Source: Neobacillus cucumis
GTDB lineage: Bacteria > Bacillota > Bacilli > Bacillales_B > DSM-18226
Assembly (NCBI RefSeq): GCF_023715505.1
Contig: NZ_JAMBOH010000003.1
Location: 186,001-250,000, forward strand
Direction of reading: 5' to 3'
DNA: 64,000 bases
Shown here: in pieces, positions 1-64,000 of the stretch
How the letters are laid out: each line of letters starts with the position of its first letter
Numbering within the stretch: position 1 is the first letter of the stretch
The notes under the pieces: generated by a model
What the model was told of the DNA's origin: nothing
Seen by the model: the letters and a program-made list of their open reading frames with translations, nothing else
Database searches by the model: none
Position numbers and translations under genes: made by a program

Positions 1-48
1 GCACCAGCTGAATAATTTTTTCATAAAACTGTGATTTAAAATAAGAGA

Positions 49-81
49 GGAGACGATTCAAGTAATCATCGTCTCCTTTTT
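49..81. terminator. Hairpin terminator downstream of safA
   Basis: Nine-base arms GGAGACGAT and ATCGTCTCC enclose a 10-base loop and are followed on the plus strand by TTTTT. The U-run favours a rightward transcript entering from outside the window. On the minus strand the hairpin lies just past the safA stop but is followed only by a mixed T/A stretch, so it may serve both directions. Confidence 0.65.
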
Positions 82-95
82 GGCTGCGGGGTGTT

Positions 96-1979
96 TTAAT
101 TGCTTTCATCACGGTAACCTGGCATACCGTAAGGATTTGTTCCAGCTGGTCCCACACCGTAAGGATTCATATATGGCGGATGAGCAACATTCATGGGTCC
201 TGAATATGGTGCACTGTAAATTGGCGGTGTTGGCGGTACAAAGCTTGCCGGTGCGCTTGGTGGAACCATTCCAGCAGGCTGCATACCTCCACCACAGCCG
301 CAGTCACCTCCTGATCCTACTGGCGGCCCTTGTGTTGGAGCTGTCGGCATATAAGGCATTTGTGCCCCTGCAGTAGGTGGAAGAAGATCGGAAGATTCAA
401 AATCATGTACACCCATTACTTGTGGTCCAGGTCCGCCCACTTGTGGATATCCGTATGGTGCGGTTCCCGTTCCGTAAGGATTAACCATTCCAGGGTTGCC
501 ATACATGGTACCAGGCATTCCTGGAGGGGCTTGTGTCATTCCGCCTTGATATGAAGTGGGATAACCTTGTGCCCCTGCCATTGGTTCTGCAGGATATCCT
601 CCTGGCACTCCACTATACCCCATTGGCATCTGACCGTGCCCAGCAGGCACTCCTCCATAGCTCATTGGGTTTTGACCATATCCAGCTGGCATTTCTCCAT
701 ACCCCATTGGGTTTTGACCATATCCAGCTGGCATTTCTCCATACCCCATTGGGTTTTGACCATATCCAGCCGGCATTTCGCCATAACCGGTTGGCATTTG
801 ACCGTATCCTGCAGGATACTCTCCGTAGCCCGAAGGCATTTGCGCTGGGTTGGCTGGTGCTCCTCCATACCCTATTGGCATTTGGCTTGGTCCCGCTGGT
901 GCTCCTCCATAGCCCATTGGCATTTGGCCTGGTCCGCCTGGCACTCCTCCATACTCCATTGGCATTTGGCCTGGTCCGCCTGGCATTTCTCCATACCCCA
1001 TTGGCATTTGGTTTGGTCCGCCTGGCATGCCTCCATAGCCCATTGGTGTTTGACCATAAGCGGCAGGGTCCATCATTGGCATTTGGGCTCCCATTGCGGC
1101 TCCAGGATTATAAGCCGGGTTTACACCAGGCATTTGCGGCATGAACGATGATGACTCGTCATGGAAAAATTGCCCCGGCATAACCGAAGTACCGGCAACA
1201 GCTGGATTAAACCCAGGTGTTCCATGAACCATTCCAGGGTGTGGCACATAACCTGCTCCTTGGACCGCAGGATATGGCATAATTGGCGTCATCGGCATTC
1301 CATCAAATGGAGGGCAGAAGCCAGGGCCTGGCATGACAGGTGTCATCGGTACACAATTTTCTTGCGGCGGCGGTGTCTGAACCGGCATCTCTTGTACTGG
1401 TGCTGGTGGAGGAACTGGAATTTCTTTCTTTGGTTCTTCTTTGACCTCGGGAAGTATATTGGCAGGTTTAGGAGGAAGCTGTGGCTGGACGGTCATGTTT
1501 GTCATGTTAGTCGTATAATAATTGTTTATATCTATTTCTGGGATGATTTGCAGTGGCATTTTGGGAGTATATGGTGCTTTTGGTGCTTCTTTTATAATTG
1601 GCTGTTCTTTCACGATCGGTTGTTCTTTTACAATTGGTTGTTCTTTTGCGATCGGTTTTTCCTTCAAGATTGGTTGTTCTTTCACAATTGGTGCTTCCTT
1701 GATTGGCAGTGGAATAGGTTTTTCTTTGGCAAACGGATGCTCAGCAATGGGCATTTCCTTTTTAGCTCCTAAGTTGATCGACGTTTCCGGTTTCGTTCCA
1801 ATCGGTGCTTCTTTCTTTATTGATCCACCTGTAGTAGGAACTTTTATTTTCATTCCGGGCATAATCATATCAGGGTTGCTGAGCTGTGAATTTAATTTTT
1901 TCAGCTCTTCAAAATTCACGCCGTACTTCTTGGCGATTTTCCAAAGAGTATCCCCTTTCTGTACGATATGGATCTTCAC
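96..1979 (-). CDS. safA: SafA spore coat assembly protein with LysM domain and expanded Gly/Tyr/Met/Pro repeat
   Basis: The 627-residue product has an N-terminal LysM domain (residues 2-47, starting [19 protein letters not shown]) that in B. subtilis SafA binds cortex peptidoglycan and helps build the inner coat. The GTG at 1979 is chosen because AGGAGGG lies about 8 bases upstream and the protein then begins like B. subtilis SafA; the upstream in-frame codons lack a ribosome site. Residues 73-133 are a KE-x-PI repeat. Residues 309-462 are about eleven copies of a 14-residue unit around [14 protein letters not shown]. The remainder is Pro-rich with a GGDCGCGGG cysteine cluster near the C-terminus. 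B. subtilis SafA is about 387 aa, so this one is much longer, mainly because of the repeats. A sigma-E/K-like -10 (CATACACT on the minus strand, 2012-2019) lies upstream, consistent with mother-cell expression. It partners with SpoVID, encoded at 42-43 kb. Confidence 0.93.
594..1055 (-). repeat. 42-bp tandem repeat inside safA
   Basis: About eleven in-frame copies of a 42-bp unit encode the 14-residue MGYG(G/E)xP(A/G)G repeat. The copies around 660-790 are nearly identical at DNA level, whereas those around 860-1055 have diverged. This suggests recent slippage expansion at the distal end. Confidence 0.9.
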
Positions 1980-2112
1980 TCTGATTTCCCTCCTATGGCA
2001 TAAGTCCATATAGTGTATGTGAAAATGGGCAAAGTGCTAATATACTTCAAAAAAACTTATGCTTCCTTTTATCAAATTATGAATAAGTCCCCAAAGATAT
2101 AGCGAGATTCGT

Positions 2113-2217
2113 TTCGCTGATAAAAGCTCTGGTTTCGCCGATATATTAGAAAAAACGGCCGATATATTGAAGATTTCCGCCGATATGTTAGAAAAAACCG
2201 CCGATATATCATCAAAG
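2113..2217. repeat. Intergenic 21-bp-period array A (five units)
   Basis: Five consecutive 21-bp units start at 2113, 2134, 2155, 2176 and 2197. Each opens with a core close to TTCGCCGATA and continues with 11 variable A/T-rich bases. Spacing is exactly 21 bp throughout. The array lies between the nadA terminator and the safA promoter. Similar arrays occur at 43427, 45943, 55737 and 61543. Confidence 0.9.
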
Positions 2218-2240
2218 GATAAAAATGACCCTTTTAAAAA

Positions 2241-2276
2241 TAAGAAAAAAAGATGCAATTCGATCAATTACATCTT
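2241..2276 (-). terminator. nadBCA operon terminator
   Basis: On the minus strand AAGATGTAATT and AATTGCATCTT form an imperfect hairpin followed by TTTTTTTC, immediately after the nadA stop at 2288. Confidence 0.85.
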
Positions 2277-2287
2277 TTTTTCACTAT

Positions 2288-3385
2288 TTATGAATTTTTT
2301 AACATCCTGTCTAAGGCTAATTTTGCATTTTCTGTGATCTCTGATCCCACTTTAATGATATTGTTAGTATCTTCTAAGGTTTCCAAACTCCAAACTAAAT
2401 GCGGCAAGTCAATACGATTCATTGTCAAACAAGGGCACATTTGTGGATTTAATGAGATAATCTGTTTATCCGGATGATCTTTGATAATCCTGTTTACTAG
2501 ATTCATCTCGGTTCCAATCGCCCAAGCTGAACCTGGCTCTGCCTTTTCGATTGTATTGATAATAAAACTTGTGGAGCCCGCCATATCGGCTAATTCAACA
2601 ACTTCCCGGCGGCATTCCGGATGAACGATAATTTTCATATCGGGATATTGAACACGTGTATCGGCGACGTTTTGAACAGTAAAGTTTTCATGGACAGAGC
2701 AATGCCCTTTCCAAAGAATCACTCTTATTTTTGAAACATCTCCCTCAAATTCAAGGGCATTCGAGATTGGATTCCAAATCGCCATCTCATCTAATCCAAT
2801 CCCTAAATCCGCTGCAGTATTCCGTCCTAAATGCTGATCAGGTAAAAATAAAATCCGTTCTTTGATTCCTAATGCCCATTTAACCATTGTTTCTGCATTG
2901 GAGGAGGTGACAGTTGCTCCGCCATTTTCACCAACGAACGCCTTAATGGCCGCGGTTGAATTGATATACGTTAAGGGAAGAATCGTGTCTCCAAACAGTT
3001 CTTGAAGCTTTTCCCATGCTCTCTCGGTTTGCTGGATATCGGCCATATCGGCCATGGAACAGCCGGCCCGCATATCAGGCAGAAATACCTTTTGATTGTC
3101 ACTTGTTAAAATATCGGCCGTCTCTGCCATAAAATGTACACCACAAAATACGATGAACTCGGCTTCCGTGTTTTTAGCTGATAATTGCGCTAGTTTTAAA
3201 GAATCACCGGTTGCGTCGGCGAACTGAATCACTTCGTCTTTTTGATAATGGTGACCTGGAATAAAAAGCCGGGAACCAAGCTGTTGTTTTACCTCGATGA
3301 CGCGGTTTTCAAGTTCTTCCCTCGTCATTTGCTTGTATTTTTCAGGAATCATCACATTCTTTTGTAAAGTTTCTAAGAAGCTCAT
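2288..3385 (-). CDS. nadA: Quinolinate synthase NadA
   Basis: NadA condenses iminoaspartate with dihydroxyacetone phosphate to quinolinate, the second step of de novo NAD synthesis, using a [4Fe-4S] cluster. The product has 365 residues, like B. subtilis NadA (about 368). Conserved cysteines are seen in [10 protein letters not shown] and [10 protein letters not shown], in [12 protein letters not shown], and in the [18 protein letters not shown] motif; the third group and the CS pair carry the expected cluster ligands. An ATG at 3394 is also in frame but touches the ribosome site AAAGGAG. The ATG at 3385 has 9-base spacing and lies one base after the nadC stop, so it is preferred. It is the last gene of nadB-nadC-nadA; the cluster is probably loaded by the divergent NifS. 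Confidence 0.96.
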
Positions 3386-3386
3386 T

Positions 3387-4235
3387 CTACTCATCTCCTT
3401 TATTCCATATTACTTTTACACTTATATCAAGGGCTTTATAGGAATGGGTCAGAAGCCCAAGAGAAATATAATCTACACCAGTATCACGATAGTCAGCGAT
3501 GTTCGCTAATTGGATGCCGCCGGAGGCCTCGGTAATGATACCAGCAGGGACCAGTTTGATAAACTCCTTAATTTCATCAGGTGTTCGGTTATCAAACATA
3601 ATCACATCCGCACCAGCTTGAACTGCTTCCCGTACTTGTTCTTCCGTTTCTACCTCTACCTCAACCTTTACCATATGACCAGCCTTTTTTCGGACCGCTT
3701 CTACTGCCTTTGAAATCGAGCCTGCAAACGAAATATGGTTATCCTTAATCATGACGGCATCGTATAAACCAAAGCGATGGTTAAAACCTCCGCCGCAGCG
3801 AACCGCGTATTTTTCAAGCATTCTTAAACCAGGGGTTGTTTTTCGTGTGTCACAAACCTTTGTATGACCACTATCAAGGGTATGAACCGCCTTTTGCGTT
3901 AAAGTAGCAATCCCACTCATCCTTTGGATTAAATTTAGGACCACCCGCTCTCCTTTTAGTAAGTCAGCGATTTTTCCTGAGACATTTGCAAGCTCTTGCC
4001 CCTTCTCGATTGCTTGGCCGTCCTTCACAAACAGCTCAACGGAAAGGTCATGATTTAAAAGATAAAAACCAGCTTTGATCACTTCCTCCCCGCAAAAGAC
4101 ACCCTCGTCCTTTGACAGAAATACAATCTTCCCCGTAGTATCATCCGAAAAAATGTAATCGGTTGTTATATCCTGTTCGCCAATATCTTCAATAAAAAAT
4201 TCCTCAAGTTGCGAGCGCAGTTTTAATGAGTTCAT
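3387..4235 (-). CDS. nadC: Nicotinate-nucleotide pyrophosphorylase (carboxylating) NadC
   Basis: This 282-residue enzyme (quinolinate phosphoribosyltransferase) converts quinolinate and PRPP to nicotinate mononucleotide. Family motifs are visible: [15 protein letters not shown], the [11 protein letters not shown] phosphate and PRPP region, MIKDNH, EVEVET, DVIMFDN, and the C-terminal EASGGI and SLGLLTHS strands of the barrel. GGAG lies 9 bases before the ATG. The 5' end overlaps nadB by 32 bases and the stop is followed directly by nadA, indicating translational coupling in one operon. Confidence 0.96.
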
Positions 4236-5781
4236 TATTTTTCTCCAATCCCAGATTCTTTTTATGAGTAATTGATTGACGCAACCAATTTTGATTGTCT
4301 TCTAACGGATAATCACTTCGATAGTGACCGCCGCGGCTTTCTGTCCTTTGTAAGGCAGATTCGGTAATCAGACTCGCTGTAATCACCATAAAGATTTTGG
4401 ATAGATCCGTTCTGGAACATGTATCTAACTGGATTTGATCGGCATTAAATTGGGCCAGCCAGGTTTGCTGCTTTTTCAAATTGGCTTCATTTCTAACAAT
4501 CCCTACCCGCTCCATCATTAAATCCTTGATCCGCTGAATATCCGGTAAATTCAATATCTTAGTAATAGCTGGTGGTACGAAATCTCTAGAATCAAATTCT
4601 TGGTACTTTGTTCCGGTGCTATTGATCCATTTTGATAATCGATCACCTTGATAAAGCCCCTCTAATAATGAATTGCTCGCCAAGCGGTTGGCGCCATGCA
4701 GTCCTGTACAGGAAGCTTCTCCGATTGCATATAACCCATTAATGGAAGAACGGCCCATTAAATCCGTTTTAATTCCGCCCATTAAAAAGTGGCTTCCAGG
4801 TGCGACCGGAATTTTTCCGTCCGCTAAACAAATTCCATTTTCTTCACATATAGCCGTAATCGTAGGAAATCTTTTGCTAAATTCTTTAATACTGCTAATA
4901 TCTAAAAATACTTGTTTCCCTTTTTTAAGAAATTCATAGATTCTTTGTGAGACCACATGCCTTGGACCCAGGTCCTTCATGGGATGAATCCCTTCCATAA
5001 TAGGAATTCCCTCTTCGGTCACAAGGATCGCCCCATCACCTCGAACGGCTTCAGAAATTAATCCTTTTGTTTCACCGTTGATATACAAAAGGGTCGGATG
5101 AAATTGAATAAATTCCATATCGACAATTTCTGCACCTGCTAAGTAGGCCATCGCGATGCCATCACCACATACAGTACCAGCGTTTGAGGTGTAAGTGAAC
5201 AATTGGCCGCAGCCGCCGGAGGCCATAATGATGTGGCTTCCATAGAACTTTCGTATCGTCCCATCCGATTGTTTTGCTTTAACGCCCACACAGCGAGTTT
5301 TTTCAGCGTTTAAAAGTAATTCGTAAGCAAATACATCTTCTTCAATCGTTACATTATTGGGGAGCCTGCTGATTAAATGTTCCATGACGTTTTTACCAGT
5401 GGCATCACCACCGCCATGGACAATTCTCTTTTCGCTATGGGCTCCTTCCATCCCTAAAAATAATTCACCGTTAGAATCCTTATCAAAAACATCTCCCTGC
5501 TGGGACAGGTTTCGGATTAGGGATGGGGCAGCTGCAATTATTTCCCTGACAGTATCCAGGTTATTATGAAATCTTCCCGCCTCAAGTGTATCCCCGATAT
5601 GTTTGGATGGGTGGTCATTTGCTCCTAAAGCGGCAGCAATGCCCCCTTGTGCAAGATAAGAGTTTGCCGTTCTTAATTTCCTCTTTGTGAGTATTCTCAC
5701 ATTCAAATGATTATTTAATTGAACAGCCAGCTGTAACGCGGCTATCCCACTTCCAATTATTACTACATCATCATTTATCAT
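4204..5781 (-). CDS. nadB: L-aspartate oxidase NadB
   Basis: This FAD-dependent enzyme oxidises L-aspartate to iminoaspartate, the first committed step to NAD. The N-terminus carries the dinucleotide-binding motif VVIIGSGIAALQLA. Further motifs are LAQGGIAAALG, the substrate-side HPT and HFLMGGI regions, and the FAD-contact GLHGANRLASNSLLEG. The chosen ATG (5781) has AGGAGGG six bases upstream and gives 525 residues, close to the B. subtilis enzyme (about 531). An in-frame ATG 36 bases earlier lies inside the likely NiaR operator and has no ribosome site. It is the first gene of nadBCA, divergent from nifS. Confidence 0.95.
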   Translation of the reverse strand: MINDDVVIIGSGIAALQLAVQLNNHLNVRILTKRKLRTANSYLAQGGIAAALGANDHPSKHIGDTLEAGRFHNNLDTVREIIAAAPSLIRNLSQQGDVFDKDSNGELFLGMEGAHSEKRIVHGGGDATGKNVMEHLISRLPNNVTIEEDVFAYELLLNAEKTRCVGVKAKQSDGTIRKFYGSHIIMASGGCGQLFTYTSNAGTVCGDGIAMAYLAGAEIVDMEFIQFHPTLLYINGETKGLISEAVRGDGAILVTEEGIPIMEGIHPMKDLGPRHVVSQRIYEFLKKGKQVFLDISSIKEFSKRFPTITAICEENGICLADGKIPVAPGSHFLMGGIKTDLMGRSSINGLYAIGEASCTGLHGANRLASNSLLEGLYQGDRLSKWINSTGTKYQEFDSRDFVPPAITKILNLPDIQRIKDLMMERVGIVRNEANLKKQQTWLAQFNADQIQLDTCSRTDLSKIFMVITASLITESALQRTESRGGHYRSDYPLEDNQNWLRQSITHKKNLGLEKNNELIKTALAT

Positions 5782-5800
5782 GGATAACCCTCCTGGCATT

Positions 5801-5840
5801 AACAGGTGTCTTGACATATATATTTACACAGAATTAAACT
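5801..5840. promoter_or_regulatory. NiaR operator and divergent nadB/nifS promoters (predicted)
   Basis: The divergent spacer contains CAGGTGTCTTGACATATA (5803-5820), with the inverted TGTC-TT-GACA core I recall from NiaR (YrxA/NadR) sites upstream of Bacillus NAD genes, followed by TTTACAC. TTGACA at 5811-5816 with TAAACT at 5835-5840 (18-bp spacer) would serve as a sigma-A promoter for nifS. The operator therefore overlaps the -35 element, which fits repression when nicotinate is abundant. Confidence 0.65.
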
Positions 5841-5880
5841 AAAAACAAGTACTAAAAAAATAGATTATTGGAGAATTAGG

Positions 5881-7023
5881 ATGATATATTTTGATTTTGC
5901 TGCGACAACTCCATTAGATCAGGATGCTGCTGAGGTATATGTAAAAGTGGCAACCGAATACTTTGGAAACACTCAGAGTTTGCATGATATCGGCAGTCAG
6001 TCTCAATTTTTACTGGAAAATTGCCGGGAAGAATTGGCAAATATTTTTGGCATTGATAAAAAAGGCTTATATTTTACAAGCGGCGGCTCGGAAGGAAACT
6101 TCTTAGCGATCGAGGCCCTTTTGTCTGCTCCATTAAAGGGCGGAAAACATATTATCGCGGGCATGGCAGAACATTCCTCTGTCCATGGTGTTTTAAAGCG
6201 GCTCACACAGGATGGCTACGAAGTCACCCTTATTCCGTTTAATTCAAAGGGCTTGATTGACTTGGACCTCGTCCTCAGTTCAATTAAACCTGAAACGATT
6301 TTAATTACATTGCAGCATGTTAACTCGGAAATTGGGACCATCCAGCCAATCGAGGAAATGGCGAAAATAGCCAGGGCAAATAAAATTCATTTCCACAGCG
6401 ACTTTGTCCAGTCCTTTGGAAAAATAAATGTAAAAAACATCGCTCCCTTGGTCGCCAGTTTTTCGTTTTCCGGTCACAAGATCTATGGACCTAAAGGGAT
6501 TGGCGGAGTCTATATTAACCCAAACCTTTCTTGGGAGCCATTTTTCCCGGGGGGTTCACATGAAAGCGGCTTTCGGCCTGGAACTGTCAATGTACCGGCG
6601 GTCGCTGCCATGACGGCCGCGGCTCAGAAAATTATCGGACGACTTGAAGAGGACCAAACTAAATTTCAGTCTCTCCGAAAAGCATTTATAGAAGCGCTGA
6701 AGCCGGTAAAAGAATGGGTAGACATTTATCAAGCTGATGACAATCGACAGCTTGCCAATATTATTGGAATGCGGATTTCTGGTATTGAGGGACAATGGAT
6801 GATGCTCGAATGCAACCGTCTTGGATTTGCAATTTCCACGGGAAGCGCCTGTCAAATCGGAATGCAAACCCCCGCAAAAGTAACGGAGGCATTAGGATTA
6901 GAGAAAGACCAAGCAAAGGAATTTATTCGGATCTCTTTAGGTTCGACCACGACAATGGAAGATGTTATTAAGCTTGGGGAAACGATGGTCAGCGTTGTGA
7001 AATCGTTCAAACGGCTTCCGTGA
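5881..7023 (+). CDS. nifS: Cysteine desulfurase NifS associated with NAD synthesis
   Basis: This class V PLP aminotransferase-fold enzyme removes sulfur from cysteine for Fe-S assembly. In B. subtilis the homologue next to nadBCA activates the NadA cluster. The sequence shows the N-terminal YFDFAATTPL, the TSGGSEGNFLA cofactor region, the HSDFVQSFGKI segment, the PLP-binding lysine in FSFSGHKIYGPKG, and the catalytic-loop cysteine in STGSACQIG. GGAG is spaced about 9 bases from the ATG. The 380-residue length is normal for the family. It is followed 59 bases later by niaR, making a probable two-gene unit divergent from nadB. Confidence 0.93.
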   Translation: MIYFDFAATTPLDQDAAEVYVKVATEYFGNTQSLHDIGSQSQFLLENCREELANIFGIDKKGLYFTSGGSEGNFLAIEALLSAPLKGGKHIIAGMAEHSSVHGVLKRLTQDGYEVTLIPFNSKGLIDLDLVLSSIKPETILITLQHVNSEIGTIQPIEEMAKIARANKIHFHSDFVQSFGKINVKNIAPLVASFSFSGHKIYGPKGIGGVYINPNLSWEPFFPGGSHESGFRPGTVNVPAVAAMTAAAQKIIGRLEEDQTKFQSLRKAFIEALKPVKEWVDIYQADDNRQLANIIGMRISGIEGQWMMLECNRLGFAISTGSACQIGMQTPAKVTEALGLEKDQAKEFIRISLGSTTTMEDVIKLGETMVSVVKSFKRLP

Positions 7024-7082
7024 TAGAAAGAAACGAACTGTGCTAGAATAAGTAGATAGATTATATTTAAAGGAGAGCTTTT

Positions 7083-7619
7083 ATGGCTGAGCAAAAGAAA
7101 ATTTTGGGAGAGGAAAGAAGGTCGTTCATCCTCCAGCAGCTGAAAGACAGCTCTGAACCGCTTACCGGCAGTGAACTAGCGGCTAGAACAAATGTTAGCA
7201 GACAAGTTATTGTTGGAGATATTACCCTTCTTAAAGCAAAGAATGAACCAATTATTGCCACGAGCCAAGGTTATATCTATTTAAAGACCAGCTCGGGTAC
7301 CCCTAGATTTGAAAGAACCATTGCCTGCAAACATGCACCGGAAGACACAGAGAATGAATTAAATTTGCTTGTTGACCATGGTGTGCTTGTAAAAGATGTA
7401 AAAATCGAGCACTCCGTATACGGCGATTTAACCGCCTCTATTATGGTTTCTAACCGTCATGAGGTGAAGCAATTTATGGAAAATATTAAAAACTCGAAGG
7501 CTGCATTATTATCGGAATTAACCGAAGGCTTCCACCTTCATACCATTTCAGCTTCAAGTACGCAAGTCTTAGATCAAGCAGAGCAAGCCCTAAAAGCAGA
7601 GGGATATATAATTGAATAA
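7083..7619 (+). CDS. niaR: NiaR (YrxA) transcriptional repressor of NAD biosynthesis
   Basis: The 178-residue protein has an N-terminal winged helix-turn-helix (about residues 10-65; LTGSELAARTNVSRQVIVGD). A C-terminal 3H domain shows the characteristic histidines in CKHAP, KIEHSVYGDL, SNRHEVK and GFHLHTIS, which in the family bind metal and nicotinate. AAAGGAG lies 7 bases upstream of ATG. It lies beside nifS and nadBCA, its expected targets, and would bind the operator at about 5803-5830. It ends before a repeat-rich spacer and a bidirectional terminator. Confidence 0.93.
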   Translation: MAEQKKILGEERRSFILQQLKDSSEPLTGSELAARTNVSRQVIVGDITLLKAKNEPIIATSQGYIYLKTSSGTPRFERTIACKHAPEDTENELNLLVDHGVLVKDVKIEHSVYGDLTASIMVSNRHEVKQFMENIKNSKAALLSELTEGFHLHTISASSTQVLDQAEQALKAEGYIIE

Positions 7620-7623
7620 AAAA

Positions 7624-7835
7624 AGAAAAGCGGAAGCGACCGTTTAGCGCACGACAAGACTGGAGCACTTCCACTGAGATAAAGGAAAATAGAAAAGCGG
7701 AAGCGCCTTGACCAGGCGCTGGAGCTAGACAACACGAAGAGCGGAAGCGATTCGATGTTGACTTATCGAAGGGAGATGGGCGAAGTCTACTAGTGGCTGG
7801 GAGCTGGAGCTGGACAATTCTCGAAGACAATATTC
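7624..7835. repeat. Cluster of AAAGCGGAAGCG-type dispersed repeats
   Basis: Three copies of AAGCGGAAGCG (about 7628, 7694 and 7740) are embedded in GC-rich sequence. The middle copy continues GCCTTGACCAGGCGCTGGAG and then CTAGAC, and the last ends in GGAGCTGGACAATTC. The ends match the elements at 16235 and 22033. This type of element is widespread in Bacillaceae intergenic DNA. No gene is evident here. Confidence 0.75.
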
Positions 7836-7850
7836 ATTTCTTAGTAATAA

Positions 7851-7878
7851 GAGACCCGCTGCAGATGGCACGGGTCTC
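7851..7878. terminator. Bidirectional terminator between niaR and pheA
   Basis: GAGACCCG and CGGGTCTC form a perfect 8-bp stem between the convergent niaR (plus) and pheA (minus) genes, with T-rich flanks on both sides. Confidence 0.8.
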
Positions 7879-7886
7879 TTCGTTTA

Positions 7887-8741
7887 TTAATCAAGATTTA
7901 CGATTACGGATGGATAGCTTCCTAACACTTTGACGCCACAGCCAAGTGCTTCTAGCTCTGCAATGGCTCCTGGAATTAATACTTCATCAAGTTTCATTTC
8001 AAGATCAATGATAAAGAAATAGTTGCCAATTCCTGTTTTCATAGGTCTTGATTCAATTTTGGAAAGATTCAATTTTCTCCAAGCAAACGCCGACAATACC
8101 TGATGAAGAGCTCCAGCCTGGTCAGAAGGCAGTGTAACCATAAGGGTTGTCTTATAATGAGATGAGCCGCTTATTTCCGCAAAATCCAAGCCATGTTCAG
8201 ATAAAACAAAAAAGCTGGTATGGTTAAAATGAAAATCATGGATATCTTTTTGGACGATGGTTAGTCCATATTCTTTGGCCGCGAGTTCATTGGCAATGGC
8301 CGCCGCATTCATTTCTGGCTGCTCCATGACCATCTTCGCCGCTGCTGCTGTTGATGAGATACTTTCAATTGGTACACCTTTAAAATGGGTATGTAAAAAC
8401 TTATGACACTGGGCGATGGCATGGGAATGGCTAAATACTTTTGAAACATCCTGCCAATGGTCCTTATTGTCAGGATGAACCATTAAGTGCTGTTTAATCG
8501 GCAGTGTGATTTCTCCGACAATTGGAATATCGACTACATGCGTTAGATAATCTAGTGTAATGTTTACTGAACCTTCAAGGGCGTTTTCAACCGGAACAAC
8601 TGCTAAATCTACTTTATGATCTACGATTGCATCGATACTTTCCGGAATCGTATTATACGGTTCCAGCTCGAATCCTTGAAAAACTTTACTCACAGCTAAT
8701 TCTGTAAATGTTGCCTTTGGCCCCAAATAACCAACCTTCAT
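7887..8741 (-). CDS. pheA: Prephenate dehydratase PheA
   Basis: This enzyme converts prephenate to phenylpyruvate in phenylalanine synthesis. The 284-residue product starts VGYLGPKATFTE after Met-Lys, like the B. subtilis enzyme. It has the catalytic prephenate dehydratase domain (residues about 1-180, with VVPVENALEGSVN and the SISSTAAAAK region) and a C-terminal ACT regulatory domain (about 195-275) with the ESRP motif that binds phenylalanine for feedback control. An in-frame GTG at 8753 is an alternative start but the ATG matches the homologue. It is separated from pheB by a dispersed repeat. Confidence 0.95.
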   Translation of the reverse strand: MKVGYLGPKATFTELAVSKVFQGFELEPYNTIPESIDAIVDHKVDLAVVPVENALEGSVNITLDYLTHVVDIPIVGEITLPIKQHLMVHPDNKDHWQDVSKVFSHSHAIAQCHKFLHTHFKGVPIESISSTAAAAKMVMEQPEMNAAAIANELAAKEYGLTIVQKDIHDFHFNHTSFFVLSEHGLDFAEISGSSHYKTTLMVTLPSDQAGALHQVLSAFAWRKLNLSKIESRPMKTGIGNYFFIIDLEMKLDEVLIPGAIAELEALGCGVKVLGSYPSVIVNLD

Positions 8742-8784
8742 GACTTTCCCCACTCCTCTGTATTTTTACGTGTGTTCAATTGAG

Positions 8785-8970
8785 TGTTGATTTCCGCTCC
8801 AGGCACGAGCGGTCCGGGGAGCCTCCCCAGCCCCGTACTCCCGCAGGACATTGAATTTTTCATCCTCGAATCCACCCACGCACGAAGGAAATGCGATAGC
8901 ATTTTCGAGGAGTCTGCGCGCCTTCCGCTCCAATCAACATGCTAAAAATCAACAATAACCTTTATAACAA
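8785..8970. repeat. TGTTGATT-bounded GC-rich dispersed element, copy 1
   Basis: The element starts TGTTGATTTCCGCTCCAGGC and its core ends CCGCTCCAATCAACA, so TGTTGATT is an inverted terminal repeat. The GC-rich interior includes GTCCGGGGAGCCTCC and ACTCCCGCAGGA. Copy 2 is at 11544. Relative to copy 2 this copy carries about 60 extra bases (about 8848-8908) and lacks some interior sequence. Shared sequence continues to about 8970 (TCAACAATAACCTTTA). It fills the pheB-pheA spacer. Confidence 0.8.
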
Positions 8971-9008
8971 GCCTAATTTTTAAAAAGGAAGGCTAAAGAC
9001 CAGGCCCA

Positions 9009-9027
9009 TAGTGGACCTTGTCCACTA
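9009..9027. other. Perfect hairpin over the pheB stop codon
   Basis: TAGTGGAC and GTCCACTA form a perfect 8-bp stem with a 3-base loop that includes the pheB TAG (9025-9027). No U-run follows on the minus strand, so it is not a classical terminator. It could be an RNA-stability or processing element. Confidence 0.5.
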
Positions 9028-9474
9028 CGCACCTGTTCCCAGCACTTCCACTTTTTCTACAAATTCAAGTTTTCTTAGTTCCGTTAGCAAATCGTCAAGC
9101 GTTGTTATGATATTCGAAGTATTTAATGACAATGTCACATTGGCCCTGCCCTGAAGCGGAATCGTTTGGTGTATCGTCAGCACATTACATCCTGATAAGG
9201 CAACAACGCTTAACAAGTTGGACAACGTGCCTGAGCGATCTTCCAAATGAAAGAAAAGGGAAATGATCTTTTCCTTCTGAATTGTAGAAAAAGGAAAAAC
9301 AGTGTCCCTATATTTATAAAAGGCGCTTCTGCTTAGGTCCACTTTTAGAACGGCATCCGCAATCGAATCTGCTTTGCCTCTATCAAGCATTTCTTTCACT
9401 TCAATCGTTTTCTTCATCGCTTCCGGCAAAACATCCTCACGAACCAAGTAAAACTTTTTATCAAAATTATCCAT
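9025..9474 (-). CDS. pheB: ACT domain protein PheB
   Basis: The 149-residue protein lies between obg and pheA as in B. subtilis. An N-terminal helical part (about residues 1-68, [19 protein letters not shown] and [15 protein letters not shown]) precedes an ACT domain (about 70-145; [19 protein letters not shown] and GRANVTLSL). The family was once labelled chorismate mutase. The visible ACT fold suggests amino-acid sensing, probably phenylalanine, but no catalytic residues for mutase activity can be recognised. GAGGTAGAG precedes the ATG. It starts 30 bases after obg in the spo0B-obg-pheB unit. Confidence 0.88.
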
Positions 9475-9504
9475 CTAAACTCTACCTCGTTCTTTTACGG
9501 AAAA

Positions 9505-10797
9505 CTACTCAATAAACTCAAATTCAAATTCTAACAGCCTAACAATATCCCCATCTTTTGCTCCTCTTTGTCTTAAGGCATCATCAACCCCAAAACCGCG
9601 CAGCTGACGCGCAAAACGGCGAACCGATTCTTCTCTTGAAAAGTCGGTCATCTTAAATAATCGTTCGAGCTTATCACCAGAGAGCACAAATGCACCATCC
9701 GGATCTCTTGTAATCGTAAAGGCATCTGGATCGGCCTCATGTTTATATAATACACGATGTACGCCAGTTACATCTTCCTCTTCGTGATCAAGAGGGAATT
9801 CTGGTGTTTGCTCGATTTTATCGGCTATCGCAAATAATAGGTCACGCAGGCCTTTTCGTGTTAGGGCTGAAATAGGGAAAATTGGATAATCCTCTTCTAA
9901 CTGCTCTTTAAACATTTCCAAGTGTTCCTCTGCATCCGGCATATCCATTTTATTCGCCACAATGATTTGTGGGCGCTCGGTCAATCTAAGGTTATATTCT
10001 TTTAACTCTTTGTTAATGGTCACAAAATCATCAAATGGATCTCTGCCTTCCGTTGCGGCCATATCAATGACGTGGACAATCACCCTTGTCCGCTCAATAT
10101 GCCGTAAAAACTGATGACCAAGTCCAACGCCTTCACTTGCACCTTCAATTAATCCCGGCAGGTCGGCCATAACAAAGCTTCGGCCATCTTCTGTTTCTAC
10201 CATGCCAAGATTAGGTACGATTGTTGTGAAGTGATATTCGGCAATCTTTGGTTTTGCCGATGACACGACAGATAATAATGTCGACTTCCCTACACTTGGA
10301 AATCCAACAAGACCAACATCAGCAAGCAGTTTTAATTCAAGAATGACATCACGCTCTTGCCCAGGCTCGCCATTCTCAGCAATCTCCGGAGCAGGATTTT
10401 GCGGGGTAGCAAACCGAGTATTTCCTCGCCCGCCACGGCCGCCCTTAGCAATGATGGCCTGTTGACCATGTTCTACTAAATCAGCGATGACCTCTTTTGT
10501 GGCAGCATCGATTACCACCGTTCCAGGCGGAACCTTGACAATCATATCGTGAGCGCCTCTGCCATGCATTCCCTTGGACATGCCATGTTCTCCGCGCTCT
10601 GCTTTGAAATGACGCTTATAACGGAAATCCATTAAGGTACGTAAGCCTTCATTGACCTCAAAGATAACATTTGCTCCTTTACCGCCATCTCCGCCGGCAG
10701 GACCCCCATTTGGTACATATTTTTCACGGCGAAAGGCCACCATCCCATTTCCGCCGTCTCCGCCTTTTACATATATTTTAACTTGATCGACAAACAT
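9505..10797 (-). CDS. obg: Obg GTPase (ribosome assembly, stress and sporulation)
   Basis: The 430-residue product has the three-domain Obg layout. A glycine-rich Obg fold (about 1-158, [18 protein letters not shown] and GGRGGRGN) is followed by the G domain (about 159-330, with [25 protein letters not shown] and the NKMD specificity motif). A C-terminal OCT domain follows (about 350-430, acidic tail EFEFEFIE). It acts in 50S assembly and is needed for Spo0A activation in B. subtilis. GGAGGA precedes the ATG. It follows spo0B closely. Confidence 0.97.
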
Positions 10798-10834
10798 CTA
10801 ATTCCTCCAGTCTTGCACAATAAATTAACTGATA

Positions 10835-11380
10835 TCACACCGAGTTATTTTTCACCATTGGCATAAATAACTCGAGGGAGAGTTCGGTTTCTGTAAATTC
10901 CTTAACGGACAAATCAACCGTTTTATCCGATAGGAAGATCTCCATCAGTTCTCTGTTACTTATTATCCCGCTAAAATCAAAAAAGAAACGAACTCCGTCT
11001 GCTTGCGGTTCAATTGTAATCGATAAATTATTTTCTTGAAATGGCTCGATCGCTTGATTCAAACTTTCAAAAAAGGTAGTTGTCCAATTTGTCACAGCGA
11101 GATCATTGATTTTTGAGGCATCTGAATCAAACAGCACCTCATATTCCAATCTAAAGGAAGGATTTTCCCAGTTAGATTTTAAGAGCAGCGCAGCAAATAA
11201 CGGCATATGTAAATTTGATAATTTTGTTTCATGCTGGGCCTCGATCACGATTTCGTCAATGACTTGTTTGGCCCGGTCAATCCGATTAAGGTCAAGATTT
11301 CCCTTTATCAGCTGCAGCTTATTTAACCAATCATGTCGTGAGTGCCTTAGCACCTTCACGATATCCCATTCTTTCCCCAT
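10835..11380 (-). CDS. spo0B: Spo0B sporulation phosphotransferase
   Basis: Spo0B moves phosphate from Spo0F~P to Spo0A in the sporulation phosphorelay. The diagnostic helix HSRHDWLNKLQLIKGN carries the phospho-accepting histidine (second His; residue 16 from the chosen start). ETKLSN and a divergent GHKL-like C-terminal half follow. The ATG at 11380 has GGGAG seven bases upstream and gives 181 residues. A GTG 30 bases earlier is possible but has a weak ribosome site. An extended -10 (TGATATACT, 11422-11429) lies upstream. It is probably first in the spo0B-obg-pheB unit. Confidence 0.92.
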   Translation of the reverse strand: MGKEWDIVKVLRHSRHDWLNKLQLIKGNLDLNRIDRAKQVIDEIVIEAQHETKLSNLHMPLFAALLLKSNWENPSFRLEYEVLFDSDASKINDLAVTNWTTTFFESLNQAIEPFQENNLSITIEPQADGVRFFFDFSGIISNRELMEIFLSDKTVDLSVKEFTETELSLELFMPMVKNNSV

Positions 11381-11543
11381 ATGTACACTCCCACATTTAA
11401 GTGTTGACACTGTTTCCTGTTAGTATATCAAAAAAACATACATGAGTAGACTTTTTTGTATAAGAAAAGTTTTTTAGAGGCAAAAAGAGCTTTCAAAGAA
11501 GATTATGGATGAGGATCTTTTATATAAAGACTTGTTAACTTGA

Positions 11544-11703
11544 CGTTGATTTCCGCTCCAGGTGCGAGCGGTTCGCGGGCGGTCCGGGGAGCCTCCTCGG
11601 GGCTGAAGCGCCTGTGGGGTCTCCCCAGCCCCTTACTCCCGCAGGAGTCTTCGCGCCTTCCGCTCCAATCAACATGCTATTAGTCAACAATAACCTTTAA
11701 CAC
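11544..11703. repeat. TGTTGATT-bounded GC-rich dispersed element, copy 2
   Basis: The element begins CGTTGATTTCCGCTCCAGG and its core ends CCGCTCCAATCAACATGCTA. Complementary GC-rich blocks in the interior (CGGTCCGGGGAGCCTCCTCG and GTGGGGTCTCCCCAGCCCC) would form a long stem-loop. It is the fuller of the two copies. Similar elements are common in Bacillus-type genomes. Confidence 0.8.
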
Positions 11704-11710
11704 AGCTGAT

Positions 11711-11748
11711 ACAAAAAGAAAACTCTAACCAATCAGGTTAGAGTTTTC
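11711..11748 (-). terminator. rplU-prp-rpmA operon terminator
   Basis: GAAAACTCTAACC and GGTTAGAGTTTTC form a perfect 13-bp stem with a 5-base loop, followed on the minus strand by TTTTT, 12 bases after the rpmA stop. Confidence 0.93.
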
Positions 11749-11760
11749 TGATGTTTTTTC

Positions 11761-12400
<640 letters not shown>

Positions 12401-12416
12401 CTATTTTCCCAACACC

Positions 12417-12725
12417 TTATGCGTTGATTTTTTCGATGACTACTTTAGTGTAAGGTTGACGATGACCTTGTTTCTTACGGTTGTTTTTCTTCGCTTTATA
12501 CTTGAAAACGATGATTTTCTTTTGACGGCCTTGCTTTTCAACTTTAGCTGTAACTGTAGCGCCAGCAACAACAGGGCTGCCAACTTTCACAGTTTCACCG
12601 CCAACGAAAAGAACCTTGTCAAAAGTAACTGTTTCACCAGCTTCAACATCTAGTTTTTCAATGTAGATAGCTTGGCCTTCTTCAACTTTCAATTGCTTAC
12701 CGCCAGTTTCGATAATTGCGTACAT
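12417..12725 (-). CDS. rplU: 50S ribosomal protein L21
   Basis: The product is 102 residues, identical in length to B. subtilis L21. It begins [17 protein letters not shown] after Met and ends with the conserved [26 protein letters not shown] sits 8 bases upstream of the ATG at 12725; the GTG nine bases earlier is part of the ribosome site. It is the first gene of the L21-Prp-L27 operon, preceded by an L21 leader. Confidence 0.98.
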
Positions 12726-12838
12726 GAACTGCACCTCCTTATAAACTCAGACTCGCCAAATACAGGCGCTTATGCGTAAAGCAAAAGGCTTACTACCTGC
12801 ACTGTGCGGTTGTAGCACGGGTGCGCTACAAACATAAC
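12726..12838 (-). promoter_or_regulatory. L21 leader RNA
   Basis: The untranslated leader of rplU contains a strong hairpin (12811-12830, TGTAGCGC-ACCC-GTGCTACA on the minus strand). The conserved-looking segments CCGCACAGTGCAGG and GCGCCTGTATTTGGCGAG come just before the ribosome site. This matches the place and general build of the known Firmicute ribosomal L21 leader. I infer autoregulation by L21 but could not align it to a covariance model. Confidence 0.7.
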
Positions 12839-12844
12839 ATTAAG

Positions 12845-12874
12845 ATACTAACATAGTTTAATTGAATATGTCAA
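12845..12874 (-). promoter_or_regulatory. Sigma-A promoter of rplU
   Basis: On the minus strand TTGACA (12869-12874) and TAGTAT (12845-12850) are separated by 18 bp, placing the start of transcription near 12838, just ahead of the L21 leader hairpin. Confidence 0.7.
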
Positions 12875-12897
12875 TACCAATTTGGTTACTTCATAGG

Positions 12898-14358
12898 TCA
12901 GTGAAGTTCTTTTTGAGAGAGTTCCTTCACATCTCCAAACTGCTTCAGCTGATAAAAATGGGGTAAAGTATGCTGTAGCGTAAAATATAGTTTAAGATGG
13001 AGAAGTTCTTCTTCTAATACCTCTCTATGGGCCTCATTTTCCCCGAGAAGTGCCTCCTTTACCTCTGGAGTTGTCTCTACAAGGATGGCCTCAAAATCGG
13101 CGTTGCGGTGCTCTAACAGCTCTCTCTCAAGCCGGAAGGCAACCGTTTCTGGACTAAGTATACGGCCTGTGCCTTCACAGACCGGGCATTTAACCTTAAG
13201 GGCTTCTGATAAGGCAACCTTTGTCTTTTTCCTTGTCAGCTGGAGAATGCCAAGTTCTGTAAACCCAATGATTTTTGTTCTTTTCTCATCCCTGCTTAAT
13301 GCTAATTCGACTGTACCGAGAATGGTTTGCTTGTCCTCTTCCCGGATCATATCAATAAAATCGATCAAAACAATTCCGCCAATATCACGGAGACGAAGCT
13401 GTCTGACGATTTCTTTTGCCGCGAGTTGATTGGTTTTGAGGACCGTTTCCTGATAATCCACCTTACCAGAAAATTTCCCTGTGTTGACATCGATAATCGT
13501 TAATGCTTCGGTCTCATCAAAAATAAGGTAGGCCCCATGATCAAGCCAGACAATCCTCTTCAGAGCTTTGTCAATTTCATGTTCCACTTTGCTGCTAGAA
13601 AAAATATTTTCCTTACCATTGTAATAAGTAAGGATGACGTTGTCGTTTACTGATTCGAGTAATTTTTTTAGGGAAATATCGTCAACGATAATTTCCCCCG
13701 TTTTCATCCTTGCCGCTTGCGCGCTGATCATTTCAATAAAGGTGTCTTTTTGAAAAAGTAACCCGGGCTTTTTTAAGGCTGACGCTTTTTGTAATAGTTC
13801 TTGATACTGTTCTCTTAGGGTATGTAGTTCAGCGGCGATCTCCTCTTCTGTACTATAAATCGCTGAGGTCCGGAAGATCAGCCCTTCTTCTTCCGTTTTT
13901 AATTTGCTTCCGATTTGACGCAATGCCGTTTTCTTCGATTCATTAGCAATTTTCTTAGATACCGCCACATATCGTCCCTGTGGCATATAAACGAGGTGAT
14001 TTCCCTCGATCTCAATGATTCCGTTAACTTTTGGGCCTTTGGTGCCTGTTGCATCCTTCTCGACCTGTACGAGCATTTTTTCACCTTGATGAACAAAGGA
14101 GGTGACGTTTTTTTGTTTTTCTGTTGATTGAACATATGATGGGAGCACATTTCGGTTTAAATAAGCGTTTTTCTCCTCGCCGATATCAATGAAGGCTGCG
14201 TTCATACCGGGCAGTACCTTTGTAACGGTCCCCCAATAAATATTGCCGACCAGCGAGCGATGTTCAGGTCGGTCAATGACAATATTTTCAACACGGTTAT
14301 TTCTCAGATAAGCAAATCGCTTTTCCCGTGAATGATAGTTGACAATTAATGTTTCCAC
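12898..14358 (-). CDS. rng: Ribonuclease E/G family endoribonuclease
   Basis: The product is about 486 residues, the size of RNase G. An N-terminal S1-like region (about 30-125; GNIYWGTVTKVLPGMNAAFIDIG) precedes the RNase H-like and DNase I-like parts. The acidic catalytic site appears as TIIDVNTGKF and VLIDFIDM. The zinc-link is CPVCEGTG. RNase E/G enzymes cut single-stranded A/U-rich RNA and mature rRNA. B. subtilis lacks this gene and uses RNase Y and J. The GTG at 14358 has TGAGG about 9 bases upstream; a GTG 15 bases earlier is an alternative. It lies between spoIVFB and rplU. Confidence 0.93.
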   Translation of the reverse strand: METLIVNYHSREKRFAYLRNNRVENIVIDRPEHRSLVGNIYWGTVTKVLPGMNAAFIDIGEEKNAYLNRNVLPSYVQSTEKQKNVTSFVHQGEKMLVQVEKDATGTKGPKVNGIIEIEGNHLVYMPQGRYVAVSKKIANESKKTALRQIGSKLKTEEEGLIFRTSAIYSTEEEIAAELHTLREQYQELLQKASALKKPGLLFQKDTFIEMISAQAARMKTGEIIVDDISLKKLLESVNDNVILTYYNGKENIFSSSKVEHEIDKALKRIVWLDHGAYLIFDETEALTIIDVNTGKFSGKVDYQETVLKTNQLAAKEIVRQLRLRDIGGIVLIDFIDMIREEDKQTILGTVELALSRDEKRTKIIGFTELGILQLTRKKTKVALSEALKVKCPVCEGTGRILSPETVAFRLERELLEHRNADFEAILVETTPEVKEALLGENEAHREVLEEELLHLKLYFTLQHTLPHFYQLKQFGDVKELSQKELH

Positions 14359-14399
14359 TTGAGGCGTCCTCACTTTACAAGCTTTCTTAAAATCACAGA

Positions 14400-14435
14400 A
14401 GAAGCGCTCGTTACCGAAGCGCTTCTCTCATTTTT
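14400..14435. terminator. Hairpin between spoIVFB and rng
   Basis: AGAAGCGCT and AGCGCTTCT form a 9-bp stem, followed on the plus strand by a T-rich run. On the minus strand the following bases are less U-rich, so it may only attenuate spoIVFB-to-rng readthrough. Confidence 0.55.
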
Positions 14436-14446
14436 CTTATTATACC

Positions 14447-15316
14447 CTAATAGTATGAAAAAAGTAGGTCGCTGATTTTATCGGTCAGCCGTTTTTCGGA
14501 AAAATAGGCATGCAGGAGCTCGTTTTCATCCAGTTTCCCGGTTTCCCGTCCATCTGCTTCCACAATAATCGGATGCTTGCAGCCACGCTGAAATTTTTCG
14601 AGCACATGAATCAACAAATCCTCTTCATTCGCCTGGATGGGCTTCAGGTTATCAAGGGTAGCCTTTTTCCCGTAATAGCGCTCAAGTAAAAACCTCATAA
14701 AGATATAGCGGCGCTGCTTCCATTCATGGTAAAGCGAGAAAAACAAGAAGATGATCACAACCCAAACATTCAAATGCAAAGGGGCTGTTACTAAAATACT
14801 CACGGAAAACAAGCTCAAACAGCAAAGTGAAATCAGTAATGTCAGCTGATGTGCCCTTGGAAAAGAATCCTTTAATGATAGCAGTAAAAATACCAGCTTC
14901 CCCCCATCAAGCGGCCAAACTGGGAATAAGTTAAAAACGAAGATCATTGCATTATAATTGATAAAAAGGTGTAATAAATCTTCTGAGAGCAGCTGAAATG
15001 AAAATAAGACATAAGCGAGCCCGACCATCCAGACATGCTGCAGCGGCCCGGCAAGCACCACAATCATCTCTTCCTTTAACGGACGGTTACCGTGCTCATC
15101 CATTTCAGCTACCCCTCCAAATGGAAGCAGGGAAATTTTTTTAATCCTCCAGGAAAAAAAAGAAGCCGCAGCAGCATGCCCCATCTCGTGGATGAAAATA
15201 ATTCCTAGCAGCAACAAGACTTCAAGGAAATGGGCTGTAGCAATCGATAATGCAATCACAATCCACAACAACGGATGGATTGAAACCAGTCTTAGAAGTG
15301 TAATAGTCCTATTCAA
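14447..15316 (-). CDS. spoIVFB: SpoIVFB site-2 intramembrane protease (pro-sigma-K processing)
   Basis: This 289-residue polytopic metalloprotease of the S2P family cleaves pro-sigma-K in the mother cell. Zinc ligands are visible as HEMGH (residues about 43-47) and Asp in FPVWPLDGG. NRPLKEEMIVVLAGPLQH and a C-terminal CBS-like cytoplasmic part (GCKHPIIVEADG) match the family. The start is a TTG that overlaps the spoIVFA stop by 8 bases, with AGGTGA six bases upstream, implying translational coupling. Several membrane segments occupy residues about 10-205. Confidence 0.96.
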   Translation of the reverse strand: MNRTITLLRLVSIHPLLWIVIALSIATAHFLEVLLLLGIIFIHEMGHAAAASFFSWRIKKISLLPFGGVAEMDEHGNRPLKEEMIVVLAGPLQHVWMVGLAYVLFSFQLLSEDLLHLFINYNAMIFVFNLFPVWPLDGGKLVFLLLSLKDSFPRAHQLTLLISLCCLSLFSVSILVTAPLHLNVWVVIIFLFFSLYHEWKQRRYIFMRFLLERYYGKKATLDNLKPIQANEEDLLIHVLEKFQRGCKHPIIVEADGRETGKLDENELLHAYFSEKRLTDKISDLLFSYY

Positions 15317-16109
15317 AGCGGATCACCTGAATCGGATCAATAAAATTGTCGTTCTTTTTAATGGCAAAATAGTATTGGCCTTTTGTCTTATCTTCCCCCG
15401 CAGAGGCAGAAACTGTTCCAACTACGGTTCTCTTATCAACGTACTCATACAATTTCACCTTAACGTCGTCCAAATTCCCGTACCATGTTTCAGATTTATC
15501 CGAGTGCTGGATAATGACGGTTTTTCCGATCCCTTCTTTTACACCTGCAAAAGTAACCAGCCCATCATTAATCGCCTGGACCGCGGCGTCCTTGGTGGTT
15601 TCAATCATGATTCCCTGACCATTTTTTTGAAAGTTTTCAAGAATTTTTCCCATTGCCGGGACTGATAAATTCTGATTCTCTGCCACTGATTTTTGATCAG
15701 AGGATTTATCTTCAGCAAAAGGCAGCAGCGCTAATGGTTTACCGAACTTCTCCTCATACCAATTGGATACCACGGCAAACTTAAAGTCCTTGTCCATTTG
15801 GCTTGTAACAAAGTCTCTAGCCGGCTCCAGTTTTACTGTATGATTACGGAATAAAATAGCAACGGCTAAGAAAAGAAGCGCTGAGGCCAGGATTTTGAAA
15901 AAGAACACTTCTTTTTTAAAGAGTGGATGCCCCGCATCATCACCTCCATCCACGGAAGGACTCGTGTACTTAAAATCATAATGCTCATCATCACCCGGCC
16001 AAGTTATTTGGCGTCCAGGACTTTTTGAATTTGAATTTGAATTGTTACCCTGTTCTTTTTTTCTTTTGGCGATTCGCCGCCGTATTTCTTCCGGTGTAGA
16101 CCGCGCCAT
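15309..16109 (-). CDS. spoIVFA: SpoIVFA, regulator of the SpoIVFB protease
   Basis: The 266-residue membrane protein holds SpoIVFB inactive until the forespore signal arrives. A basic N-terminus (STPEEIRRRIAKRKKEQG) and a single membrane segment at about 71-88 (FFFKILASALLFLAVAILF) are followed by an extracytoplasmic part with a degenerate LytM/peptidase-M23-like domain (about 160-260; GIMIETTKDAAVQAINDG, GKTVIIQHSD). That domain lacks the zinc histidines of active LytM, as usual for SpoIVFA. It is coupled to spoIVFB. Confidence 0.93.
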   Translation of the reverse strand: MARSTPEEIRRRIAKRKKEQGNNSNSNSKSPGRQITWPGDDEHYDFKYTSPSVDGGDDAGHPLFKKEVFFFKILASALLFLAVAILFRNHTVKLEPARDFVTSQMDKDFKFAVVSNWYEEKFGKPLALLPFAEDKSSDQKSVAENQNLSVPAMGKILENFQKNGQGIMIETTKDAAVQAINDGLVTFAGVKEGIGKTVIIQHSDKSETWYGNLDDVKVKLYEYVDKRTVVGTVSASAGEDKTKGQYYFAIKKNDNFIDPIQVIRFE

Positions 16110-16177
16110 ACCCCATCAACCCTTTTCCTACTTTTTTGTACAAGTTTATGTGCGAGGAAGGATGAGTATGACAACAT

Positions 16178-16212
16178 TAAAAAGCCTGTCCGCAATTAAA
16201 TGCGGACAGGCT
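16178..16212 (-). terminator. mre-min cluster terminator
   Basis: AGCCTGTCCGCA and TGCGGACAGGCT form a perfect 12-bp stem with a 6-base loop, followed on the minus strand by TTTTTAATG. It lies 138 bases beyond the minD stop, after a dispersed repeat. Confidence 0.92.
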
Positions 16213-16234
16213 CTTGTTATACTTTGATTACTGC

Positions 16235-16352
16235 CTAGCTACAGCGCCTAGGGGCTCGGGGTCATAAGCCAACCCGTCAAGAAGGCTAAAGAACAGCCTT
16301 CTCGCCGGCTCGTCTTATGCCTGTCGCCCCTGGTCAAGGCGCTTCCGCTTTA
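16235..16352. repeat. AAAGCGGAAGCG-type dispersed element abutting minD
   Basis: Read on the minus strand it begins AAAGCGGAAGCGCCTTGACC and ends GGCGCTGTAGCTAG, the same ends as the short copy at 7694. Its interior can fold into a long stem (CATAAGACGAGCC pairing with GGTTGGCTTATG, and GAAGGCT with AGCCTTC). Its edge includes the minD TAA. Confidence 0.8.
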
Positions 16353-17153
16353 TCTGACACCAAAAAACTTTTTAAGTTTAGTAAAAACACCTTTGTTTGC
16401 ATCCTCAAGCGACTGAAGCGGAATGGATTCACCAAGAATTCTCCTGGCAATATTCCGGTAGGCAATTGATGCCTTGCTATTTGGATTTAACGCAATCGGT
16501 TCGCCGTGATTAGAGGCTTTAATAACCTCTTCATCATCGGCAACAATGCCAATCAACTCAATGGATAAATGCTGGGTGATTTCATCAATATCAAGCATAT
16601 CCCCAGTCTTCATCATATGATTGCGAATCCGGTTGACCACTAATTTAGGCGCTTCCATATTATTCTGTTTTTCTAAGAGACCAATAATTCGGTCGGCATC
16701 ACGAACAGCAGATACCTCAGGCGTTGTCACGACAATCGCTTTATCGGCACCGGCCACTGCATTTTGAAAGCCCTGCTCAATCCCGGCTGGGCAATCAATA
16801 ATAATATAATCATAGTCTTGCTTTAATTCGATCATTAATTCTTTCATTTGTTCCGGTGTTACTGCTGATTTATCAACCGTTTGTGCAGCTGGAAGTAAAT
16901 ATAATAAGCCGTCAAACCGTTTATCTTTGACCAAGGCCTGATGGATTTTACATCTTTTTTCTACAACATCCACCAGGTCATAAATAATCCTGTTCTCTAA
17001 ACCCATTACTACATCCAAATTTCGAAGACCGATGTCTGTATCTACTAAGCATACCTTTTTTCCTTGAAGGGCCAAAGAAGTCCCAATATTAGCAGAAGTC
17101 GTGGTTTTTCCCACTCCGCCCTTACCGGATGTAATTACGATTGCCTCTCCCAC
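16350..17153 (-). CDS. minD: Septum-site determining ATPase MinD
   Basis: The 267-residue product has the deviant Walker A GKGGVGKTT (residues about 10-18), switch regions VDTDIGLRNLD and IIIDCPAGIEQG, and the C-terminal amphipathic membrane-targeting helix FTKLKKFFGVR. It recruits MinC to block Z-rings at the poles. GTG start, AAGGGGG upstream, following minC by one base. The stop codon lies at the edge of a dispersed repeat. Confidence 0.97.
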   Translation of the reverse strand: MGEAIVITSGKGGVGKTTTSANIGTSLALQGKKVCLVDTDIGLRNLDVVMGLENRIIYDLVDVVEKRCKIHQALVKDKRFDGLLYLLPAAQTVDKSAVTPEQMKELMIELKQDYDYIIIDCPAGIEQGFQNAVAGADKAIVVTTPEVSAVRDADRIIGLLEKQNNMEAPKLVVNRIRNHMMKTGDMLDIDEITQHLSIELIGIVADDEEVIKASNHGEPIALNPNSKASIAYRNIARRILGESIPLQSLEDANKGVFTKLKKFFGVR

Positions 17154-17154
17154 C

Positions 17155-17835
17155 TTAATGTCCCCCTTCGAATCTGTTTAAATTAGGCCTTAATTGAACT
17201 AAAACTTGTAATCTATCAACAATGATTTTCCGGTCCTCATTTATGTAAGCACATTCCATTTCCCGCGGTTCATTGTTTTCGGCATGATCGGGTGCGCGAT
17301 TAATTTGATCACTAATCCTGAGCTGAGATGGTTTCATACTAGACGCAGCAATTACAGCTTCCTCATTTCCAAAGCAGCCGGCATGTGCAACACCTTTTAA
17401 TGTTCCCATTACAAAAATATTTCCACCAGCAATAATCGTTCCTCCAGGGTTAACATCGCCGATCAATAATAAATCACCAGGGGCTTCTAGGACTTGCCCT
17501 GATCGAATAATTTTAGAAACAGTCATGACCTCATTTTCAGTCATTTGTTGTTTTGCTTCTTCGAGCGTCATAACATTCGAAACAATATCATCGACAACCA
17601 AGTTTCTTTTTTGGAGAATTAACTCTTTTAACTCTTCATGCTGCTCTAAGGATAAATAGCGGTTGCCGACGTTTACTTTTACAGAAATTAAATTGCGCTC
17701 GTCCTGTGTCCGGGAGTTTGCTGATAGCTTTTGATCCAGTTCCTTTTTTAGTTCCTCATAGGAACATGTATCGTCAAGATGAAGGACAAGGCCTTCCTTC
17801 GTACCCTTTATTGTAACATTTTGCCGCTTTTTCAT
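17155..17835 (-). CDS. minC: Septum-site determining protein MinC
   Basis: MinC is the FtsZ-assembly inhibitor partner of MinD. The 226-residue protein has an N-terminal FtsZ-binding domain (about 1-100) and a C-terminal beta-helix (about 105-220) with the glycine-rich turns [42 protein letters not shown] and AYINEDRKI typical of MinC. It precedes minD closely, after a hairpin-containing gap from mreD. Confidence 0.96.
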
Positions 17836-17871
17836 GGAGATTTTTTCACCTCATAATAAGAAAACAATTTA

Positions 17872-17898
17872 GGAATAGGAGTCCTATGGTCCTATTCC
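17872..17898. other. Hairpin in the mreD-minC spacer
   Basis: GGAATAGGA and TCCTATTCC form a perfect 9-bp stem with a 9-base loop, about 37 bases upstream of minC. On the minus strand it is followed by TAAATTGTTTTC, a poor U-run. It may be a partial terminator or attenuator separating mreBCD from minCD. Confidence 0.55.
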
Positions 17899-17979
17899 AA
17901 TTCAAAATATACAGACATTTAATAGAAATTCGACATGAGGGGTCCATTCTCCTCTTTTAAAAAGAAATCAAGTTTAAGA

Positions 17980-18498
17980 CTAATCAGCCCGCATTGCATC
18001 CATATGTTTTTCGAACAACCTTTTTAATGGATATCCCGTAATGAGCACGAATAGCGCATTTAAGATAAGCGTTGGGTAAAAGCGCAAATTAATAAAACTC
18101 TTAAAATCAATGTCCGTCACATCGATCAGATGGTCCATTTCATATACGCCCACTTCTAATAAAGCAATCCCTACGATCGTTATGAGAAGGGCAACAATAA
18201 AATTATTTTGCAGGATATTCAAGATTTTGGACGTAAGATAGGCAACAAACGGAAAAAGGAAAAGGTAAATTCCAATAATTTCAATGTAAACAATATCATA
18301 CAAAAGCCCAAAGATGGCTGCATAAATAATTCCTTGTTTCTTGCTTACAAAAATAGTCAAAAACAATAAAGCAGCAAACAGAAAGTGAGGAGCAATTATT
18401 TTGCTTTGACCAAAAAGATCTTCTGGGACATATTGAACATATAAGCTTTCCAAAATAAATAATAGCAGAAACAAAAGAGGGAGAAGGAATCTTTTCAC
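17980..18498 (-). CDS. mreD: Rod shape-determining protein MreD
   Basis: The 172-residue integral membrane protein has about five hydrophobic segments and the family pattern FLLPLLFLLLFILESLY, GIIYAAIFGLLYDIVY and a basic C-terminus (PLKRLFEKHMD). It is part of the elongasome with MreB, MreC and RodA. GTG start with GGGGGAG upstream, immediately after mreC. Confidence 0.93.
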   Translation of the reverse strand: MKRFLLPLLFLLLFILESLYVQYVPEDLFGQSKIIAPHFLFAALLFLTIFVSKKQGIIYAAIFGLLYDIVYIEIIGIYLFLFPFVAYLTSKILNILQNNFIVALLITIVGIALLEVGVYEMDHLIDVTDIDFKSFINLRFYPTLILNALFVLITGYPLKRLFEKHMDAMRAD

Positions 18499-18500
18499 GA

Positions 18501-19370
18501 TTACTCCCCCGTCCCGGTCGTTGTATCAGCAGCTTGAGCCATAACTCTTTTCGTCACGATGACCGTTTTAATATCATAAAAATCAGCCCCTGGTTTTACC
18601 AAAGCCGTTAGGTTTAATCCATATTGATCCTGTTTTACTTCGACCACTTTCCCGATCATTAACCCTTTTGGAAAAACGTCCCCTAATCCAGAGGTGATAA
18701 CGGTTTGCCCTTTTTGAATGTCGGCACCAGAAGGGATGGCCTTGACCTGAAGTAATTTTTTCTCGCTGTCATAGCCTTCCACAAGTCCATATACATTGGT
18801 TTTTCCTTGAACAATCGCCGAAATTCGGTTCTTCGGGTCCATGGAACTCAACAGCTGAACGGTCGAGCTAAATTGAGTCACACTCTTTACTTTTCCAATC
18901 AGGCCGTTAGCTGTGACAACTGCCATATTTTTTTTAACACCGCTTAATTTACCTTTGTCGATTATAATCATTTCATGCCAACGATCAGGGTTTCTTCCAA
19001 TCACAGTAGCTGGAAGTGGTTCATAATCTCTCAGGGTCTTCTTTTCACCGAGAACATCACGTAATTCTTTATTGTCATTCTTCAGCTCTTGAACCTGTGC
19101 TTCAAGGCTGGCAAGATTTTCAACTCGTGATTTTAATTCTTTATTCTCTTCGTATGTATTGGTAAGGTCCTGGAGATTTTCAAAAAAGCCTGCAACATAG
19201 TTTGTAGGCTTAGAAACCAAGGATTGAACCCAGCCGGTTGTATCTTTGACAAATTGCTCCGGCCAGGATAGTTTGCTTCTCTCCCTTAAAGAAAACCCAA
19301 TCAATGCCACGAGAACAATAATGCTGACAAGCAAAATAATCAGTCGTTTATTCATAAAGAACTGTGGCAT
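18501..19370 (-). CDS. mreC: Rod shape-determining protein MreC
   Basis: This 289-residue bitopic protein has a membrane segment at about residues 10-27 (IILLVSIIVLVALIGFSL). A coiled coil follows (about 65-110, NTYEENKELKSRVENLASLE), and then the extracytoplasmic beta-barrel domain (about 120-275; ATVIGRNPDRWHEMIIIDKG, SSMDPKNRISAIV, GLGDVFPKGLMIGKV). The ATG at 19370 has GAGGTG eight bases upstream; an upstream in-frame ATG is less favourable. It links MreB to penicillin-binding proteins. Confidence 0.95.
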   Translation of the reverse strand: MPQFFMNKRLIILLVSIIVLVALIGFSLRERSKLSWPEQFVKDTTGWVQSLVSKPTNYVAGFFENLQDLTNTYEENKELKSRVENLASLEAQVQELKNDNKELRDVLGEKKTLRDYEPLPATVIGRNPDRWHEMIIIDKGKLSGVKKNMAVVTANGLIGKVKSVTQFSSTVQLLSSMDPKNRISAIVQGKTNVYGLVEGYDSEKKLLQVKAIPSGADIQKGQTVITSGLGDVFPKGLMIGKVVEVKQDQYGLNLTALVKPGADFYDIKTVIVTKRVMAQAADTTTGTGE

Positions 19371-19431
19371 GATTATACACCTCATTTTTTCTATATAGAT
19401 AAGAAAGTATTAGTCTTTAAAAAGCTCTTGC

Positions 19432-20454
19432 TTAACGAGTTTCCCTTGTTCTGTTTTTAAACAGATGGATATGGTCAAGAGCCTTCCCTGTTCCGATGGC
19501 TACGCAATCAAGCGGGTTTTCGGCAATTAAAACAGGCATTTTTGTTTCTTCACTAATGACACTGTCCAAATTGCGAAGAAGCGCGCCCCCGCCTGTTAGA
19601 ACAATGCCCCTGTCCATAATATCGGCAGCAAGTTCAGGCGGCGTTTTTTCTAACGTACTTTTTACTGCTTCTACGATCGCATAAACGGTATCATTAAGAG
19701 CAGACGCTATTTCTTTCGCTGTAATTTCAATTGTTTTTGGCAGACCTGTTAAGAGGTCACGACCGCGAATCTCCATATTATCGATTCCTTCCGGAGTACC
19801 TGCAGAGCCGATTTCCATTTTAATTTGTTCAGAGGTGCGTTCCCCAATCATCAAATTATAATTTTTGCGGATATATGAAATAATCGATTCGTCCATCTCA
19901 TCGCCAGCTACACGGATCGATTGGCTCGTTACGATTCCTCCTAAAGAGATAATCGCGACTTCCGTCGTCCCTCCGCCAATATCAACGACCATGCTTCCGG
20001 TTGGTTCCCAAACAGGCAGGTTTGCACCAATGGCCGCAGCAAATGGCTCTTCAATCGTATAGGCGTCCTTTGCCCCCGCTTGTCTTGTTGCATCAATAAC
20101 GGCTCTTTCTTCTACGGCAGTAATGCCTGATGGTACACAGACCATTACATATGGCTTACCTGAAAAAAGATTATTACTTTTTTGTGCTTGACGAATATGG
20201 TATTTCATCATCACAGCGGTCGTTTCGAAATCCGCGATCACGCCATCCTTCATCGGCCTCATGGCAACAACGTTCCCCGGTGTCCGTCCAATCATATTTT
20301 TTGCGTCGTTCCCAACTGCTACGATACTTTTTGTATCCGTCTGCATGGCTACAACTGATGGCTCACGTAATACAATGCCTTTTCCTTTTACATAGACGAG
20401 GGTATTGGCGGTTCCCAAGTCAATTCCAAGATCTCTAGGTCTAATTCCAAACAT
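19432..20454 (-). CDS. mreB: Rod shape-determining actin homologue MreB
   Basis: The 340-residue actin-fold ATPase has phosphate-1 [18 protein letters not shown], phosphate-2 [18 protein letters not shown] and the adenosine motif [24 protein letters not shown] is the usual N-terminus. It forms membrane-associated filaments guiding lateral wall synthesis. It is the first gene of mreBCD, with a likely sigma-A promoter in the radC-mreB gap. Confidence 0.98.
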
Positions 20455-20573
20455 ACTGTTGTATCTCCCTTTCTGTTACGAAATGCACAAATTCTATAGG
20501 CAGGTAATCACCTTAATTATCTTGTCTTTTATCGTACGATTTAAATGATTACTTTAAAAAACAATCCTAAAAA

Positions 20574-20603
20574 ATCATACCCAATATTATATCCTAACGT
20601 CAA
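20574..20603 (-). promoter_or_regulatory. Sigma-A promoter of mreBCD
   Basis: On the minus strand TTGACG (20598-20603) and TATGAT (20574-20579) are separated by 18 bp, about 120 bases upstream of the mreB ATG. Confidence 0.6.
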
Positions 20604-20617
20604 ATATTATCCTAGTG

Positions 20618-21307
20618 TTATAAATATCCTTTTTCCTTTAAACTCACAAACTTGTTTTCACCGATAATCAAATGATCGAGCAAATCGATGCCAATGATCT
20701 TTCCGCACTCGACAAGGCGCTTCGTCACCTCTATGTCCTCTCTGCTCGGAGTCGGATCTCCTGAAGGATGATTATGCAGGGCAATAATTGAGGCAGCCGA
20801 ACGCTTTAATGCCTCGCGGAACACCTCTCGTGGGTGCACGATCGAGGCATTTAAGCTGCCGATAAAGACGGTTTGTTTATGGATGACTTGATTTTTCGTG
20901 TTTAAAAACAAACAGACGAAATGCTCTTGGGTCAAGAAGCGCATATCGTTCATGACATACTTCGCCCCGTCTTCCGGCGAGCGTATCACATAGCGATCTG
21001 TGTAATTAAGATTGGCAATTCTTCTGCCAATTTCAACCGCAGCAAGAATCTGAATCGCCTTAGCTGCACCAATCCCTTTGATTTCCGTCATCTCTTCTAA
21101 TGTCGCACTTTTTAACATGCGCAGACCTTCAAAGTGCGTTAAAAGGCGATTGGATAATTGCAGGACCGATTCATCTTTTGTTCCGGTGCGAAGCAGGATC
21201 GCTATCAGTTCATGATTGGACAGGCTTTGCGGTCCATGGTTAATAAAACGCTCCCTTGGCCTCTCATCCTGCGGAAAATCACGAATCATTAATGTATTTG
21301 TGGACAT
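20618..21307 (-). CDS. radC: RadC family protein (JAMM/MPN+ domain)
   Basis: The 229-residue protein has an N-terminal helix-hairpin-helix region (about 20-90; LSNHELIAILLRTG, EEMTEIKGIGAAKAIQILAA). A C-terminal JAMM metalloprotease-like domain (about 105-228) carries the signature HNHPSGDPTPSREDIEVT. The biochemical role is unsettled; the old link with DNA repair is not well supported. AAAGGGGAGG precedes the ATG. It lies between maf and mreB as in B. subtilis. Confidence 0.93.
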   Translation of the reverse strand: MSTNTLMIRDFPQDERPRERFINHGPQSLSNHELIAILLRTGTKDESVLQLSNRLLTHFEGLRMLKSATLEEMTEIKGIGAAKAIQILAAVEIGRRIANLNYTDRYVIRSPEDGAKYVMNDMRFLTQEHFVCLFLNTKNQVIHKQTVFIGSLNASIVHPREVFREALKRSAASIIALHNHPSGDPTPSREDIEVTKRLVECGKIIGIDLLDHLIIGENKFVSLKEKGYL

Positions 21308-21340
21308 TTAATTACCTCCCCTTTTAGTGGGAGTCTTTTT

Positions 21341-21913
21341 CTAATAGGGCAAAGTGTATCCCGCCTTTTTCAATTCCCTTATGGTCCTTGCGACAGGCAG
21401 GCCGACAACGGCAAAATAGTCTCCATTGATTTTTTTGACAAGCATGCTTCCAAGCTGCTGAATCCCGTAGGCCCCTGCTTTATCAAACGGTTCACCACTT
21501 TGCACATAGGCGTTGATTTCTTCGTCTGTTAACTCCCAAAACCATACTTCTGTTCTTTCATAAAATTTTGTTGAACCCGTTGGAGTTACAATGGCAACAC
21601 CTGTGAAAACTTCATGCTGACGCCCTGACAGCCTTTTTAACATACTAATAGCTTCTGGTTCGTTTGCTGGCTTTCCTAAAATTTGATTATCTACAACTAC
21701 AACTGTGTCCGAGCCAATCACAAAGGCTTCTTGGTTCTTCCGAAAAACGACCTGTGCTTTACGCTCGGCTAACTCCATGACTACTTCCGCTGGGGAGAGT
21801 GCAGGATCAAAGCTTTCATCAACTTCACTGCTTGAGATCGCGAATGATAAGTGGAGATTTTCTAGAAGTTCCTTTCGCCGTGGAGAAGAAGAGGCTAAAA
21901 TGAGGTTTTGCAT
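21341..21913 (-). CDS. maf: Maf nucleotide pyrophosphatase
   Basis: The 190-residue protein opens with the Maf signature ILASSSPRRKELL and carries SSEVDESFDP, VIGSDTVVVVD and the FDKAGAYGIQ motif. Members hydrolyse dTTP/UTP or modified nucleotides and delay septation when overexpressed. AAGGTGATTG precedes the ATG. It is followed by radC 33 bases later. Confidence 0.95.
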   Translation of the reverse strand: MQNLILASSSPRRKELLENLHLSFAISSSEVDESFDPALSPAEVVMELAERKAQVVFRKNQEAFVIGSDTVVVVDNQILGKPANEPEAISMLKRLSGRQHEVFTGVAIVTPTGSTKFYERTEVWFWELTDEEINAYVQSGEPFDKAGAYGIQQLGSMLVKKINGDYFAVVGLPVARTIRELKKAGYTLPY

Positions 21914-22032
21914 TCAATCACCTTACCTTATGTCATTTTGTATAGGGAGATACATGTTAATCCTATCAGAAATTCTAGAAGCAAACAATTTTAATATGAT
22001 TAAATTTTGAAGATTATTGTCAAATTATGCAA

Positions 22033-22281
22033 AAAGAAAAGCTAAGCGCCTTTACCAGGGCTCAAGGATACAGACGAGCCGGCGAGAGGGCTGCTTTTTA
22101 GCCTTCTTTACGGATTGGCCTAAATGTGGAAGCGACTGTTCTGAGACGCATACATAAGACGCACACTGCAAGAGGGCGCTTTTTACCTTCTTCAGGGGGT
22201 GGCTTATGGCTCGAGTCCCAAGGAGCCGCAACGTGGATAAGGTTATGAATCCAAGCCCATAGGCAGCTGCTAGACAACGCT
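22033..22281. repeat. Degenerate AAAGCGGAAGCG-type element
   Basis: It begins GAAAAGCTAAGCGCCTTTAC and contains ACGAGCCGGCGAGAGGGCTG followed by TAGCCTTCTTTACG, matching the interior of the 16235 element. It ends GCAGCTGCTAGACAACG. The inner part appears partly duplicated (CATAAGACGC with GGCTTATGGCTCGAG). It is diverged relative to the 7624 and 16235 copies. Confidence 0.65.
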
Positions 22282-22302
22282 CAAAGTTTAATTTTATAAA
22301 CA

Positions 22303-22333
22303 AATAAGCCCCACCATAATGGCAGGACTTATT
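22303..22333 (-). terminator. spoIIB terminator
   Basis: On the minus strand AATAAGTCCTGCCA pairs imperfectly with TGGTGGGGCTTATT around a short loop and is followed by TGTTTATAAAATT, 27 bases after the spoIIB stop. Confidence 0.7.
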
Positions 22334-22359
22334 TCCCGGAAAATATCAACCTTTGTCGA

Positions 22360-23442
22360 CTACAATGAATAATAGGCACTTAAAAAGTTTAATAGGTGCT
22401 GCTGAGCCTGACTGAGACTCTTTTTACTTTTGGATTTTTCATAAGTATTTAGCTTATCGGCCGCGGTCGTTAATTCTGTTTTTATCTTCGTTACCTTTGC
22501 ATTCTTTAGCCCGCTCGTCTTTAATTGTTCCTCAAGGCCTGTTACCGCCTTAGTCGATTCCTTAGACAGTTCACCGCTTATTAGAGCAGTTGATGTTGCT
22601 AATGATAACGTTTCATAGACAGTAGGTACATTCTTTAGGAAGCTTTTCTCTTGGTCATTTAGACCGGATACTTGTTTTTCATCAAGTAACAGTGGCTTCG
22701 CAAAGATATCTTCGACTCCATCTGCTTTATATTGATTGCCCAGTGATTTGGCTGTTTCAATGGAATCGGCTACTCCAAGGAATAGATATTGCTTCCCACT
22801 CATTTCAACTAGTTGTGATGGAACCCCTTTTGAGGTTACCTCGGTTGATGTTTCCTTCGCACCATCCTTTGATAAGAATACACCGCCTTGAATTACATAG
22901 GTTGTCATTTGGTCTAAGGTAATAGCATTTGATGACTTTTCTCCGGTATTGTCGACTGTCGTATTTCCAGTTTTTTCGGCCACTGTTGGTACTGTTGCAG
23001 TTCCCGCCTTATCTGTAGGCCCTGTGATCACTAATTTCAACATTACAAATCCAATTGTGGTACCTATTAGGATGGCAAAGGCAGCGGAAGTAACAATTGT
23101 GACAATGTTACGGTCCTTTTTCTTTTTTGGATTGGTTGAATAGGATGATATTTTGGGGAGGCTCGGCTTTTTTGTTTTTTTATCGCCTGCAATTGTAAAT
23201 TCCTCTATATCTTGATCGGAGGATTCCGGAATGATCCAGTCAAAGCTTTCATCGACAGATTCCTGGGTGGCGGCTATTTCTAAGAATCCATCATTTTCTA
23301 GTTTATTCGAATCTATTTCTATCACTTTTCGAATAGGTCCGATGTTTGGCTTGCGGTCGATTTCCTTTGGTTCTTCCTCAAAGGTTTTGGGTTCTCCATT
23401 TAATTTAATCTTGATTGTATTGCCTTTGTTAGGCTTGTCCAC
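22360..23442 (-). CDS. spoIIB: SpoIIB-like sporulation protein with SPOR-like domain
   Basis: The 360-residue protein is acidic and cytoplasmic at the N-terminus (about 1-110, DESFDWIIPESSDQ). One membrane segment lies at about 115-137 (IVTIVTSAAFAILIGTTIGF). The extracytoplasmic part contains a region resembling SPOR peptidoglycan-binding domains (about 180-250; TYVIQGGVFLSKDGAKE, YLFLGVADSIETAKSL). In B. subtilis SpoIIB localises to the sporulation septum and helps engulfment. The position between comC and maf matches. GTG start with GAGAGGAG upstream. Similarity is moderate, so the name rests partly on synteny. Confidence 0.85.
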   Translation of the reverse strand: MDKPNKGNTIKIKLNGEPKTFEEEPKEIDRKPNIGPIRKVIEIDSNKLENDGFLEIAATQESVDESFDWIIPESSDQDIEEFTIAGDKKTKKPSLPKISSYSTNPKKKKDRNIVTIVTSAAFAILIGTTIGFVMLKLVITGPTDKAGTATVPTVAEKTGNTTVDNTGEKSSNAITLDQMTTYVIQGGVFLSKDGAKETSTEVTSKGVPSQLVEMSGKQYLFLGVADSIETAKSLGNQYKADGVEDIFAKPLLLDEKQVSGLNDQEKSFLKNVPTVYETLSLATSTALISGELSKESTKAVTGLEEQLKTSGLKNAKVTKIKTELTTAADKLNTYEKSKSKKSLSQAQQHLLNFLSAYYSL

Positions 23443-23496
23443 TGCTTGTACTCCTCTCTCTTCCGAAGGGTCATTGGGTTCATCCTAACATATAGG

Positions 23497-23531
23497 CAAA
23501 AAAAAATAACAAGACTTTTGTCGTCTTGTTA
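23497..23531 (-). terminator. Pilus operon terminator
   Basis: TAACAAGAC and GTCTTGTTA form a perfect 9-bp stem, followed on the minus strand by about ten T residues. It separates pilO from spoIIB and marks the end of the pilus operon. Confidence 0.92.
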
Positions 23532-23576
23532 GGGTAGTCTTTCGTCAAATTGTTTGTTGGTTCGTCACATTGATAA

Positions 23577-24383
23577 CTATGGCTGTGTGGCTGCTGTTTC
23601 AGGGAACTCGCTTAACGGGTTGTCCTTGCCAGCTGGGGCTGGAGCATCCATTTTTGGAAGATCTGCTTGTAAATCAGTAAGACTTGGCATATAAAAAGCT
23701 GATACAGTAAGTGAATATGTTAGAGGCTGCGTTTCTGTTTCGAGACTTGTAACCTCTTGTCCGCCTGTATAATTGATCGCTTCAACCGCAACAATTCTTG
23801 TAAGCGACTCTAATGTTTCAATGAATTTCTCCAGATCCTTATAGGCTGGTGATTCTACCTGTAACTGTACGGTTAGCTTTTTTAAACCGTTTGTCGACGT
23901 TGTAGACTGCTGCTGAGTTCCAGCTTGAGTAGTTCCAGTTTGGTTTGTTGCAGCTTGATTGGCCGTATCCTGAGTTGTTTGCGTTGCAGTGCTAGTTTGA
24001 CCTGTTGCAGTAGATTGTGAATTTGCTTGATCTGTTGCCACGGTTGCATCCGCATCTTTAGAAAAGCTCATTGTTTTGATCTCACTATTCGAAACCGTTT
24101 CAGCTTTTTCTAAATCGAGGATGAACTGTTCTTGAAGCGGCTGAACAGGTACCTTTTTCTGTAGTTCGACTGTATCCTCCGGTTTAGAATCAGTCGTTTC
24201 TGTTTTTTTCTGAGTAACTACATCTAGTAACTTTTGTTCAGTCTTAAGTGTCTGTTGTTTGACGCTTAAATCAGACCTCAATGGATTGAGCGAGAAGAAC
24301 TGAAAATAAACAATCAACATGACAATTAAAAGTATACCTGCGCCTAAGATGATTTTGTCTATTTTTGAGAGGCGGAACTTCAT
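23577..24383 (-). CDS. pilO: PilO-like type IV pilus alignment protein
   Basis: The 268-residue bitopic protein has a membrane segment at about 11-31 (IILGAGILLIVMLIVYFQF). A coiled coil follows (DLSVKQQTLKTEQKLLD), and then a C-terminal ferredoxin-like domain (about 165-245; LKKLTVQLQVESPAYKDLEKF and TYSLTVSAFYMPS). A long Ser/Thr/Gln/Ala-rich linker (about 112-165) interrupts the two parts. PilO pairs with PilN to connect PilM and the motor to the envelope. ATG overlaps the pilN stop (ATGA). It is the last gene of the operon. Confidence 0.83.
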   Translation of the reverse strand: MKFRLSKIDKIILGAGILLIVMLIVYFQFFSLNPLRSDLSVKQQTLKTEQKLLDVVTQKKTETTDSKPEDTVELQKKVPVQPLQEQFILDLEKAETVSNSEIKTMSFSKDADATVATDQANSQSTATGQTSTATQTTQDTANQAATNQTGTTQAGTQQQSTTSTNGLKKLTVQLQVESPAYKDLEKFIETLESLTRIVAVEAINYTGGQEVTSLETETQPLTYSLTVSAFYMPSLTDLQADLPKMDAPAPAGKDNPLSEFPETAATQP

Positions 24384-25234
24384 GGAGCAGTCACCCCTTC
24401 CTCATTCTCCTTGCTTTTATCCGTTGATTCTTTTATTGCCTCTTTATTAAACGTAATTTCAAATTGTCCAACGTATCGAGGAAGAATATTATTATCAGGC
24501 TTTGTTGTGCTTGTAGACGTTCCATTTGCAGCAACACCTGTATTTGTCGAGTTTGAGTTGCTTTGATTCGTTGTCGTGCCCGCTGTATTAGTCTGATTAG
24601 TCTGTCCACTCGTAGTTGTACTTTGACTATTTGTGGTTGCAGTAGTAGTACTCTGTACAGTTGCAGCCGTGTTAGTCGTACTAGCAGTGGTTTGTCCAGT
24701 TGTACCAGTTACAGCATTCTGGCTGGTTGACTGGGTTGCACTATCGGTAGTTTCCTCAGATTCATTTGCAGTTAGAGAATTAAGACTTGCATCCTCAATC
24801 CAGTCTGATTTTTTTAGGCTTTCTAAAAAGTAAGCCGCTTCACGAGTGGTGTCAAATTGCACACTAATTGTTACCGTTCCACTCTCTGAATATGCGAAAG
24901 ATTGAATGAATCCACGTTCAGGCAGGAGTGAATTAAGGTATCTCATTACCGGGATGGTTTGAATCGGATAGGCATCTGCCCAATCTACAGCTGATTTTAA
25001 TAAATCAACGGATGTAGAGGCTTCATTCGTTTGCGCACTTTGTTGTTCTTTTTCGGTAATTTTTTTAGTCATTGTAATTTGCTGATTTAGCGATTCGGCA
25101 TCGCTCTTAACAGATTTAATCTGCCAAAAATAAACGCTGCCAATCAATATTAAGACAGCAGCAATAGCAGATAGGTAGACAATATTAAATTTCTTAGGTT
25201 CTTTTTGAGGAAGCAGGTTTATTTCTACTAACAT
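24380..25234 (-). CDS. pilN: PilN-like type IV pilus assembly protein
   Basis: The N-terminus VEINLLPQKEPKK contains the INLLP motif through which PilN binds the PilM groove. A membrane segment at about 18-37 (IVYLSAIAAVLILIGSVYFW) is followed by a coiled coil and a ferredoxin-like core (about 95-145, RYLNSLLPERGFIQSFAY). A very Thr/Ser/Gln/Asn-rich stretch of about 90 residues then leads to a final strand FEITFNKEAI. The 284-residue length is larger than typical PilN (about 180-200) because of this linker. It overlaps pilM by one base and pilO by four. Confidence 0.88.
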   Translation of the reverse strand: MLVEINLLPQKEPKKFNIVYLSAIAAVLILIGSVYFWQIKSVKSDAESLNQQITMTKKITEKEQQSAQTNEASTSVDLLKSAVDWADAYPIQTIPVMRYLNSLLPERGFIQSFAYSESGTVTISVQFDTTREAAYFLESLKKSDWIEDASLNSLTANESEETTDSATQSTSQNAVTGTTGQTTASTTNTAATVQSTTTATTNSQSTTTSGQTNQTNTAGTTTNQSNSNSTNTGVAANGTSTSTTKPDNNILPRYVGQFEITFNKEAIKESTDKSKENEEGVTAP

Positions 25235-26232
25235 TATTGCACCTCTTTTAAAGCAAGACCTAAAGGTAATAAAAGATTGGTCGGGATGCTCGGATATTTA
25301 TTTTTCGCTTCACTATCAATCTCCACGAAATCTACAGGAATATCGTATCTTTCTTTCATTTCATCATATATGGCCATTAGCATGGGATGGTCACCATTTA
25401 AGAGAAACTTTGAAATATCCGGCTTATCATTATTATTATGTGAATAACGGTAAAAATCTAATAACTTATTCATCTCTTTAAAGATATCTTCAAATTGGAT
25501 CACCAGTTCCTCAGGTGCCCCTTTAAACTTACAAACCATTAATCCTAGTGTATTTCGTGAAATTTCCCACTGATCCATATCAAACGGCAAGGAGAACTGC
25601 CGCATCACCAACGGGACCGATTCATCAAAAATACATAAGTTCACACTAGTTAAATCAAACTGAACAGTGAACAAAACCTCATCTGCTTCGACCCGGTCTA
25701 GTTTATGATACAAACGGTACAAGGATAACGGGGAAATGTCGGCCGCAACAGGATTCATTTTTAACCGGCTAAGCAGATCGACGTATTCCATCACATTTTG
25801 CTCTGGTGCAGCAAATAAAAGTAAATCCTTTGTCTTGCCATTATCCATCAGTGAGTAGTAGTCAAACACCGGCTCTTCAAAAGGCAAATGGATACTGGAA
25901 CCGAGTTCTAAATATAGATACCCCTTTATTTCATCATCTTGAACATCGGCTGGTATCGTGACCTGTCGGATAATGACAAGCGGATTTGGAACAATAAAAC
26001 GAATAGAACGTCTCTTGATTTTCCATTCGTCAATACATTCTTCGAGAATGCTCGATAGAGAATCCATATCCACAATCTTCCCGTCTACTATGATCCCAGG
26101 AGGTAAAAAACGCTCAAACCATCTTTGCGGTGTCGGCGGATTCTCTTGTTTTAGTTCCAAAAAGCGAACTGAATGGTCATTTATTACCAGATTGATTATT
26201 CTGTTTTTAGGTGAAAAGAGGGAAAATGCCAT
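25234..26232 (-). CDS. pilM: PilM-like actin-fold pilus assembly ATPase
   Basis: The 332-residue cytoplasmic protein has a divergent actin/FtsA-like fold. It shows LVINDHSVRFLELKQ, LPPGIIVDGKIVDMDSL, RRSIRFIVPNPLVIIRQV and PVAADISPLSLYRLYHKL. It is the anchor of the pilus inner-membrane platform, binding the PilN N-terminus. No membrane segment is present. ATG start; it follows the prepilin peptidase gene by 26 bases. Confidence 0.88.
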   Translation of the reverse strand: MAFSLFSPKNRIINLVINDHSVRFLELKQENPPTPQRWFERFLPPGIIVDGKIVDMDSLSSILEECIDEWKIKRRSIRFIVPNPLVIIRQVTIPADVQDDEIKGYLYLELGSSIHLPFEEPVFDYYSLMDNGKTKDLLLFAAPEQNVMEYVDLLSRLKMNPVAADISPLSLYRLYHKLDRVEADEVLFTVQFDLTSVNLCIFDESVPLVMRQFSLPFDMDQWEISRNTLGLMVCKFKGAPEELVIQFEDIFKEMNKLLDFYRYSHNNNDKPDISKFLLNGDHPMLMAIYDEMKERYDIPVDFVEIDSEAKNKYPSIPTNLLLPLGLALKEVQ

Positions 26233-26258
26233 ATGATGAACCCCTTAATAAAATATCC

Positions 26259-27005
26259 TTAATAAATGAATTTGAAGTACAAGTCAATAATATCCCAACC
26301 CCAGAAATAGGCTGTCAGTGTTCCGGCTGCAATGAACGGACCAAATGGGATAGGCTGGCGCTTTTTTACGATTCTAAATAGGAGAGCTAAGCCGCCAATA
26401 ATTGCTCCATATAATGTTGCGAGAAAAAATGACAATAACACTAATTTAAATCCTATTACAAAACCGATTAGGGCATATAGTTTAACATCGCCAAAACCCA
26501 TCCCCCCCTTGCTGACAACAGCGATAATTAGGAGGAGGAGAAAGCCTGTAACCGCCCCTAGAAGGCTGTCCCACCATGGTGTTAAGGGCCAGACAATTCG
26601 TTCCAATAAAAAAATCCCTGCAAACCAAAGCAAAATTTTATCAGGGATGATCATATAATGAATATCGGACACGGTGATAATCATGAACATTGAGATGAAC
26701 GTTAAAGCAACAATTAGTTCTCCAGACCATCCAATAACGTATGGTGCAGTTGCAAAAAGGATTCCAGTTAATAGTTCAAAAGTCGGATAGATAGGAGAAA
26801 TCCGCGACTGACAGCCGCGGCATTTCCCTTTTTGAAGTATATATGATAAAACCGGAATTAGTTCAAATGGTGTTAACTGATGTCCGCAAGTTGGACATGC
26901 AGATTTTGGTGTGACGATTGATTGTTTTAATGGGACTCTTAGGCCAACTACGTTGAAAAAAGAGCCAAATATTAGACCATAGAAAAATATAAGAATTTTA
27001 ACCAT
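26259..27005 (-). CDS. pilD: Prepilin peptidase / N-methyltransferase (ComC/PilD)
   Basis: The 248-residue polytopic aspartic protease removes prepilin leader peptides and methylates the new N-terminus. It has the N-terminal cysteine motifs SACPTCGHQL and GKCRGCQSR. The two catalytic aspartates lie in VSDIHYMIIPD and GMGFGDVKLYALIGF (the GxGD motif). B. subtilis has the equivalent gene comC at the same place, serving the ComG pseudopilus. Here it sits in a full pilus operon and may process both sets. It starts 2 bases after the pilin stop and its ribosome site is weak. Confidence 0.95.
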   Translation of the reverse strand: MVKILIFFYGLIFGSFFNVVGLRVPLKQSIVTPKSACPTCGHQLTPFELIPVLSYILQKGKCRGCQSRISPIYPTFELLTGILFATAPYVIGWSGELIVALTFISMFMIITVSDIHYMIIPDKILLWFAGIFLLERIVWPLTPWWDSLLGAVTGFLLLLIIAVVSKGGMGFGDVKLYALIGFVIGFKLVLLSFFLATLYGAIIGGLALLFRIVKKRQPIPFGPFIAAGTLTAYFWGWDIIDLYFKFIY

Positions 27006-27007
27006 TT

Positions 27008-27460
27008 CTACTGTTTATATGCTGAAAGTGCTTTTTCTGAAACTTTATCTGTTTTGGCAGGAGTAGTTTCTTTACTTACAATCTTACATGCATCATGATT
27101 TTCAATTTCATAGGAATATTTTACTGATCCATCAGCTTGTGAGGTTGGTGTTACAGTAACTTTAAATCCTTCATCCTTAACACGATCTAAGTAAGTTCCT
27201 AAACTTGTAGTACTACTAGCACCATCAATAGTTAAATATGTGACGGCATCAGGGTGTTTTTCAGCTACATAAAGATGGGCTGCATCAATTATTAATAGTG
27301 CATCTTGTACTTTTGCTTTATTCTCTGACTTTGTAATTACATTTCCAATTGCTGGGATGGCTATTGCTGCGATAATCCCTAAAATAATAATAACTGCAAG
27401 TAATTCAATCAATGTAAAACCTTTTTGTTCTCTCATTTTTGCTTTTAAAGCTGGTACCAT
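27008..27460 (-). CDS. Major type IV pilin (prepilin, ComGC/PilA-like)
   Basis: The 150-residue prepilin has a short charged leader ending EQKG followed by FTLIELLAVIIILGIIAAIA, the class III signal with Glu at +5. Cleavage by PilD would leave about 136 residues. The C-terminal globular part contains one cysteine (DHDACKIV-type region near the end) and no disulfide pair. A dedicated sigma-A promoter directly upstream and the central position in the operon suggest it is the major subunit. GGGAG is spaced about 8 bases from the ATG. Confidence 0.9.
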   Translation of the reverse strand: MVPALKAKMREQKGFTLIELLAVIIILGIIAAIAIPAIGNVITKSENKAKVQDALLIIDAAHLYVAEKHPDAVTYLTIDGASSTTSLGTYLDRVKDEGFKVTVTPTSQADGSVKYSYEIENHDACKIVSKETTPAKTDKVSEKALSAYKQ

Positions 27461-27506
27461 TTTCCCGCTCCCTCTGGTTCTATGAACCTAGTAATATTTA
27501 TCTATG

Positions 27507-27534
27507 AGTATACAATAAATGACATCATTGTAAA
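27507..27534 (-). promoter_or_regulatory. Strong sigma-A promoter of the major pilin gene
   Basis: On the minus strand TTTACA (27529-27534) and TATACT (27507-27512) are separated by 16 bp. The start of transcription would fall about 40 bases ahead of the pilin ATG, within the 143-bp gap after pilC. Confidence 0.65.
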
Positions 27535-27603
27535 AGATGTTTTTTATCATTTCGTGTCTCAAATTATGGATATTTGTAGCTAAATGTCGAAAATTTGTGA
27601 TTA

Positions 27604-28809
27604 TTAACTCATTTGATCATACATCGAGAACATTGGCATCATAATCGACATGACAATCACCCCAACAACACCTGCCAAAAAGACTATCATAAGCGGTTCG
27701 ATCAAGGACTTTAGTCGGTCTGTCCCAGCATCAACCTCTTTTTCATAGAACTCCGCAATTTTCGATAACATCGCATCTAAAGCCCCGGTTCCCTCCCCGA
27801 TCGTAATCATTTGCGTGACTAAGGGAGGAAACGCCCAATGGGCAATCATTGGCTCTGTCATCGATCTACCCTTCTCAAGCGAGTCACGGGAATCACGAAT
27901 AACTTTGGAGATCACCTCATTTTCAACAACCTTTTCAACAATCGACATTGCCTGCAAAATCGGCACAGAGCTGGAAAACAACGTGCTAAGCGTCCGCATC
28001 ATTCGTGCTAACTGGGCTTTTTGAATCATTCTTCCGAATATTGGTATCCTTAAGGATACTAAATCTAAATAGTATTTAGCCTGTTTATTTTTTTTGATGA
28101 ACATAAAGGATAGGTATACAGCAACAAAAAAAATGGCTAATGACCACCAAAACGATTGCATAAATTCACTAACGGATAAAACAAATTTTGTAATAGCAGG
28201 AAGTTTTAAATCCATATCAGAAAACATCGTTACAAACTTGGGAACAACTCCAATCAGCAAGAATATAACAGCCAAAATCGCAATGACCCCTATAACGGCC
28301 GGATACGTAAGCGCTGATTTGACCTTCTCCCTTGTATGATGCTGCTTTTCAAAATCCTCAGCAAGCCGTTCAAGAGTTCCATCCATATTACCGCTGACCT
28401 CTCCCGCCTTTACCATATTGACAAACATGGAATTAAATATTTTGGGATGTTTAGAAACCGCTTCAGAAAAAGGGTTCCCTTCCCTTAGTTCCTGCTCTAC
28501 ATCTAATAATGCGCGTTTTAGCCCTTTGCTCTCTGTTTGAGCAGCCAGAACCGCTGTCGCCTCTACAATGGTAACCCCGGCCTTCAACAATGTGGCAAAT
28601 TGCCGCAGATAAATAACAAAATCCTGCATCTTAATGGGATTTCCTATCGTTAGTTCCATTGTCATTAATGTCTCTGGAACTTCAGTCATTTCAATTACCC
28701 TAACACCATTATCTTTCAGCTTCACCATGGCCTCGCGGCGGGAGGCTGCAGTAATAACACCCTGCTTTTTCCCGCGCTTGTCTCGTCCGGAATATTTAAA
28801 TCTAGGCAT
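27604..28809 (-). CDS. pilC: Type IV pilus inner-membrane platform protein PilC
   Basis: The 401-residue GspF/PilC family protein has two duplicated cytoplasmic helical domains (about 65-190 and 270-390) and three membrane segments (about 168-190, 218-238, 373-395). It shows LRQFATLLKAGVTIVEA, LREGNPFSEA, FVNMVKAGEVSGNMD and MITIGEGTGALDAML. It is the platform on which the ATPases act. It follows pilT by 6 bases. Confidence 0.95.
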   Translation of the reverse strand: MPRFKYSGRDKRGKKQGVITAASRREAMVKLKDNGVRVIEMTEVPETLMTMELTIGNPIKMQDFVIYLRQFATLLKAGVTIVEATAVLAAQTESKGLKRALLDVEQELREGNPFSEAVSKHPKIFNSMFVNMVKAGEVSGNMDGTLERLAEDFEKQHHTREKVKSALTYPAVIGVIAILAVIFLLIGVVPKFVTMFSDMDLKLPAITKFVLSVSEFMQSFWWSLAIFFVAVYLSFMFIKKNKQAKYYLDLVSLRIPIFGRMIQKAQLARMMRTLSTLFSSSVPILQAMSIVEKVVENEVISKVIRDSRDSLEKGRSMTEPMIAHWAFPPLVTQMITIGEGTGALDAMLSKIAEFYEKEVDAGTDRLKSLIEPLMIVFLAGVVGVIVMSIMMPMFSMYDQMS

Positions 28810-28815
28810 CCATCA

Positions 28816-29850
28816 TCATCTTTTCTTGTAGATATTTGGTTGCAGCTCTTTCTGAATGATATTACGGTCAAGCAAATCTCTAATACTCATTTCTAAAGTG
28901 TGCATACCTTGTGCACGCGAAGTTTGCATTGTACTTTGAATTTGATGAATCTTTTCATTTCGAATTAAGTTTGCAATTGCGGGATTATTGACTAATATCT
29001 CTGTAGCAGCTCTACGGCCTTTGTTATCAACTGTAGGGAAAAGTCTTTGCGAGATTACCCCTACCAAGACAGATGCAAGCTGGACGCGAATTTGCGGCTG
29101 CTGTGCAGGCGGAAAAACGTCAATGATACGGTTGATCGTCGCTGGCGCACTAGAGGTATGGAGTGTACCAAAAACAAGGTGGCCTGTTTCCGCTGCTGTA
29201 ATAGCGATACCAATTGTTTCCAAGTCACGCATCTCCCCTACAAGGATAACGTCTGGATCCTGACGGAGAGCCGCTTTTAGACCACTTGCATAATTCTGAG
29301 TATCGAAGCCGACCTCACGCTGATCAATAATGGAATTCCCATGTTTATGAAGGTATTCTATCGGGTCTTCTAGGGTTATAATATGTTTCCTCATTGTCCG
29401 ATTCATATAATCAATCATGGATGCTAGTGTTGTCGACTTACCGCTTCCTGTAGGTCCAGTTACTAGAATAAGCCCTTGTGGCTTTTCAACAAGCTTAGGA
29501 ATGATTTCCGGCAGATCTAAATCTTCGAGGGTTGGCGTTTTGGATGCAACAACCCTTAATGCTAGTGAGACACTTTTGCGTTGATGATAGGCATTCACAC
29601 GGAAGCGAGACACTCCTGGAATCCCATATGAGAAATCAAGTTCCCCTTTATCTTTAAATTGACCCCAAAGGTTGTCAGGAATAATTTGTTTGGCTATTGC
29701 CTCGGTGTCTGCTGGCAGAAGCATCTCTTTTCCGTATCGTTTAATATCTCCATTAATCCGAAAAATAGGGGGAACCCCAACCGTTAAGTGGATATCAGAT
29801 GCTTTAAATTCCATTGCGGCCCGTAGAATATGATCAATTCTTTCATTCAT
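28816..29850 (-). CDS. pilT: Pilus retraction ATPase PilT
   Basis: The 344-residue secretion ATPase has the PilT N-terminus (EFKASDIHLTVGVPPIFRIN), Walker A VTGPTGSGKSTTLASM, Asp box ITLEDPIEYLH, Walker B DPDVILVGEMRDLETI and the His box GHLVFGTLHTSSA. C-terminal AIREGRN-like motifs are replaced by IRNEKIHQIQSTMQTSRAQG, normal for PilT. Its presence implies pilus retraction (twitching or DNA uptake). AGGGGG precedes the ATG. It follows pilB by 12 bases. Confidence 0.96.
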   Translation of the reverse strand: MNERIDHILRAAMEFKASDIHLTVGVPPIFRINGDIKRYGKEMLLPADTEAIAKQIIPDNLWGQFKDKGELDFSYGIPGVSRFRVNAYHQRKSVSLALRVVASKTPTLEDLDLPEIIPKLVEKPQGLILVTGPTGSGKSTTLASMIDYMNRTMRKHIITLEDPIEYLHKHGNSIIDQREVGFDTQNYASGLKAALRQDPDVILVGEMRDLETIGIAITAAETGHLVFGTLHTSSAPATINRIIDVFPPAQQPQIRVQLASVLVGVISQRLFPTVDNKGRRAATEILVNNPAIANLIRNEKIHQIQSTMQTSRAQGMHTLEMSIRDLLDRNIIQKELQPNIYKKR

Positions 29851-29862
29851 CGTCTCAACCCC

Positions 29863-31554
29863 CTACTCTAAAATGGCAACACGTAAGACTTCTTCCGTTG
29901 TTGTCAAACCTTGTTTCACTTTTAATAGACCATCATCAATTAGGAAGATAGTTTTATTTTTAATCGCATGTTCCTTTAACTTTTGAACTGAGTTATCATT
30001 CATAATGATTCTACGCATGTTATCATTTATGACCAGTACCTCATGAAGGGCAATCCTTCCTTTATAGCCTGTCATATTGCAGGAAGGACAGCCTTTCCCT
30101 CTTGTTATCTTGTCAATTTTCAAACCACGTCTAGCAAAAATCTCCTTTTCTCTTAATGAAGGTTCTTGAGACTCTCCACAATCACGGCACACTCTGCGGA
30201 CAAGACGCTGCGCGACAATGCCGGAAACGGATGATGCAATCATAAACGGTTCAACGCCCATATCATTTAGGCGTGTAATAGTTCCAAGTGAATCATTCGT
30301 ATGCAGTGTACTTAAAACTAAATGCCCCGTTAATGATGCACGTATGGCAATCTCTGCGGTTTCTTTATCACGAATCTCTCCGACCATGATAATATTTGGA
30401 TCCTGACGGAGGATGGAGCGCAAACCCGCAGCAAATGTCATCCCGACATTTGTATTTACTTGGATTTGATTAATTCCTTCTAGCTGATACTCGACCGGAT
30501 CCTCAATTGTGATGATATTGACCTCTTCGCTATTTAATTTATTGAGCGCCGCATAAAGTGTAGAAGACTTCCCTGACCCCGTTGGTCCGGTAATAATAAC
30601 AATTCCTGTCGGCTGCTCAATTAACTGGCTAAACCGTTTGAGATTGAGAGCATTAAAGCCAATTTTATTTAAATCATTTAAGGCTGCCCCCATGTCCAAC
30701 AGACGCATAACGATTTTTTCTCCGTAAACAGTTGGGAGGGTTGATACACGTAGATCAATTGGATAAAAATCTAAATGCAGTTTTATACGGCCGTCTTGTG
30801 GTATACGATGTTCCGTAATATCCAAGTTGGACATGATTTTAATTCTTGCTGTTAATACACTATGCATTTGACGCGGTAAAACACGTTCTACTCTTAGCAC
30901 TCCATCAACCCGATAGCGAATAACAATTTTTGTTTCCTGTGGGTCGATATGAATATCACTTGCTTTTTGGATAACGGCATTAGTCAGAAGCTGATTAACC
31001 AATCGAACGATTGGCGAATCCTGATTTGTGACATCTTCATCCCGACCTCGGTCATTTGGGGTCAGATCATCAAAAAGTTCTTGAAACCCATCATCATCTT
31101 CATAATACTTGTTTATTGTTCTGAGGATGTCCTCTTTTGTTGCTATCCCTGCTTCAATTTGAAATCCGGTTGATAAACGCAAATCATCCATAACAATAAA
31201 GTCCATTGGATTTACCATAGCAACAAACAGCTTATTCCCTTCCTTTTTTAGAGGAACAATCAGATTTCTTTTCGCCATATCCTTTGAAATCAAGGTAAAA
31301 AGACTTGTATCAAAAGGATATTGAACAAGATTTACATGTGGAATCCCTAGTTGATTTTCTAATACCTCTGCTAATTGATTGTCAGTTATATATCCTTTTT
31401 GCAGTAAGGCTTCTCCAAGCTTTTGACTGGACCCTTTTTCCCCTAAAGTAGCTGAAAGCTGCTCCCTTGTAATAAGCCCTTGTTCAATTAGCAATTCACC
31501 TAATGGTTTTCTTGTTTGTTTTCTATTGTAATCAGTCTTATTTTGGTTGTTCAT
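29863..31554 (-). CDS. pilB: Pilus extension ATPase PilB with MshEN-like N-terminal domain
   Basis: The 563-residue GspE/PilB ATPase powers pilin polymerisation. Residues about 15-150 form a T2SSE-N/MshEN-like domain with two tandem motifs, PLGELLIEQGLITREQLSATL and KLGEALLQKGYITDNQLAEV followed by LENQ. In other MshEN proteins such motifs bind c-di-GMP. The motor part has Walker A GPTGSGKSSTLYAAL, EDPVEYQLEGINQIQVN, Walker B DPNIIMVGEIRDKETAEIA, and a C-terminal zinc tetracysteine (CRDCG, CPSCN). The ATG at 31554 has GGGGGAAG upstream and overlaps the end of the preceding gene by 17 bases. Confidence 0.94.
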   Translation of the reverse strand: MNNQNKTDYNRKQTRKPLGELLIEQGLITREQLSATLGEKGSSQKLGEALLQKGYITDNQLAEVLENQLGIPHVNLVQYPFDTSLFTLISKDMAKRNLIVPLKKEGNKLFVAMVNPMDFIVMDDLRLSTGFQIEAGIATKEDILRTINKYYEDDDGFQELFDDLTPNDRGRDEDVTNQDSPIVRLVNQLLTNAVIQKASDIHIDPQETKIVIRYRVDGVLRVERVLPRQMHSVLTARIKIMSNLDITEHRIPQDGRIKLHLDFYPIDLRVSTLPTVYGEKIVMRLLDMGAALNDLNKIGFNALNLKRFSQLIEQPTGIVIITGPTGSGKSSTLYAALNKLNSEEVNIITIEDPVEYQLEGINQIQVNTNVGMTFAAGLRSILRQDPNIIMVGEIRDKETAEIAIRASLTGHLVLSTLHTNDSLGTITRLNDMGVEPFMIASSVSGIVAQRLVRRVCRDCGESQEPSLREKEIFARRGLKIDKITRGKGCPSCNMTGYKGRIALHEVLVINDNMRRIIMNDNSVQKLKEHAIKNKTIFLIDDGLLKVKQGLTTTEEVLRVAILE

Positions 31555-32854
31555 TCGGCTTCCCCCAAAGGTCATCAACATTTGAATCTTGAATTGTAGT
31601 ACCAGATGTTGAAGTAGTTTGACTTCCATCAGGACTAGTTTCAGTTGAAGGAGTTAATGTTGTTGTAGTTTGACTTCCAGTTGCTGTTGTTCCCTGCGTT
31701 GTACCAGTTAAGGAATGTATTTCAACTCGATATGCCGGAGAATAATAATCCTCTGAAATGAACTCAGTCTTTAGCAGTTGTTCTCCTTGGTACACTGCCC
31801 GGTAAACTTTTACGTATTTGCCATCGGCACCCGCAGCTTTAACCACTGTATTACCTGATTTTAAAAGTGGGCTATATTGAACAATCGTTTTTGGTTTTAA
31901 TGAATGTTCATCCTTTTTAGTGATTTTATAGTTGTAAAGTAATTTTTCACCTTTTAAGCTGACACTTAATTGATTGTCTTTTATTGTCATTACTAGTGTA
32001 TAGCTTGTTTTATTAGAATTAGCGAAGATTAAATCCATGTTTTTATCAGGACAGACGCGTGCTTCAAATCCCAAAACTGCATAATCAGGAAGTGTACTGC
32101 TTAAATTTCGGTCTACAATTGTAAAATTAGTTGGAAGTAGTGCTTGATAAATTCCCGTTCCAAGTATACTTAATAGAGAAGGATCATTTATCTTTTGATT
32201 CTTGGCAAAGTCTAGAACAGAAAACGTTGCTCCTTCAGCAATTTTAACCTCTGGATTTTGTTTAACTATAACTTGAAGTCCATCAGAGACCTCATTTAAG
32301 TTAAGAACAGCTTTACTTATAACAACATCCTTATCCACTGCGTTTGCCAGCATGTAGTCCTTGGACAGGTTGAAAGTTTGTTCACCATTCTGAAGAGCGG
32401 ATGCTGACGATTCTAAATTTGTTTTCAGTTTTGTAAAATCAACTTCGTTACTATTAAGCTCTGGGAAAAGAATACTTATTTGCTCCTCAAGCTGCATAAG
32501 ATCAATTGAAAGAAAGACAGGGTTGGACTGCCCATCTTTAATTGAATTGATGGTTTTTTCTTTATCTAAGTAAAAAAGGTTCAAATCCAACGGAACGGTC
32601 TTATCACTAAATTGAAAAGTAAATTTTGTATTTTTCATCCAATCCAGGTACTGTTTCTCTAATAAACTGGCTGCTTCTGCAGCGGCTTTCCCCGATACAT
32701 CTATGTTTCCAATCTTAGTTCCTTCTGAATATTTCCCATCAAGATTAGCCAATTGTTCATATGCCTTTGCTCCAAAGTGAGAGGTACTAAAGATAAAGGC
32801 AGTACTAAAAAAAAGTACGAACAATAATTTTATAAACTGAGTGTAACTTTTCAT
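31538..32854 (-). CDS. VanW-family secreted/anchored protein with G5-like region in the pilus operon
   Basis: The 438-residue protein has an N-terminal signal or anchor (about 8-28, FIKLLFVLFFSTAFIFS). It then shows a putative peptidoglycan-binding repeat (GTKIGNIDVSGKAAAEAASL) like those preceding VanW domains, and a VanW-like part (about 195-290; IAEGATFSVLDFA). A G5-like beta region follows (about 320-385; YSPLLKSGNTVVKAAGADGK, VYRAVYQGEQLLKTEFIS). The C-terminus is a Thr/Ser/Gly/Gln-rich tail. VanW proteins are of unknown biochemical function. The tight linkage to pilB (17-base overlap) suggests a role in passage or anchoring of the pilus in the Gram-positive wall. That role is inference. 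Confidence 0.7.
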   Translation of the reverse strand: MKSYTQFIKLLFVLFFSTAFIFSTSHFGAKAYEQLANLDGKYSEGTKIGNIDVSGKAAAEAASLLEKQYLDWMKNTKFTFQFSDKTVPLDLNLFYLDKEKTINSIKDGQSNPVFLSIDLMQLEEQISILFPELNSNEVDFTKLKTNLESSASALQNGEQTFNLSKDYMLANAVDKDVVISKAVLNLNEVSDGLQVIVKQNPEVKIAEGATFSVLDFAKNQKINDPSLLSILGTGIYQALLPTNFTIVDRNLSSTLPDYAVLGFEARVCPDKNMDLIFANSNKTSYTLVMTIKDNQLSVSLKGEKLLYNYKITKKDEHSLKPKTIVQYSPLLKSGNTVVKAAGADGKYVKVYRAVYQGEQLLKTEFISEDYYSPAYRVEIHSLTGTTQGTTATGSQTTTTLTPSTETSPDGSQTTSTSGTTIQDSNVDDLWGKPNEQPK

Positions 32855-32877
32855 ATCTTTGCCCCCAATCTATCAAA

Positions 32878-33666
32878 CTACTTTTGTAATTTGACTTCCC
32901 TCTCGATATCTTTGTCCTTTTTGGGTTCTTCACTCCCGGCCGCAGCTTCCTCAGCCGCAAGAAATAAATCTTCTAGGAAATATTCATCTTTTTCTTCTTC
33001 AACAATAATGTCTTTGTCTTCTCTTAAAACTTCTAAATCACTTATTTCCTCAAGCCTGCCTTCATCCTCAGTGTTGTTCATTTCAGCTGATTTATCTTGC
33101 AGTAAGTTTTCTATATCTGCTAAATAGCCTTCTTCAAGTAAATTATCTTCAGTGATTTCTGTTTTTTCAGTTTTTTCTAATTCATTAAGCACAAAGAGGT
33201 CATCTGCCTCTAATTCAAGGTTAATTTTTTCTAATTCTTGCTTTGCCTGTTCTTGTACTATATGCACCTGTTTTTCTTCAATATCCGTTAATGAAGGTAA
33301 TTCTTCTGTTTCAATATTTAAGTCTAATAACTCTAATTCAACTGTTTTTTCTACTACCATTGGGTTGGATTCAACATATTCGAATTGTTCATCATCTTCT
33401 AAATCAAACGCCTTTATTTCTTTACTATATATAAAAGTCCCAAATCGAGTATCCATTACATAAGCAGCAATTAAAGCCAATAAAATTATTATTAACCCTG
33501 TCTGCCATAATGGGAGAGAATTAACAGTTGTTAGTCCTCCAAGTGCCAGCACAAAACCAGTTAGAGTAACACTCAGCTTTCCTATAAAGGAGAAACCAAT
33601 CCGTAATACTGTAAGAATTAAAAGTAAAGTTAAAGTAGCACCAATGGCCCATAAAAATGGCAGCAT
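32878..33666 (-). CDS. Unknown acidic membrane protein of the pilus operon
   Basis: I do not recognise this 262-residue protein. Residues 1-72 contain about three hydrophobic segments (PFLWAIGATLTLLLILTVL, LSVTLTGFVLALGGLTT, QTGLIIILLALIAAYVMD). From about residue 85 the protein is extremely Glu/Asp/Leu-rich (EELPSLTDIEEKQVH, LEKINLELEADDLF) and probably coiled-coil and cytoplasmic, ending in a short basic tail (EREVKLQK). AAAGGAAT precedes the ATG. It lies 23 bases upstream of the VanW-like gene and, being the first gene after a terminator, probably begins the second transcription unit of the pilus locus. Confidence 0.75.
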   Translation of the reverse strand: MLPFLWAIGATLTLLLILTVLRIGFSFIGKLSVTLTGFVLALGGLTTVNSLPLWQTGLIIILLALIAAYVMDTRFGTFIYSKEIKAFDLEDDEQFEYVESNPMVVEKTVELELLDLNIETEELPSLTDIEEKQVHIVQEQAKQELEKINLELEADDLFVLNELEKTEKTEITEDNLLEEGYLADIENLLQDKSAEMNNTEDEGRLEEISDLEVLREDKDIIVEEEKDEYFLEDLFLAAEEAAAGSEEPKKDKDIEREVKLQK

Positions 33667-33922
33667 AAATGGAATTCCTTTCTTTATTAGACTATTTATC
33701 TATTAAAACAACCCATTAATTTCTATATTCCAAAGATTTTTCGACTATATATGCATGATTTTGACAAAAAAAACACCTTTTACATATTGTAGTATATTAT
33801 TTCATAGTAAGAAAGACGGTTGGTAATATTTTTTTACAAGAAAAAAACCCAATCATTGCTAAGGGAACTAATTCAAAATACCTATTAGCAATAATTGAGT
33901 ACTCAATTTACTATTTCAATTT
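33667..33922. other. AT-rich spacer splitting the pilus locus
   Basis: The 256-bp gap contains the terminator of the minor-pilin genes (33841-33897) and very AT-rich DNA in which a promoter for the downstream pil genes must lie. Several AT-rich hexamers are present but none has a convincing -35/-10 pair. Confidence 0.5.
33841..33897 (-). terminator. Terminator after the minor pilin genes
   Basis: On the minus strand CAATTATTGCTAATAGG pairs with CCCTTAGCAATGATTGG across a 15-base loop and is followed by GTTTTTTT, 26 bases after the PilX-like gene. Confidence 0.8.
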
Positions 33923-35287
33923 TTAATTACTTTCTCTGGTTGGTTCTGTTGTTATCATTTCCTTTACAGGTGAAAGTCCGGTACCATTATCAACAAAAAG
34001 GGGGGAATTATCATAATTAATTTGGACAAATTTAAATATAAAGTTGTCATCATTCCCACTAGAGGTCAATGTTCTAGCTATAATCGAACCTGAAAAGGAA
34101 GTATTTAAAGAAACACTTGCATTAGGTGCGAAGATCATTTTAGGAACAGTATTATCATTACTCAGATAACTTATATTAAATCCACCGGTAATAATATGCC
34201 CAAGCACGCCTTTCCCTTTTGCCGGATCAATCACGATATCCGAGTTTTTCGCGTACATGGATCCATAGATTTTTCCTCCAATATTTGCTGCCGTACCTTC
34301 TAAAAATACATATATTTTTTCGATATTTGTATCAGTACCCAAGATATTACCTTCTGTTCCGATAATACTACCTGGACCCATCGTGATGTTTTTTATATAA
34401 AATGAAAGTTTACCTGTACCAACAACTTTAATTTTCCCGTAAACATTTAAGTTGTTTAACACTAAATTTTTATTATAATTTCCAACATCAATCGTTAAAG
34501 TTTGATCACTGTTAACTGTTAAGGAATTAAATGCCATATCACTGTTAAGGGTTAATGTTTGGTTTGTTGTTGTCATTGAATAATTATTTGTATTTGTTAT
34601 CGTAAAGACCGGAAAATCAGGGATGTTTAATGGTGTACTTACATTTGTATAAATATTCCCCGAGACAATTGCTTTGCTACCATTTAGCGTTACCTCACTC
34701 ATTGTTCCAGATGTACCAATCGATCCGTCAACCGGAACGTTTTTTAAGATTAGACTATCTTTCACAAACAAAACAGTATCGGCCGGTATCGTTACGCTTG
34801 TCCGTGGTTTCCAGGACACGTGAAATACCTTAACCACTTTTCTTGTCCGATTGTTAATCTTACCTATAGAAGTTACCTTGTAGTCATAACTATATGAAAT
34901 TGGCGTACTGCTAGGGACTTGTTCAATCGTAGTTGTGGCAACAGGCTGTCCCCCTGAAGTTTGTTCAAAATCCTTATATTCTTTTACCGCTCCGACTTCC
35001 ATTGCACTATTTACCCTTGTAAAAAAATCAGACCCAGTCATTGCCTGGCCATAAGCTTCCTTAAGCTTTGGCTCAATCATATTCATTCGATAAGTAACAC
35101 CCGATTCAGCAATATAATAGGCAGATTGAGTATCTCGGTCACCGCTGCTCATTTTAAGGTTCGTTGAAGCAAGACCGATTAAGCTAATTCCCAAAATGGA
35201 AATGACAACTAGGACTAAAAGAACAACAATTAAGGCCACACCTTTTTCATTATTTAATGTTTTAATATGAAGAAAAAATCCTTTCAT
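33923..35287 (-). CDS. PilX-like minor pilin with large beta-rich C-terminal domain
   Basis: The 454-residue protein has a PilX-type N-terminus: NNEKGVALIVVLLVLVVISI, followed by SSGDRDTQSAYYIAESGVTY. It lacks Glu at +5, as PilX-like proteins do. Residues about 165-420 are a long series of short Asn/Thr/Ser/Gly-rich beta strands (LILKNVPVDG, LNLN-type turns, GKIYGSMYAKNSDIVIDP), suggesting a solenoid-like or bactofilin-like fold. It could sit at the pilus tip and act as an adhesin; this is inference. AGGTG precedes the ATG. Confidence 0.78.
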   Translation of the reverse strand: MKGFFLHIKTLNNEKGVALIVVLLVLVVISILGISLIGLASTNLKMSSGDRDTQSAYYIAESGVTYRMNMIEPKLKEAYGQAMTGSDFFTRVNSAMEVGAVKEYKDFEQTSGGQPVATTTIEQVPSSTPISYSYDYKVTSIGKINNRTRKVVKVFHVSWKPRTSVTIPADTVLFVKDSLILKNVPVDGSIGTSGTMSEVTLNGSKAIVSGNIYTNVSTPLNIPDFPVFTITNTNNYSMTTTNQTLTLNSDMAFNSLTVNSDQTLTIDVGNYNKNLVLNNLNVYGKIKVVGTGKLSFYIKNITMGPGSIIGTEGNILGTDTNIEKIYVFLEGTAANIGGKIYGSMYAKNSDIVIDPAKGKGVLGHIITGGFNISYLSNDNTVPKMIFAPNASVSLNTSFSGSIIARTLTSSGNDDNFIFKFVQINYDNSPLFVDNGTGLSPVKEMITTEPTRESN

Positions 35288-35295
35288 CTTTTCAC

Positions 35296-35763
35296 CTATT
35301 TTCTTAAATAGACCGTGCTCGAAAGTGTTATTTGTGGAAGATTATTTGAAGGTATATTAGCAATAGTAATGGAATACATGTCATCTTTAACCTTTTTAAG
35401 GGTAAACGTTTGAATATTTGCAATTAATGGATCAGCGTTTTTCGTAATGTTTTTATTCTCCAACTTATATATGTCGACTCCGTTGATCTTTAACTGATCA
35501 TTGGAACTATCCGTATCATCTATATTAATAAAACTTACAGTTGAAGCCTTGCGAATTTCTCTAGTGATACTATTCATTGCAAGCCGGACGTTTGATTGAT
35601 TTTGAATCTCTGAAGTTTGACTGCTTGACTGTTTTAGTCCAAGTAGATGAACAGAACTTGCTAAGAGCAAAATGATTGATAGAAGAGAAAGAGCAGCTAA
35701 AAGTTCAATTAACGTAACACCTTTTTCATTGTTTCGTTTTGGTAAATCTACAGTTTTTTCCAT
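35296..35763 (-). CDS. PilW-like minor prepilin
   Basis: The 155-residue prepilin has leader RNNEKG followed by VTLIELLAALSLLSIILLLA (Glu at +5). The globular part (RLAMNSITREIRKASTVSF) resembles PilW/ComGF-type minor pilins. It overlaps the preceding pilV-like gene by 16 bases, with GGAG about 11 bases before the ATG. Confidence 0.85.
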   Translation of the reverse strand: MEKTVDLPKRNNEKGVTLIELLAALSLLSIILLLASSVHLLGLKQSSSQTSEIQNQSNVRLAMNSITREIRKASTVSFINIDDTDSSNDQLKINGVDIYKLENKNITKNADPLIANIQTFTLKKVKDDMYSITIANIPSNNLPQITLSSTVYLRK

Positions 35764-36191
35764 GATTGCAGCATCTCCATTTGAGCTTCAATTTTAGCTT
35801 TGGTCTTATCCTTATAAACCTTTACTTTCACTTTTACTAACGTGCTCCCTGAAGAAGAATTTGCTTCAATATAAACATAATAACCCGGGACAGTTGTTTC
35901 AAAGAAAGCTTGGCCATTTATGTTACTTAACACCTTGTATTTTGGAGTTCCATCAGATTTGGTTAACTTATTTAATTCACTAGGAAAATTCACTAAGTCG
36001 GTGGATAGTGCAACAGTTCGGTTTAACTCTTCCATAGTAGATTCCGCCACATATGTTGCACTCATCATATTTTTTGAAATAGCATTAGAACGGGAGGATT
36101 GAACTATCATAGTTAACAATGACACAATAATAATAGAGAGGATAACAATTGAGGCGAGTATTTCTATTAAAGTCATTCCCTTTTCATTCAT
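35748..36191 (-). CDS. PilV-like minor prepilin
   Basis: The 147-residue prepilin has a very short leader (NEKG) and mature start MTLIEILASIVILSIIIVSL, with Met instead of Phe at +1 and Glu at +5. SATYVAESTMEELNR matches the PilV/GspI-type alpha-helix. AAAGGACG lies 6 bases before the ATG. It is the first gene of the minor-pilin unit, downstream of the folC terminator. Confidence 0.84.
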   Translation of the reverse strand: MNEKGMTLIEILASIVILSIIIVSLLTMIVQSSRSNAISKNMMSATYVAESTMEELNRTVALSTDLVNFPSELNKLTKSDGTPKYKVLSNINGQAFFETTVPGYYVYIEANSSSGSTLVKVKVKVYKDKTKAKIEAQMEMLQSWKKL

Positions 36192-36330
36192 ATACGTCGT
36201 CCTTTAATTTCTAGTATATTACAAGCTATCAAGTTTGAATTTTTTGTAGTTTTTTGTATGATTTTGATAGATAATTTCATTTTTAGTTTAACAGTATGAT
36301 ATATGCTTTTCAATAGATTGTATATTGTAT

Positions 36331-36359
36331 AAAAATAGGTGACCAAAAAATTGGTCACC
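36331..36359 (-). terminator. folC terminator
   Basis: GGTGACCAA and TTGGTCACC form a perfect 9-bp stem, followed on the minus strand by TATTTTTAT, 14 bases after the folC stop. Confidence 0.88.
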
Positions 36360-36372
36360 CTTTTGCTATTTT

Positions 36373-37692
36373 TCAATTGTGTCGATATTTTCCAATCGTT
36401 TCGCAAATAAATGGTTTCGCTTCTGAAATAAAATAAAGAGAACCCGTAACAACTATCATTTCGTCTGATCCTAGGCTATTTATCTTCTCAATCAAATATG
36501 AATTCCAATCATCTACTGCCAGTTTTTTTTCTGAATGACTAATTTGATATAATTGCTCCGCTTTGGCAGCGCGATGAAAATCAAAGCTGACAAAGGTAAT
36601 CTGATTGGCAATTCCATCTAGCATTGCGATCATTGCATCCAGTTTTTTATCGCTTAAGGCCGCAAAGACGATCTGAATATTTTTCCGACCTTTGTATCTA
36701 CTAGTTAATTCACTGACTAGTGCTGTAATCCCTTCCTCATTATGCGCTCCGTCAATAATCACAAGCGGCTTTTCAGACAGAATTTCAAACCTGCCTGGCC
36801 AATATGCTTCTTTTAATCCCGTTCGAATAGAATCTTCTGTGACCTTATAACCAGCTTGATTTAGAAAATCAGCAGCAAGAACAGCAAGTGCGGCATTTTC
36901 TGTCTGGTGCTGTCCAATCATACTAATTTCAAGCTCCTCAAAAGATAGAGATTTCGATTTTAGGGAAAAAACTTCCCCCTTAGCAATCGATTCATGTCCA
37001 GATACCTGGAATTCCTCATTTAATCTAGAGATAGGAGCTGACTTATTCTCTGCCGCCTCCTCAATCACCTTCAAGGCACCTGGATGTTTTACAGCCGTAA
37101 AGATTGGTGTGTTATTTTTAATAATCCCAGCTTTTTCAAAAGCAATCTCCTCATAAGTATCACCAAGGATATTGGTATGATCCAAACCAATATTCGTAAT
37201 AATTGAAGCTAACGGTTGAATAATATTGGTGGAATCAAACCGCCCGCCAAGACCAACCTCAAAAACAACGATATCGATATTATTGGCTTTAGCAAAATAA
37301 TAAAAGGCCATTGCAGTTATGACTTCAAACTCCGTTGGACCACCAAGCTCCGTTCCTTCCAATTCATCAGCAAGTGGCTTAATGATATTGGTTAACTCTA
37401 ATATTTCCTCATCACTAATTGGTTTTCCATTCACACTAATTCGTTCATTAAATTGTTCAATATATGGTGAGGTAAAGGTACCAACCGTATATCCTCCCGC
37501 TTGTAGGATCGAACGTAAAAAAGTGACAGTGGAGCCCTTTCCATTTGTCCCGCCAACATGGACAGCTTTCATTTTCTTTTCCGGTGACCCAAGCTTGTCC
37601 ATCATCCATTCCATCCGTATTAAGCCTGGTTTAATCCCTAATCTTAGTCTCCCATGAATCCAGTCGAGGGCTTCTTGATAAGTTGTAAACAA
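36373..37692 (-). CDS. folC: Folylpolyglutamate synthase / dihydrofolate synthase FolC
   Basis: FolC adds glutamate to dihydropteroate and folates. The 439-residue protein shows the P-loop HVGGTNGKGSTVTFLRSIL, TSPYIEQFNERISVNG, the omega-loop FEVGLGGRFDSTN and IIDGAHNEEGI. The TTG at 37692 has AGGGGTG eight bases upstream and gives an N-terminus like B. subtilis FolC (FTTYQEALDWIHGRL). The longer frame has no ribosome site and its first codons overlap a hairpin. It lies downstream of valS. Confidence 0.94.
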   Translation of the reverse strand: MFTTYQEALDWIHGRLRLGIKPGLIRMEWMMDKLGSPEKKMKAVHVGGTNGKGSTVTFLRSILQAGGYTVGTFTSPYIEQFNERISVNGKPISDEEILELTNIIKPLADELEGTELGGPTEFEVITAMAFYYFAKANNIDIVVFEVGLGGRFDSTNIIQPLASIITNIGLDHTNILGDTYEEIAFEKAGIIKNNTPIFTAVKHPGALKVIEEAAENKSAPISRLNEEFQVSGHESIAKGEVFSLKSKSLSFEELEISMIGQHQTENAALAVLAADFLNQAGYKVTEDSIRTGLKEAYWPGRFEILSEKPLVIIDGAHNEEGITALVSELTSRYKGRKNIQIVFAALSDKKLDAMIAMLDGIANQITFVSFDFHRAAKAEQLYQISHSEKKLAVDDWNSYLIEKINSLGSDEMIVVTGSLYFISEAKPFICETIGKYRHN

Positions 37693-37716
37693 TTTTGGTA
37701 CACCCCTTCTATGTAA

Positions 37717-37748
37717 GCGAGACGAACCCAGTAGTGAATTCGTCTCGC
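37717..37748. other. Strong hairpin in the valS-folC spacer
   Basis: GCGAGACGAA and TTCGTCTCGC form a perfect 10-bp stem with a 12-base loop, but no U-run follows on either strand. It lies 8 bases after the valS stop and about 25 bases ahead of the folC start. Confidence 0.6.
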
Positions 37749-37755
37749 ACACTTG

Positions 37756-40398
37756 TTATCCTCTTAACTCTTTAATACGAGCTTCGACCGTATCTCTCTT
37801 TTCTAGATAATCCTTCTCTTTCGCACGTTCCTCAGCCACAACACTTTCAGGGGCTTTTTTCATAAAGCCTTCGTTGCCTAGTTTCTTCTGAACGCGGTCC
37901 ACTTCTTTATTTAAGCGGTCTAATTCTTTATTTAGACGAGCAATTTCTTCGTCAATATTAATCAAGCCTTCAAGCGGAAGGATAATTTCTAATCCTGTAA
38001 CAACGGCAGTCATCGCTTTTTCAGGTACTTCGATATCTATTCCGATTTGCAATTCTTCTGGATTACAGAAACGTTCGATATAGCTGCGGTTGCTTTCCAC
38101 TGCCTTTAGAACCGATTCATCTTTTGCTTTTACAAGCATTTTAATCTTCTTGCTTAATGGTGTGTTTACTTCAGCACGAATATTACGTACAGAGCGAATC
38201 ATCTCTACCAGCAGCTTCATTTCTTGAGCAGCCTGCTCGTCCGTTAGTTCTGGTTTTACAACTGGCCATGCTGCGGTTGTGATGGATTCACCAGTATGCG
38301 GAAGGTTTTGCCAAATTTCCTCAGTGATAAAAGGCATGAATGGATGTAACAAACGCATCGTGTTGTCTAATACATAAGCCAGGATCGATCGCGTTGTTTT
38401 CTTAGCGGCTTCATCTTCTCCATATAATGGAAGCTTCGCCATTTCAATATACCAATCACAGAAGTCATCCCAGATAAAGTTATATAGCGTACGACCAACT
38501 TCACCGAACTCATAGCGTTCAGACAGTCTTGTTACATGCTCAATCGTTTCATTTAAGCGTGTTAAAATCCACTTATCTGCGACTGATTTTTCACCGCTGA
38601 AATCAATTTCTTCATATCTTAAGCCATCCATGTTCATTAAGGCAAAACGGGAAGCATTCCAAATCTTATTGGCAAAGTTCCAAGTAGACTCTACCTTTTC
38701 AAAGCTGAAACGTAAATCCTGTCCTGGTGAACTGCCAGTGGATAGGAAGTACCGTAAGGCATCGGCGCCATATTTCTCGATAACATCCATTGGATCTACA
38801 CCGTTTCCAAGTGACTTACTCATCTTACGGCCCTGCTCGTCACGAACGAGACCATGAATGAGAACATCTTTGAATGGACGATCCCCTGTGAACTCGATGC
38901 TTTGAAAAATCATCCGGGATACCCAGAAGAAAATGATGTCGTAACCAGTTACCAGTGCATCCGTTGGGAAGTAACGCTTATAATCAGCGGCTTCTGTGTT
39001 TGGCCAGCCCATTGTAGAGAACGGCCATAAAGCAGAGCTGAACCATGTATCCAATACGTCTTTATCCTGTTCCCAGTTTTCAGCATCTGCTGGTGCTTCC
39101 GTTCCTACGTAAACTTCACCTGTTTGTTTATGGTACCAAGCTGGAATACGATGGCCCCACCAAAGCTGCCTGGAGATACACCAGTCACGGATATTTTCCA
39201 TCCAGCGCAGGTATGTTTTTTCAAAACGGTCTGGAACGAAATTTACTTTGTTTTCTTTATTTTGCAAGGCAATCGCTTCGTCTGCTAGTGGCTGCATTTT
39301 AACGAACCATTGAGTTGAAAGATATGGTTCAACAACGGCGCCGCTGCGCTCAGAGTGACCAACTGAATGCATATGCTCCTCAATTTTGAAAAGAACACCC
39401 TGCTCTTGTAAGTCCTTTACAATTTGCTTGCGGCATTCGAAACGGTCTAAGCCTTGGTATTTGCCAGCTTTTTCATTCATAGAACCATCTTCGTTCATGA
39501 CAAGGACACGCTCTAGGTTGTGACGGTTACCCACTTCAAAGTCATTTGGATCGTGGGCAGGTGTTATTTTTACAGCCCCTGAACCAAATTCCATATCCAC
39601 ATAATCATCACCAACAATTGGGATTTCACGGCCAACGATTGGCAGGATAACGGTTTTTCCGATTAAATGCTTATAACGTTCATCTTCTGGGTGAACCGCA
39701 ACAGCGGTATCACCAAGCATGGTTTCTGGACGGGTTGTGGCTACTTCAATCTGACCAGAGCCATCTGCTAATGGATAATTCATATGATAAAACGCACCCT
39801 GAACATCTTTGTAGATTACTTCGATGTCCGATAATGCTGTTTTTGTGGATGGGTCCCAGTTAATAATGTATTCACCGCGATAGATTAGACCTTTTTTATA
39901 AAGGGTGACAAATACTTCTTTAACTGCATCAGATAAGCCCTCATCAAGGGTGAACCGCTCGCGGCTATAATCAAGGCCTAAGCCTAATTTCGACCATTGC
40001 TGACGGATATGGGAAGCATACTCATCTTTCCACTTCCATGTTTCTTCAACGAATTTTTCACGGCCTAAATCATAGCGGCTTTTGCCTTCGTTACGAAGCT
40101 TTTCCTCTACCTTTGCCTGGGTCGCAATACCCGCATGATCCATACCAGGCAGCCATAGTACATCATAACCCTGCATCCGTTTCATGCGTGTCAGGATATC
40201 TTGTAGAGTTGTATCCCATGCATGGCCTAAGTGAAGCTTTCCAGTAACGTTTGGCGGCGGGATAACGATTGTGTACGGCTGTTTGCTTTCGTCATCCTTT
40301 GCTTCAAAAAACTTCCCATTCAGCCACCATTCATATCGACCTTTTTCAATTGTTTGCGGATCGTACTTGGTCGGCATTGTTAATTCCTTTGTTTCCAT
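37756..40398 (-). CDS. valS: Valyl-tRNA synthetase
   Basis: The 880-residue class I synthetase has the same length as B. subtilis ValS. It shows the HIGH-type motif [28 protein letters not shown], the editing domain ([35 protein letters not shown]), the KMSKS motif [14 protein letters not shown] and a C-terminal coiled coil ([20 protein letters not shown]). The ATG at 40398 has GGAGGAGG upstream; the longer frame begins within the T-box. Expression is controlled by the T-box leader. Confidence 0.98.
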
Positions 40399-40420
40399 TT
40401 TATTTCCTCCTCCAATACAA

Positions 40421-40680
40421 AAAACCCCAGTCGTCATAAAAGGACGAATGGAGTTTGCTTCGCGGTACCACCTTTTTTCCAATCAAAAAAACATGATTGG
40501 CTCTTAACTTAGATAACGGATTTTATCCGTCTTCCACTACTTGGATCTCTCCGTTCGCAGAAGAAGCTCATGGGCGACTTTCCAATGTTCTGCATAGGAA
40601 ATCTTTCAGCTAATGATTTCCCTCTCTTAAAGCAGGAGTGCATTGTACTCTTCCCTGTCGTAGCTCTCATTTTAAATTAT
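40421..40680 (-). promoter_or_regulatory. T-box leader of valS (GUC specifier)
   Basis: On the minus strand the canonical T-box GGTGGTACCGCG (40461-40472) precedes a terminator made of ACTCCATTCGTCC and GACGACTGGGGT with a T-run (about 40421-40455). Upstream, GAGAGGGAAATC and GCTGAAAGATTTCC are stem I elements, and the probable specifier is GUC (complement of 40576-40578) in GGAAAGTCGCCCATGAGC. Uncharged tRNA-Val would stabilise the antiterminator. Confidence 0.9.
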
Positions 40681-40686
40681 ATTGTT

Positions 40687-40716
40687 ATACTACCCAAAAA
40701 AGGGGAGTGACGTCAA
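40687..40716 (-). promoter_or_regulatory. Sigma-A promoter of the valS T-box transcript
   Basis: On the minus strand TTGACG (40711-40716) and TAGTAT (40687-40692) are separated by 18 bp, placing initiation near 40680 at the start of the T-box leader. Confidence 0.6.
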
Positions 40717-40830
40717 TCAGGATGACCAATTTTTTTATTTTTTATACCTTATGTAAAGATCAAGAGAACTTCTATAGGCCATTGGAATATATATAAATAA
40801 AAGTTTTATCTTTTTGGGGAGGTTTGGAAC

Positions 40831-41025
40831 GTGAAACGAAATAATTTCCACAAATATAAATACCGTCCCTGGTTTATCACTTCACGCAGGATTGCCGCAC
40901 AATTGATTGTTCCCTTCAGCATCTTTCAATTTATCCGCACACTGTTTTTACCCACCGTCCTTGATGTATTGCTGTTAACCATTTTTCTTGTGATTGCTGT
41001 TTCCCTCTATTTTGACATAATTTAA
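40831..41025 (+). CDS. Small hypothetical membrane protein (64 aa)
   Basis: A GTG start with GGGGAGG about 9 bases upstream opens a 64-codon frame. The product is basic at the N-terminus (KRNNFHKYKYRPWF, TSRR) and has one or two hydrophobic segments (about 22-38 and 42-62, VLDVLLLTIFLVIAVSLYF). It is followed at once by a strong terminator. It lies on the opposite strand to both neighbours (valS and ysxE). I do not recognise a family. Confidence 0.65.
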   Translation: MKRNNFHKYKYRPWFITSRRIAAQLIVPFSIFQFIRTLFLPTVLDVLLLTIFLVIAVSLYFDII

Positions 41026-41070
41026 GGAGCCCATCATGCAGGTTATGACTGCTGCTGGGCTCCTTCTTTT
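41024..41070 (+). terminator. Terminator of the 64-aa gene, overlapping the ysxE 3' end
   Basis: AAGGAGCCCA and TGGGCTCCTT form a 10-bp stem followed on the plus strand by CTTTT. The right arm consists of the last ysxE codons (the GAQQQS end), so the convergent genes share this structure. Confidence 0.8.
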
Positions 41071-42083
41071 GCCTGCTTTTGTTGATTCTCAATTTCGGTC
41101 ATCCGCATCACAACATACTCCGAATTTTTCAGGTGCCAATACTTCTCCTGCAGTTGCCGAACAAACTTCATTTCATTCTTTCTTCCTTGTTTCTTATAAT
41201 AGCTATCGACCACTTGCATAATCGGAACGGGTAAGGCTAAATAGCTGTAGAATAATAACTTCTCATCCTCTTTATAAGGGAAATACTTAAAGTAATGATA
41301 CACCCAATCAATCGCGGTATCACTCCGCTTTGGTCTAGTGTTTAAGGCCCTTGATAAATAAGGGAGCAGATCATGGATGGGGGACCCGTATCGGGCATTT
41401 TCAAAATTAATAAAAAAACCGTACCCCCGGTCATCGTAGAGAAAATGTTCGGGAGATAATTTCCCATGGGTAATCACCATTCGTGCCTTCTCTTCGTCTT
41501 TGGTCGTCTCGTACCATTCCTCGAATTTGGCCTTCGAAAACCGGAGCGCCTGGCTGATTTCGTTGTAGTATAAGCAATACAATAACTGAAATGGGGACAT
41601 ATAGGTCTTCTTTTCACATTCATCCATAAAGCCATCAAGGAATTCCTGATGCTTTTCAAGCTGCTGAATGGTCGTTTCGTAGTGCTCAGTACGTTCTTCT
41701 TTGTTGACCGTTACTTCCTTCGCAGACAGGGTATGAAGTCTAGCTAACTCTCTAAATAGCTCAAAATTTTGCTGATCACGGTTTTCTTTTTGATCATTGG
41801 GCATCCACGGCATTAAATAATAAAGATTATTCTCATGTAAAACGGCATACCTGCCGTCCATGGTTGGATAGATGGGGACGATGCGGTTGAAGCCTTTTTG
41901 ATATAGCAGGTGAACATGACGGATGAAATCTGTCCCTGTTGTAGGTGGAATTTTTTTCAGCGCAAAGGTGCCTTTATTGGAATAAACCTTTTGAACAATC
42001 CCGTAGTCTTCCACAAAATAAGGCTCGACAAGATAATTTTGTAAAATTGGGGCTATGGATCCTAACCGATTCATATCGCTCAT
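41043..42083 (-). CDS. ysxE: YsxE, CotS/CotI-like spore coat kinase-fold protein
   Basis: The 346-residue protein belongs to the spore coat-associated aminoglycoside-phosphotransferase-like family (CotS, CotI, YutH, YsxE). Kinase-like segments are KGTFALKKI (Lys of the N-lobe), LYYLMPWMPN and the degenerate catalytic loop VITHGKLSPEHFLYDDRGYG, followed by FINFENARYGSPIHDL where the metal-binding Asp is replaced by Asn. It may therefore be a pseudokinase. It is downstream of spoVID, as in B. subtilis. Confidence 0.9.
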   Translation of the reverse strand: MSDMNRLGSIAPILQNYLVEPYFVEDYGIVQKVYSNKGTFALKKIPPTTGTDFIRHVHLLYQKGFNRIVPIYPTMDGRYAVLHENNLYYLMPWMPNDQKENRDQQNFELFRELARLHTLSAKEVTVNKEERTEHYETTIQQLEKHQEFLDGFMDECEKKTYMSPFQLLYCLYYNEISQALRFSKAKFEEWYETTKDEEKARMVITHGKLSPEHFLYDDRGYGFFINFENARYGSPIHDLLPYLSRALNTRPKRSDTAIDWVYHYFKYFPYKEDEKLLFYSYLALPVPIMQVVDSYYKKQGRKNEMKFVRQLQEKYWHLKNSEYVVMRMTEIENQQKQAKEGAQQQS

Positions 42084-42184
42084 GAGATGTCATCTCTCTT
42101 TCAAAGGAAAGGCGAAGATTAGTAAAACTTTAGAAAATAAGCTGAGCAGGTTAAAAAAAACCCGCTCATCTTTTTGTTCATCCG

Positions 42185-43291
42185 TTAATTTTTTGCAAGT
42201 GTCCCTGGAATGTAAAGAACCTGACCAACAGATACATCTTGATTTAAATCAAGATTATTGACACGGAGCAGGTTCGGAACGGATACATCATAGCGGTCTG
42301 CTAAGCTAGCGACCGTATCCCCTTTTTGAACAATGCAAACCTTTAATTTCGTTTGGCCTGTTCTTTCATCCTTACGGGCAAAGAACTCGGTCAATGTCAT
42401 ACTTTTCTTCTTAGCAGCCTTCTTCTTTTTCATTGCTTTTGGCGGCTCTTCAGAAGAAGAAGATGAACTTTCCTCAGAAACTTCTGCAACAATTACCTCT
42501 TCATGGTGCTGCGGGGCGTGTTCTTCCACCACAATAACTTCTGCGGTTGTTTCAACTGCTTCAGGATGGCTATCTTCACTCCTGGCCTCCTGGAGATTCC
42601 ATGCAGGAGAATACTCTTCTGTCTCTTCCTCCTCTTCTTCTTCCTCGACCTGAGGATGATAATTGAAGGTAGGGAATTTCGGTAAGATTTCAACTGGTTC
42701 TTCTTCTTCCTGCGGTTTCCTTGCTTCGGCTTCAAACAAGAAGTTGTTTTCAAAGCTGCTCTGGACGGCAGGTTGTTCTACTTCCACTTCTTCCTCTTCA
42801 TAACGGTGAAGTACTTCTAACTCTTGTTCTTCCTCTTGCTGCTGCTGTTCAACTTGTTCATTTCCATATAAGCCACTAATCGTTAATTCGGCAGAAAGCT
42901 TGATGCAGCTTCGCTCTGGGATGGAATAATCAAATGATTCTACAAGGACGTCGATATCATAGATACTTTGAATCCGGTTATTCGGAATCGTAATATCGAC
43001 TGGGAATCGGTGAGAAAATTCACAGGATCCCGCCTCTTCCAGTTCAGCTACTCTCTCGACAAATTTCTGAGAGGTAACCCCTTCCTCTTCACTTACTTCG
43101 CTTGCTTCGTAACTTTTATATTCGCCAGTTAATTGGAGCGAACCACGTATGGTTACGTACTGATCGTTTTCCTGGATGGTGATGTCCGGGTCTAGGGAAA
43201 TCGAAATGAGTTCCTCGACTTCCTGTCCTTTTCTAAACCACAATGACTCCTCCAAGGAAAATCGCAGGCACGATTGATTCTCTTGGGACAA
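42185..43291 (-). CDS. spoVID: SpoVID spore coat assembly protein
   Basis: SpoVID drives encasement of the forespore by coat proteins and binds SafA. The 368-residue protein has a conserved N-terminal domain (about 1-150; LRFSLEESLWFRKGQEVEEL, ISLDPDITIQ, FPVDITIPNNRI) and a very Glu-rich middle (about 165-300). A C-terminal LysM domain follows (about 318-362; KVCIVQKGDTVASLADRYDV). The TTG at 43291 has AAAGGAGG seven bases upstream and matches the homologue N-terminus better than the upstream GTG. Confidence 0.93.
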   Translation of the reverse strand: MSQENQSCLRFSLEESLWFRKGQEVEELISISLDPDITIQENDQYVTIRGSLQLTGEYKSYEASEVSEEEGVTSQKFVERVAELEEAGSCEFSHRFPVDITIPNNRIQSIYDIDVLVESFDYSIPERSCIKLSAELTISGLYGNEQVEQQQQEEEQELEVLHRYEEEEVEVEQPAVQSSFENNFLFEAEARKPQEEEEPVEILPKFPTFNYHPQVEEEEEEEETEEYSPAWNLQEARSEDSHPEAVETTAEVIVVEEHAPQHHEEVIVAEVSEESSSSSSEEPPKAMKKKKAAKKKSMTLTEFFARKDERTGQTKLKVCIVQKGDTVASLADRYDVSVPNLLRVNNLDLNQDVSVGQVLYIPGTLAKN

Positions 43292-43426
43292 AGCGACTCC
43301 TCCTTTCGTATCCTCCACGCAAAATCACTATGTCACTTAAACTCTATGTGGGAGGACTATTTTTTATGATAAAAATGGTATTCTGCCTTGCAAAAAGAAT
43401 TGTTTTGGAGGGGCTAATTAATCTGT

Positions 43427-43552
43427 TTGGCTGATTTTTCAGTTAGATTGGCTCATTTTCGGTGATCATTGGCCCATTTTTCGGAGGGTTTGGCTCATTT
43501 TTGAGCATGATTGGCTCATTTTCCATGATTATTGGATGATTTTCCATTTACG
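43427..43552. repeat. Intergenic 21-bp-period array B (six units)
   Basis: Six units of exactly 21 bp start at 43427, 43448, 43469, 43490, 43511 and 43532. Each begins TTGGCTCATT or a close variant, usually followed by a T-tract, and then variable sequence. The array lies between the hemL terminator and spoVID. It is the same type as array D at 55737. Confidence 0.93.
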
Positions 43553-43562
43553 ACCAATTCTG

Positions 43563-43599
43563 AATAAAAAAAATACACCCACTCTTAACAAAGTGGGTG
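43563..43599 (-). terminator. hemAXCDBL operon terminator
   Basis: CACCCACT and AGTGGGTG form a perfect 8-bp stem, followed on the minus strand by TATTTTTTTT, 12 bases after the hemL stop. Confidence 0.9.
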
Positions 43600-43610
43600 C
43601 AAAAAAGCTA

Positions 43611-44897
43611 TTATTTAAGTTTCGAAAAAGCAATCTCTGCTGCCTGAATTGTTTTTTCAATATCCTCATCAGAGTGCTCTGTTGATAGGAATAAGCCTTC
43701 AAACTGAGATGGCGGTAAGAATACCCCTTGATTAGCCATTTCGCGATAATAGGCCGCAAAGAAGTCTAAATTAGATGTCTTTGCTTTTTCATAGTTAATG
43801 ACAGCTTCATTCGTGAAGAAGAAACCAATCATCGAACCGGCACGGTTAAAACTGATTGGAATATCATATTTTTCCGCCGCCGCCTCAAATCCTTTTTGCA
43901 GCAAATCACCTTTACGGATAAACTCTTGATAGTGCTCTGGTGTTAACTGGCTTAATGTTTCAAGACCCGCTGTCATTGCCAATGGGTTACCAGATAAGGT
44001 ACCAGCTTGATAAATTGGGCCGCTTGGCGCAATTTGCTGCATGATTTCAGCTCTTCCGCCGTAAGCACCAACAGGAAGTCCACCGCCGATGACTTTTCCA
44101 AGACAGGTAATGTCAGGCGTTATATTAAAATAGCCTTGTGCACAGTTGTAGCCGACACGGAAACCGGTCATCACTTCATCAAAGATGAGTAGCGAGCCAT
44201 TGGCTGTTGTCAGCTCACGGAGACCTTCTAAGAAGCCTGGAAGCGGTGGAACAAGTCCCATGTTTCCAGCAACTGGCTCCACGATAATACACGCAATATC
44301 ATCGCCAAACTGTTCAAACGCATATTTAACACTTTCAAGATCATTATACGGAACTGTAATTGTATTTTTGGCAATCCCTTCAGGAACACCAGGGCTGTCA
44401 GGCAGCCCTAATGTAGCAACACCTGAACCTGCTTTAATTAACAATGAATCCCCGTGTCCATGGTAACAGCCTTCGAATTTTAAAATTTTGTTGCGGCCTG
44501 TATAGCCTCGTGCTAATCGAAGTGCACTCATTGTCGCTTCCGTTCCGGAGTTGACCATTCTGACTACTTCGATGGATGGGACACGCTCAATGACAAGTTG
44601 TGCTAATTTCGTTTCTAACTCTGTTGGGGCACCAAAGCTTGTCCCCAATTCAGCTGTTTTTTTCAAGGCCTCGACTACACGATCATTAGAGTGACCCAAA
44701 ATGAGCGGACCCCATGACAGTACATAATCAATATATTCATTGCCGTCTATATCATATATTTTTGACCCTTTGCCTCTTTCCATAAAAATAGGGCTCATAT
44801 TAACGGATTTAAAGGCACGAACCGGGCTGTTCACACCGCCAGGCATTAGGTTTTGGGCTTCTTTAAATGCTTCAATCGATTTGGTATACGAACGCAT
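43611..44897 (-). CDS. hemL: Glutamate-1-semialdehyde 2,1-aminomutase HemL
   Basis: This PLP enzyme converts glutamate-1-semialdehyde to 5-aminolevulinate. The 428-residue protein shows [12 protein letters not shown], the [20 protein letters not shown] cofactor region, [24 protein letters not shown] and the PLP lysine in [22 protein letters not shown] precedes the ATG. It is the last gene of the hem operon. Confidence 0.97.
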
Positions 44898-44922
44898 TCT
44901 TTTCCCTCATTTCAAGTGTTGT

Positions 44923-45903
44923 TTATTCCGCTTCTTTTAACCAGCGGCATGCATCCTTTGCATGATATGTGATGATTAGGTCAGCACCAGCACGCTTCAT
45001 TCCAACCAGCATTTCCATTACTGTATTTTTCTCGTCAATCCAGCCATTTTGCGCGGCGGCCTTAATCATGGCATACTCACCGCTTACGTTATAGATAACA
45101 ACAGGCAGATTGAAGTTGTTTTTTACATCACGAACGATGTCAAGGTATGGCATACCAGGCTTCACAATTAAGAAGTCTGCGCCTTCTGCCACATCCGATT
45201 CTGCTTCCCTGAAAGCTTCTAGGCGGTTTGCCGGGTCCATTTGGTAAGTTTTCCGGTCACCGAACTGTGGTGCACCCTCTGCTGCTTCACGAAACGGTCC
45301 GTAGAATGCGGATGCATATTTAACCGCATAAGACATGATTGGAATCTCAGTAAATCCTGCCTCATCTAATCCAGCACGAATTGCCGCAACAAACCCGTCC
45401 ATCATGTTTGAAGGGGCAATTATGTCAGCACCTGCTTTTGCTTGAGCGACCGCTGTTTTTACGAGTAAATCAAGGGATTGGTCGTTTAGAATTTTGTCTC
45501 CTTCCACCATTCCGCAATGTCCATGGTCGGTATATTCGCAAAGACAGGTATCTGCGACGATGATGATTTCTGGAAAGTGTTCTTTTATGTAACGGGTTGC
45601 GATTTGGACGATCCCGTGGTCATGAAAGGCTTGCGTTCCGCAGGCATCTTTTGTTTTGGGGATTCCGAATAGTAATACTGACTTGATACCATGTGCAACG
45701 ATGTCTTCCATTTCGGCTTGGAGATTGTCCATTGATACTTGGAATACTCCCGGCATAGATGACACTTCTTTACGGATGTTTTCGCCTTCATAAATAAATA
45801 ACGGATAAATGAAGTCTTCTGGTCTTATGTAATTTTCTCTTACAAGTGCACGCATATTAGCACTCGTCCGTAGTCGGCGGTGACGTTGAAATTGAAGTTC
45901 CAT
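44923..45903 (-). CDS. hemB: Porphobilinogen synthase HemB
   Basis: HemB condenses two 5-aminolevulinates. The 326-residue protein has the zinc-binding cysteines [16 protein letters not shown], the Schiff-base lysines in [16 protein letters not shown] and [12 protein letters not shown], and [16 protein letters not shown] at the N-terminus. GGAGG precedes the ATG. It is separated from hemD by a 200-bp spacer filled with a 21-bp repeat array. Confidence 0.97.
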
Positions 45904-45942
45904 TCTATTTTTACCTCCAAATGATTTGATTTAAATTTGTTA

Positions 45943-46104
45943 CTGGCGGATAACTTTCGTTTAGTGGCGGATGCGCTCAGTTATCTGGCGCATGGCGTCT
46001 ATTTACTGGCGGATAGCTGACAATTACTGGCGATCAACTATATTACTGGCGGATAAACCACGATATCTGGCGCACGTCTACCTTTTTCTGGCGGATACCC
46101 ATCA
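45943..46104. repeat. Intergenic 21-bp-period array C (eight units) inside the hem operon
   Basis: Units with the core CTGGCGGATA start at 45943, 45964, 45985, 46006, 46027, 46046, 46067 and 46088. All steps are 21 bp except one of 19. The array ends at the base next to the hemD stop codon and leaves about 40 bases before the hemB start, so it is transcribed in the hemAXCDBL mRNA. Confidence 0.93.
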
Positions 46105-46881
46105 TCAACCTTCATTCTCAAGATAAGCAATCATGCTCTCCATCATATCCTTCACGGTATACTGCTCCGGCGACGCATGCACCGCCAGACCATACTCAAG
46201 CAGTTTTTTTTCCGTAACGGGTCCGATACAGCCGATTATACATTTTTTCAACTGCTCCTCCAAACCATACTCCTTCACGACCTCCATGAGATGATCAACA
46301 GTCGAAGGACTTGTAAAGGTGAGGATATCCAGGGCATTATCTGAAAGCAACCGGGCCAGCTTCAAACGGCTTGCCTCAGGCAGATAGGTTTCATAAATTA
46401 CCACTGCATCGACCTGTGCCCCTGCCGCCGTTAACGAAGTGGCAATATACTCCCGAGCCAAGTTGCCTTTTGGGAGCAAAATCTTGGCATGGACATCAAC
46501 AAGAGGGATAAACTCCTCGACAAACACCTCGGCAACATAGGCCGAAGGGACAAATGCCGGGTGAATCCCCCTCTCCTGCAAGACCTCGGCCGTTTTCTTC
46601 CCGATTACCGCAATTTTAGGCAATCCAGCTGCTTCACCGTCGTAAAACGAAAAAAAGGTTTCGACGGTGACATTGCTGGTAAAAATAATCCAGTCGTATG
46701 TATCAATAGCCTCCAAGCATACTTGAAGACGTTGATTTTTTTCAATCGGACGAAAGGCAATTAGAGGGATTTCAACAGGAATCCCTCCATACCTCTCGAC
46801 TAGCTGTGAGAATGATTTTGCTTGACCTCGTCCTCTAGGAACAAGAACTTTTTTATCAAGCAAAGCGCCGGTTTTACTCAC
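46105..46881 (-). CDS. hemD: Uroporphyrinogen-III synthase HemD
   Basis: HemD cyclises hydroxymethylbilane with inversion of ring D. The family is poorly conserved. The 258-residue product shows [54 protein letters not shown] and [15 protein letters not shown] in the expected two-domain order. The GTG at 46881 overlaps the hemC stop by 8 bases. An earlier TTG is possible. Synteny secures the name. Confidence 0.92.
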
Positions 46882-47812
46882 GACCTTCAAGCTCCCGCTT
46901 AACTCGATCAATCAGGTCCTTGGCTCCTTTTTTAATTAATAAATCAGCAGCCTGTTTTCCAAGCTCTTCCGGATTTTGTCCGCGAAGTTCTTCTCTGAAA
47001 ATCTCTTGGCCTTCTGGTGAGCCAACTAAAACATTTAAAACTACTTCATCCTTTTCATCTACTTGTGCAAAGCCGGCAATCGGCACCTGGCAGCCGCCCT
47101 CCATTTTTTGAAGGAATGCCCGTTCAGCACGAACGGCTTTTTCTGTCTTTTTGCATGTGAATTTTTCAAACAGCTCTAGCAGTTCCTTATCGTCGGCACG
47201 GCATTCAATGGATAATGCCCCTTGCCCTACTGCAGGAACACAAATATCGGCATCAATAAATTCCGTAACGACTTCCTTCGCCCATCCAAGACGGGATAGA
47301 CCTGCAGCAGCTAGAATAATGGCGTCGTATTCACCGGATTCTAATTTTTCTAATCTAGTATCGACATTTCCGCGGATCCATTTGATCTCTAAATCAGGAC
47401 GCTGGGCTAAAAGCTGGGAGCTGCGGCGAAGACTGCTTGTACCGATGATGGCACCTGGCTTTAAGTCATTCAATTTCACATGGCCCTTCGAAATCAAAAC
47501 GTCACGGTGATCTTCACGGAATGGAATGCAGCCGATCGTCAATCCTTCAGGAAGGACGGCCGGCATATCTTTCATACTATGGACAGCCATATCAATCTCT
47601 TTATCAAGCATAGCCTGTTCGATTTCTTTAACAAATAATCCTTTTCCGCCAACCTTTGAGAGCGTTACATCTTGGATTTTATCACCTTTGGTCACAATTT
47701 CTTTGACCTCAAAATCAAAATTGGGATTTAGCTTTTTAAGCTGGTCAATCACCCAATTTGTTTGTGTTAACGCCAATTTGCTTCGTCTAGAACCCACAAT
47801 AATTTTTCTCAT
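46874..47812 (-). CDS. hemC: Porphobilinogen deaminase (hydroxymethylbilane synthase) HemC
   Basis: HemC polymerises four porphobilinogens. The 312-residue protein has [48 protein letters not shown], the [19 protein letters not shown] region and the dipyrromethane-cofactor cysteine in [19 protein letters not shown] precedes the ATG. Confidence 0.97.
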
Positions 47813-47826
47813 GATTGCCTCCTAAG

Positions 47827-48660
47827 TTATGCATACCATAAATGAAACGATGATAATCGACCAAATAAGAAAAAGTTTATTAATACAATTAAAAAGGACG
47901 CTGTATTCCAAATAGCTAATTGTCTGCCGGAGAGATTTTTGACAATCCGCAGGTATAAAAAAATACTATAGGCTGAAAGTAACAGGAATGAACCAATAAT
48001 TTTCATATCGTACCACGGCATTCCCGGAACCTTAAGAAATGCCCACTGGAGACCTAAAATTAGACTGAGAAGCAGCATTGGAACGCCTATAACAGCGAAT
48101 ATGTATGATAATTTTTCAAGTTTCTCCAAGTCGGCAAGCCGGATTAGGCGTGTTCCCCATTTTTTCCGTTTCAATAAATCGTATTGAAGTAAATATAAAG
48201 ATGAAAATACAAATGATAGAGAAAAGGCTCCGTAAGAAAGAATTGCCATCGTAATGTGAATTAACAGTAGTTCAGATACAAGCTTGGTTGCCAGCGTATG
48301 TGAATGGTATTGCATTGGCACAAAAGTATGGATGGCCATGACGGTGAATCCAAGTATATTCGTAAAAAAAACGATAAAATCGACCCGTAATAAGTGATTG
48401 ATAATAATAGACAATGTTACTAATATCCAGGCATAAAAATAGAGTCCCTCAAAAATAGTCAGTACAGGGAACCTGCCTGTATTTATCATATATAAAGAGA
48501 GAAAGACGGTTTGCAATATCCATACAAATGCAAGTAACCAGAAAGCAATACGATTTGCCTTCCGGTTATGGTGAATGAAGTCGAAAAAATATAACAACAC
48601 ACTGAAGGCATATAGAACAACTGTAAATTCGTGAAGCCTTGTCAAAAGAGTGTCAAACAT
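47827..48660 (-). CDS. hemX: HemX membrane protein (CcsA/CcmC-like)
   Basis: The 277-residue polytopic protein has about eight hydrophobic segments and belongs to the cytochrome c assembly (CcsA/CcmC) superfamily (HITMAILSYGAFSLSFVFSS, WYDMKIIGSFLLLSAYSIFL). In B. subtilis HemX lowers HemA protein levels. AAGGAG precedes the ATG. It lies between hemA and hemC. Confidence 0.92.
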   Translation of the reverse strand: MFDTLLTRLHEFTVVLYAFSVLLYFFDFIHHNRKANRIAFWLLAFVWILQTVFLSLYMINTGRFPVLTIFEGLYFYAWILVTLSIIINHLLRVDFIVFFTNILGFTVMAIHTFVPMQYHSHTLATKLVSELLLIHITMAILSYGAFSLSFVFSSLYLLQYDLLKRKKWGTRLIRLADLEKLEKLSYIFAVIGVPMLLLSLILGLQWAFLKVPGMPWYDMKIIGSFLLLSAYSIFLYLRIVKNLSGRQLAIWNTASFLIVLINFFLFGRLSSFHLWYA

Positions 48661-48672
48661 AGCAACAACTCC

Positions 48673-50016
48673 TTATGACTGAAAAGAAGCCTGAACTTCT
48701 CCAACCGGCATTTTATTCGTTTTAGCTGCTTTCGAATGTTGTTCCTGAACAAGCCCTTCAATATTAAAGATCTTCATAAACAATTCCATAGTCTGATCTG
48801 CATCTGGTCTTGCCGCCAATTCTTTCGCTTGTAAAATAGGATCCTTTAAGAGCTGATTTATGATGCTCTTTGTATGTTTATTTAGGACTTTAATATCATG
48901 TTCGCTTAGGTTTGGCAGTTTCCGTTCAAGACTAACCATCGTTTCTGCTTGAATCCCGAGTGCTTTTTCACGAAGTGCGGAGATAACAGGGACAACTCCA
49001 AGCGTGCCTAGCCACTGTTTAAAGTCGACAATTTCCTTTTCGATCATGAGCCTGATTTTCGATGCAGCTTTTTGACGCTCCTGCAAGTTTGCTTCGACAA
49101 TGCCTTCTAAATCATCAATATCGTATAAAAAGACATTATCAAGTTCAGCAATTCTTGGATCTAAATCACGAGGTACTGCAATATCGACCATAAACAGCGG
49201 TTTCCCTTTGCGCTTTTTCTCGACTTTTGCGATTAACTCTTTGGAAATAACCAAATCCTTAGCACCTGTTGAACTGATTAAGATATCAGCCTCTATTAAT
49301 GATTTCTCTAATTCGGTCACATTTCTTGCCTCACCGTCAAAACGGATTGCAAGTGCTTGTGCTTTTTCATAGGTACGATTAATCACGGTTACTTGTTTCA
49401 CACCATTGCCGTGTAAATTCTGAGCAGCCAGTTCACCCATTTTTCCAGCGCCAAAGATTAAGACATGCTTATTCTCAAGCGAACCAAAAATCTTCTTCGC
49501 CAGTTCAACCGCTGCATAGCTGACAGAAACAGCATTGGCACCAATATCTGTTTCAGAATGTGCTCTTTTTGCAAGTGTAACAGCTTGTTTAAAGAGGTGT
49601 TTAAACACGGAGCCAATCGTATCCTCTTGTTGTGCTAACAAAAAGCTTGTTCGCACCTGTCCAAGAATTTGAGTTTCTCCGAGAACCATGGAATTTAGTC
49701 CACATGTTACATTGAATAAGTGATCTACTGCCCCCTCATCCTCATAAACAAAGAGGAACGGGGAAAATTCTGCTTGCTCGATACCGAACCATTCAGACAG
49801 AAATTCTTTTATATAATAACGGCCTGTATGAAGCTGATCCACAACCGCATAAATTTCTGTACGATTACATGTTGACAAGATGATATTTTCTAGGATGCTC
49901 TTTTTTGAATTTAATTGTTTAATCGCATCCACAAGATCGGTTTCATTAAAGGTCAACCGCTCACGGATTTCAACAGGGGCAGTTTTATAGTTAAGACCGA
50001 CGACGACTATATGCAT
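48673..50016 (-). CDS. hemA: Glutamyl-tRNA reductase HemA
   Basis: HemA reduces glutamyl-tRNA to glutamate-1-semialdehyde, the first step of haem synthesis. The 447-residue protein shows [17 protein letters not shown], the catalytic Cys in [24 protein letters not shown], the NADPH motif [16 protein letters not shown], and [13 protein letters not shown] and [11 protein letters not shown] segments. GGGGGTG precedes the ATG. It is the first gene of hemAXCDBL. Confidence 0.97.
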
Positions 50017-50060
50017 TTTTTATTACACCCCCAAAAAGTTTACAGTATTGTCTAGTAAAA

Positions 50061-50092
50061 ATTATATCACGAGCAATTTCGAATTTTGCTCG
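50061..50092 (-). promoter_or_regulatory. hemA promoter -10 with a 23-bp inverted repeat in the spacer/-35 region
   Basis: On the minus strand TGATATAAT (an extended -10; TATAAT at 50061-50066) directly follows a near-perfect inverted repeat at 50070-50092 with arms CGAGCAA and TTGCTCG around a TTCGAA-like centre. No good -35 hexamer is visible at 16-18 bp because the repeat occupies that position. The layout suggests binding of a dimeric regulator. Confidence 0.6.
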
Positions 50093-50296
50093 AAAATGTG
50101 AACATTAAATGAAACAATATGCTAATATAAAATAAACTCGCCTGATTTACGAGCCTTATAATAAGACTTTAGCATAGATTCCTTTACATATTCTTAAGTA
50201 TGAATTAAATTGGATTACTAATATACTTCCCTATGTACAGTACCAAAAAAATAGAATAGATTCAAGTGAACCTTACTGGAACTGGTGGTGTTTTTA

Positions 50297-50785
50297 ATGA
50301 AAAACCAACGAATTTTCCCTGGGATTATCCTAATCGGATTTGGAGCGTATTTTCTGCTACAGCAGACAGGCTTTACTCTTTTTCAACAATTTTATACATG
50401 GCCGACACTACTCATTATTGTCGGTGCCGCTTTTTTAGGTCAGGGGTACTCTGCACACGAATATGATGCGATTCTCCCTGGAGTAATTATGACTGGATTT
50501 GGCCTGCATTTTCATCTTTCAGGACATCTAGCCTTTTGGCCGACGAACACGATTGGCATGTTAATTTTAATTATTTCTGTAGGCTTCTTTCTTCGTTTTC
50601 AAAAAACAAACACGGGTCTGTTTCAAGCCTTCCTATTTCTCATCATAGCGGTTCTATTACTGTTTTATGATAAAATTGCCAGCTATTTTGGCCTGCTGCA
50701 AAACGGGATGAATTTAGTTTGGAAATTTTGGCCCGCCCTTTTAATTGTTGTTGGTATTTATTTTTTACTAAAAAAGAAAAAATAA
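50297..50785 (+). CDS. LiaI/LiaF-like or DUF5668-type membrane protein
   Basis: The 162-residue hydrophobic protein has about five to six short membrane segments with repeated pattern FPGIILIGFGAYFLLQQTG, WPTLLIIVGAAFLGQG, ILPGVIMTGFGLHFHLSG and WPALLIVVGIYFLLKKKK, resembling LiaI/LiaF transmembrane modules. The ATG at 50297 has GGTGG about 9 bases upstream; in-frame GTGs 9-12 bases earlier are alternatives. It is divergent from hemA, convergent with engB, and not part of the conserved backbone order. Confidence 0.75.
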   Translation: MKNQRIFPGIILIGFGAYFLLQQTGFTLFQQFYTWPTLLIIVGAAFLGQGYSAHEYDAILPGVIMTGFGLHFHLSGHLAFWPTNTIGMLILIISVGFFLRFQKTNTGLFQAFLFLIIAVLLLFYDKIASYFGLLQNGMNLVWKFWPALLIVVGIYFLLKKKK

Positions 50786-50826
50786 CCGCCAGGTGCAGAT
50801 TAACTGCTTAGGCGGTTATTTCTTTT
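50781..50826. terminator. Bidirectional terminator between the membrane-protein gene and engB
   Basis: AATAACCGCC and GGCGGTTATT form a perfect 10-bp stem with T-rich runs on both strands. The left arm includes the stop of the plus-strand gene, and engB ends 6 bases to the right. Confidence 0.85.
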
Positions 50827-51407
50827 TACATATAACTTTGCAAAATCGACCAGGCTCGATCCTTGCCCTCGCCTGTTTCCGAGGAAAAAACAATAATATG
50901 GTCGTTTTGATCTACTTCTAATGTCTCGCGTGTTACTTTTAAATGTTTCTGCCATTTCCCTTTAGGGATTTTATCCGCTTTCGTCGCGATGATGATGCAG
51001 GGGATCTCGTAATGTTTAAGAAAATCATACATCATCACATCATCTGTTGTTGGCGGATGGCGCAAATCAACGATTAAAACAGCAGCCCGAAGCTGTTCCC
51101 GTGTGGTAAAGTAGGTTTCAATCATCTTTCCCCACGCGGCCCGCTCGGACTTTGAAACCTTCGCATACCCATAACCCGGCACATCCACAAAATGTAAAAT
51201 TTCATTAATGAGGTAAAAATTTAATGTCTGTGTTTTACCCGGTTTAGAAGAAATCCGCGCCAAACCTTTTCGATTCAGCATCTTATTAATAAACGAGGAC
51301 TTTCCCACATTAGAGCGGCCTGCAAGCGCAAACTCCGGCAGCTCTGTTTCCGGATATTGTTCCGGTTTAACAGCACTAATGACGATATCAGAACTAACAA
51401 CTTTCAT
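50826..51407 (-). CDS. engB: EngB (YsxC) ribosome-biogenesis GTPase
   Basis: The 193-residue GTPase acts in late 50S assembly. G motifs are [18 protein letters not shown] (G1), [14 protein letters not shown] (G2), [20 protein letters not shown] (G3) and [11 protein letters not shown] (G4). The start overlaps the lonA stop (ATGA). Confidence 0.97.
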
Positions 51408-53734
51408 CGAGTGCCACCTTCTAAAAGGGCACGCTTCAAGACTTCATCCACATGGGAAACAGGGAAAAATTCCAATTCGGCCCGAACACTTTCAGGAATA
51501 TCATCAATATCTTTGACATTATCTTTAGGAATGATGACCGTCTTTAGTCCGGCACGATGGGCGCTAAGCGATTTTTCCTTCAGGCCGCCGATCGGAAGAA
51601 CTCGGCCTCTTAAGGTAATTTCACCCGTCATCCCCACTTCACGGCGGATCGGTTTACCAGTTAATGCGGACACAAGGGCTGTTGCCATCGTAATCCCTGC
51701 AGACGGGCCATCTTTAGGAACCGCTCCTTCTGGAACATGGATATGAACATCGTATTTTTCATGGAAGTCTTCGGCAATCCCCAGTTCACTTGCCTTTGAA
51801 CGAATATAACTAAAAGCGGCTTGTGCCGATTCCTTCATGACATCCCCAAGCTTACCGGTTAATACCAGTTTGCCTTTACCTGGTGATAATGAAACCTCAA
51901 TTTGCAAGGTATCACCACCAACTGTCGTATAAGCCAATCCAGTTGCTACTCCCACTTGGTCTTCAGCTTCTGCCATGCCGTAGTGGAATCTTGGTTTGCC
52001 TAGGAACTCTTCTACATTCTTCTCTGTAATGATAACCCGCTTTTTCTCGCCAGCCACGATGATCTTTGCTGTTTTTCTGCAAATTGTTGCCATTTGACGT
52101 TCGAGGCTGCGAACACCAGCTTCTCTAGTATAGTAGCGAACAACTTTCAAGATTGCATCATCTCGAATTTGGAGTATCCCTTTGGAAAGACCATTTTCTT
52201 TAATTTGCTTTGGCAGCAAATGATCACGGCAGATGTGGACTTTTTCAATTTCCGTATAACCTTCAATTGTAATAATCTCCATCCGGTCTAACAATGGGCC
52301 CGGTACAGTGGAAAGATTATTGGCTGTAGCAATAAACATAACCTTTGATAAATCATAGGTTTCTTCTATATAGTGATCGCTAAAATTGTGATTTTGTTCA
52401 GGATCTAATACCTCAAGCATCGCACTTGATGGGTCACCCCTAAAATCGCTCGACATTTTATCAATTTCATCGAGTAAAAAGACAGGATTGATTGTACCTG
52501 CTTTTTTCATTCCTTGAATGATTCTACCTGGCATCGCTCCTACATAGGTTCTGCGATGACCGCGGATTTCGGATTCATCCCGAACACCGCCAAGCGAAAC
52601 ACGGACAAAATGCCGATTGAGCGAGGTGGCAATCGAACGGGCCAAACTGGTTTTACCAACCCCAGGAGGTCCTGCAAGACAAAGGATGGGCCCTTTAATA
52701 GAATTGGTCAATTTTTGCACCGCTAAATATTCAAGCACACGCTCTTTTACCTTTTCAAGTCCATAATGGTCTTCATTTAAAATCTTTTCAGCACGAAGAA
52801 TATCGATATCATCATCCGTCTTTTTTGACCATGGCAGGGCAATTAGCCAGTCAATATAGTTACGAATAACTGCACTTTCAGCAGAACTTGCAGGTACCTT
52901 TTCATAACGGTCCAGTTCTTTCAAGGCTGCTTTTTTGGCGTGCTCAGGCATTCCTGCCTCTTCAATTTTCTTGGTGAGGTCGGCAATTTCGCCGGTTTTT
53001 CCTTCTTTATCGCCTAATTCCTTTTGAATCGCCTTCATTTGTTCACGAAGATAGTATTCTTTTTGTGTCCTTTCCATTGAACGTTTTACACGCTGGCCAA
53101 TCTTTTTCTCGAGATTAAGGACTTCTTTCTCATTATGAATGGTATCAATTACGCGGTTCACCCGCTGTTTGATATCGGTCATCTCGAGAATTTCTTGTTT
53201 TTCTTTTAACTTGATTGGCAAATGTGAGGCAATCAGATCAGCCATTCGCCCTGGTTCCTCAATGTCGGCAACGGTTGCAAATGTTTCAGCAGAAATCTTT
53301 TTTGATAATTTTATGTATTGCTCGAAATAATCAAGCATCGTTCTCATCAGGGCTTGATCTTCTACATCCTTTGTATCAGGGTCCTCATAGGTAACGATAC
53401 TAACGGAGTAATAGTCATCTTCATCATAAAAAGAAACAACTTCTGCTCTATTTAAGCCTTCCACTAATACCCGAATCGTACCATTAGGAAGCTTTAACAT
53501 TTGTTTAACCTTTGTTAAGGTGCCCAATTTGTATAAATCCTCTTCGGCAGGTTCATCTATTGAGACATCCTTTTGAGTTGTTAAAAAAATTAGATGATCA
53601 TCTACCATTGCTTTTTCGAGTGCCTGCACAGATCTCTCACGGCCTACATCCAAATGAAGAACCATTGTCGGATAAACGAGCAATCCTCGAAGCGGCAGGA
53701 GGGGGACGATCATTTCATTCTGTTCCGCCATCAT
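51404..53734 (-). CDS. lonA: ATP-dependent protease LonA
   Basis: The 776-residue protein has the LON N-domain (about 8-205; [18 protein letters not shown]) and a coiled coil. The AAA+ module carries Walker [16 protein letters not shown] and Walker [13 protein letters not shown]. The S16 protease domain has catalytic Ser in [15 protein letters not shown] and Lys in [14 protein letters not shown]. Two adjacent ATGs (53734, 53731) follow GGAGG; the second matches B. subtilis LonA. It is transcribed with engB. Confidence 0.98.
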
Positions 53735-53796
53735 ACTGCACCTCCATATGCAAAATCCTTATTTTTCTACTACTACAGAATAGTCTTTGTTGTACA

Positions 53797-53825
53797 ATTC
53801 TATCTCATTTGGTATTTCGTGTCTA
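53797..53825 (-). promoter_or_regulatory. Sigma-A promoter of lonA
   Basis: On the minus strand TAGACA (53820-53825) and TAGAAT (53797-53802) are separated by 17 bp, about 62 bases ahead of the lonA ATG. No CtsR heptad repeat was seen around it. Confidence 0.6.
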
Positions 53826-53897
53826 TTTTTAGAGAGTATACCTTGTTTGTTTTTCACTATAATTATTTTCCCCAAACATATCCGTTTTCTTTCTCAT

Positions 53898-53934
53898 AAA
53901 AAAACTTCGGTTTGATTTTACTTCCAAACCGAAG
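53898..53934 (-). terminator. lonB terminator
   Basis: CTTCGGTTTG and CAAACCGAAG form a 10-bp stem, followed on the minus strand by TTTTTTT, just after the lonB stop. Confidence 0.9.
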
Positions 53935-53942
53935 CTTTTATT

Positions 53943-55610
53943 TTAAATGGATTCTTTTTTTGACAATTCGATCGATGCTGGTATGGCTTCATTTATTGGA
54001 TATGAGTTAACCAAGGCAAGATCAAACACCTGTTGAAGGTGGGTAACTGGGACAATGTTGATTCCTTGAATTTCATTTAAAATCATTTGCATATTTTCTT
54101 CTGGTATAATAACCGTTTTAGCTCCGGCTTTTAAGGCTGCCTTCACCTTAGGATACACACCGCCGATCGGCTTTACATTACCATGAATGCTAATTTCTCC
54201 TGTCATGGCCACTGTGTTGTCAATCGGAATCTTATAAATAGCGGAATAAATTCCCGTCGCCATCGCAATCCCCGCCGAAGGACCATCGATTGGTACCCCG
54301 CCTGGGAAATTCACATGAATATCATAATCATTTGCCGGTACACCCATTGAACGTAAGACGGTAATCACGTTTTCGATGGAGCCGCGCGCCATACTCTTAC
54401 GGCGAATCGATTTACCCTGCCCGCCGATACTTTCTTCTTCCACAATACCAGTAATATTTATTGAACCCTTTTCCTTTGCAGGAATGACAGTTACTTCAAT
54501 TTCTAGCAGTGCACCGGAATTGGGCCCATAAACTGCTAAGCCATTAACCAGTCCAATATGGGACATATCGTTTATTTTTCTTTCCATCCTTGGCGTCATT
54601 TGGCTAGAATGAATGACCCACTCGATATCTTCGTCCTTAATAAAACTCCGATCTTCTGTAATCGCAAGTCCCGCCGCAATTTGGATCATATTGACTGTTT
54701 CCCGGCCGTTTCTTGCATATGTAGAAAGCGTGTCGACACCCTTCTCGCTTATTTCCATATTCACTTTATCAGCTGCTTTTTTCGCAACAGTGACAATCTC
54801 TTCCTGATTTAAATCACGGAAGAATACTTCCATACATCGAGAGCGAATCGCGGGTGGAATTTCACTTGGCGTTCTCGTTGTGGCCCCGATTAAACGAAAG
54901 TCGGCTGGAAGGCCATTTTTAAAAATATCATGGATGTGGGTTGGAATCTGCGTATTTTCTTCATGATAATAAGCACTTTCAAGAAAAACTTTACGATCCT
55001 CTAGAACTTTTAACAGTTTATTCATTTGAATCGGATGTAATTCACCAATTTCATCAATAAACAGCACTCCACCATGGGCATTGGTGACCGCCCCCTGCTT
55101 TGGCTGGGGTATTCCTGCTTGTCCCATTGCCCCGGCCCCCTGATAAATCGGGTCATGAACCGAACCGATTAGCGGATCCGCAATTCCTCTTTCATCAAAT
55201 CGAGCGGTTGTCGCATCTAACTCGATAAAAACGGATTGTTGTTTAAATGGTGATTTTTTATTCCTTTTAGCTTCCTCGAGGACGAGGCGGGCAGCTGCTG
55301 TTTTTCCGACCCCGGGCGGTCCATAAATAATCACATGCTGCGGGTTTGGTCCGCATAATGCTGCTTTTAATGATTTTATTCCATCTTCCTGGCCTACAAT
55401 ATCATTAAAACTGGTAGGACGAACTTTTTCAGATAACGGTTCTGTTAAGGATATCGATCTCATTTTGCGAAGCTGTTCCATCTCTTTACGGGATTCCCGA
55501 TCAATGGAGACTTTTTGGGTACGCTGGCTCCTCAGTAAATTCCAAAAATACAGCCCTATAATAATACCGAAAAATAGCTGTATAAATAAGGCAATCCCCG
55601 TCCAACTCAT
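53943..55610 (-). CDS. lonB: Forespore Lon-like protease LonB
   Basis: The 555-residue protein has an N-terminal membrane segment (about 4-22, GIALFIQLFFGIIIGLYFW) instead of the LonA N-domain. The AAA+ module carries [20 protein letters not shown] and GVLFIDEIGEL. The S16 protease domain has catalytic Ser in IDGPSAGIAMATG and Lys in IGGVYPKVKAA. In B. subtilis LonB is made in the forespore under sigma-F/G. GGAGGG precedes the ATG. Confidence 0.96.
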   Translation of the reverse strand: MSWTGIALFIQLFFGIIIGLYFWNLLRSQRTQKVSIDRESRKEMEQLRKMRSISLTEPLSEKVRPTSFNDIVGQEDGIKSLKAALCGPNPQHVIIYGPPGVGKTAAARLVLEEAKRNKKSPFKQQSVFIELDATTARFDERGIADPLIGSVHDPIYQGAGAMGQAGIPQPKQGAVTNAHGGVLFIDEIGELHPIQMNKLLKVLEDRKVFLESAYYHEENTQIPTHIHDIFKNGLPADFRLIGATTRTPSEIPPAIRSRCMEVFFRDLNQEEIVTVAKKAADKVNMEISEKGVDTLSTYARNGRETVNMIQIAAGLAITEDRSFIKDEDIEWVIHSSQMTPRMERKINDMSHIGLVNGLAVYGPNSGALLEIEVTVIPAKEKGSINITGIVEEESIGGQGKSIRRKSMARGSIENVITVLRSMGVPANDYDIHVNFPGGVPIDGPSAGIAMATGIYSAIYKIPIDNTVAMTGEISIHGNVKPIGGVYPKVKAALKAGAKTVIIPEENMQMILNEIQGINIVPVTHLQQVFDLALVNSYPINEAIPASIELSKKESI

Positions 55611-55736
55611 TTTTTTCCCTCCTACTACTAATACTCATCTATAGTAAGAAGTATTTCCTTTAGACTGGCGGAATAAACCAACAATGTAAAAACAAATCGT
55701 TTCTGGGGAAGGGTTCTATGTTTATTTTTGATTCCT

Positions 55737-55862
55737 TTGGCTGATTATTTGAGACTATTGGCTGATTTTTCTTGGGGATTGGCCGATTTTTCTAGTGGAT
55801 TGGCTCATAATAAATGATCTTTGGCCCATTTTAAGCCATGATTGGCTTATTTTCCATTTATT
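55737..55862. repeat. Intergenic 21-bp-period array D (six units)
   Basis: Six units of exactly 21 bp start at 55737, 55758, 55779, 55800, 55821 and 55842, each opening TTGGCTGATT, TTGGCCGATT, TTGGCTCATA or similar. The array sits between the clpX terminator and lonB. The core is the same as array B. Confidence 0.93.
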
Positions 55863-55874
55863 GGGATAATTACA

Positions 55875-55903
55875 CAAAAAAAGACCCAGCTTTAAAAGCC
55901 AGG
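55875..55903 (-). terminator. clpX terminator
   Basis: On the minus strand CCTGGCTT pairs with AAGCTGGG (two wobble pairs), followed by TC and a run of about seven T residues, 11 bases past the clpX stop. Confidence 0.75.
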
Positions 55904-55913
55904 CCACAATCAT

Positions 55914-57173
55914 TTATGCAGATTTTTCTTCAACCACAACAGTTCCATCCTCTAATACTAGCTTCGGAACACTATTATCAACAACAGTTTCTTTTGTAAT
56001 AATACACTTCGTAATATCCTCGCGTGAAGGAAGGTCGAACATGACATCCAACATAATACCTTCAATAATCGAACGTAAACCACGGGCACCCGTCTTCCGC
56101 TCAATTGCTTTTTTCGCGATTTCAGTTAGAGCGCCTTCTTCAAATTCAAGCTCCACATCATCGATTTCAAGCATTTTTTGATATTGCTTCACAAGTGCAT
56201 TTTTTGGTTTTGTTAAAATTTCAATTAATGCAGCCTCGTCTAACTGCTCAAGGCTCGCAATTACAGGAAGACGGCCAATAAATTCTGGAATTAATCCAAA
56301 GCGAAGCAAGTCTTCAGGTAATACTTTGGAAAGAAGTTCTTTTTGACCAATATCCACTTGCTTGACATCTGAACCGAAGCCGATAACCTTTTGGCCTAAA
56401 CGGCGTTTGATAATTGGCTCAATTCCGTCAAATGCACCACCGCAAATAAATAAGATGTTTGTTGTATCGATTTGAATAAATTCTTGATGCGGATGCTTTC
56501 TTCCACCTTGAGGCGGAACGCTTGCAACAGTACCTTCAAGAATTTTTAATAGAGCTTGCTGAACGCCTTCACCGGAAACATCTCTAGTAATCGATGGATT
56601 CTCCGATTTACGGGCAATTTTATCGATCTCATCGATGTAAATGATGCCTTTTTCAGCCTTCTCTACATCGTAATCTGCTGCTTGGATTAATTTTAAAAGA
56701 ATATTTTCAACGTCTTCACCAACGTAACCAGCCTCAGTAAGCGAGGTTGCATCAGCAATTGCAAACGGTACATTTAGGATACGCGCTAATGTTTGCGCTA
56801 ATAATGTCTTACCCGAACCAGTCGGCCCAATCATACAGATGTTACTTTTTGAAAGCTCAACATCATCAATTTTGCTATTAGAATTGATACGCTTGTAGTG
56901 GTTGTAAACCGCCACTGACAGCGATTTTTTGGCCTGATCCTGACCAATAACGTACTCATTTAAAATTTCACAGATTTCTTTTGGTTTTGGTACGTCTTTG
57001 AATTCTACTTCTTCTTCTGTTCCAAGTTCTTCTTCAACAATTTCCGTGCAAAGCTCGATGCATTCATCACATATATATACTCCCGGCCCGGCAACTAATT
57101 TACGAACTTGATCCTGTGTTTTGCCACAGAAGGAACACTTTAACTGTCCTTTTTCATCATTAAATTTAAACAA
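55914..57173 (-). CDS. clpX: ClpX ATPase subunit of the ClpXP protease
   Basis: The 419-residue unfoldase has the N-terminal zinc-binding domain ([29 protein letters not shown]), Walker [18 protein letters not shown], Walker [12 protein letters not shown], the IGF loop for ClpP docking ([10 protein letters not shown]) and sensor-2 [15 protein letters not shown]. The TTG at 57173 has AAGGGG eight bases upstream and gives the B. subtilis-like N-terminus FKFNDEKGQ. The GTG nine bases earlier is too close to that site. Confidence 0.97.
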
Positions 57174-57588
57174 TTCTTTCACCCCTTAACACGTGTTAAA
57201 ACCCTATTGAAGCTCGTGAATTACACAAACAAGTCCGAGTTTTTTCTCTCTTTTAATGGTATGTATTTTGCATTGTAACACATTTGACTATTGGACTGGA
57301 AATAAAACGCTTTAACAATTATGTTTTCTTTTTCTCGTTTTTGTTTGTGGAATTCGTTTTAAAAAACTATGTACTCATTAATCATAACCATAAATTAAAA
57401 AAATAAATCTTAAAACGCTATGGAAATATTTATTCGCTATGGATTGCGTTTTTTCCTGCCCATTGTAAAAACTTAAAATTATTAGGACCGGGAACATTAA
57501 AAAGGTTTCCCTGTCTTTATTATAATATGTAATTGAAAAAATGTATAAAACAAGGCACGATAAATATCGCGCCTTGCTAAATAATTCA
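57174..57588. other. AT-rich spacer between tig and clpX
   Basis: The 415-bp gap holds a 14-bp palindrome TTAACACGTGTTAA (57186-57199) abutting the clpX ribosome site, long AT-rich sequence and the tig terminator (57541-57576). An open frame over 57378-57608 crosses the terminator and has no ribosome site. No gene is supported. Confidence 0.7.
57541..57576 (-). terminator. tig terminator
   Basis: On the minus strand CAAGGCGCGAT pairs with ATCGTGCCTTG, followed by TTTTAT, 13 bases after the tig stop. Confidence 0.88.
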
Positions 57589-58869
57589 TTATTTCTTCTT
57601 ATTTTCAACTAAGAAGTTGACTGCTTTTTGAAGTTGAAGGTCTGCTTTAATACCATCAACACCGCCAAGAGCTTGTTTAATAGTATCAACAGGCATATTG
57701 TACATGCCAGCCATTCTTTCAAGTTCTGCGTTCACATCTTCTTCTGTTACTTCAAGGTTTTCAGCTTTAGCGATTGCTTCAAGCGTTAAGTTCATTTTTA
57801 CACGCTTTCCAGCATCTTCCTTCATTTGTTCACGTAGGGCATTTTCGTCTTGACCAGAGAACTGGAAGTAAAGTTCAAGGTTCATACCTTGCATTTGCAG
57901 GCGTTGTTCAAACTCTTGAAGCATGCGGTTTACTTCAGTCGTAACCATTACTTCAGGAATTTCAACTTCAGCATTTTCAGCAGCTTTTTCCACTAGAGTA
58001 TCACGCAGATTGTGTTCTGCTTCATGCTTTTTGCTGTCTTCTAAACGAGTTTTGATTTTTTCTTTTAATGCATCTAAAGTTTCAACTTCATCGTCTACAT
58101 CTTTAGCAAACTCGTCATCTAATTCAGGAAGTTCTTTTCCTTTGATTTCGTGAACAGTTACTTTGAAAACTGCAGGTTTACCAGCAAGCTCAGCAGCATG
58201 GTATTCTTCAGGGAATGTTACTTCCACGTCTTTAGATTCGCCAGCTTTCACACCTACTAATTGCTCTTCAAAGCCTGGGATGAAAGAACCTGAACCAAGT
58301 TCTAAGGAATGGTTTTCAGCTTTTCCGCCTTCGAATGCTTCGCCATCAACGAATCCTTCAAAGTCAAGAACAACTGTATCACCATTTACTGCAGCACTGT
58401 CTTCTTTAACAACAAGCTCAGCTTGACGCTCTTGCATTGTTTTTAATTCGTTCGCAACATCTTCATCAGTTACGGTAGTATCGATTTCTTCTACTTCTAA
58501 GCCTTTGTACTCGCCTAATTTAACTTCTGGCTTCACTTGTACAGTTGCTTTGAAAATAAGTTCTTTACCTTTTTCCATTTGCTCAATGTCGATATCAGGA
58601 CGGTCGATTGGCTCGATTCCTGTTTCGTCAATCGCATTGCCGTATGCTTCTGGAAGAAGGATATCTAATGCATCTTGATAAAGAGCTTCTACACCGAAAC
58701 GTTTTTCGAACATGCCACGAGGCATTTTTCCTTTACGGAAGCCTGGAACGTTTACTTGCTTAACCACTTTTTGGAATGCCGCGTCTAGGCCTTTGTTTAC
58801 CTCTTCAGCGCTTACTTCTACAGTAAGGACACCGCGGTTTCCTTCTAATTTTTCCCATTTTGTTGTCAT
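57589..58869 (-). CDS. tig: Trigger factor (ribosome-associated chaperone/PPIase)
   Basis: The 426-residue protein has the ribosome-binding N-domain with the signature [18 protein letters not shown], an FKBP-type PPIase domain (about 155-245; [32 protein letters not shown]) and a helical C-domain. GGAGGG lies upstream of the ATG at 58869; the longer frame (58890) begins before that site. Confidence 0.97.
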
Positions 58870-59008
58870 ACCTTTTTTTCCCTCCAGCAAATCTATTCTC
58901 TTTTCATTCGATAACGAATTTGAGTCGAGTCGAAAAATGTCTTGTCTATCAAGTCATTCTCCTATTTTTAAATGTAAAATATAGTTTTTTACACAATGCA
59001 ACCCCTAC

Positions 59009-59036
59009 ATTATAACATAGGTTCATCTTCTTTCAA
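59009..59036 (-). promoter_or_regulatory. Sigma-A promoter of tig
   Basis: On the minus strand TTGAAA (59031-59036) and TATAAT (59009-59014) are separated by 16 bp. The leader to the tig ATG is about 130 bases. Confidence 0.65.
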
Positions 59037-59046
59037 CAGCTAGTCG

Positions 59047-60072
59047 TTAAATATTAGGATAAGAATTTTTCTCAATTGTCTCTATTTGCACTCTAGCATT
59101 TTCAATTTCAACGGGTTCAGCTCCGTAATTTCGTGCTATTTTGCTAATTTCCGCGTTCATTCCTAAATATTCTTGAACGAGCACATCAAAAGCTGCGGCC
59201 CATGCTTCTGCAGAATTCGGCTCGAGTTCAAATGGATAACTAATTAAAAATGTTCTCTCTACGATACTAAGGGCATTTTCATATAGACCAGGATTGTTAC
59301 TTTCCAAATGTTCTGCTAGTAATGCCTTTACTGCTAGCATTTTGGGCTGCTCTCTAACTTCAGGGAGCTTTATAGGAATGACCTTTTTTTCGATCGCAAA
59401 TTTCTCTACTATTAGCTCTCGATCTATTTCTTGTTCCTTTAATAGATTTAAAACAAGCGTTTTTATAAATGGATGTCCCGCCTCGAATTTTAAGTAGTTA
59501 GTGATTTCATCTAGATAGGGACGAATGTTTTTGTCGGCCAGATTCGCTACGATCATCATTTGTTCGTTAATATCATCGATTTCGAGTAGATTTAAGGCCG
59601 AAACCTCAGAGTCTTCTTGTTCCTGTTCCTTATCTTGCTGTTGACGACCTTCTGCCATCCGCCGGCTGAATTGCAGGATTGTTAAAAAATGGTCATGTTT
59701 CTCAGGTGGGATTTCCTTTTCATCAAAGAGTGCTTCAATGGTTGTCACAATTTCCCGATATTCGTGCAGCTGGATAAGGACTGTCAGATACAAGTCGACC
59801 ATTTGAAAATAGTCGCCGATTCCTTTTAACAGCATCTCATTTGCGAGTACCTTTGCTTTTTTAAATGCCCCTGCTTCAAAATAGGCAAGGACAAGCCCGA
59901 TTATGATGTTTTCATTATCTGGATCGAGCTCCCGTGCCTCTTCTAATAGCGGAATGGCCTCATGAAATTTTTTCTTTTCCAGGCTTTCCAGACCTTTGTC
60001 TGTTAATCTTTTTTCGAGTCCGGGAAAGTAGATTATATTGTCTTTCCGTTTTACTTGTTCCCGCTTTTTCAT
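59047..60072 (-). CDS. ysoA: TPR-repeat protein YsoA
   Basis: The 341-residue protein contains N-terminal tetratricopeptide repeats (about 20-125; KGLESLEKKKFHEAIPLLEE, ARELDPDNENIIIGLVLAYF, EAGAFKKAKVLANEMLLK) and a conserved helical C-terminal part. The role is unknown. The position upstream of tig matches B. subtilis ysoA. AAGGACGG precedes the ATG. Confidence 0.85.
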   Translation of the reverse strand: MKKREQVKRKDNIIYFPGLEKRLTDKGLESLEKKKFHEAIPLLEEARELDPDNENIIIGLVLAYFEAGAFKKAKVLANEMLLKGIGDYFQMVDLYLTVLIQLHEYREIVTTIEALFDEKEIPPEKHDHFLTILQFSRRMAEGRQQQDKEQEQEDSEVSALNLLEIDDINEQMMIVANLADKNIRPYLDEITNYLKFEAGHPFIKTLVLNLLKEQEIDRELIVEKFAIEKKVIPIKLPEVREQPKMLAVKALLAEHLESNNPGLYENALSIVERTFLISYPFELEPNSAEAWAAAFDVLVQEYLGMNAEISKIARNYGAEPVEIENARVQIETIEKNSYPNI

Positions 60073-60123
60073 ATTATCCGTCCTTCAATGTGTATTGAGA
60101 AATAGTGTAGCATATTTAGGATA

Positions 60124-60151
60124 CAAAAAAAACTCACCGCGCTGGTGAGTT
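60124..60151 (-). terminator. tRNA-Arg terminator
   Basis: AACTCACC and GGTGAGTT form an 8-bp stem, followed on the minus strand by seven T residues, about 40 bases after the tRNA. Confidence 0.85.
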
Positions 60152-60189
60152 GAGTGTATGGTATGTAGTTTAAATATGGTACAAGAAGA

Positions 60190-60266
60190 TGGCGTCCCAG
60201 GAGAGATTCGAACTCCCGACCGTACGCTTAGAAGGCGTATGCTCTATCCGGCTGAGCTACTGGGAC
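60190..60266 (-). tRNA. tRNA-Arg (anticodon UCU), CCA encoded
   Basis: On the minus strand the acceptor arms GTCCCAG and CTGGGAC pair, with discriminator G and encoded CCA. The D-arm AGCTCAGCCGGATAGAGC, anticodon loop CTTCTAA (anticodon TCT) with stem ACGC/GCGT, and T-arm CGGGAGTTCGAATCTCTCC are all complete, giving 77 bases. Confidence 0.97.
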
Positions 60267-60340
60267 ATTTTTTAATATCAAAGACAAGTTTAATTATATT
60301 ATCCTAACATCTAAAAGTCAACAGCTATTTTCCTTTATAA

Positions 60341-60360
60341 AAAAGGGGGAAGCCCCCCTT
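60341..60360 (-). terminator. rph-ysnA-ysnB terminator
   Basis: AAGGGGG and a complementary CCCCCTT form a tight hairpin, followed on the minus strand by TTTTTTA, directly after the ysnB stop. Confidence 0.85.
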
Positions 60361-60366
60361 CTAAGT

Positions 60367-60879
60367 TTAAAAAGTAAATTCTTGTGCTAATTTTGTAAGT
60401 TCACGCCCTGAAAGTTCAAACACTGACATATTGATTTTATCAGATTGTAAATCAAGAATCACGTATGTCTTTTCAGGACGCTCTCGTGGGAGGCGGATGC
60501 TGCCTGGATTGATAAAAAGCGTGCCGCCAACCACTTCTGCTCCTAAGACATGCGAGTGTCCGAAGCAGACAATATTGCCCTGAACTTCCTCTGCTTTGTA
60601 TTTTAGATTCATTAATGTCGACTTTACTGAATAGCGATGGCCATGAGTGATAAAGAACTTCCTACCTGCTATTTCAGTTGTTGTCTCCAATGGGTACTCG
60701 GCGCCAAAATCACAATTCCCCATGACCGTTAAATATCCTGAGATTGATTTATCAGTTGGCATCAATTCTGAATCACCGCAGTGAATCATTAAATCGACTT
60801 CACTTAAGTGACGTTCCCTAATGATTTCAAGCTCCTTCGTTAAGCCGTGACTGTCGCTGATAATTAATACCTTGCTCAT
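60367..60879 (-). CDS. ysnB: YsnB, YfcE/MJ0936-family metallophosphoesterase
   Basis: The 170-residue calcineurin-like phosphoesterase shows the metal motifs ISDSHG, IHCGDSE, VMGNCD, ITHGHRY and GHSHV, typical of the YfcE family of small phosphodiesterases. The cellular substrate is unknown. The start overlaps the ysnA stop (ATGA). Confidence 0.93.
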
Positions 60880-61487
60880 AATTTATCAGCTCTTTCTAGA
60901 ACGGAGTCTAACATGACATCCAGTTTTTTTAGCGCGTTCGCCCGGTGGCTTAGTTTATTTTTTTCATCAGAAGATAGTTCTGCCATTGATCGGCCTTTTT
61001 CTGGTACGTAAAAAACCGGGTCATAACCAAACCCATTCGTTCCGCGGCGCTCTTCGAGAATTCGGCCTTCGCAGGTGCCTGACACCGTTTTGGTGTCTTG
61101 ACCCGGAACTGCGATTGCCAGCGCACAATAGAATCTAGCCGTTCTCTTCTCATCAGGAACATCTTTTAGTTCTAATAACACTTTGTCTGTGTTATTCTCG
61201 TCGTTCTTGGGCTCACCGGCATAGCGGGCGGAGAAGATTCCTGGTCTGCCATCGAGTGCATCAACCATTAGCCCTGAATCATCGCCAATCACCATTTTAT
61301 TGAGTGCGCGGGAGACGGCCTCAGCTTTGAGGGTGGCGTTTTCTTCAAAGGTTGTTCCCGTTTCCTCTACCTCTGGTATTTCCGGGAAATCTAGTAATGT
61401 TCGAACAGTGATCCCTCTCGAAGAAAATATTTCCTCAAATTCTCTTGCCTTGCCTTTGTTTTTAGTCGCTATAATGACTTCTTTCAT
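60876..61487 (-). CDS. ysnA: XTP/dITP pyrophosphatase (RdgB/HAM1, YsnA)
   Basis: This enzyme removes non-canonical purine triphosphates (XTP, dITP). The 203-residue protein has the SHT-N(X)6K-like start [53 protein letters not shown], and C-terminal [10 protein letters not shown] and [10 protein letters not shown]. It is coupled to ysnB and lies about 186 bp after rph across a 21-bp-type array. Confidence 0.95.
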
Positions 61488-61542
61488 ATTTATCGCCTCT
61501 ATTTTATTACAGTGTTTTTTAGAATTTAACAGTAAATTAAGC

Positions 61543-61665
61543 TTATGCGTCAGTAAAATTAAGTTATCCGCCCGTTTACTTGCTTATCCGCCAGTAATCT
61601 TCGCTTATCGCCAGTTAACCCTATCTATCAGCAAGTTAACCCATCTATCCAAGCGAAAACTAACT
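61543..61665. repeat. Intergenic 20-21-bp-period array E (about six units)
   Basis: On the plus strand TTATCCGCCAGTAA-like units recur with TATC/TATG at 61544, 61565, 61585, 61606, 61626 and 61646. Reverse-complemented, the core is CTGGCGGATAA, the same as array C but in the opposite orientation. The last two units are degenerate. The array starts 9 bases after the rph stop. Confidence 0.85.
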
Positions 61666-61673
61666 ACACCGAC

Positions 61674-62429
61674 TTATTTCTTCCTTCTACTCTCGATTTT
61701 TTTAATAATTTCCTCACCCAACGCTGCCTTCTGTTGTTCAAATAACTCCATGAGCCCCTCTTGTGCGGCATGAAGCAATCCTTGTAATTGGTCATAAGAG
61801 AAAGTGGACTCTTCACCAGTACCTTGCAGCTCAACAAATTCTCCATTCCCTGTCATGACTACATTCATATCCACTTCAGCCTTGGAATCTTCCGCATAGT
61901 TTAAGTCTAACACGACCTTCCCACCCGATAGGATCCCTACACTAGTTGCAGCTAAATAATCAGTAATTGGAAACTTGGAAAATGACCTTTTCTCCGCTAA
62001 TGAATTTAGAGCCAGAGTAAGCGCCACAAACGCACCAGTTATTGAGGCTGTCCGTGTCCCTCCGTCCGCCTGGATGACATCACAGTCAATCCAGACCGTT
62101 CTCTCACCCATTGCACTAAGATCGACAATCGCGCGAAGTGCACGGCCTATCAGGCGCTGAATCTCCATCGTCCTGCCGGTGACCTTTCCTTTCGAGGATT
62201 CGCGAATGTTTCTTGTTTCCGTTGCCCTTGGAAGCATGGAGTATTCCGCCGTGATCCAGCCTTTACCTTCCCCTCTCATAAAGTGAGGAACCCGGTCTTC
62301 AATGCTAGCTGTACAAATGACCTTTGTATTTCCGATTGAAATAAGGACAGAACCTTCTGGATGCATTAAATAATTGGTTTCGATATGTATTGGCCGAAGC
62401 TGCAATGGCTCTCTTCCATCAACACGCAC
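61674..62429 (-). CDS. rph: Ribonuclease PH
   Basis: This phosphorolytic 3'-5' exoribonuclease trims tRNA 3' ends. The 251-residue protein has [20 protein letters not shown], the [10 protein letters not shown] and [19 protein letters not shown] segments (here [17 protein letters not shown]), and [24 protein letters not shown] start with AAGGAGG upstream. It is the first gene of rph-ysnA-ysnB. Confidence 0.97.
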
Positions 62430-62465
62430 AACATTTCCTCCTTAAGCTGATCACTTTATTTTTCA

Positions 62466-62500
62466 AATAAAGAAGAGGCGGCATAAGAAGCCAACCTCTT
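62466..62500 (-). terminator. gerM terminator
   Basis: On the minus strand AAGAGGTTGGC pairs with GCCGCCTCTT (one bulge) and is followed by CTTTATTTG, 36 bases after the gerM stop. Confidence 0.6.
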
Positions 62501-62535
62501 TCATTGTCACTATATAGTATAACAAATTTGTTTTT

Positions 62536-63597
62536 TTAATAACTACCCGTATTTACTTTTTCTGGACGAGTTACTGGTTCAGACACCTTTTTACCTTTAT
62601 CATTCTTAATGTCCACTTTCCCCTCAACTTCGACTGCAACCTTTTCAACACCTTTCTGCTCCGTTAGAGACAGTACCAGCGTATCTAGTAAAGATTGAGA
62701 GATTTCTTTTTCCTTGAAGCTGTCATAAATATTCTTGTTAAAGTTTAACGTTAACGTACCGTTTTCATATTTAGGGGCGTCAAGAAGTTTCACATCTGAC
62801 ATAAATTCAGATACAAGCGTTGATTTCTCACTTGGCCCTTGAATTAATTGTTTAACGACAGCGGCATAATTGTCTTTTTCCGTATTGCTAATCCTGCGGG
62901 TGACCGGTACATAATAATAGGAGCCCTCTTCCCCACCAATATAATAGACAGTTACCGGCTTTGTATTGGTAATATCAGCGACATCTGTTGTATCAATATT
63001 GATTCCGGTAGCCCTTGATAGATTTTCACTAATAGGTGTTCCGCTGACAGGCATTTCATTTAGGTCATGGCCGTTCATTTGAAGCTTGACCGATTTGACA
63101 TTATCAAATTGTGTTAACGTCCAGGTGACAGATTGAAGGATTTTCTGCTCATCCTCTGGCTGATAATTCTTGAATTCCTTTGAGAAGTTAACGGTTGCGA
63201 CCCCATTATCCTTATTAATGTTGACCGATATATCTGTATCTTCAGGAAGGACCGCTCTAAAATCATTTGGAAGCATGTCTGTCACAGGACCATTTGCCAC
63301 TAAATACTCAAGGGCTTGCTTCGCTACTGAAGTAGTTTTTGGAAGTGCTAGAGTTTGAGGTACTACATAGCCATCCTTATCAATCAAATAAAGTTCCGTT
63401 TTTACCGTGTTCTTTGCTGCCTCTTTTTCTTTCACTGTGGTTTCCTGACTAACCGGAACTGTTCCTTCCTTTACGGTAACCGTTTTTGGCGGATCAATTT
63501 TCTTTTGCGTTTCGGTGCTAAACAACCCGCAGCCTGATAGTAAAACCGTTGAAGTTAACACAGTCATACCAATTATTTTTGCTTTATTTTTAGACAC
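62536..63597 (-). CDS. gerM: GerM sporulation/germination lipoprotein with two GerMN domains
   Basis: The 353-residue lipoprotein has a signal peptide with lipobox VLLSGCG (Cys near residue 23). Two GerMN domains follow (about 90-200 and 225-335; the first with VNINKDNGVATVNFSKEFKN, the second with LTLNFNKNIYDSFKEKEI). In B. subtilis GerM supports the engulfment SpoIIIA-SpoIIQ complex. The GTG at 63597 has AGGGGGG about 7 bases upstream; the longer frame lacks a ribosome site. Confidence 0.93.
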   Translation of the reverse strand: MSKNKAKIIGMTVLTSTVLLSGCGLFSTETQKKIDPPKTVTVKEGTVPVSQETTVKEKEAAKNTVKTELYLIDKDGYVVPQTLALPKTTSVAKQALEYLVANGPVTDMLPNDFRAVLPEDTDISVNINKDNGVATVNFSKEFKNYQPEDEQKILQSVTWTLTQFDNVKSVKLQMNGHDLNEMPVSGTPISENLSRATGINIDTTDVADITNTKPVTVYYIGGEEGSYYYVPVTRRISNTEKDNYAAVVKQLIQGPSEKSTLVSEFMSDVKLLDAPKYENGTLTLNFNKNIYDSFKEKEISQSLLDTLVLSLTEQKGVEKVAVEVEGKVDIKNDKGKKVSEPVTRPEKVNTGSY

Positions 63598-63685
63598 ATA
63601 ATTCCCCCCTAAGACAGTTTGTACTATCATGTATACGAGCCCTAAGTAAAAATAGACCCGCTTAACAAATAAAAATTTTTCCCAT

Positions 63686-63717
63686 TATAAAAGGAGCCCC
63701 TAACCGGGAGCTCCTTT
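63686..63717 (-). terminator. racE terminator
   Basis: On the minus strand AAAGGAGCTCCCGG pairs with GGGGCTCCTTT around a short loop and is followed by TATAATGGG. It overlaps the end of the glutamate racemase gene by a base. Confidence 0.75.
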
Positions 63718-64000
63718 TAAAGTTTTATTTTATTAACATTGTCAACATGGGTGCCGAGCCACTGTGAAGCAATTTTTGAGAAAATCCATTTAGAGCCTGT
63801 TGTATAATATTCGTGCTCTGGTTCTTCTTCACAGGTGTCGAGTAAATCATTATATTGGAGAATGGCGCTTACTTCTCGTGCGGTTTCGTCCCCTGAGCTA
63901 ATGACATGTACCTTTTCACCCATTACCTTTTTAATAAGGGGTTCGAGCAATGGATAATGGGTGCAGCCCAATATTAAAGTATCTAAATTTTGATCCAAAA
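63717..64000 (-). CDS. racE: Glutamate racemase, C-terminal part (truncated by window edge)
   Basis: The last roughly 94 codons of a glutamate racemase are present: LILGCTHYPLLEPLIKKVMG carries the second catalytic cysteine, followed by VISSGDETAREVSAIL and a C-terminal tail. The enzyme makes D-glutamate for peptidoglycan. The 5' two-thirds lie beyond the right edge. The position upstream of gerM matches B. subtilis racE. Confidence 0.93.
   Translation of the reverse strand, partial: LDQNLDTLILGCTHYPLLEPLIKKVMGEKVHVISSGDETAREVSAILQYNDLLDTCEEEPEHEYYTTGSKWIFSKIASQWLGTHVDNVNKIKL

What the first reader, a model, noticed from the sequence alone, without database searches (positions are those of the whole stretch)
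43427..43552. A family of intergenic arrays with a 21-bp period and a shared 10-bp core
Five spacers in 64 kb (2113-2217, 43427-43552, 45943-46104, 55737-55862, 61543-61665) hold 5-8 units each. In A, B and D every step is exactly 21 bp; in C one step is 19, and in E steps are 20-21. The cores TTCGCCGATA, TTGGCTCATT and CTGGCGGATA align as YTSGCNSATW, while the 11 bases between cores vary freely. Twenty-one bp equals two helical turns, so the cores lie on one face of the DNA. Conservation of spacing without conservation of filler argues for selection on phasing, for example by a DNA-binding protein that assembles along the array. I know of no described family with these properties.
Basis: seen in the sequence. 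Interest (0 to 1): 0.88.

Follow-up and report, generated by a model that had tools for sequence, protein, structure and literature searches.

The report
Two-turn intergenic repeat arrays in Bacillales
Between genes of many Bacillus-like bacteria lie arrays of a short DNA word repeated every 20 or 21 bases; the word outlasts the letters between its copies and differs between species, which suggests landing pads for a still unknown DNA-binding protein.

Summary
A blind scan finds four of the five arrays (A-D), all at period 21; 200 shuffled sets of the window's spacers give none. E is degenerate. The family is larger than the window: relatives (Neobacillus, Sporosarcina, Planococcus, Fictibacillus and others) carry noncoding arrays, and all 54 regular ones in a 16-26 bp scan have period 20 or 21. 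Cores of 8-13 bp recur in classes (TTSGCTSATT, ACTnnCGGATA, CGCTCATAAA, TACTGTCCA). At orthologous spacers arrays are gained, lost, lengthened and shortened: C is missing in a relative, and B has about 6, 5 and 1-2 units in three close species. At D and E the core differs between species in nearly every unit. Between orthologous arrays cores diverge two to three times more slowly than fillers, though not in every pair. Arrays are enriched between convergent genes and rare between divergent ones, and have no fixed direction, no consistent RNA fold and no reading frame. Best explanation: DNA platforms for a sequence-specific protein, one contact per two helical turns, turning over like minisatellites. 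The protein is not shown. Main rival: minisatellites without function. Nearest described family: staphylococcal STAR elements, whose core, spacing and start signature are not met.

The parts
2113..2217 (+). Array A, 5 units of 21 bp, core TTCGCCGATA, between nadA (2288-3394) and a LysM-domain protein gene (96-2009)
   Evidence: neighbours; five units also seen by eye at the same place in G280
43427..43552 (+). Array B, 6 units of 21 bp, core TTGGCTSATT, between hemL (43611-44897) and spoVID (42185-43318), just beyond a terminator-like hairpin of hemL
   Evidence: neighbours; missing in G001, about 5 units in G307 and 1-2 in G280
45943..46104 (+). Array C, 8 units, core ACTGGCGGATA, one 19-bp step, between hemD (46105-46911) and hemB (44923-45903), inside the hem gene series
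   Evidence: neighbours; missing in G001; arrays in some relatives only
55737..55862 (+). Array D, 6 units of 21 bp, core TTGGCTSATT, between clpX (55914-57182) and a Lon-type protease gene (53943-55610)
   Evidence: neighbours; core ATTCGCTCAT at the same place in G001 and several relatives
61543..61665 (-). Array E, about 6-7 degenerate units at 20-21 bp, core ACTGGCGGATA, between an RNase PH gene (61674-62429) and a Ham1-family gene (60876-61487)
   Evidence: neighbours; core TACTCTCGGATA at the same place in G001

Best explanation
The arrays are noncoding double-stranded DNA elements that act as multi-site platforms for a sequence-specific DNA-binding protein. Shown: each unit holds one short core; the next core lies about two helical turns on, so neighbouring cores face nearly the same side; cores are kept better than fillers; arrays gain and lose units and blocks and come and go at given spacers. 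Inferred: one protomer or dimer binds each core and touches its neighbours, so that a row of units makes a cooperative cluster or short filament; binding to DNA, not the RNA, is what is selected, since direction relative to genes is free; the usual place is the boundary of transcription units, where the complex would constrain supercoils or block stray transcription, as gyrase-binding REP/BIME elements are thought to do in enterobacteria (recalled). Tandem duplication makes new units, selection for binding keeps cores while fillers drift, and a change in the protein's preference or replacement of units shifts the core of a whole array.
For: Period 20 or 21 in 54 of 54 regular noncoding arrays in a 16-26 bp scan and in 7 of 8 over periods 10-80 in 81 loci not picked for arrays. 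Core/filler contrast beyond a uniform-rate null in 31 of 45 arrays. Orthologous divergence core 14/250 against filler 33/271, p=0.009 (four pairs), 19/340 against 71/381, p=7e-8 (six pairs). Same core at 20 bp in some genomes and 21 in others. 12 of 31 arrays convergent and 1 of 31 divergent against 100 and 147 of 846 gaps. Direction free: 8 with, 14 against the genes. Recurrent cores in distant genera. Core allele uniform over unlinked clusters in one genome: G277 nine ATTGGCTCATT clusters and no ATTCGCTCATT cluster, G275 none and three, G279 none and two (counted by hand).
Against: No protein known. Two of the four closest orthologous pairs show no contrast (L281/L285 4/60 against 4/66; L286/L291 1/30 against 0/33). 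One genome carries several core classes, and the ACTnnCGGATA class mixes GG and CT even inside one array, so one protein with one specificity will not do. C and E lie between genes of probable operons, which fits badly with blocking transcription. Arrays are absent from many relatives at the same spacer, so none is indispensable there.
Confidence: 0.5

Rival explanations
1. Minisatellites without function: 20-21 bp units multiply by slippage or unequal exchange in spacers that tolerate insertions, and cores stay alike through repeated local replacement of units (concerted evolution), with no binding protein.
For: Near-perfect young arrays (42 units of 20 bp, L192) and block switches of core within an array; block duplication in L251; gain and loss at orthologous spacers; no core/filler contrast in two close pairs; core types differ between neighbouring arrays of one genome.
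Against: Replacement of whole units should homogenise fillers as well as cores, yet cores are better kept; unit length is confined to 20-21; similar cores recur in distant genera.
Confidence: 0.33
2. Chromosomal iteron- or centromere-like arrays: sites for a plasmid-type Rep or ParR-like protein, left by or shared with mobile elements.
For: Plasmid iterons and ParR centromeres are direct repeats near two turns apart (recalled).
Against: Arrays are scattered over many chromosomal spacers beside housekeeping genes; two array queries had no match among 72,556 plasmid records, one of them also none among 50,697 phage records (BLAST's low-complexity filter was on).
Confidence: 0.07
3. RNA-level element (leader, sponge or terminator part).
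For: Several arrays follow a terminator-like hairpin; C and E lie between co-directional genes and may be transcribed.
Against: No preferred direction; folds of 16 strands have z from -2.4 to +1.4, 3 of 16 below -2; no Rfam match at an array.
Confidence: 0.05
4. Decayed heptad-repeat genes.
For: 21 bp is seven codons; a few frames of A, B and E are open; real in-gene repeats of 18, 21 and 42 bp exist in the window.
Against: The same cores occur at 20 bp; stops in most frames; array C arose in a spacer that is 3-58 bp long in 13 of 30 relatives.
Confidence: 0.01

Closest known systems
STAR elements of staphylococci (PMC3532100, passages read; STAR-like 'false CRISPRs' in PMC5294841, passages read)
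   Same: Intergenic direct repeats of a short core with variable unit number, at different loci in different species, function unknown.
   Different: STAR has a 14-bp GC-rich core, 40-44 bp between cores and a start signature, none of which is met; here spacing is about two turns and cores differ by class and lineage.
Plasmid iterons and ParR centromeres (recalled; only a search listing seen)
   Same: Direct repeats about two turns apart that load a protein cooperatively.
   Different: Here many small chromosomal arrays, several core classes, no replication or partition gene beside the five arrays of the window.
REP/BIME elements of enterobacteria (recalled)
   Same: Extragenic, near gene ends, rare at divergent promoters.
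   Different: REPs are imperfect palindromes; these cores are direct repeats without a consistent fold.
Bacterial minisatellites / VNTR (recalled)
   Same: Unit gain and loss, near-perfect young arrays.
   Different: Unit length confined to 20-21 bp and cores kept better than fillers.

Membership tests
STAR elements | core T(G/A/T)TGTTG(G/T)GGCCC(C/A) | tested here: not met
   window with 2 mismatches: 3 hits, 3.2 expected, none in an array; exact pattern in none of 315 loci
STAR elements | about 40-44 bp between cores | tested here: not met
   10-11 bp between cores; figure for STAR
STAR elements | start signature GTGGGACAGAAATGAT | tested here: not met
   0 hits in the window with up to 3 mismatches
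CRISPR | repeats of about 23 bp or more with unique spacers of about 26 bp or more (lengths recalled) | tested here: not met
   cores of 8-13 bp, fillers of about 11 bp
CRISPR | companion cas genes | not tested
   no search for cas genes was made; the ten genes beside the five arrays are not cas
Iteron / ParR-type centromere | cognate Rep or ParR gene beside the array | tested here: not met
   ten flanking genes of the five window arrays
Iteron / ParR-type centromere | cooperative protein loading on the repeats | not testable with these tools
   needs binding experiments
REP/BIME | imperfect palindromic unit able to form a hairpin | tested here: not met
   no consistent fold, 3 of 16 strands with z below -2
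REP/BIME | extragenic, near gene ends, rare at divergent promoters | tested here: met
   31 arrays: 18 tandem, 12 convergent, 1 divergent; background 599, 100, 147
Minisatellite / VNTR | tandem units changing in number between relatives | tested here: met
   array B 6, about 5 and 1-2 units; L286 against L291
Minisatellite / VNTR | all columns of the unit evolve alike | tested here: not met
   core 19/340, filler 71/381 over six pairs, though not in two of them
Heptad-repeat gene remnant | unit length a multiple of 3 and an open frame | tested here: not met
   20-bp arrays with the same core; stops

The most novel reading that the evidence does not exclude
A chromosomal address system spread over Bacillales: a fast-evolving DNA-binding protein family assembles on two-turn arrays at transcription-unit boundaries, and protein and core co-evolve, so that arrays at unlinked sites switch core allele by lineage (TTGGC to TTCGC, ACTGGCGG to ACTCTCGG), as satellites and their binding proteins do at eukaryotic centromeres.
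Probability: 0.25. Interest if true: 0.9.

Novelty: new variant of a known kind. Interest (0 to 1): 0.7.

Why it matters
If the arrays load a protein, Bacillales hold an undescribed family of chromosomal protein platforms whose target word evolves quickly, a bacterial counterpart of satellite and binding-protein co-evolution that one pull-down could test. If they have no function, they are still a clean natural case of concerted evolution of a 10-bp word at a fixed pitch, and a likely source of false CRISPR, promoter and ncRNA calls.

Tried and rejected
RNA structure: 16 array strands folded, z from -2.4 to +1.4, 3 of 16 below -2; no Rfam match at an array. Coding remnants: rejected. STAR membership: rejected. 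Plasmid or phage origin: two array queries, no match; an earlier phage search with the hem region matched only the hem genes in records labelled phage. Direction relative to genes: no rule, 8 with and 14 against. Descent by copying of ACTGGCGG arrays that share a 19-bp step: same-position fillers 39% alike, others 34%, p=0.10, not shown. The 19-bp step first looked like a phase corrector in the array centre; it occurs in 8 of 12 arrays of that class seen, not always centrally, and the block duplication in L251 makes a unit variant copied in blocks more likely. Mutual exclusion of genomes rich in ATTGGCTCATT (16 or more sites: 5 of 61) and ATTCGCTCATT (11 of 61): no overlap, but 0.9 would be expected by chance (probability of none 0.36, my arithmetic), so this alone is not significant. 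G065 looked enriched in TTGGCTSATTTT, but nearly all of its 48 copies are scattered single sites. Of 20 places picked for the TACTGGCG core, 15 held no array of four or more units. Seven paper searches aimed at such arrays listed no description of them; two more were for comparators. Only open-licence PubMed Central text was searched, and apart from passages of two papers I saw listings only.

Full report
OBSERVATION. The five spacers were read directly. A blind scan for any motif recurring at a fixed period from 10 to 42 bp finds, outside genes, arrays A, B, C and D and nothing else, all at 21. No array appears at period 21 in 30 Markov sequences of 64 kb, or at any period 10-42 in 200 shuffled sets of the window's 29 spacers. 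E is degenerate and is found only with laxer settings. The repeats at 594-1055 lie inside a LysM-domain protein gene and are a separate matter.

THE FAMILY. No whole genome is held for the window. HemB-anchored loci from 80 genome records give Bacillus sp. AFS073361 as nearest named relative (90%), then Neobacillus sp. PS3-12 and Robertmurraya (79-81%). The blind searches find noncoding arrays in Neobacillus sp. PS3-12, Sporosarcina, Planococcus, Planomicrobium, Fictibacillus, Alkalihalobacillus and the genus of G001. In 100 loci not picked for arrays (2.03 Mb) a chain search for five or more units gave 18 noncoding chains, 8 of them of the 20-21 type, and no chain in Markov copies; the other ten have mixed steps, many of them AT-rich and irregular (compare). 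With filters for complexity and regularity, 81 loci (1.65 Mb) hold 8 regular noncoding arrays over periods 10-80, 7 of them at 20 or 21, and 39 loci from other groups (0.68 Mb) hold one at 19 and one at 74. The gene filter drops some arrays overlapped by short ORFs (for example L001, L022, L028, seen), and its regularity filter drops L120. In the larger set of loci held, many picked around known cores, 54 of 54 regular arrays in a 16-26 bp scan are at 20 (22) or 21 (32); steps inside 21-bp arrays deviate downward 30 times and upward 3 times.

CORES. Recurrent classes: TTSGCTSATT (window B and D), ACTnnCGGATA (C and E), TTCGCCGATA (A), CGCTCATAAA (Sporosarcina, Fictibacillus), TACTGTCCA (Planococcus, Fictibacillus). 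Counts against the pattern read backwards: YGCTCATAAA 277 against 13 in S. gallistercoris, 78 against 20 in S. luteola, 49 against 14 in F. phosphorivorans, 47 against 24 and 27 against 16 in two others, and no excess in the remaining two of seven. In 150 genomes of the order CGCTCATAAA is strongly enriched in a minority (196 against 7, 190 against 3, 91 against 4, 84 against 4, 71 against 5) and near the control in most. TACTGGCGSATA has 11 or more sites in 5 of 121 genomes of the family, mostly in 20-bp runs in four of them and in 21-bp runs in G001. The same core thus occurs at both periods, which excludes codon periodicity.

EVOLUTION. Against G001, the hemB-hemD spacer lacks array C (197 bp in the window, 1 bp there) and the hemL-spoVID spacer lacks B (194 bp, 7 bp there). 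At D both have arrays, with core ATTGGCTSAT in the window and ATTCGCTCAT in G001; at E it is TATCCGCCAGTA against TATCCGAGAGTA. B has about 5 units in G307 and 1-2 in G280 against 6 in the window. Among 30 relatives, the hemB-hemD spacer (read by eye) holds five or more units in 5 (L251 and L252 about 10-12), two or three in 3, one unit in 4, none in 13 with a spacer of 3-58 bp, and another insert in 5 (one of them, L280, cut off). The clpX-lonB spacer has at least three recognisable units in 14 of 30 (by eye, last 330 bases of each spacer; an automatic count with a gene filter over the whole loci gives 6 of 30), with TTGGCTSATT in four close relatives of the window, ATTCGCTSATTG in seven, TTTTGKCTATTTT in two and a composite in L293. 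Young arrays are nearly perfect (42 units of 20 bp, L192), and inside some arrays the core switches in blocks between CTGGCG, CTCTCG and TTGCGG. Core variants alternate at 40-42 bp in several S. gallistercoris arrays.

CONSTRAINT. Within arrays, 31 of 45 show a core/filler contrast beyond a uniform-rate null at p<0.01. Between orthologous arrays, four close pairs give core 14/250 and filler 33/271, p=0.009: L251/L252 8/100 and 18/106, L302/L305 1/60 and 11/66, L281/L285 4/60 and 4/66, L286/L291 1/30 and 0/33, so two of the four show no contrast. Adding window A against G280 (3/40, 20/55) and window B against G307 (2/50, 18/55) gives 19/340 and 71/381, p=7e-8. Six further pairs with uncertain unit homology were left out of the pools; they point the same way (core 9-17%, filler 45-56%), but alignment on cores biases them. 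Sites in an array are not independent, so the p values are rough.

PLACE AND DIRECTION. Of 31 arrays 18 are tandem, 12 convergent and 1 divergent, against 599, 100 and 147 gaps of 120 bp or more (convergent p=0.0002, divergent p=0.047); in tandem spacers the median distance is 90 bp to the upstream gene's end and 199 bp to the next start, p=0.016 (genes called by a simple ORF rule, some loci picked for arrays, a few arrays of four units). Of 22 arrays of known core class in tandem spacers 8 read with the genes and 14 against.

MECHANISM. A fixed pitch near two turns, cores kept above fillers, free direction, no RNA or protein reading and scarcity at divergent promoters fit a DNA platform for a repeated protein contact. 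That a protein exists, that it binds cooperatively and what it does are inferred. Core alleles are uniform over unlinked clusters of a genome where the listing was complete (G277 nine against none, G275 none against three, G279 none against two), which suggests a trans-acting reader or spread between loci. But a genome also carries other core classes, array A keeps a TTCGC core beside TTGGC arrays, and the ACTnnCGGATA class is mixed. The strongest rival, a minisatellite without function, explains turnover well and the core/filler contrast and narrow pitch poorly.

KNOWN FAMILIES. STAR elements are the nearest described class; their core, spacing and start signature are not met. Seven paper searches listed no description of such arrays in Bacillales; the library holds open-licence papers only. 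I call it a new variant of a known kind (intergenic direct-repeat arrays) rather than a new category.

Noticed in passing
L266, L268, L270, L278, L280 (hemB-hemD spacer); also G001 spacer E (L173): A dispersed element of roughly 150-300 bp (CTGTTGATTTCCACTCCAGGCACTTCGC...) sits in the same spacers that hold arrays in other species, so these spacers tolerate insertions.
   Followed up: no
L117:8207-8340 (Neobacillus sp. PS3-12): 21-bp spaced sites resembling DnaA boxes (TTATCCACA, recalled) in a spacer.
   Followed up: no
winC, L183, L189, L214, L233, L235, L239, L240: 19-bp units inside ACTnnCGGATA arrays; in the four checked, filler G/(G+C) is lower after the 19-bp unit than before it. Unexplained.
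   Followed up: partly
L164-L167 (Sporosarcina gallistercoris): Cores alternate GCTCATAAA and GATCATAAA with a 40-bp super-period, also where fillers have diverged.
   Followed up: partly
L105:4379-5209 (Neobacillus sp. PS3-12): A long CGGATATA array (26 to 31 units by different settings) with steps 20, 21 and 39.
   Followed up: no
G065: 48 copies of TTGGCTCATTTT, nearly all scattered single sites, against 2 control hits; perhaps part of a dispersed repeat.
   Followed up: no
window 594-1055 and 1587-1692: 42- and 18-bp period repeats inside a LysM-domain protein gene.
   Followed up: no
L147, L153 (Fictibacillus phosphorivorans): Arrays run into stretches of N (assembly gap or withheld), so their unit counts are lower bounds.
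   Followed up: no
window 40437-40670, 12739-12821, 60193-60266: T-box leader, L21 leader and a tRNA, all minus strand.
   Followed up: no
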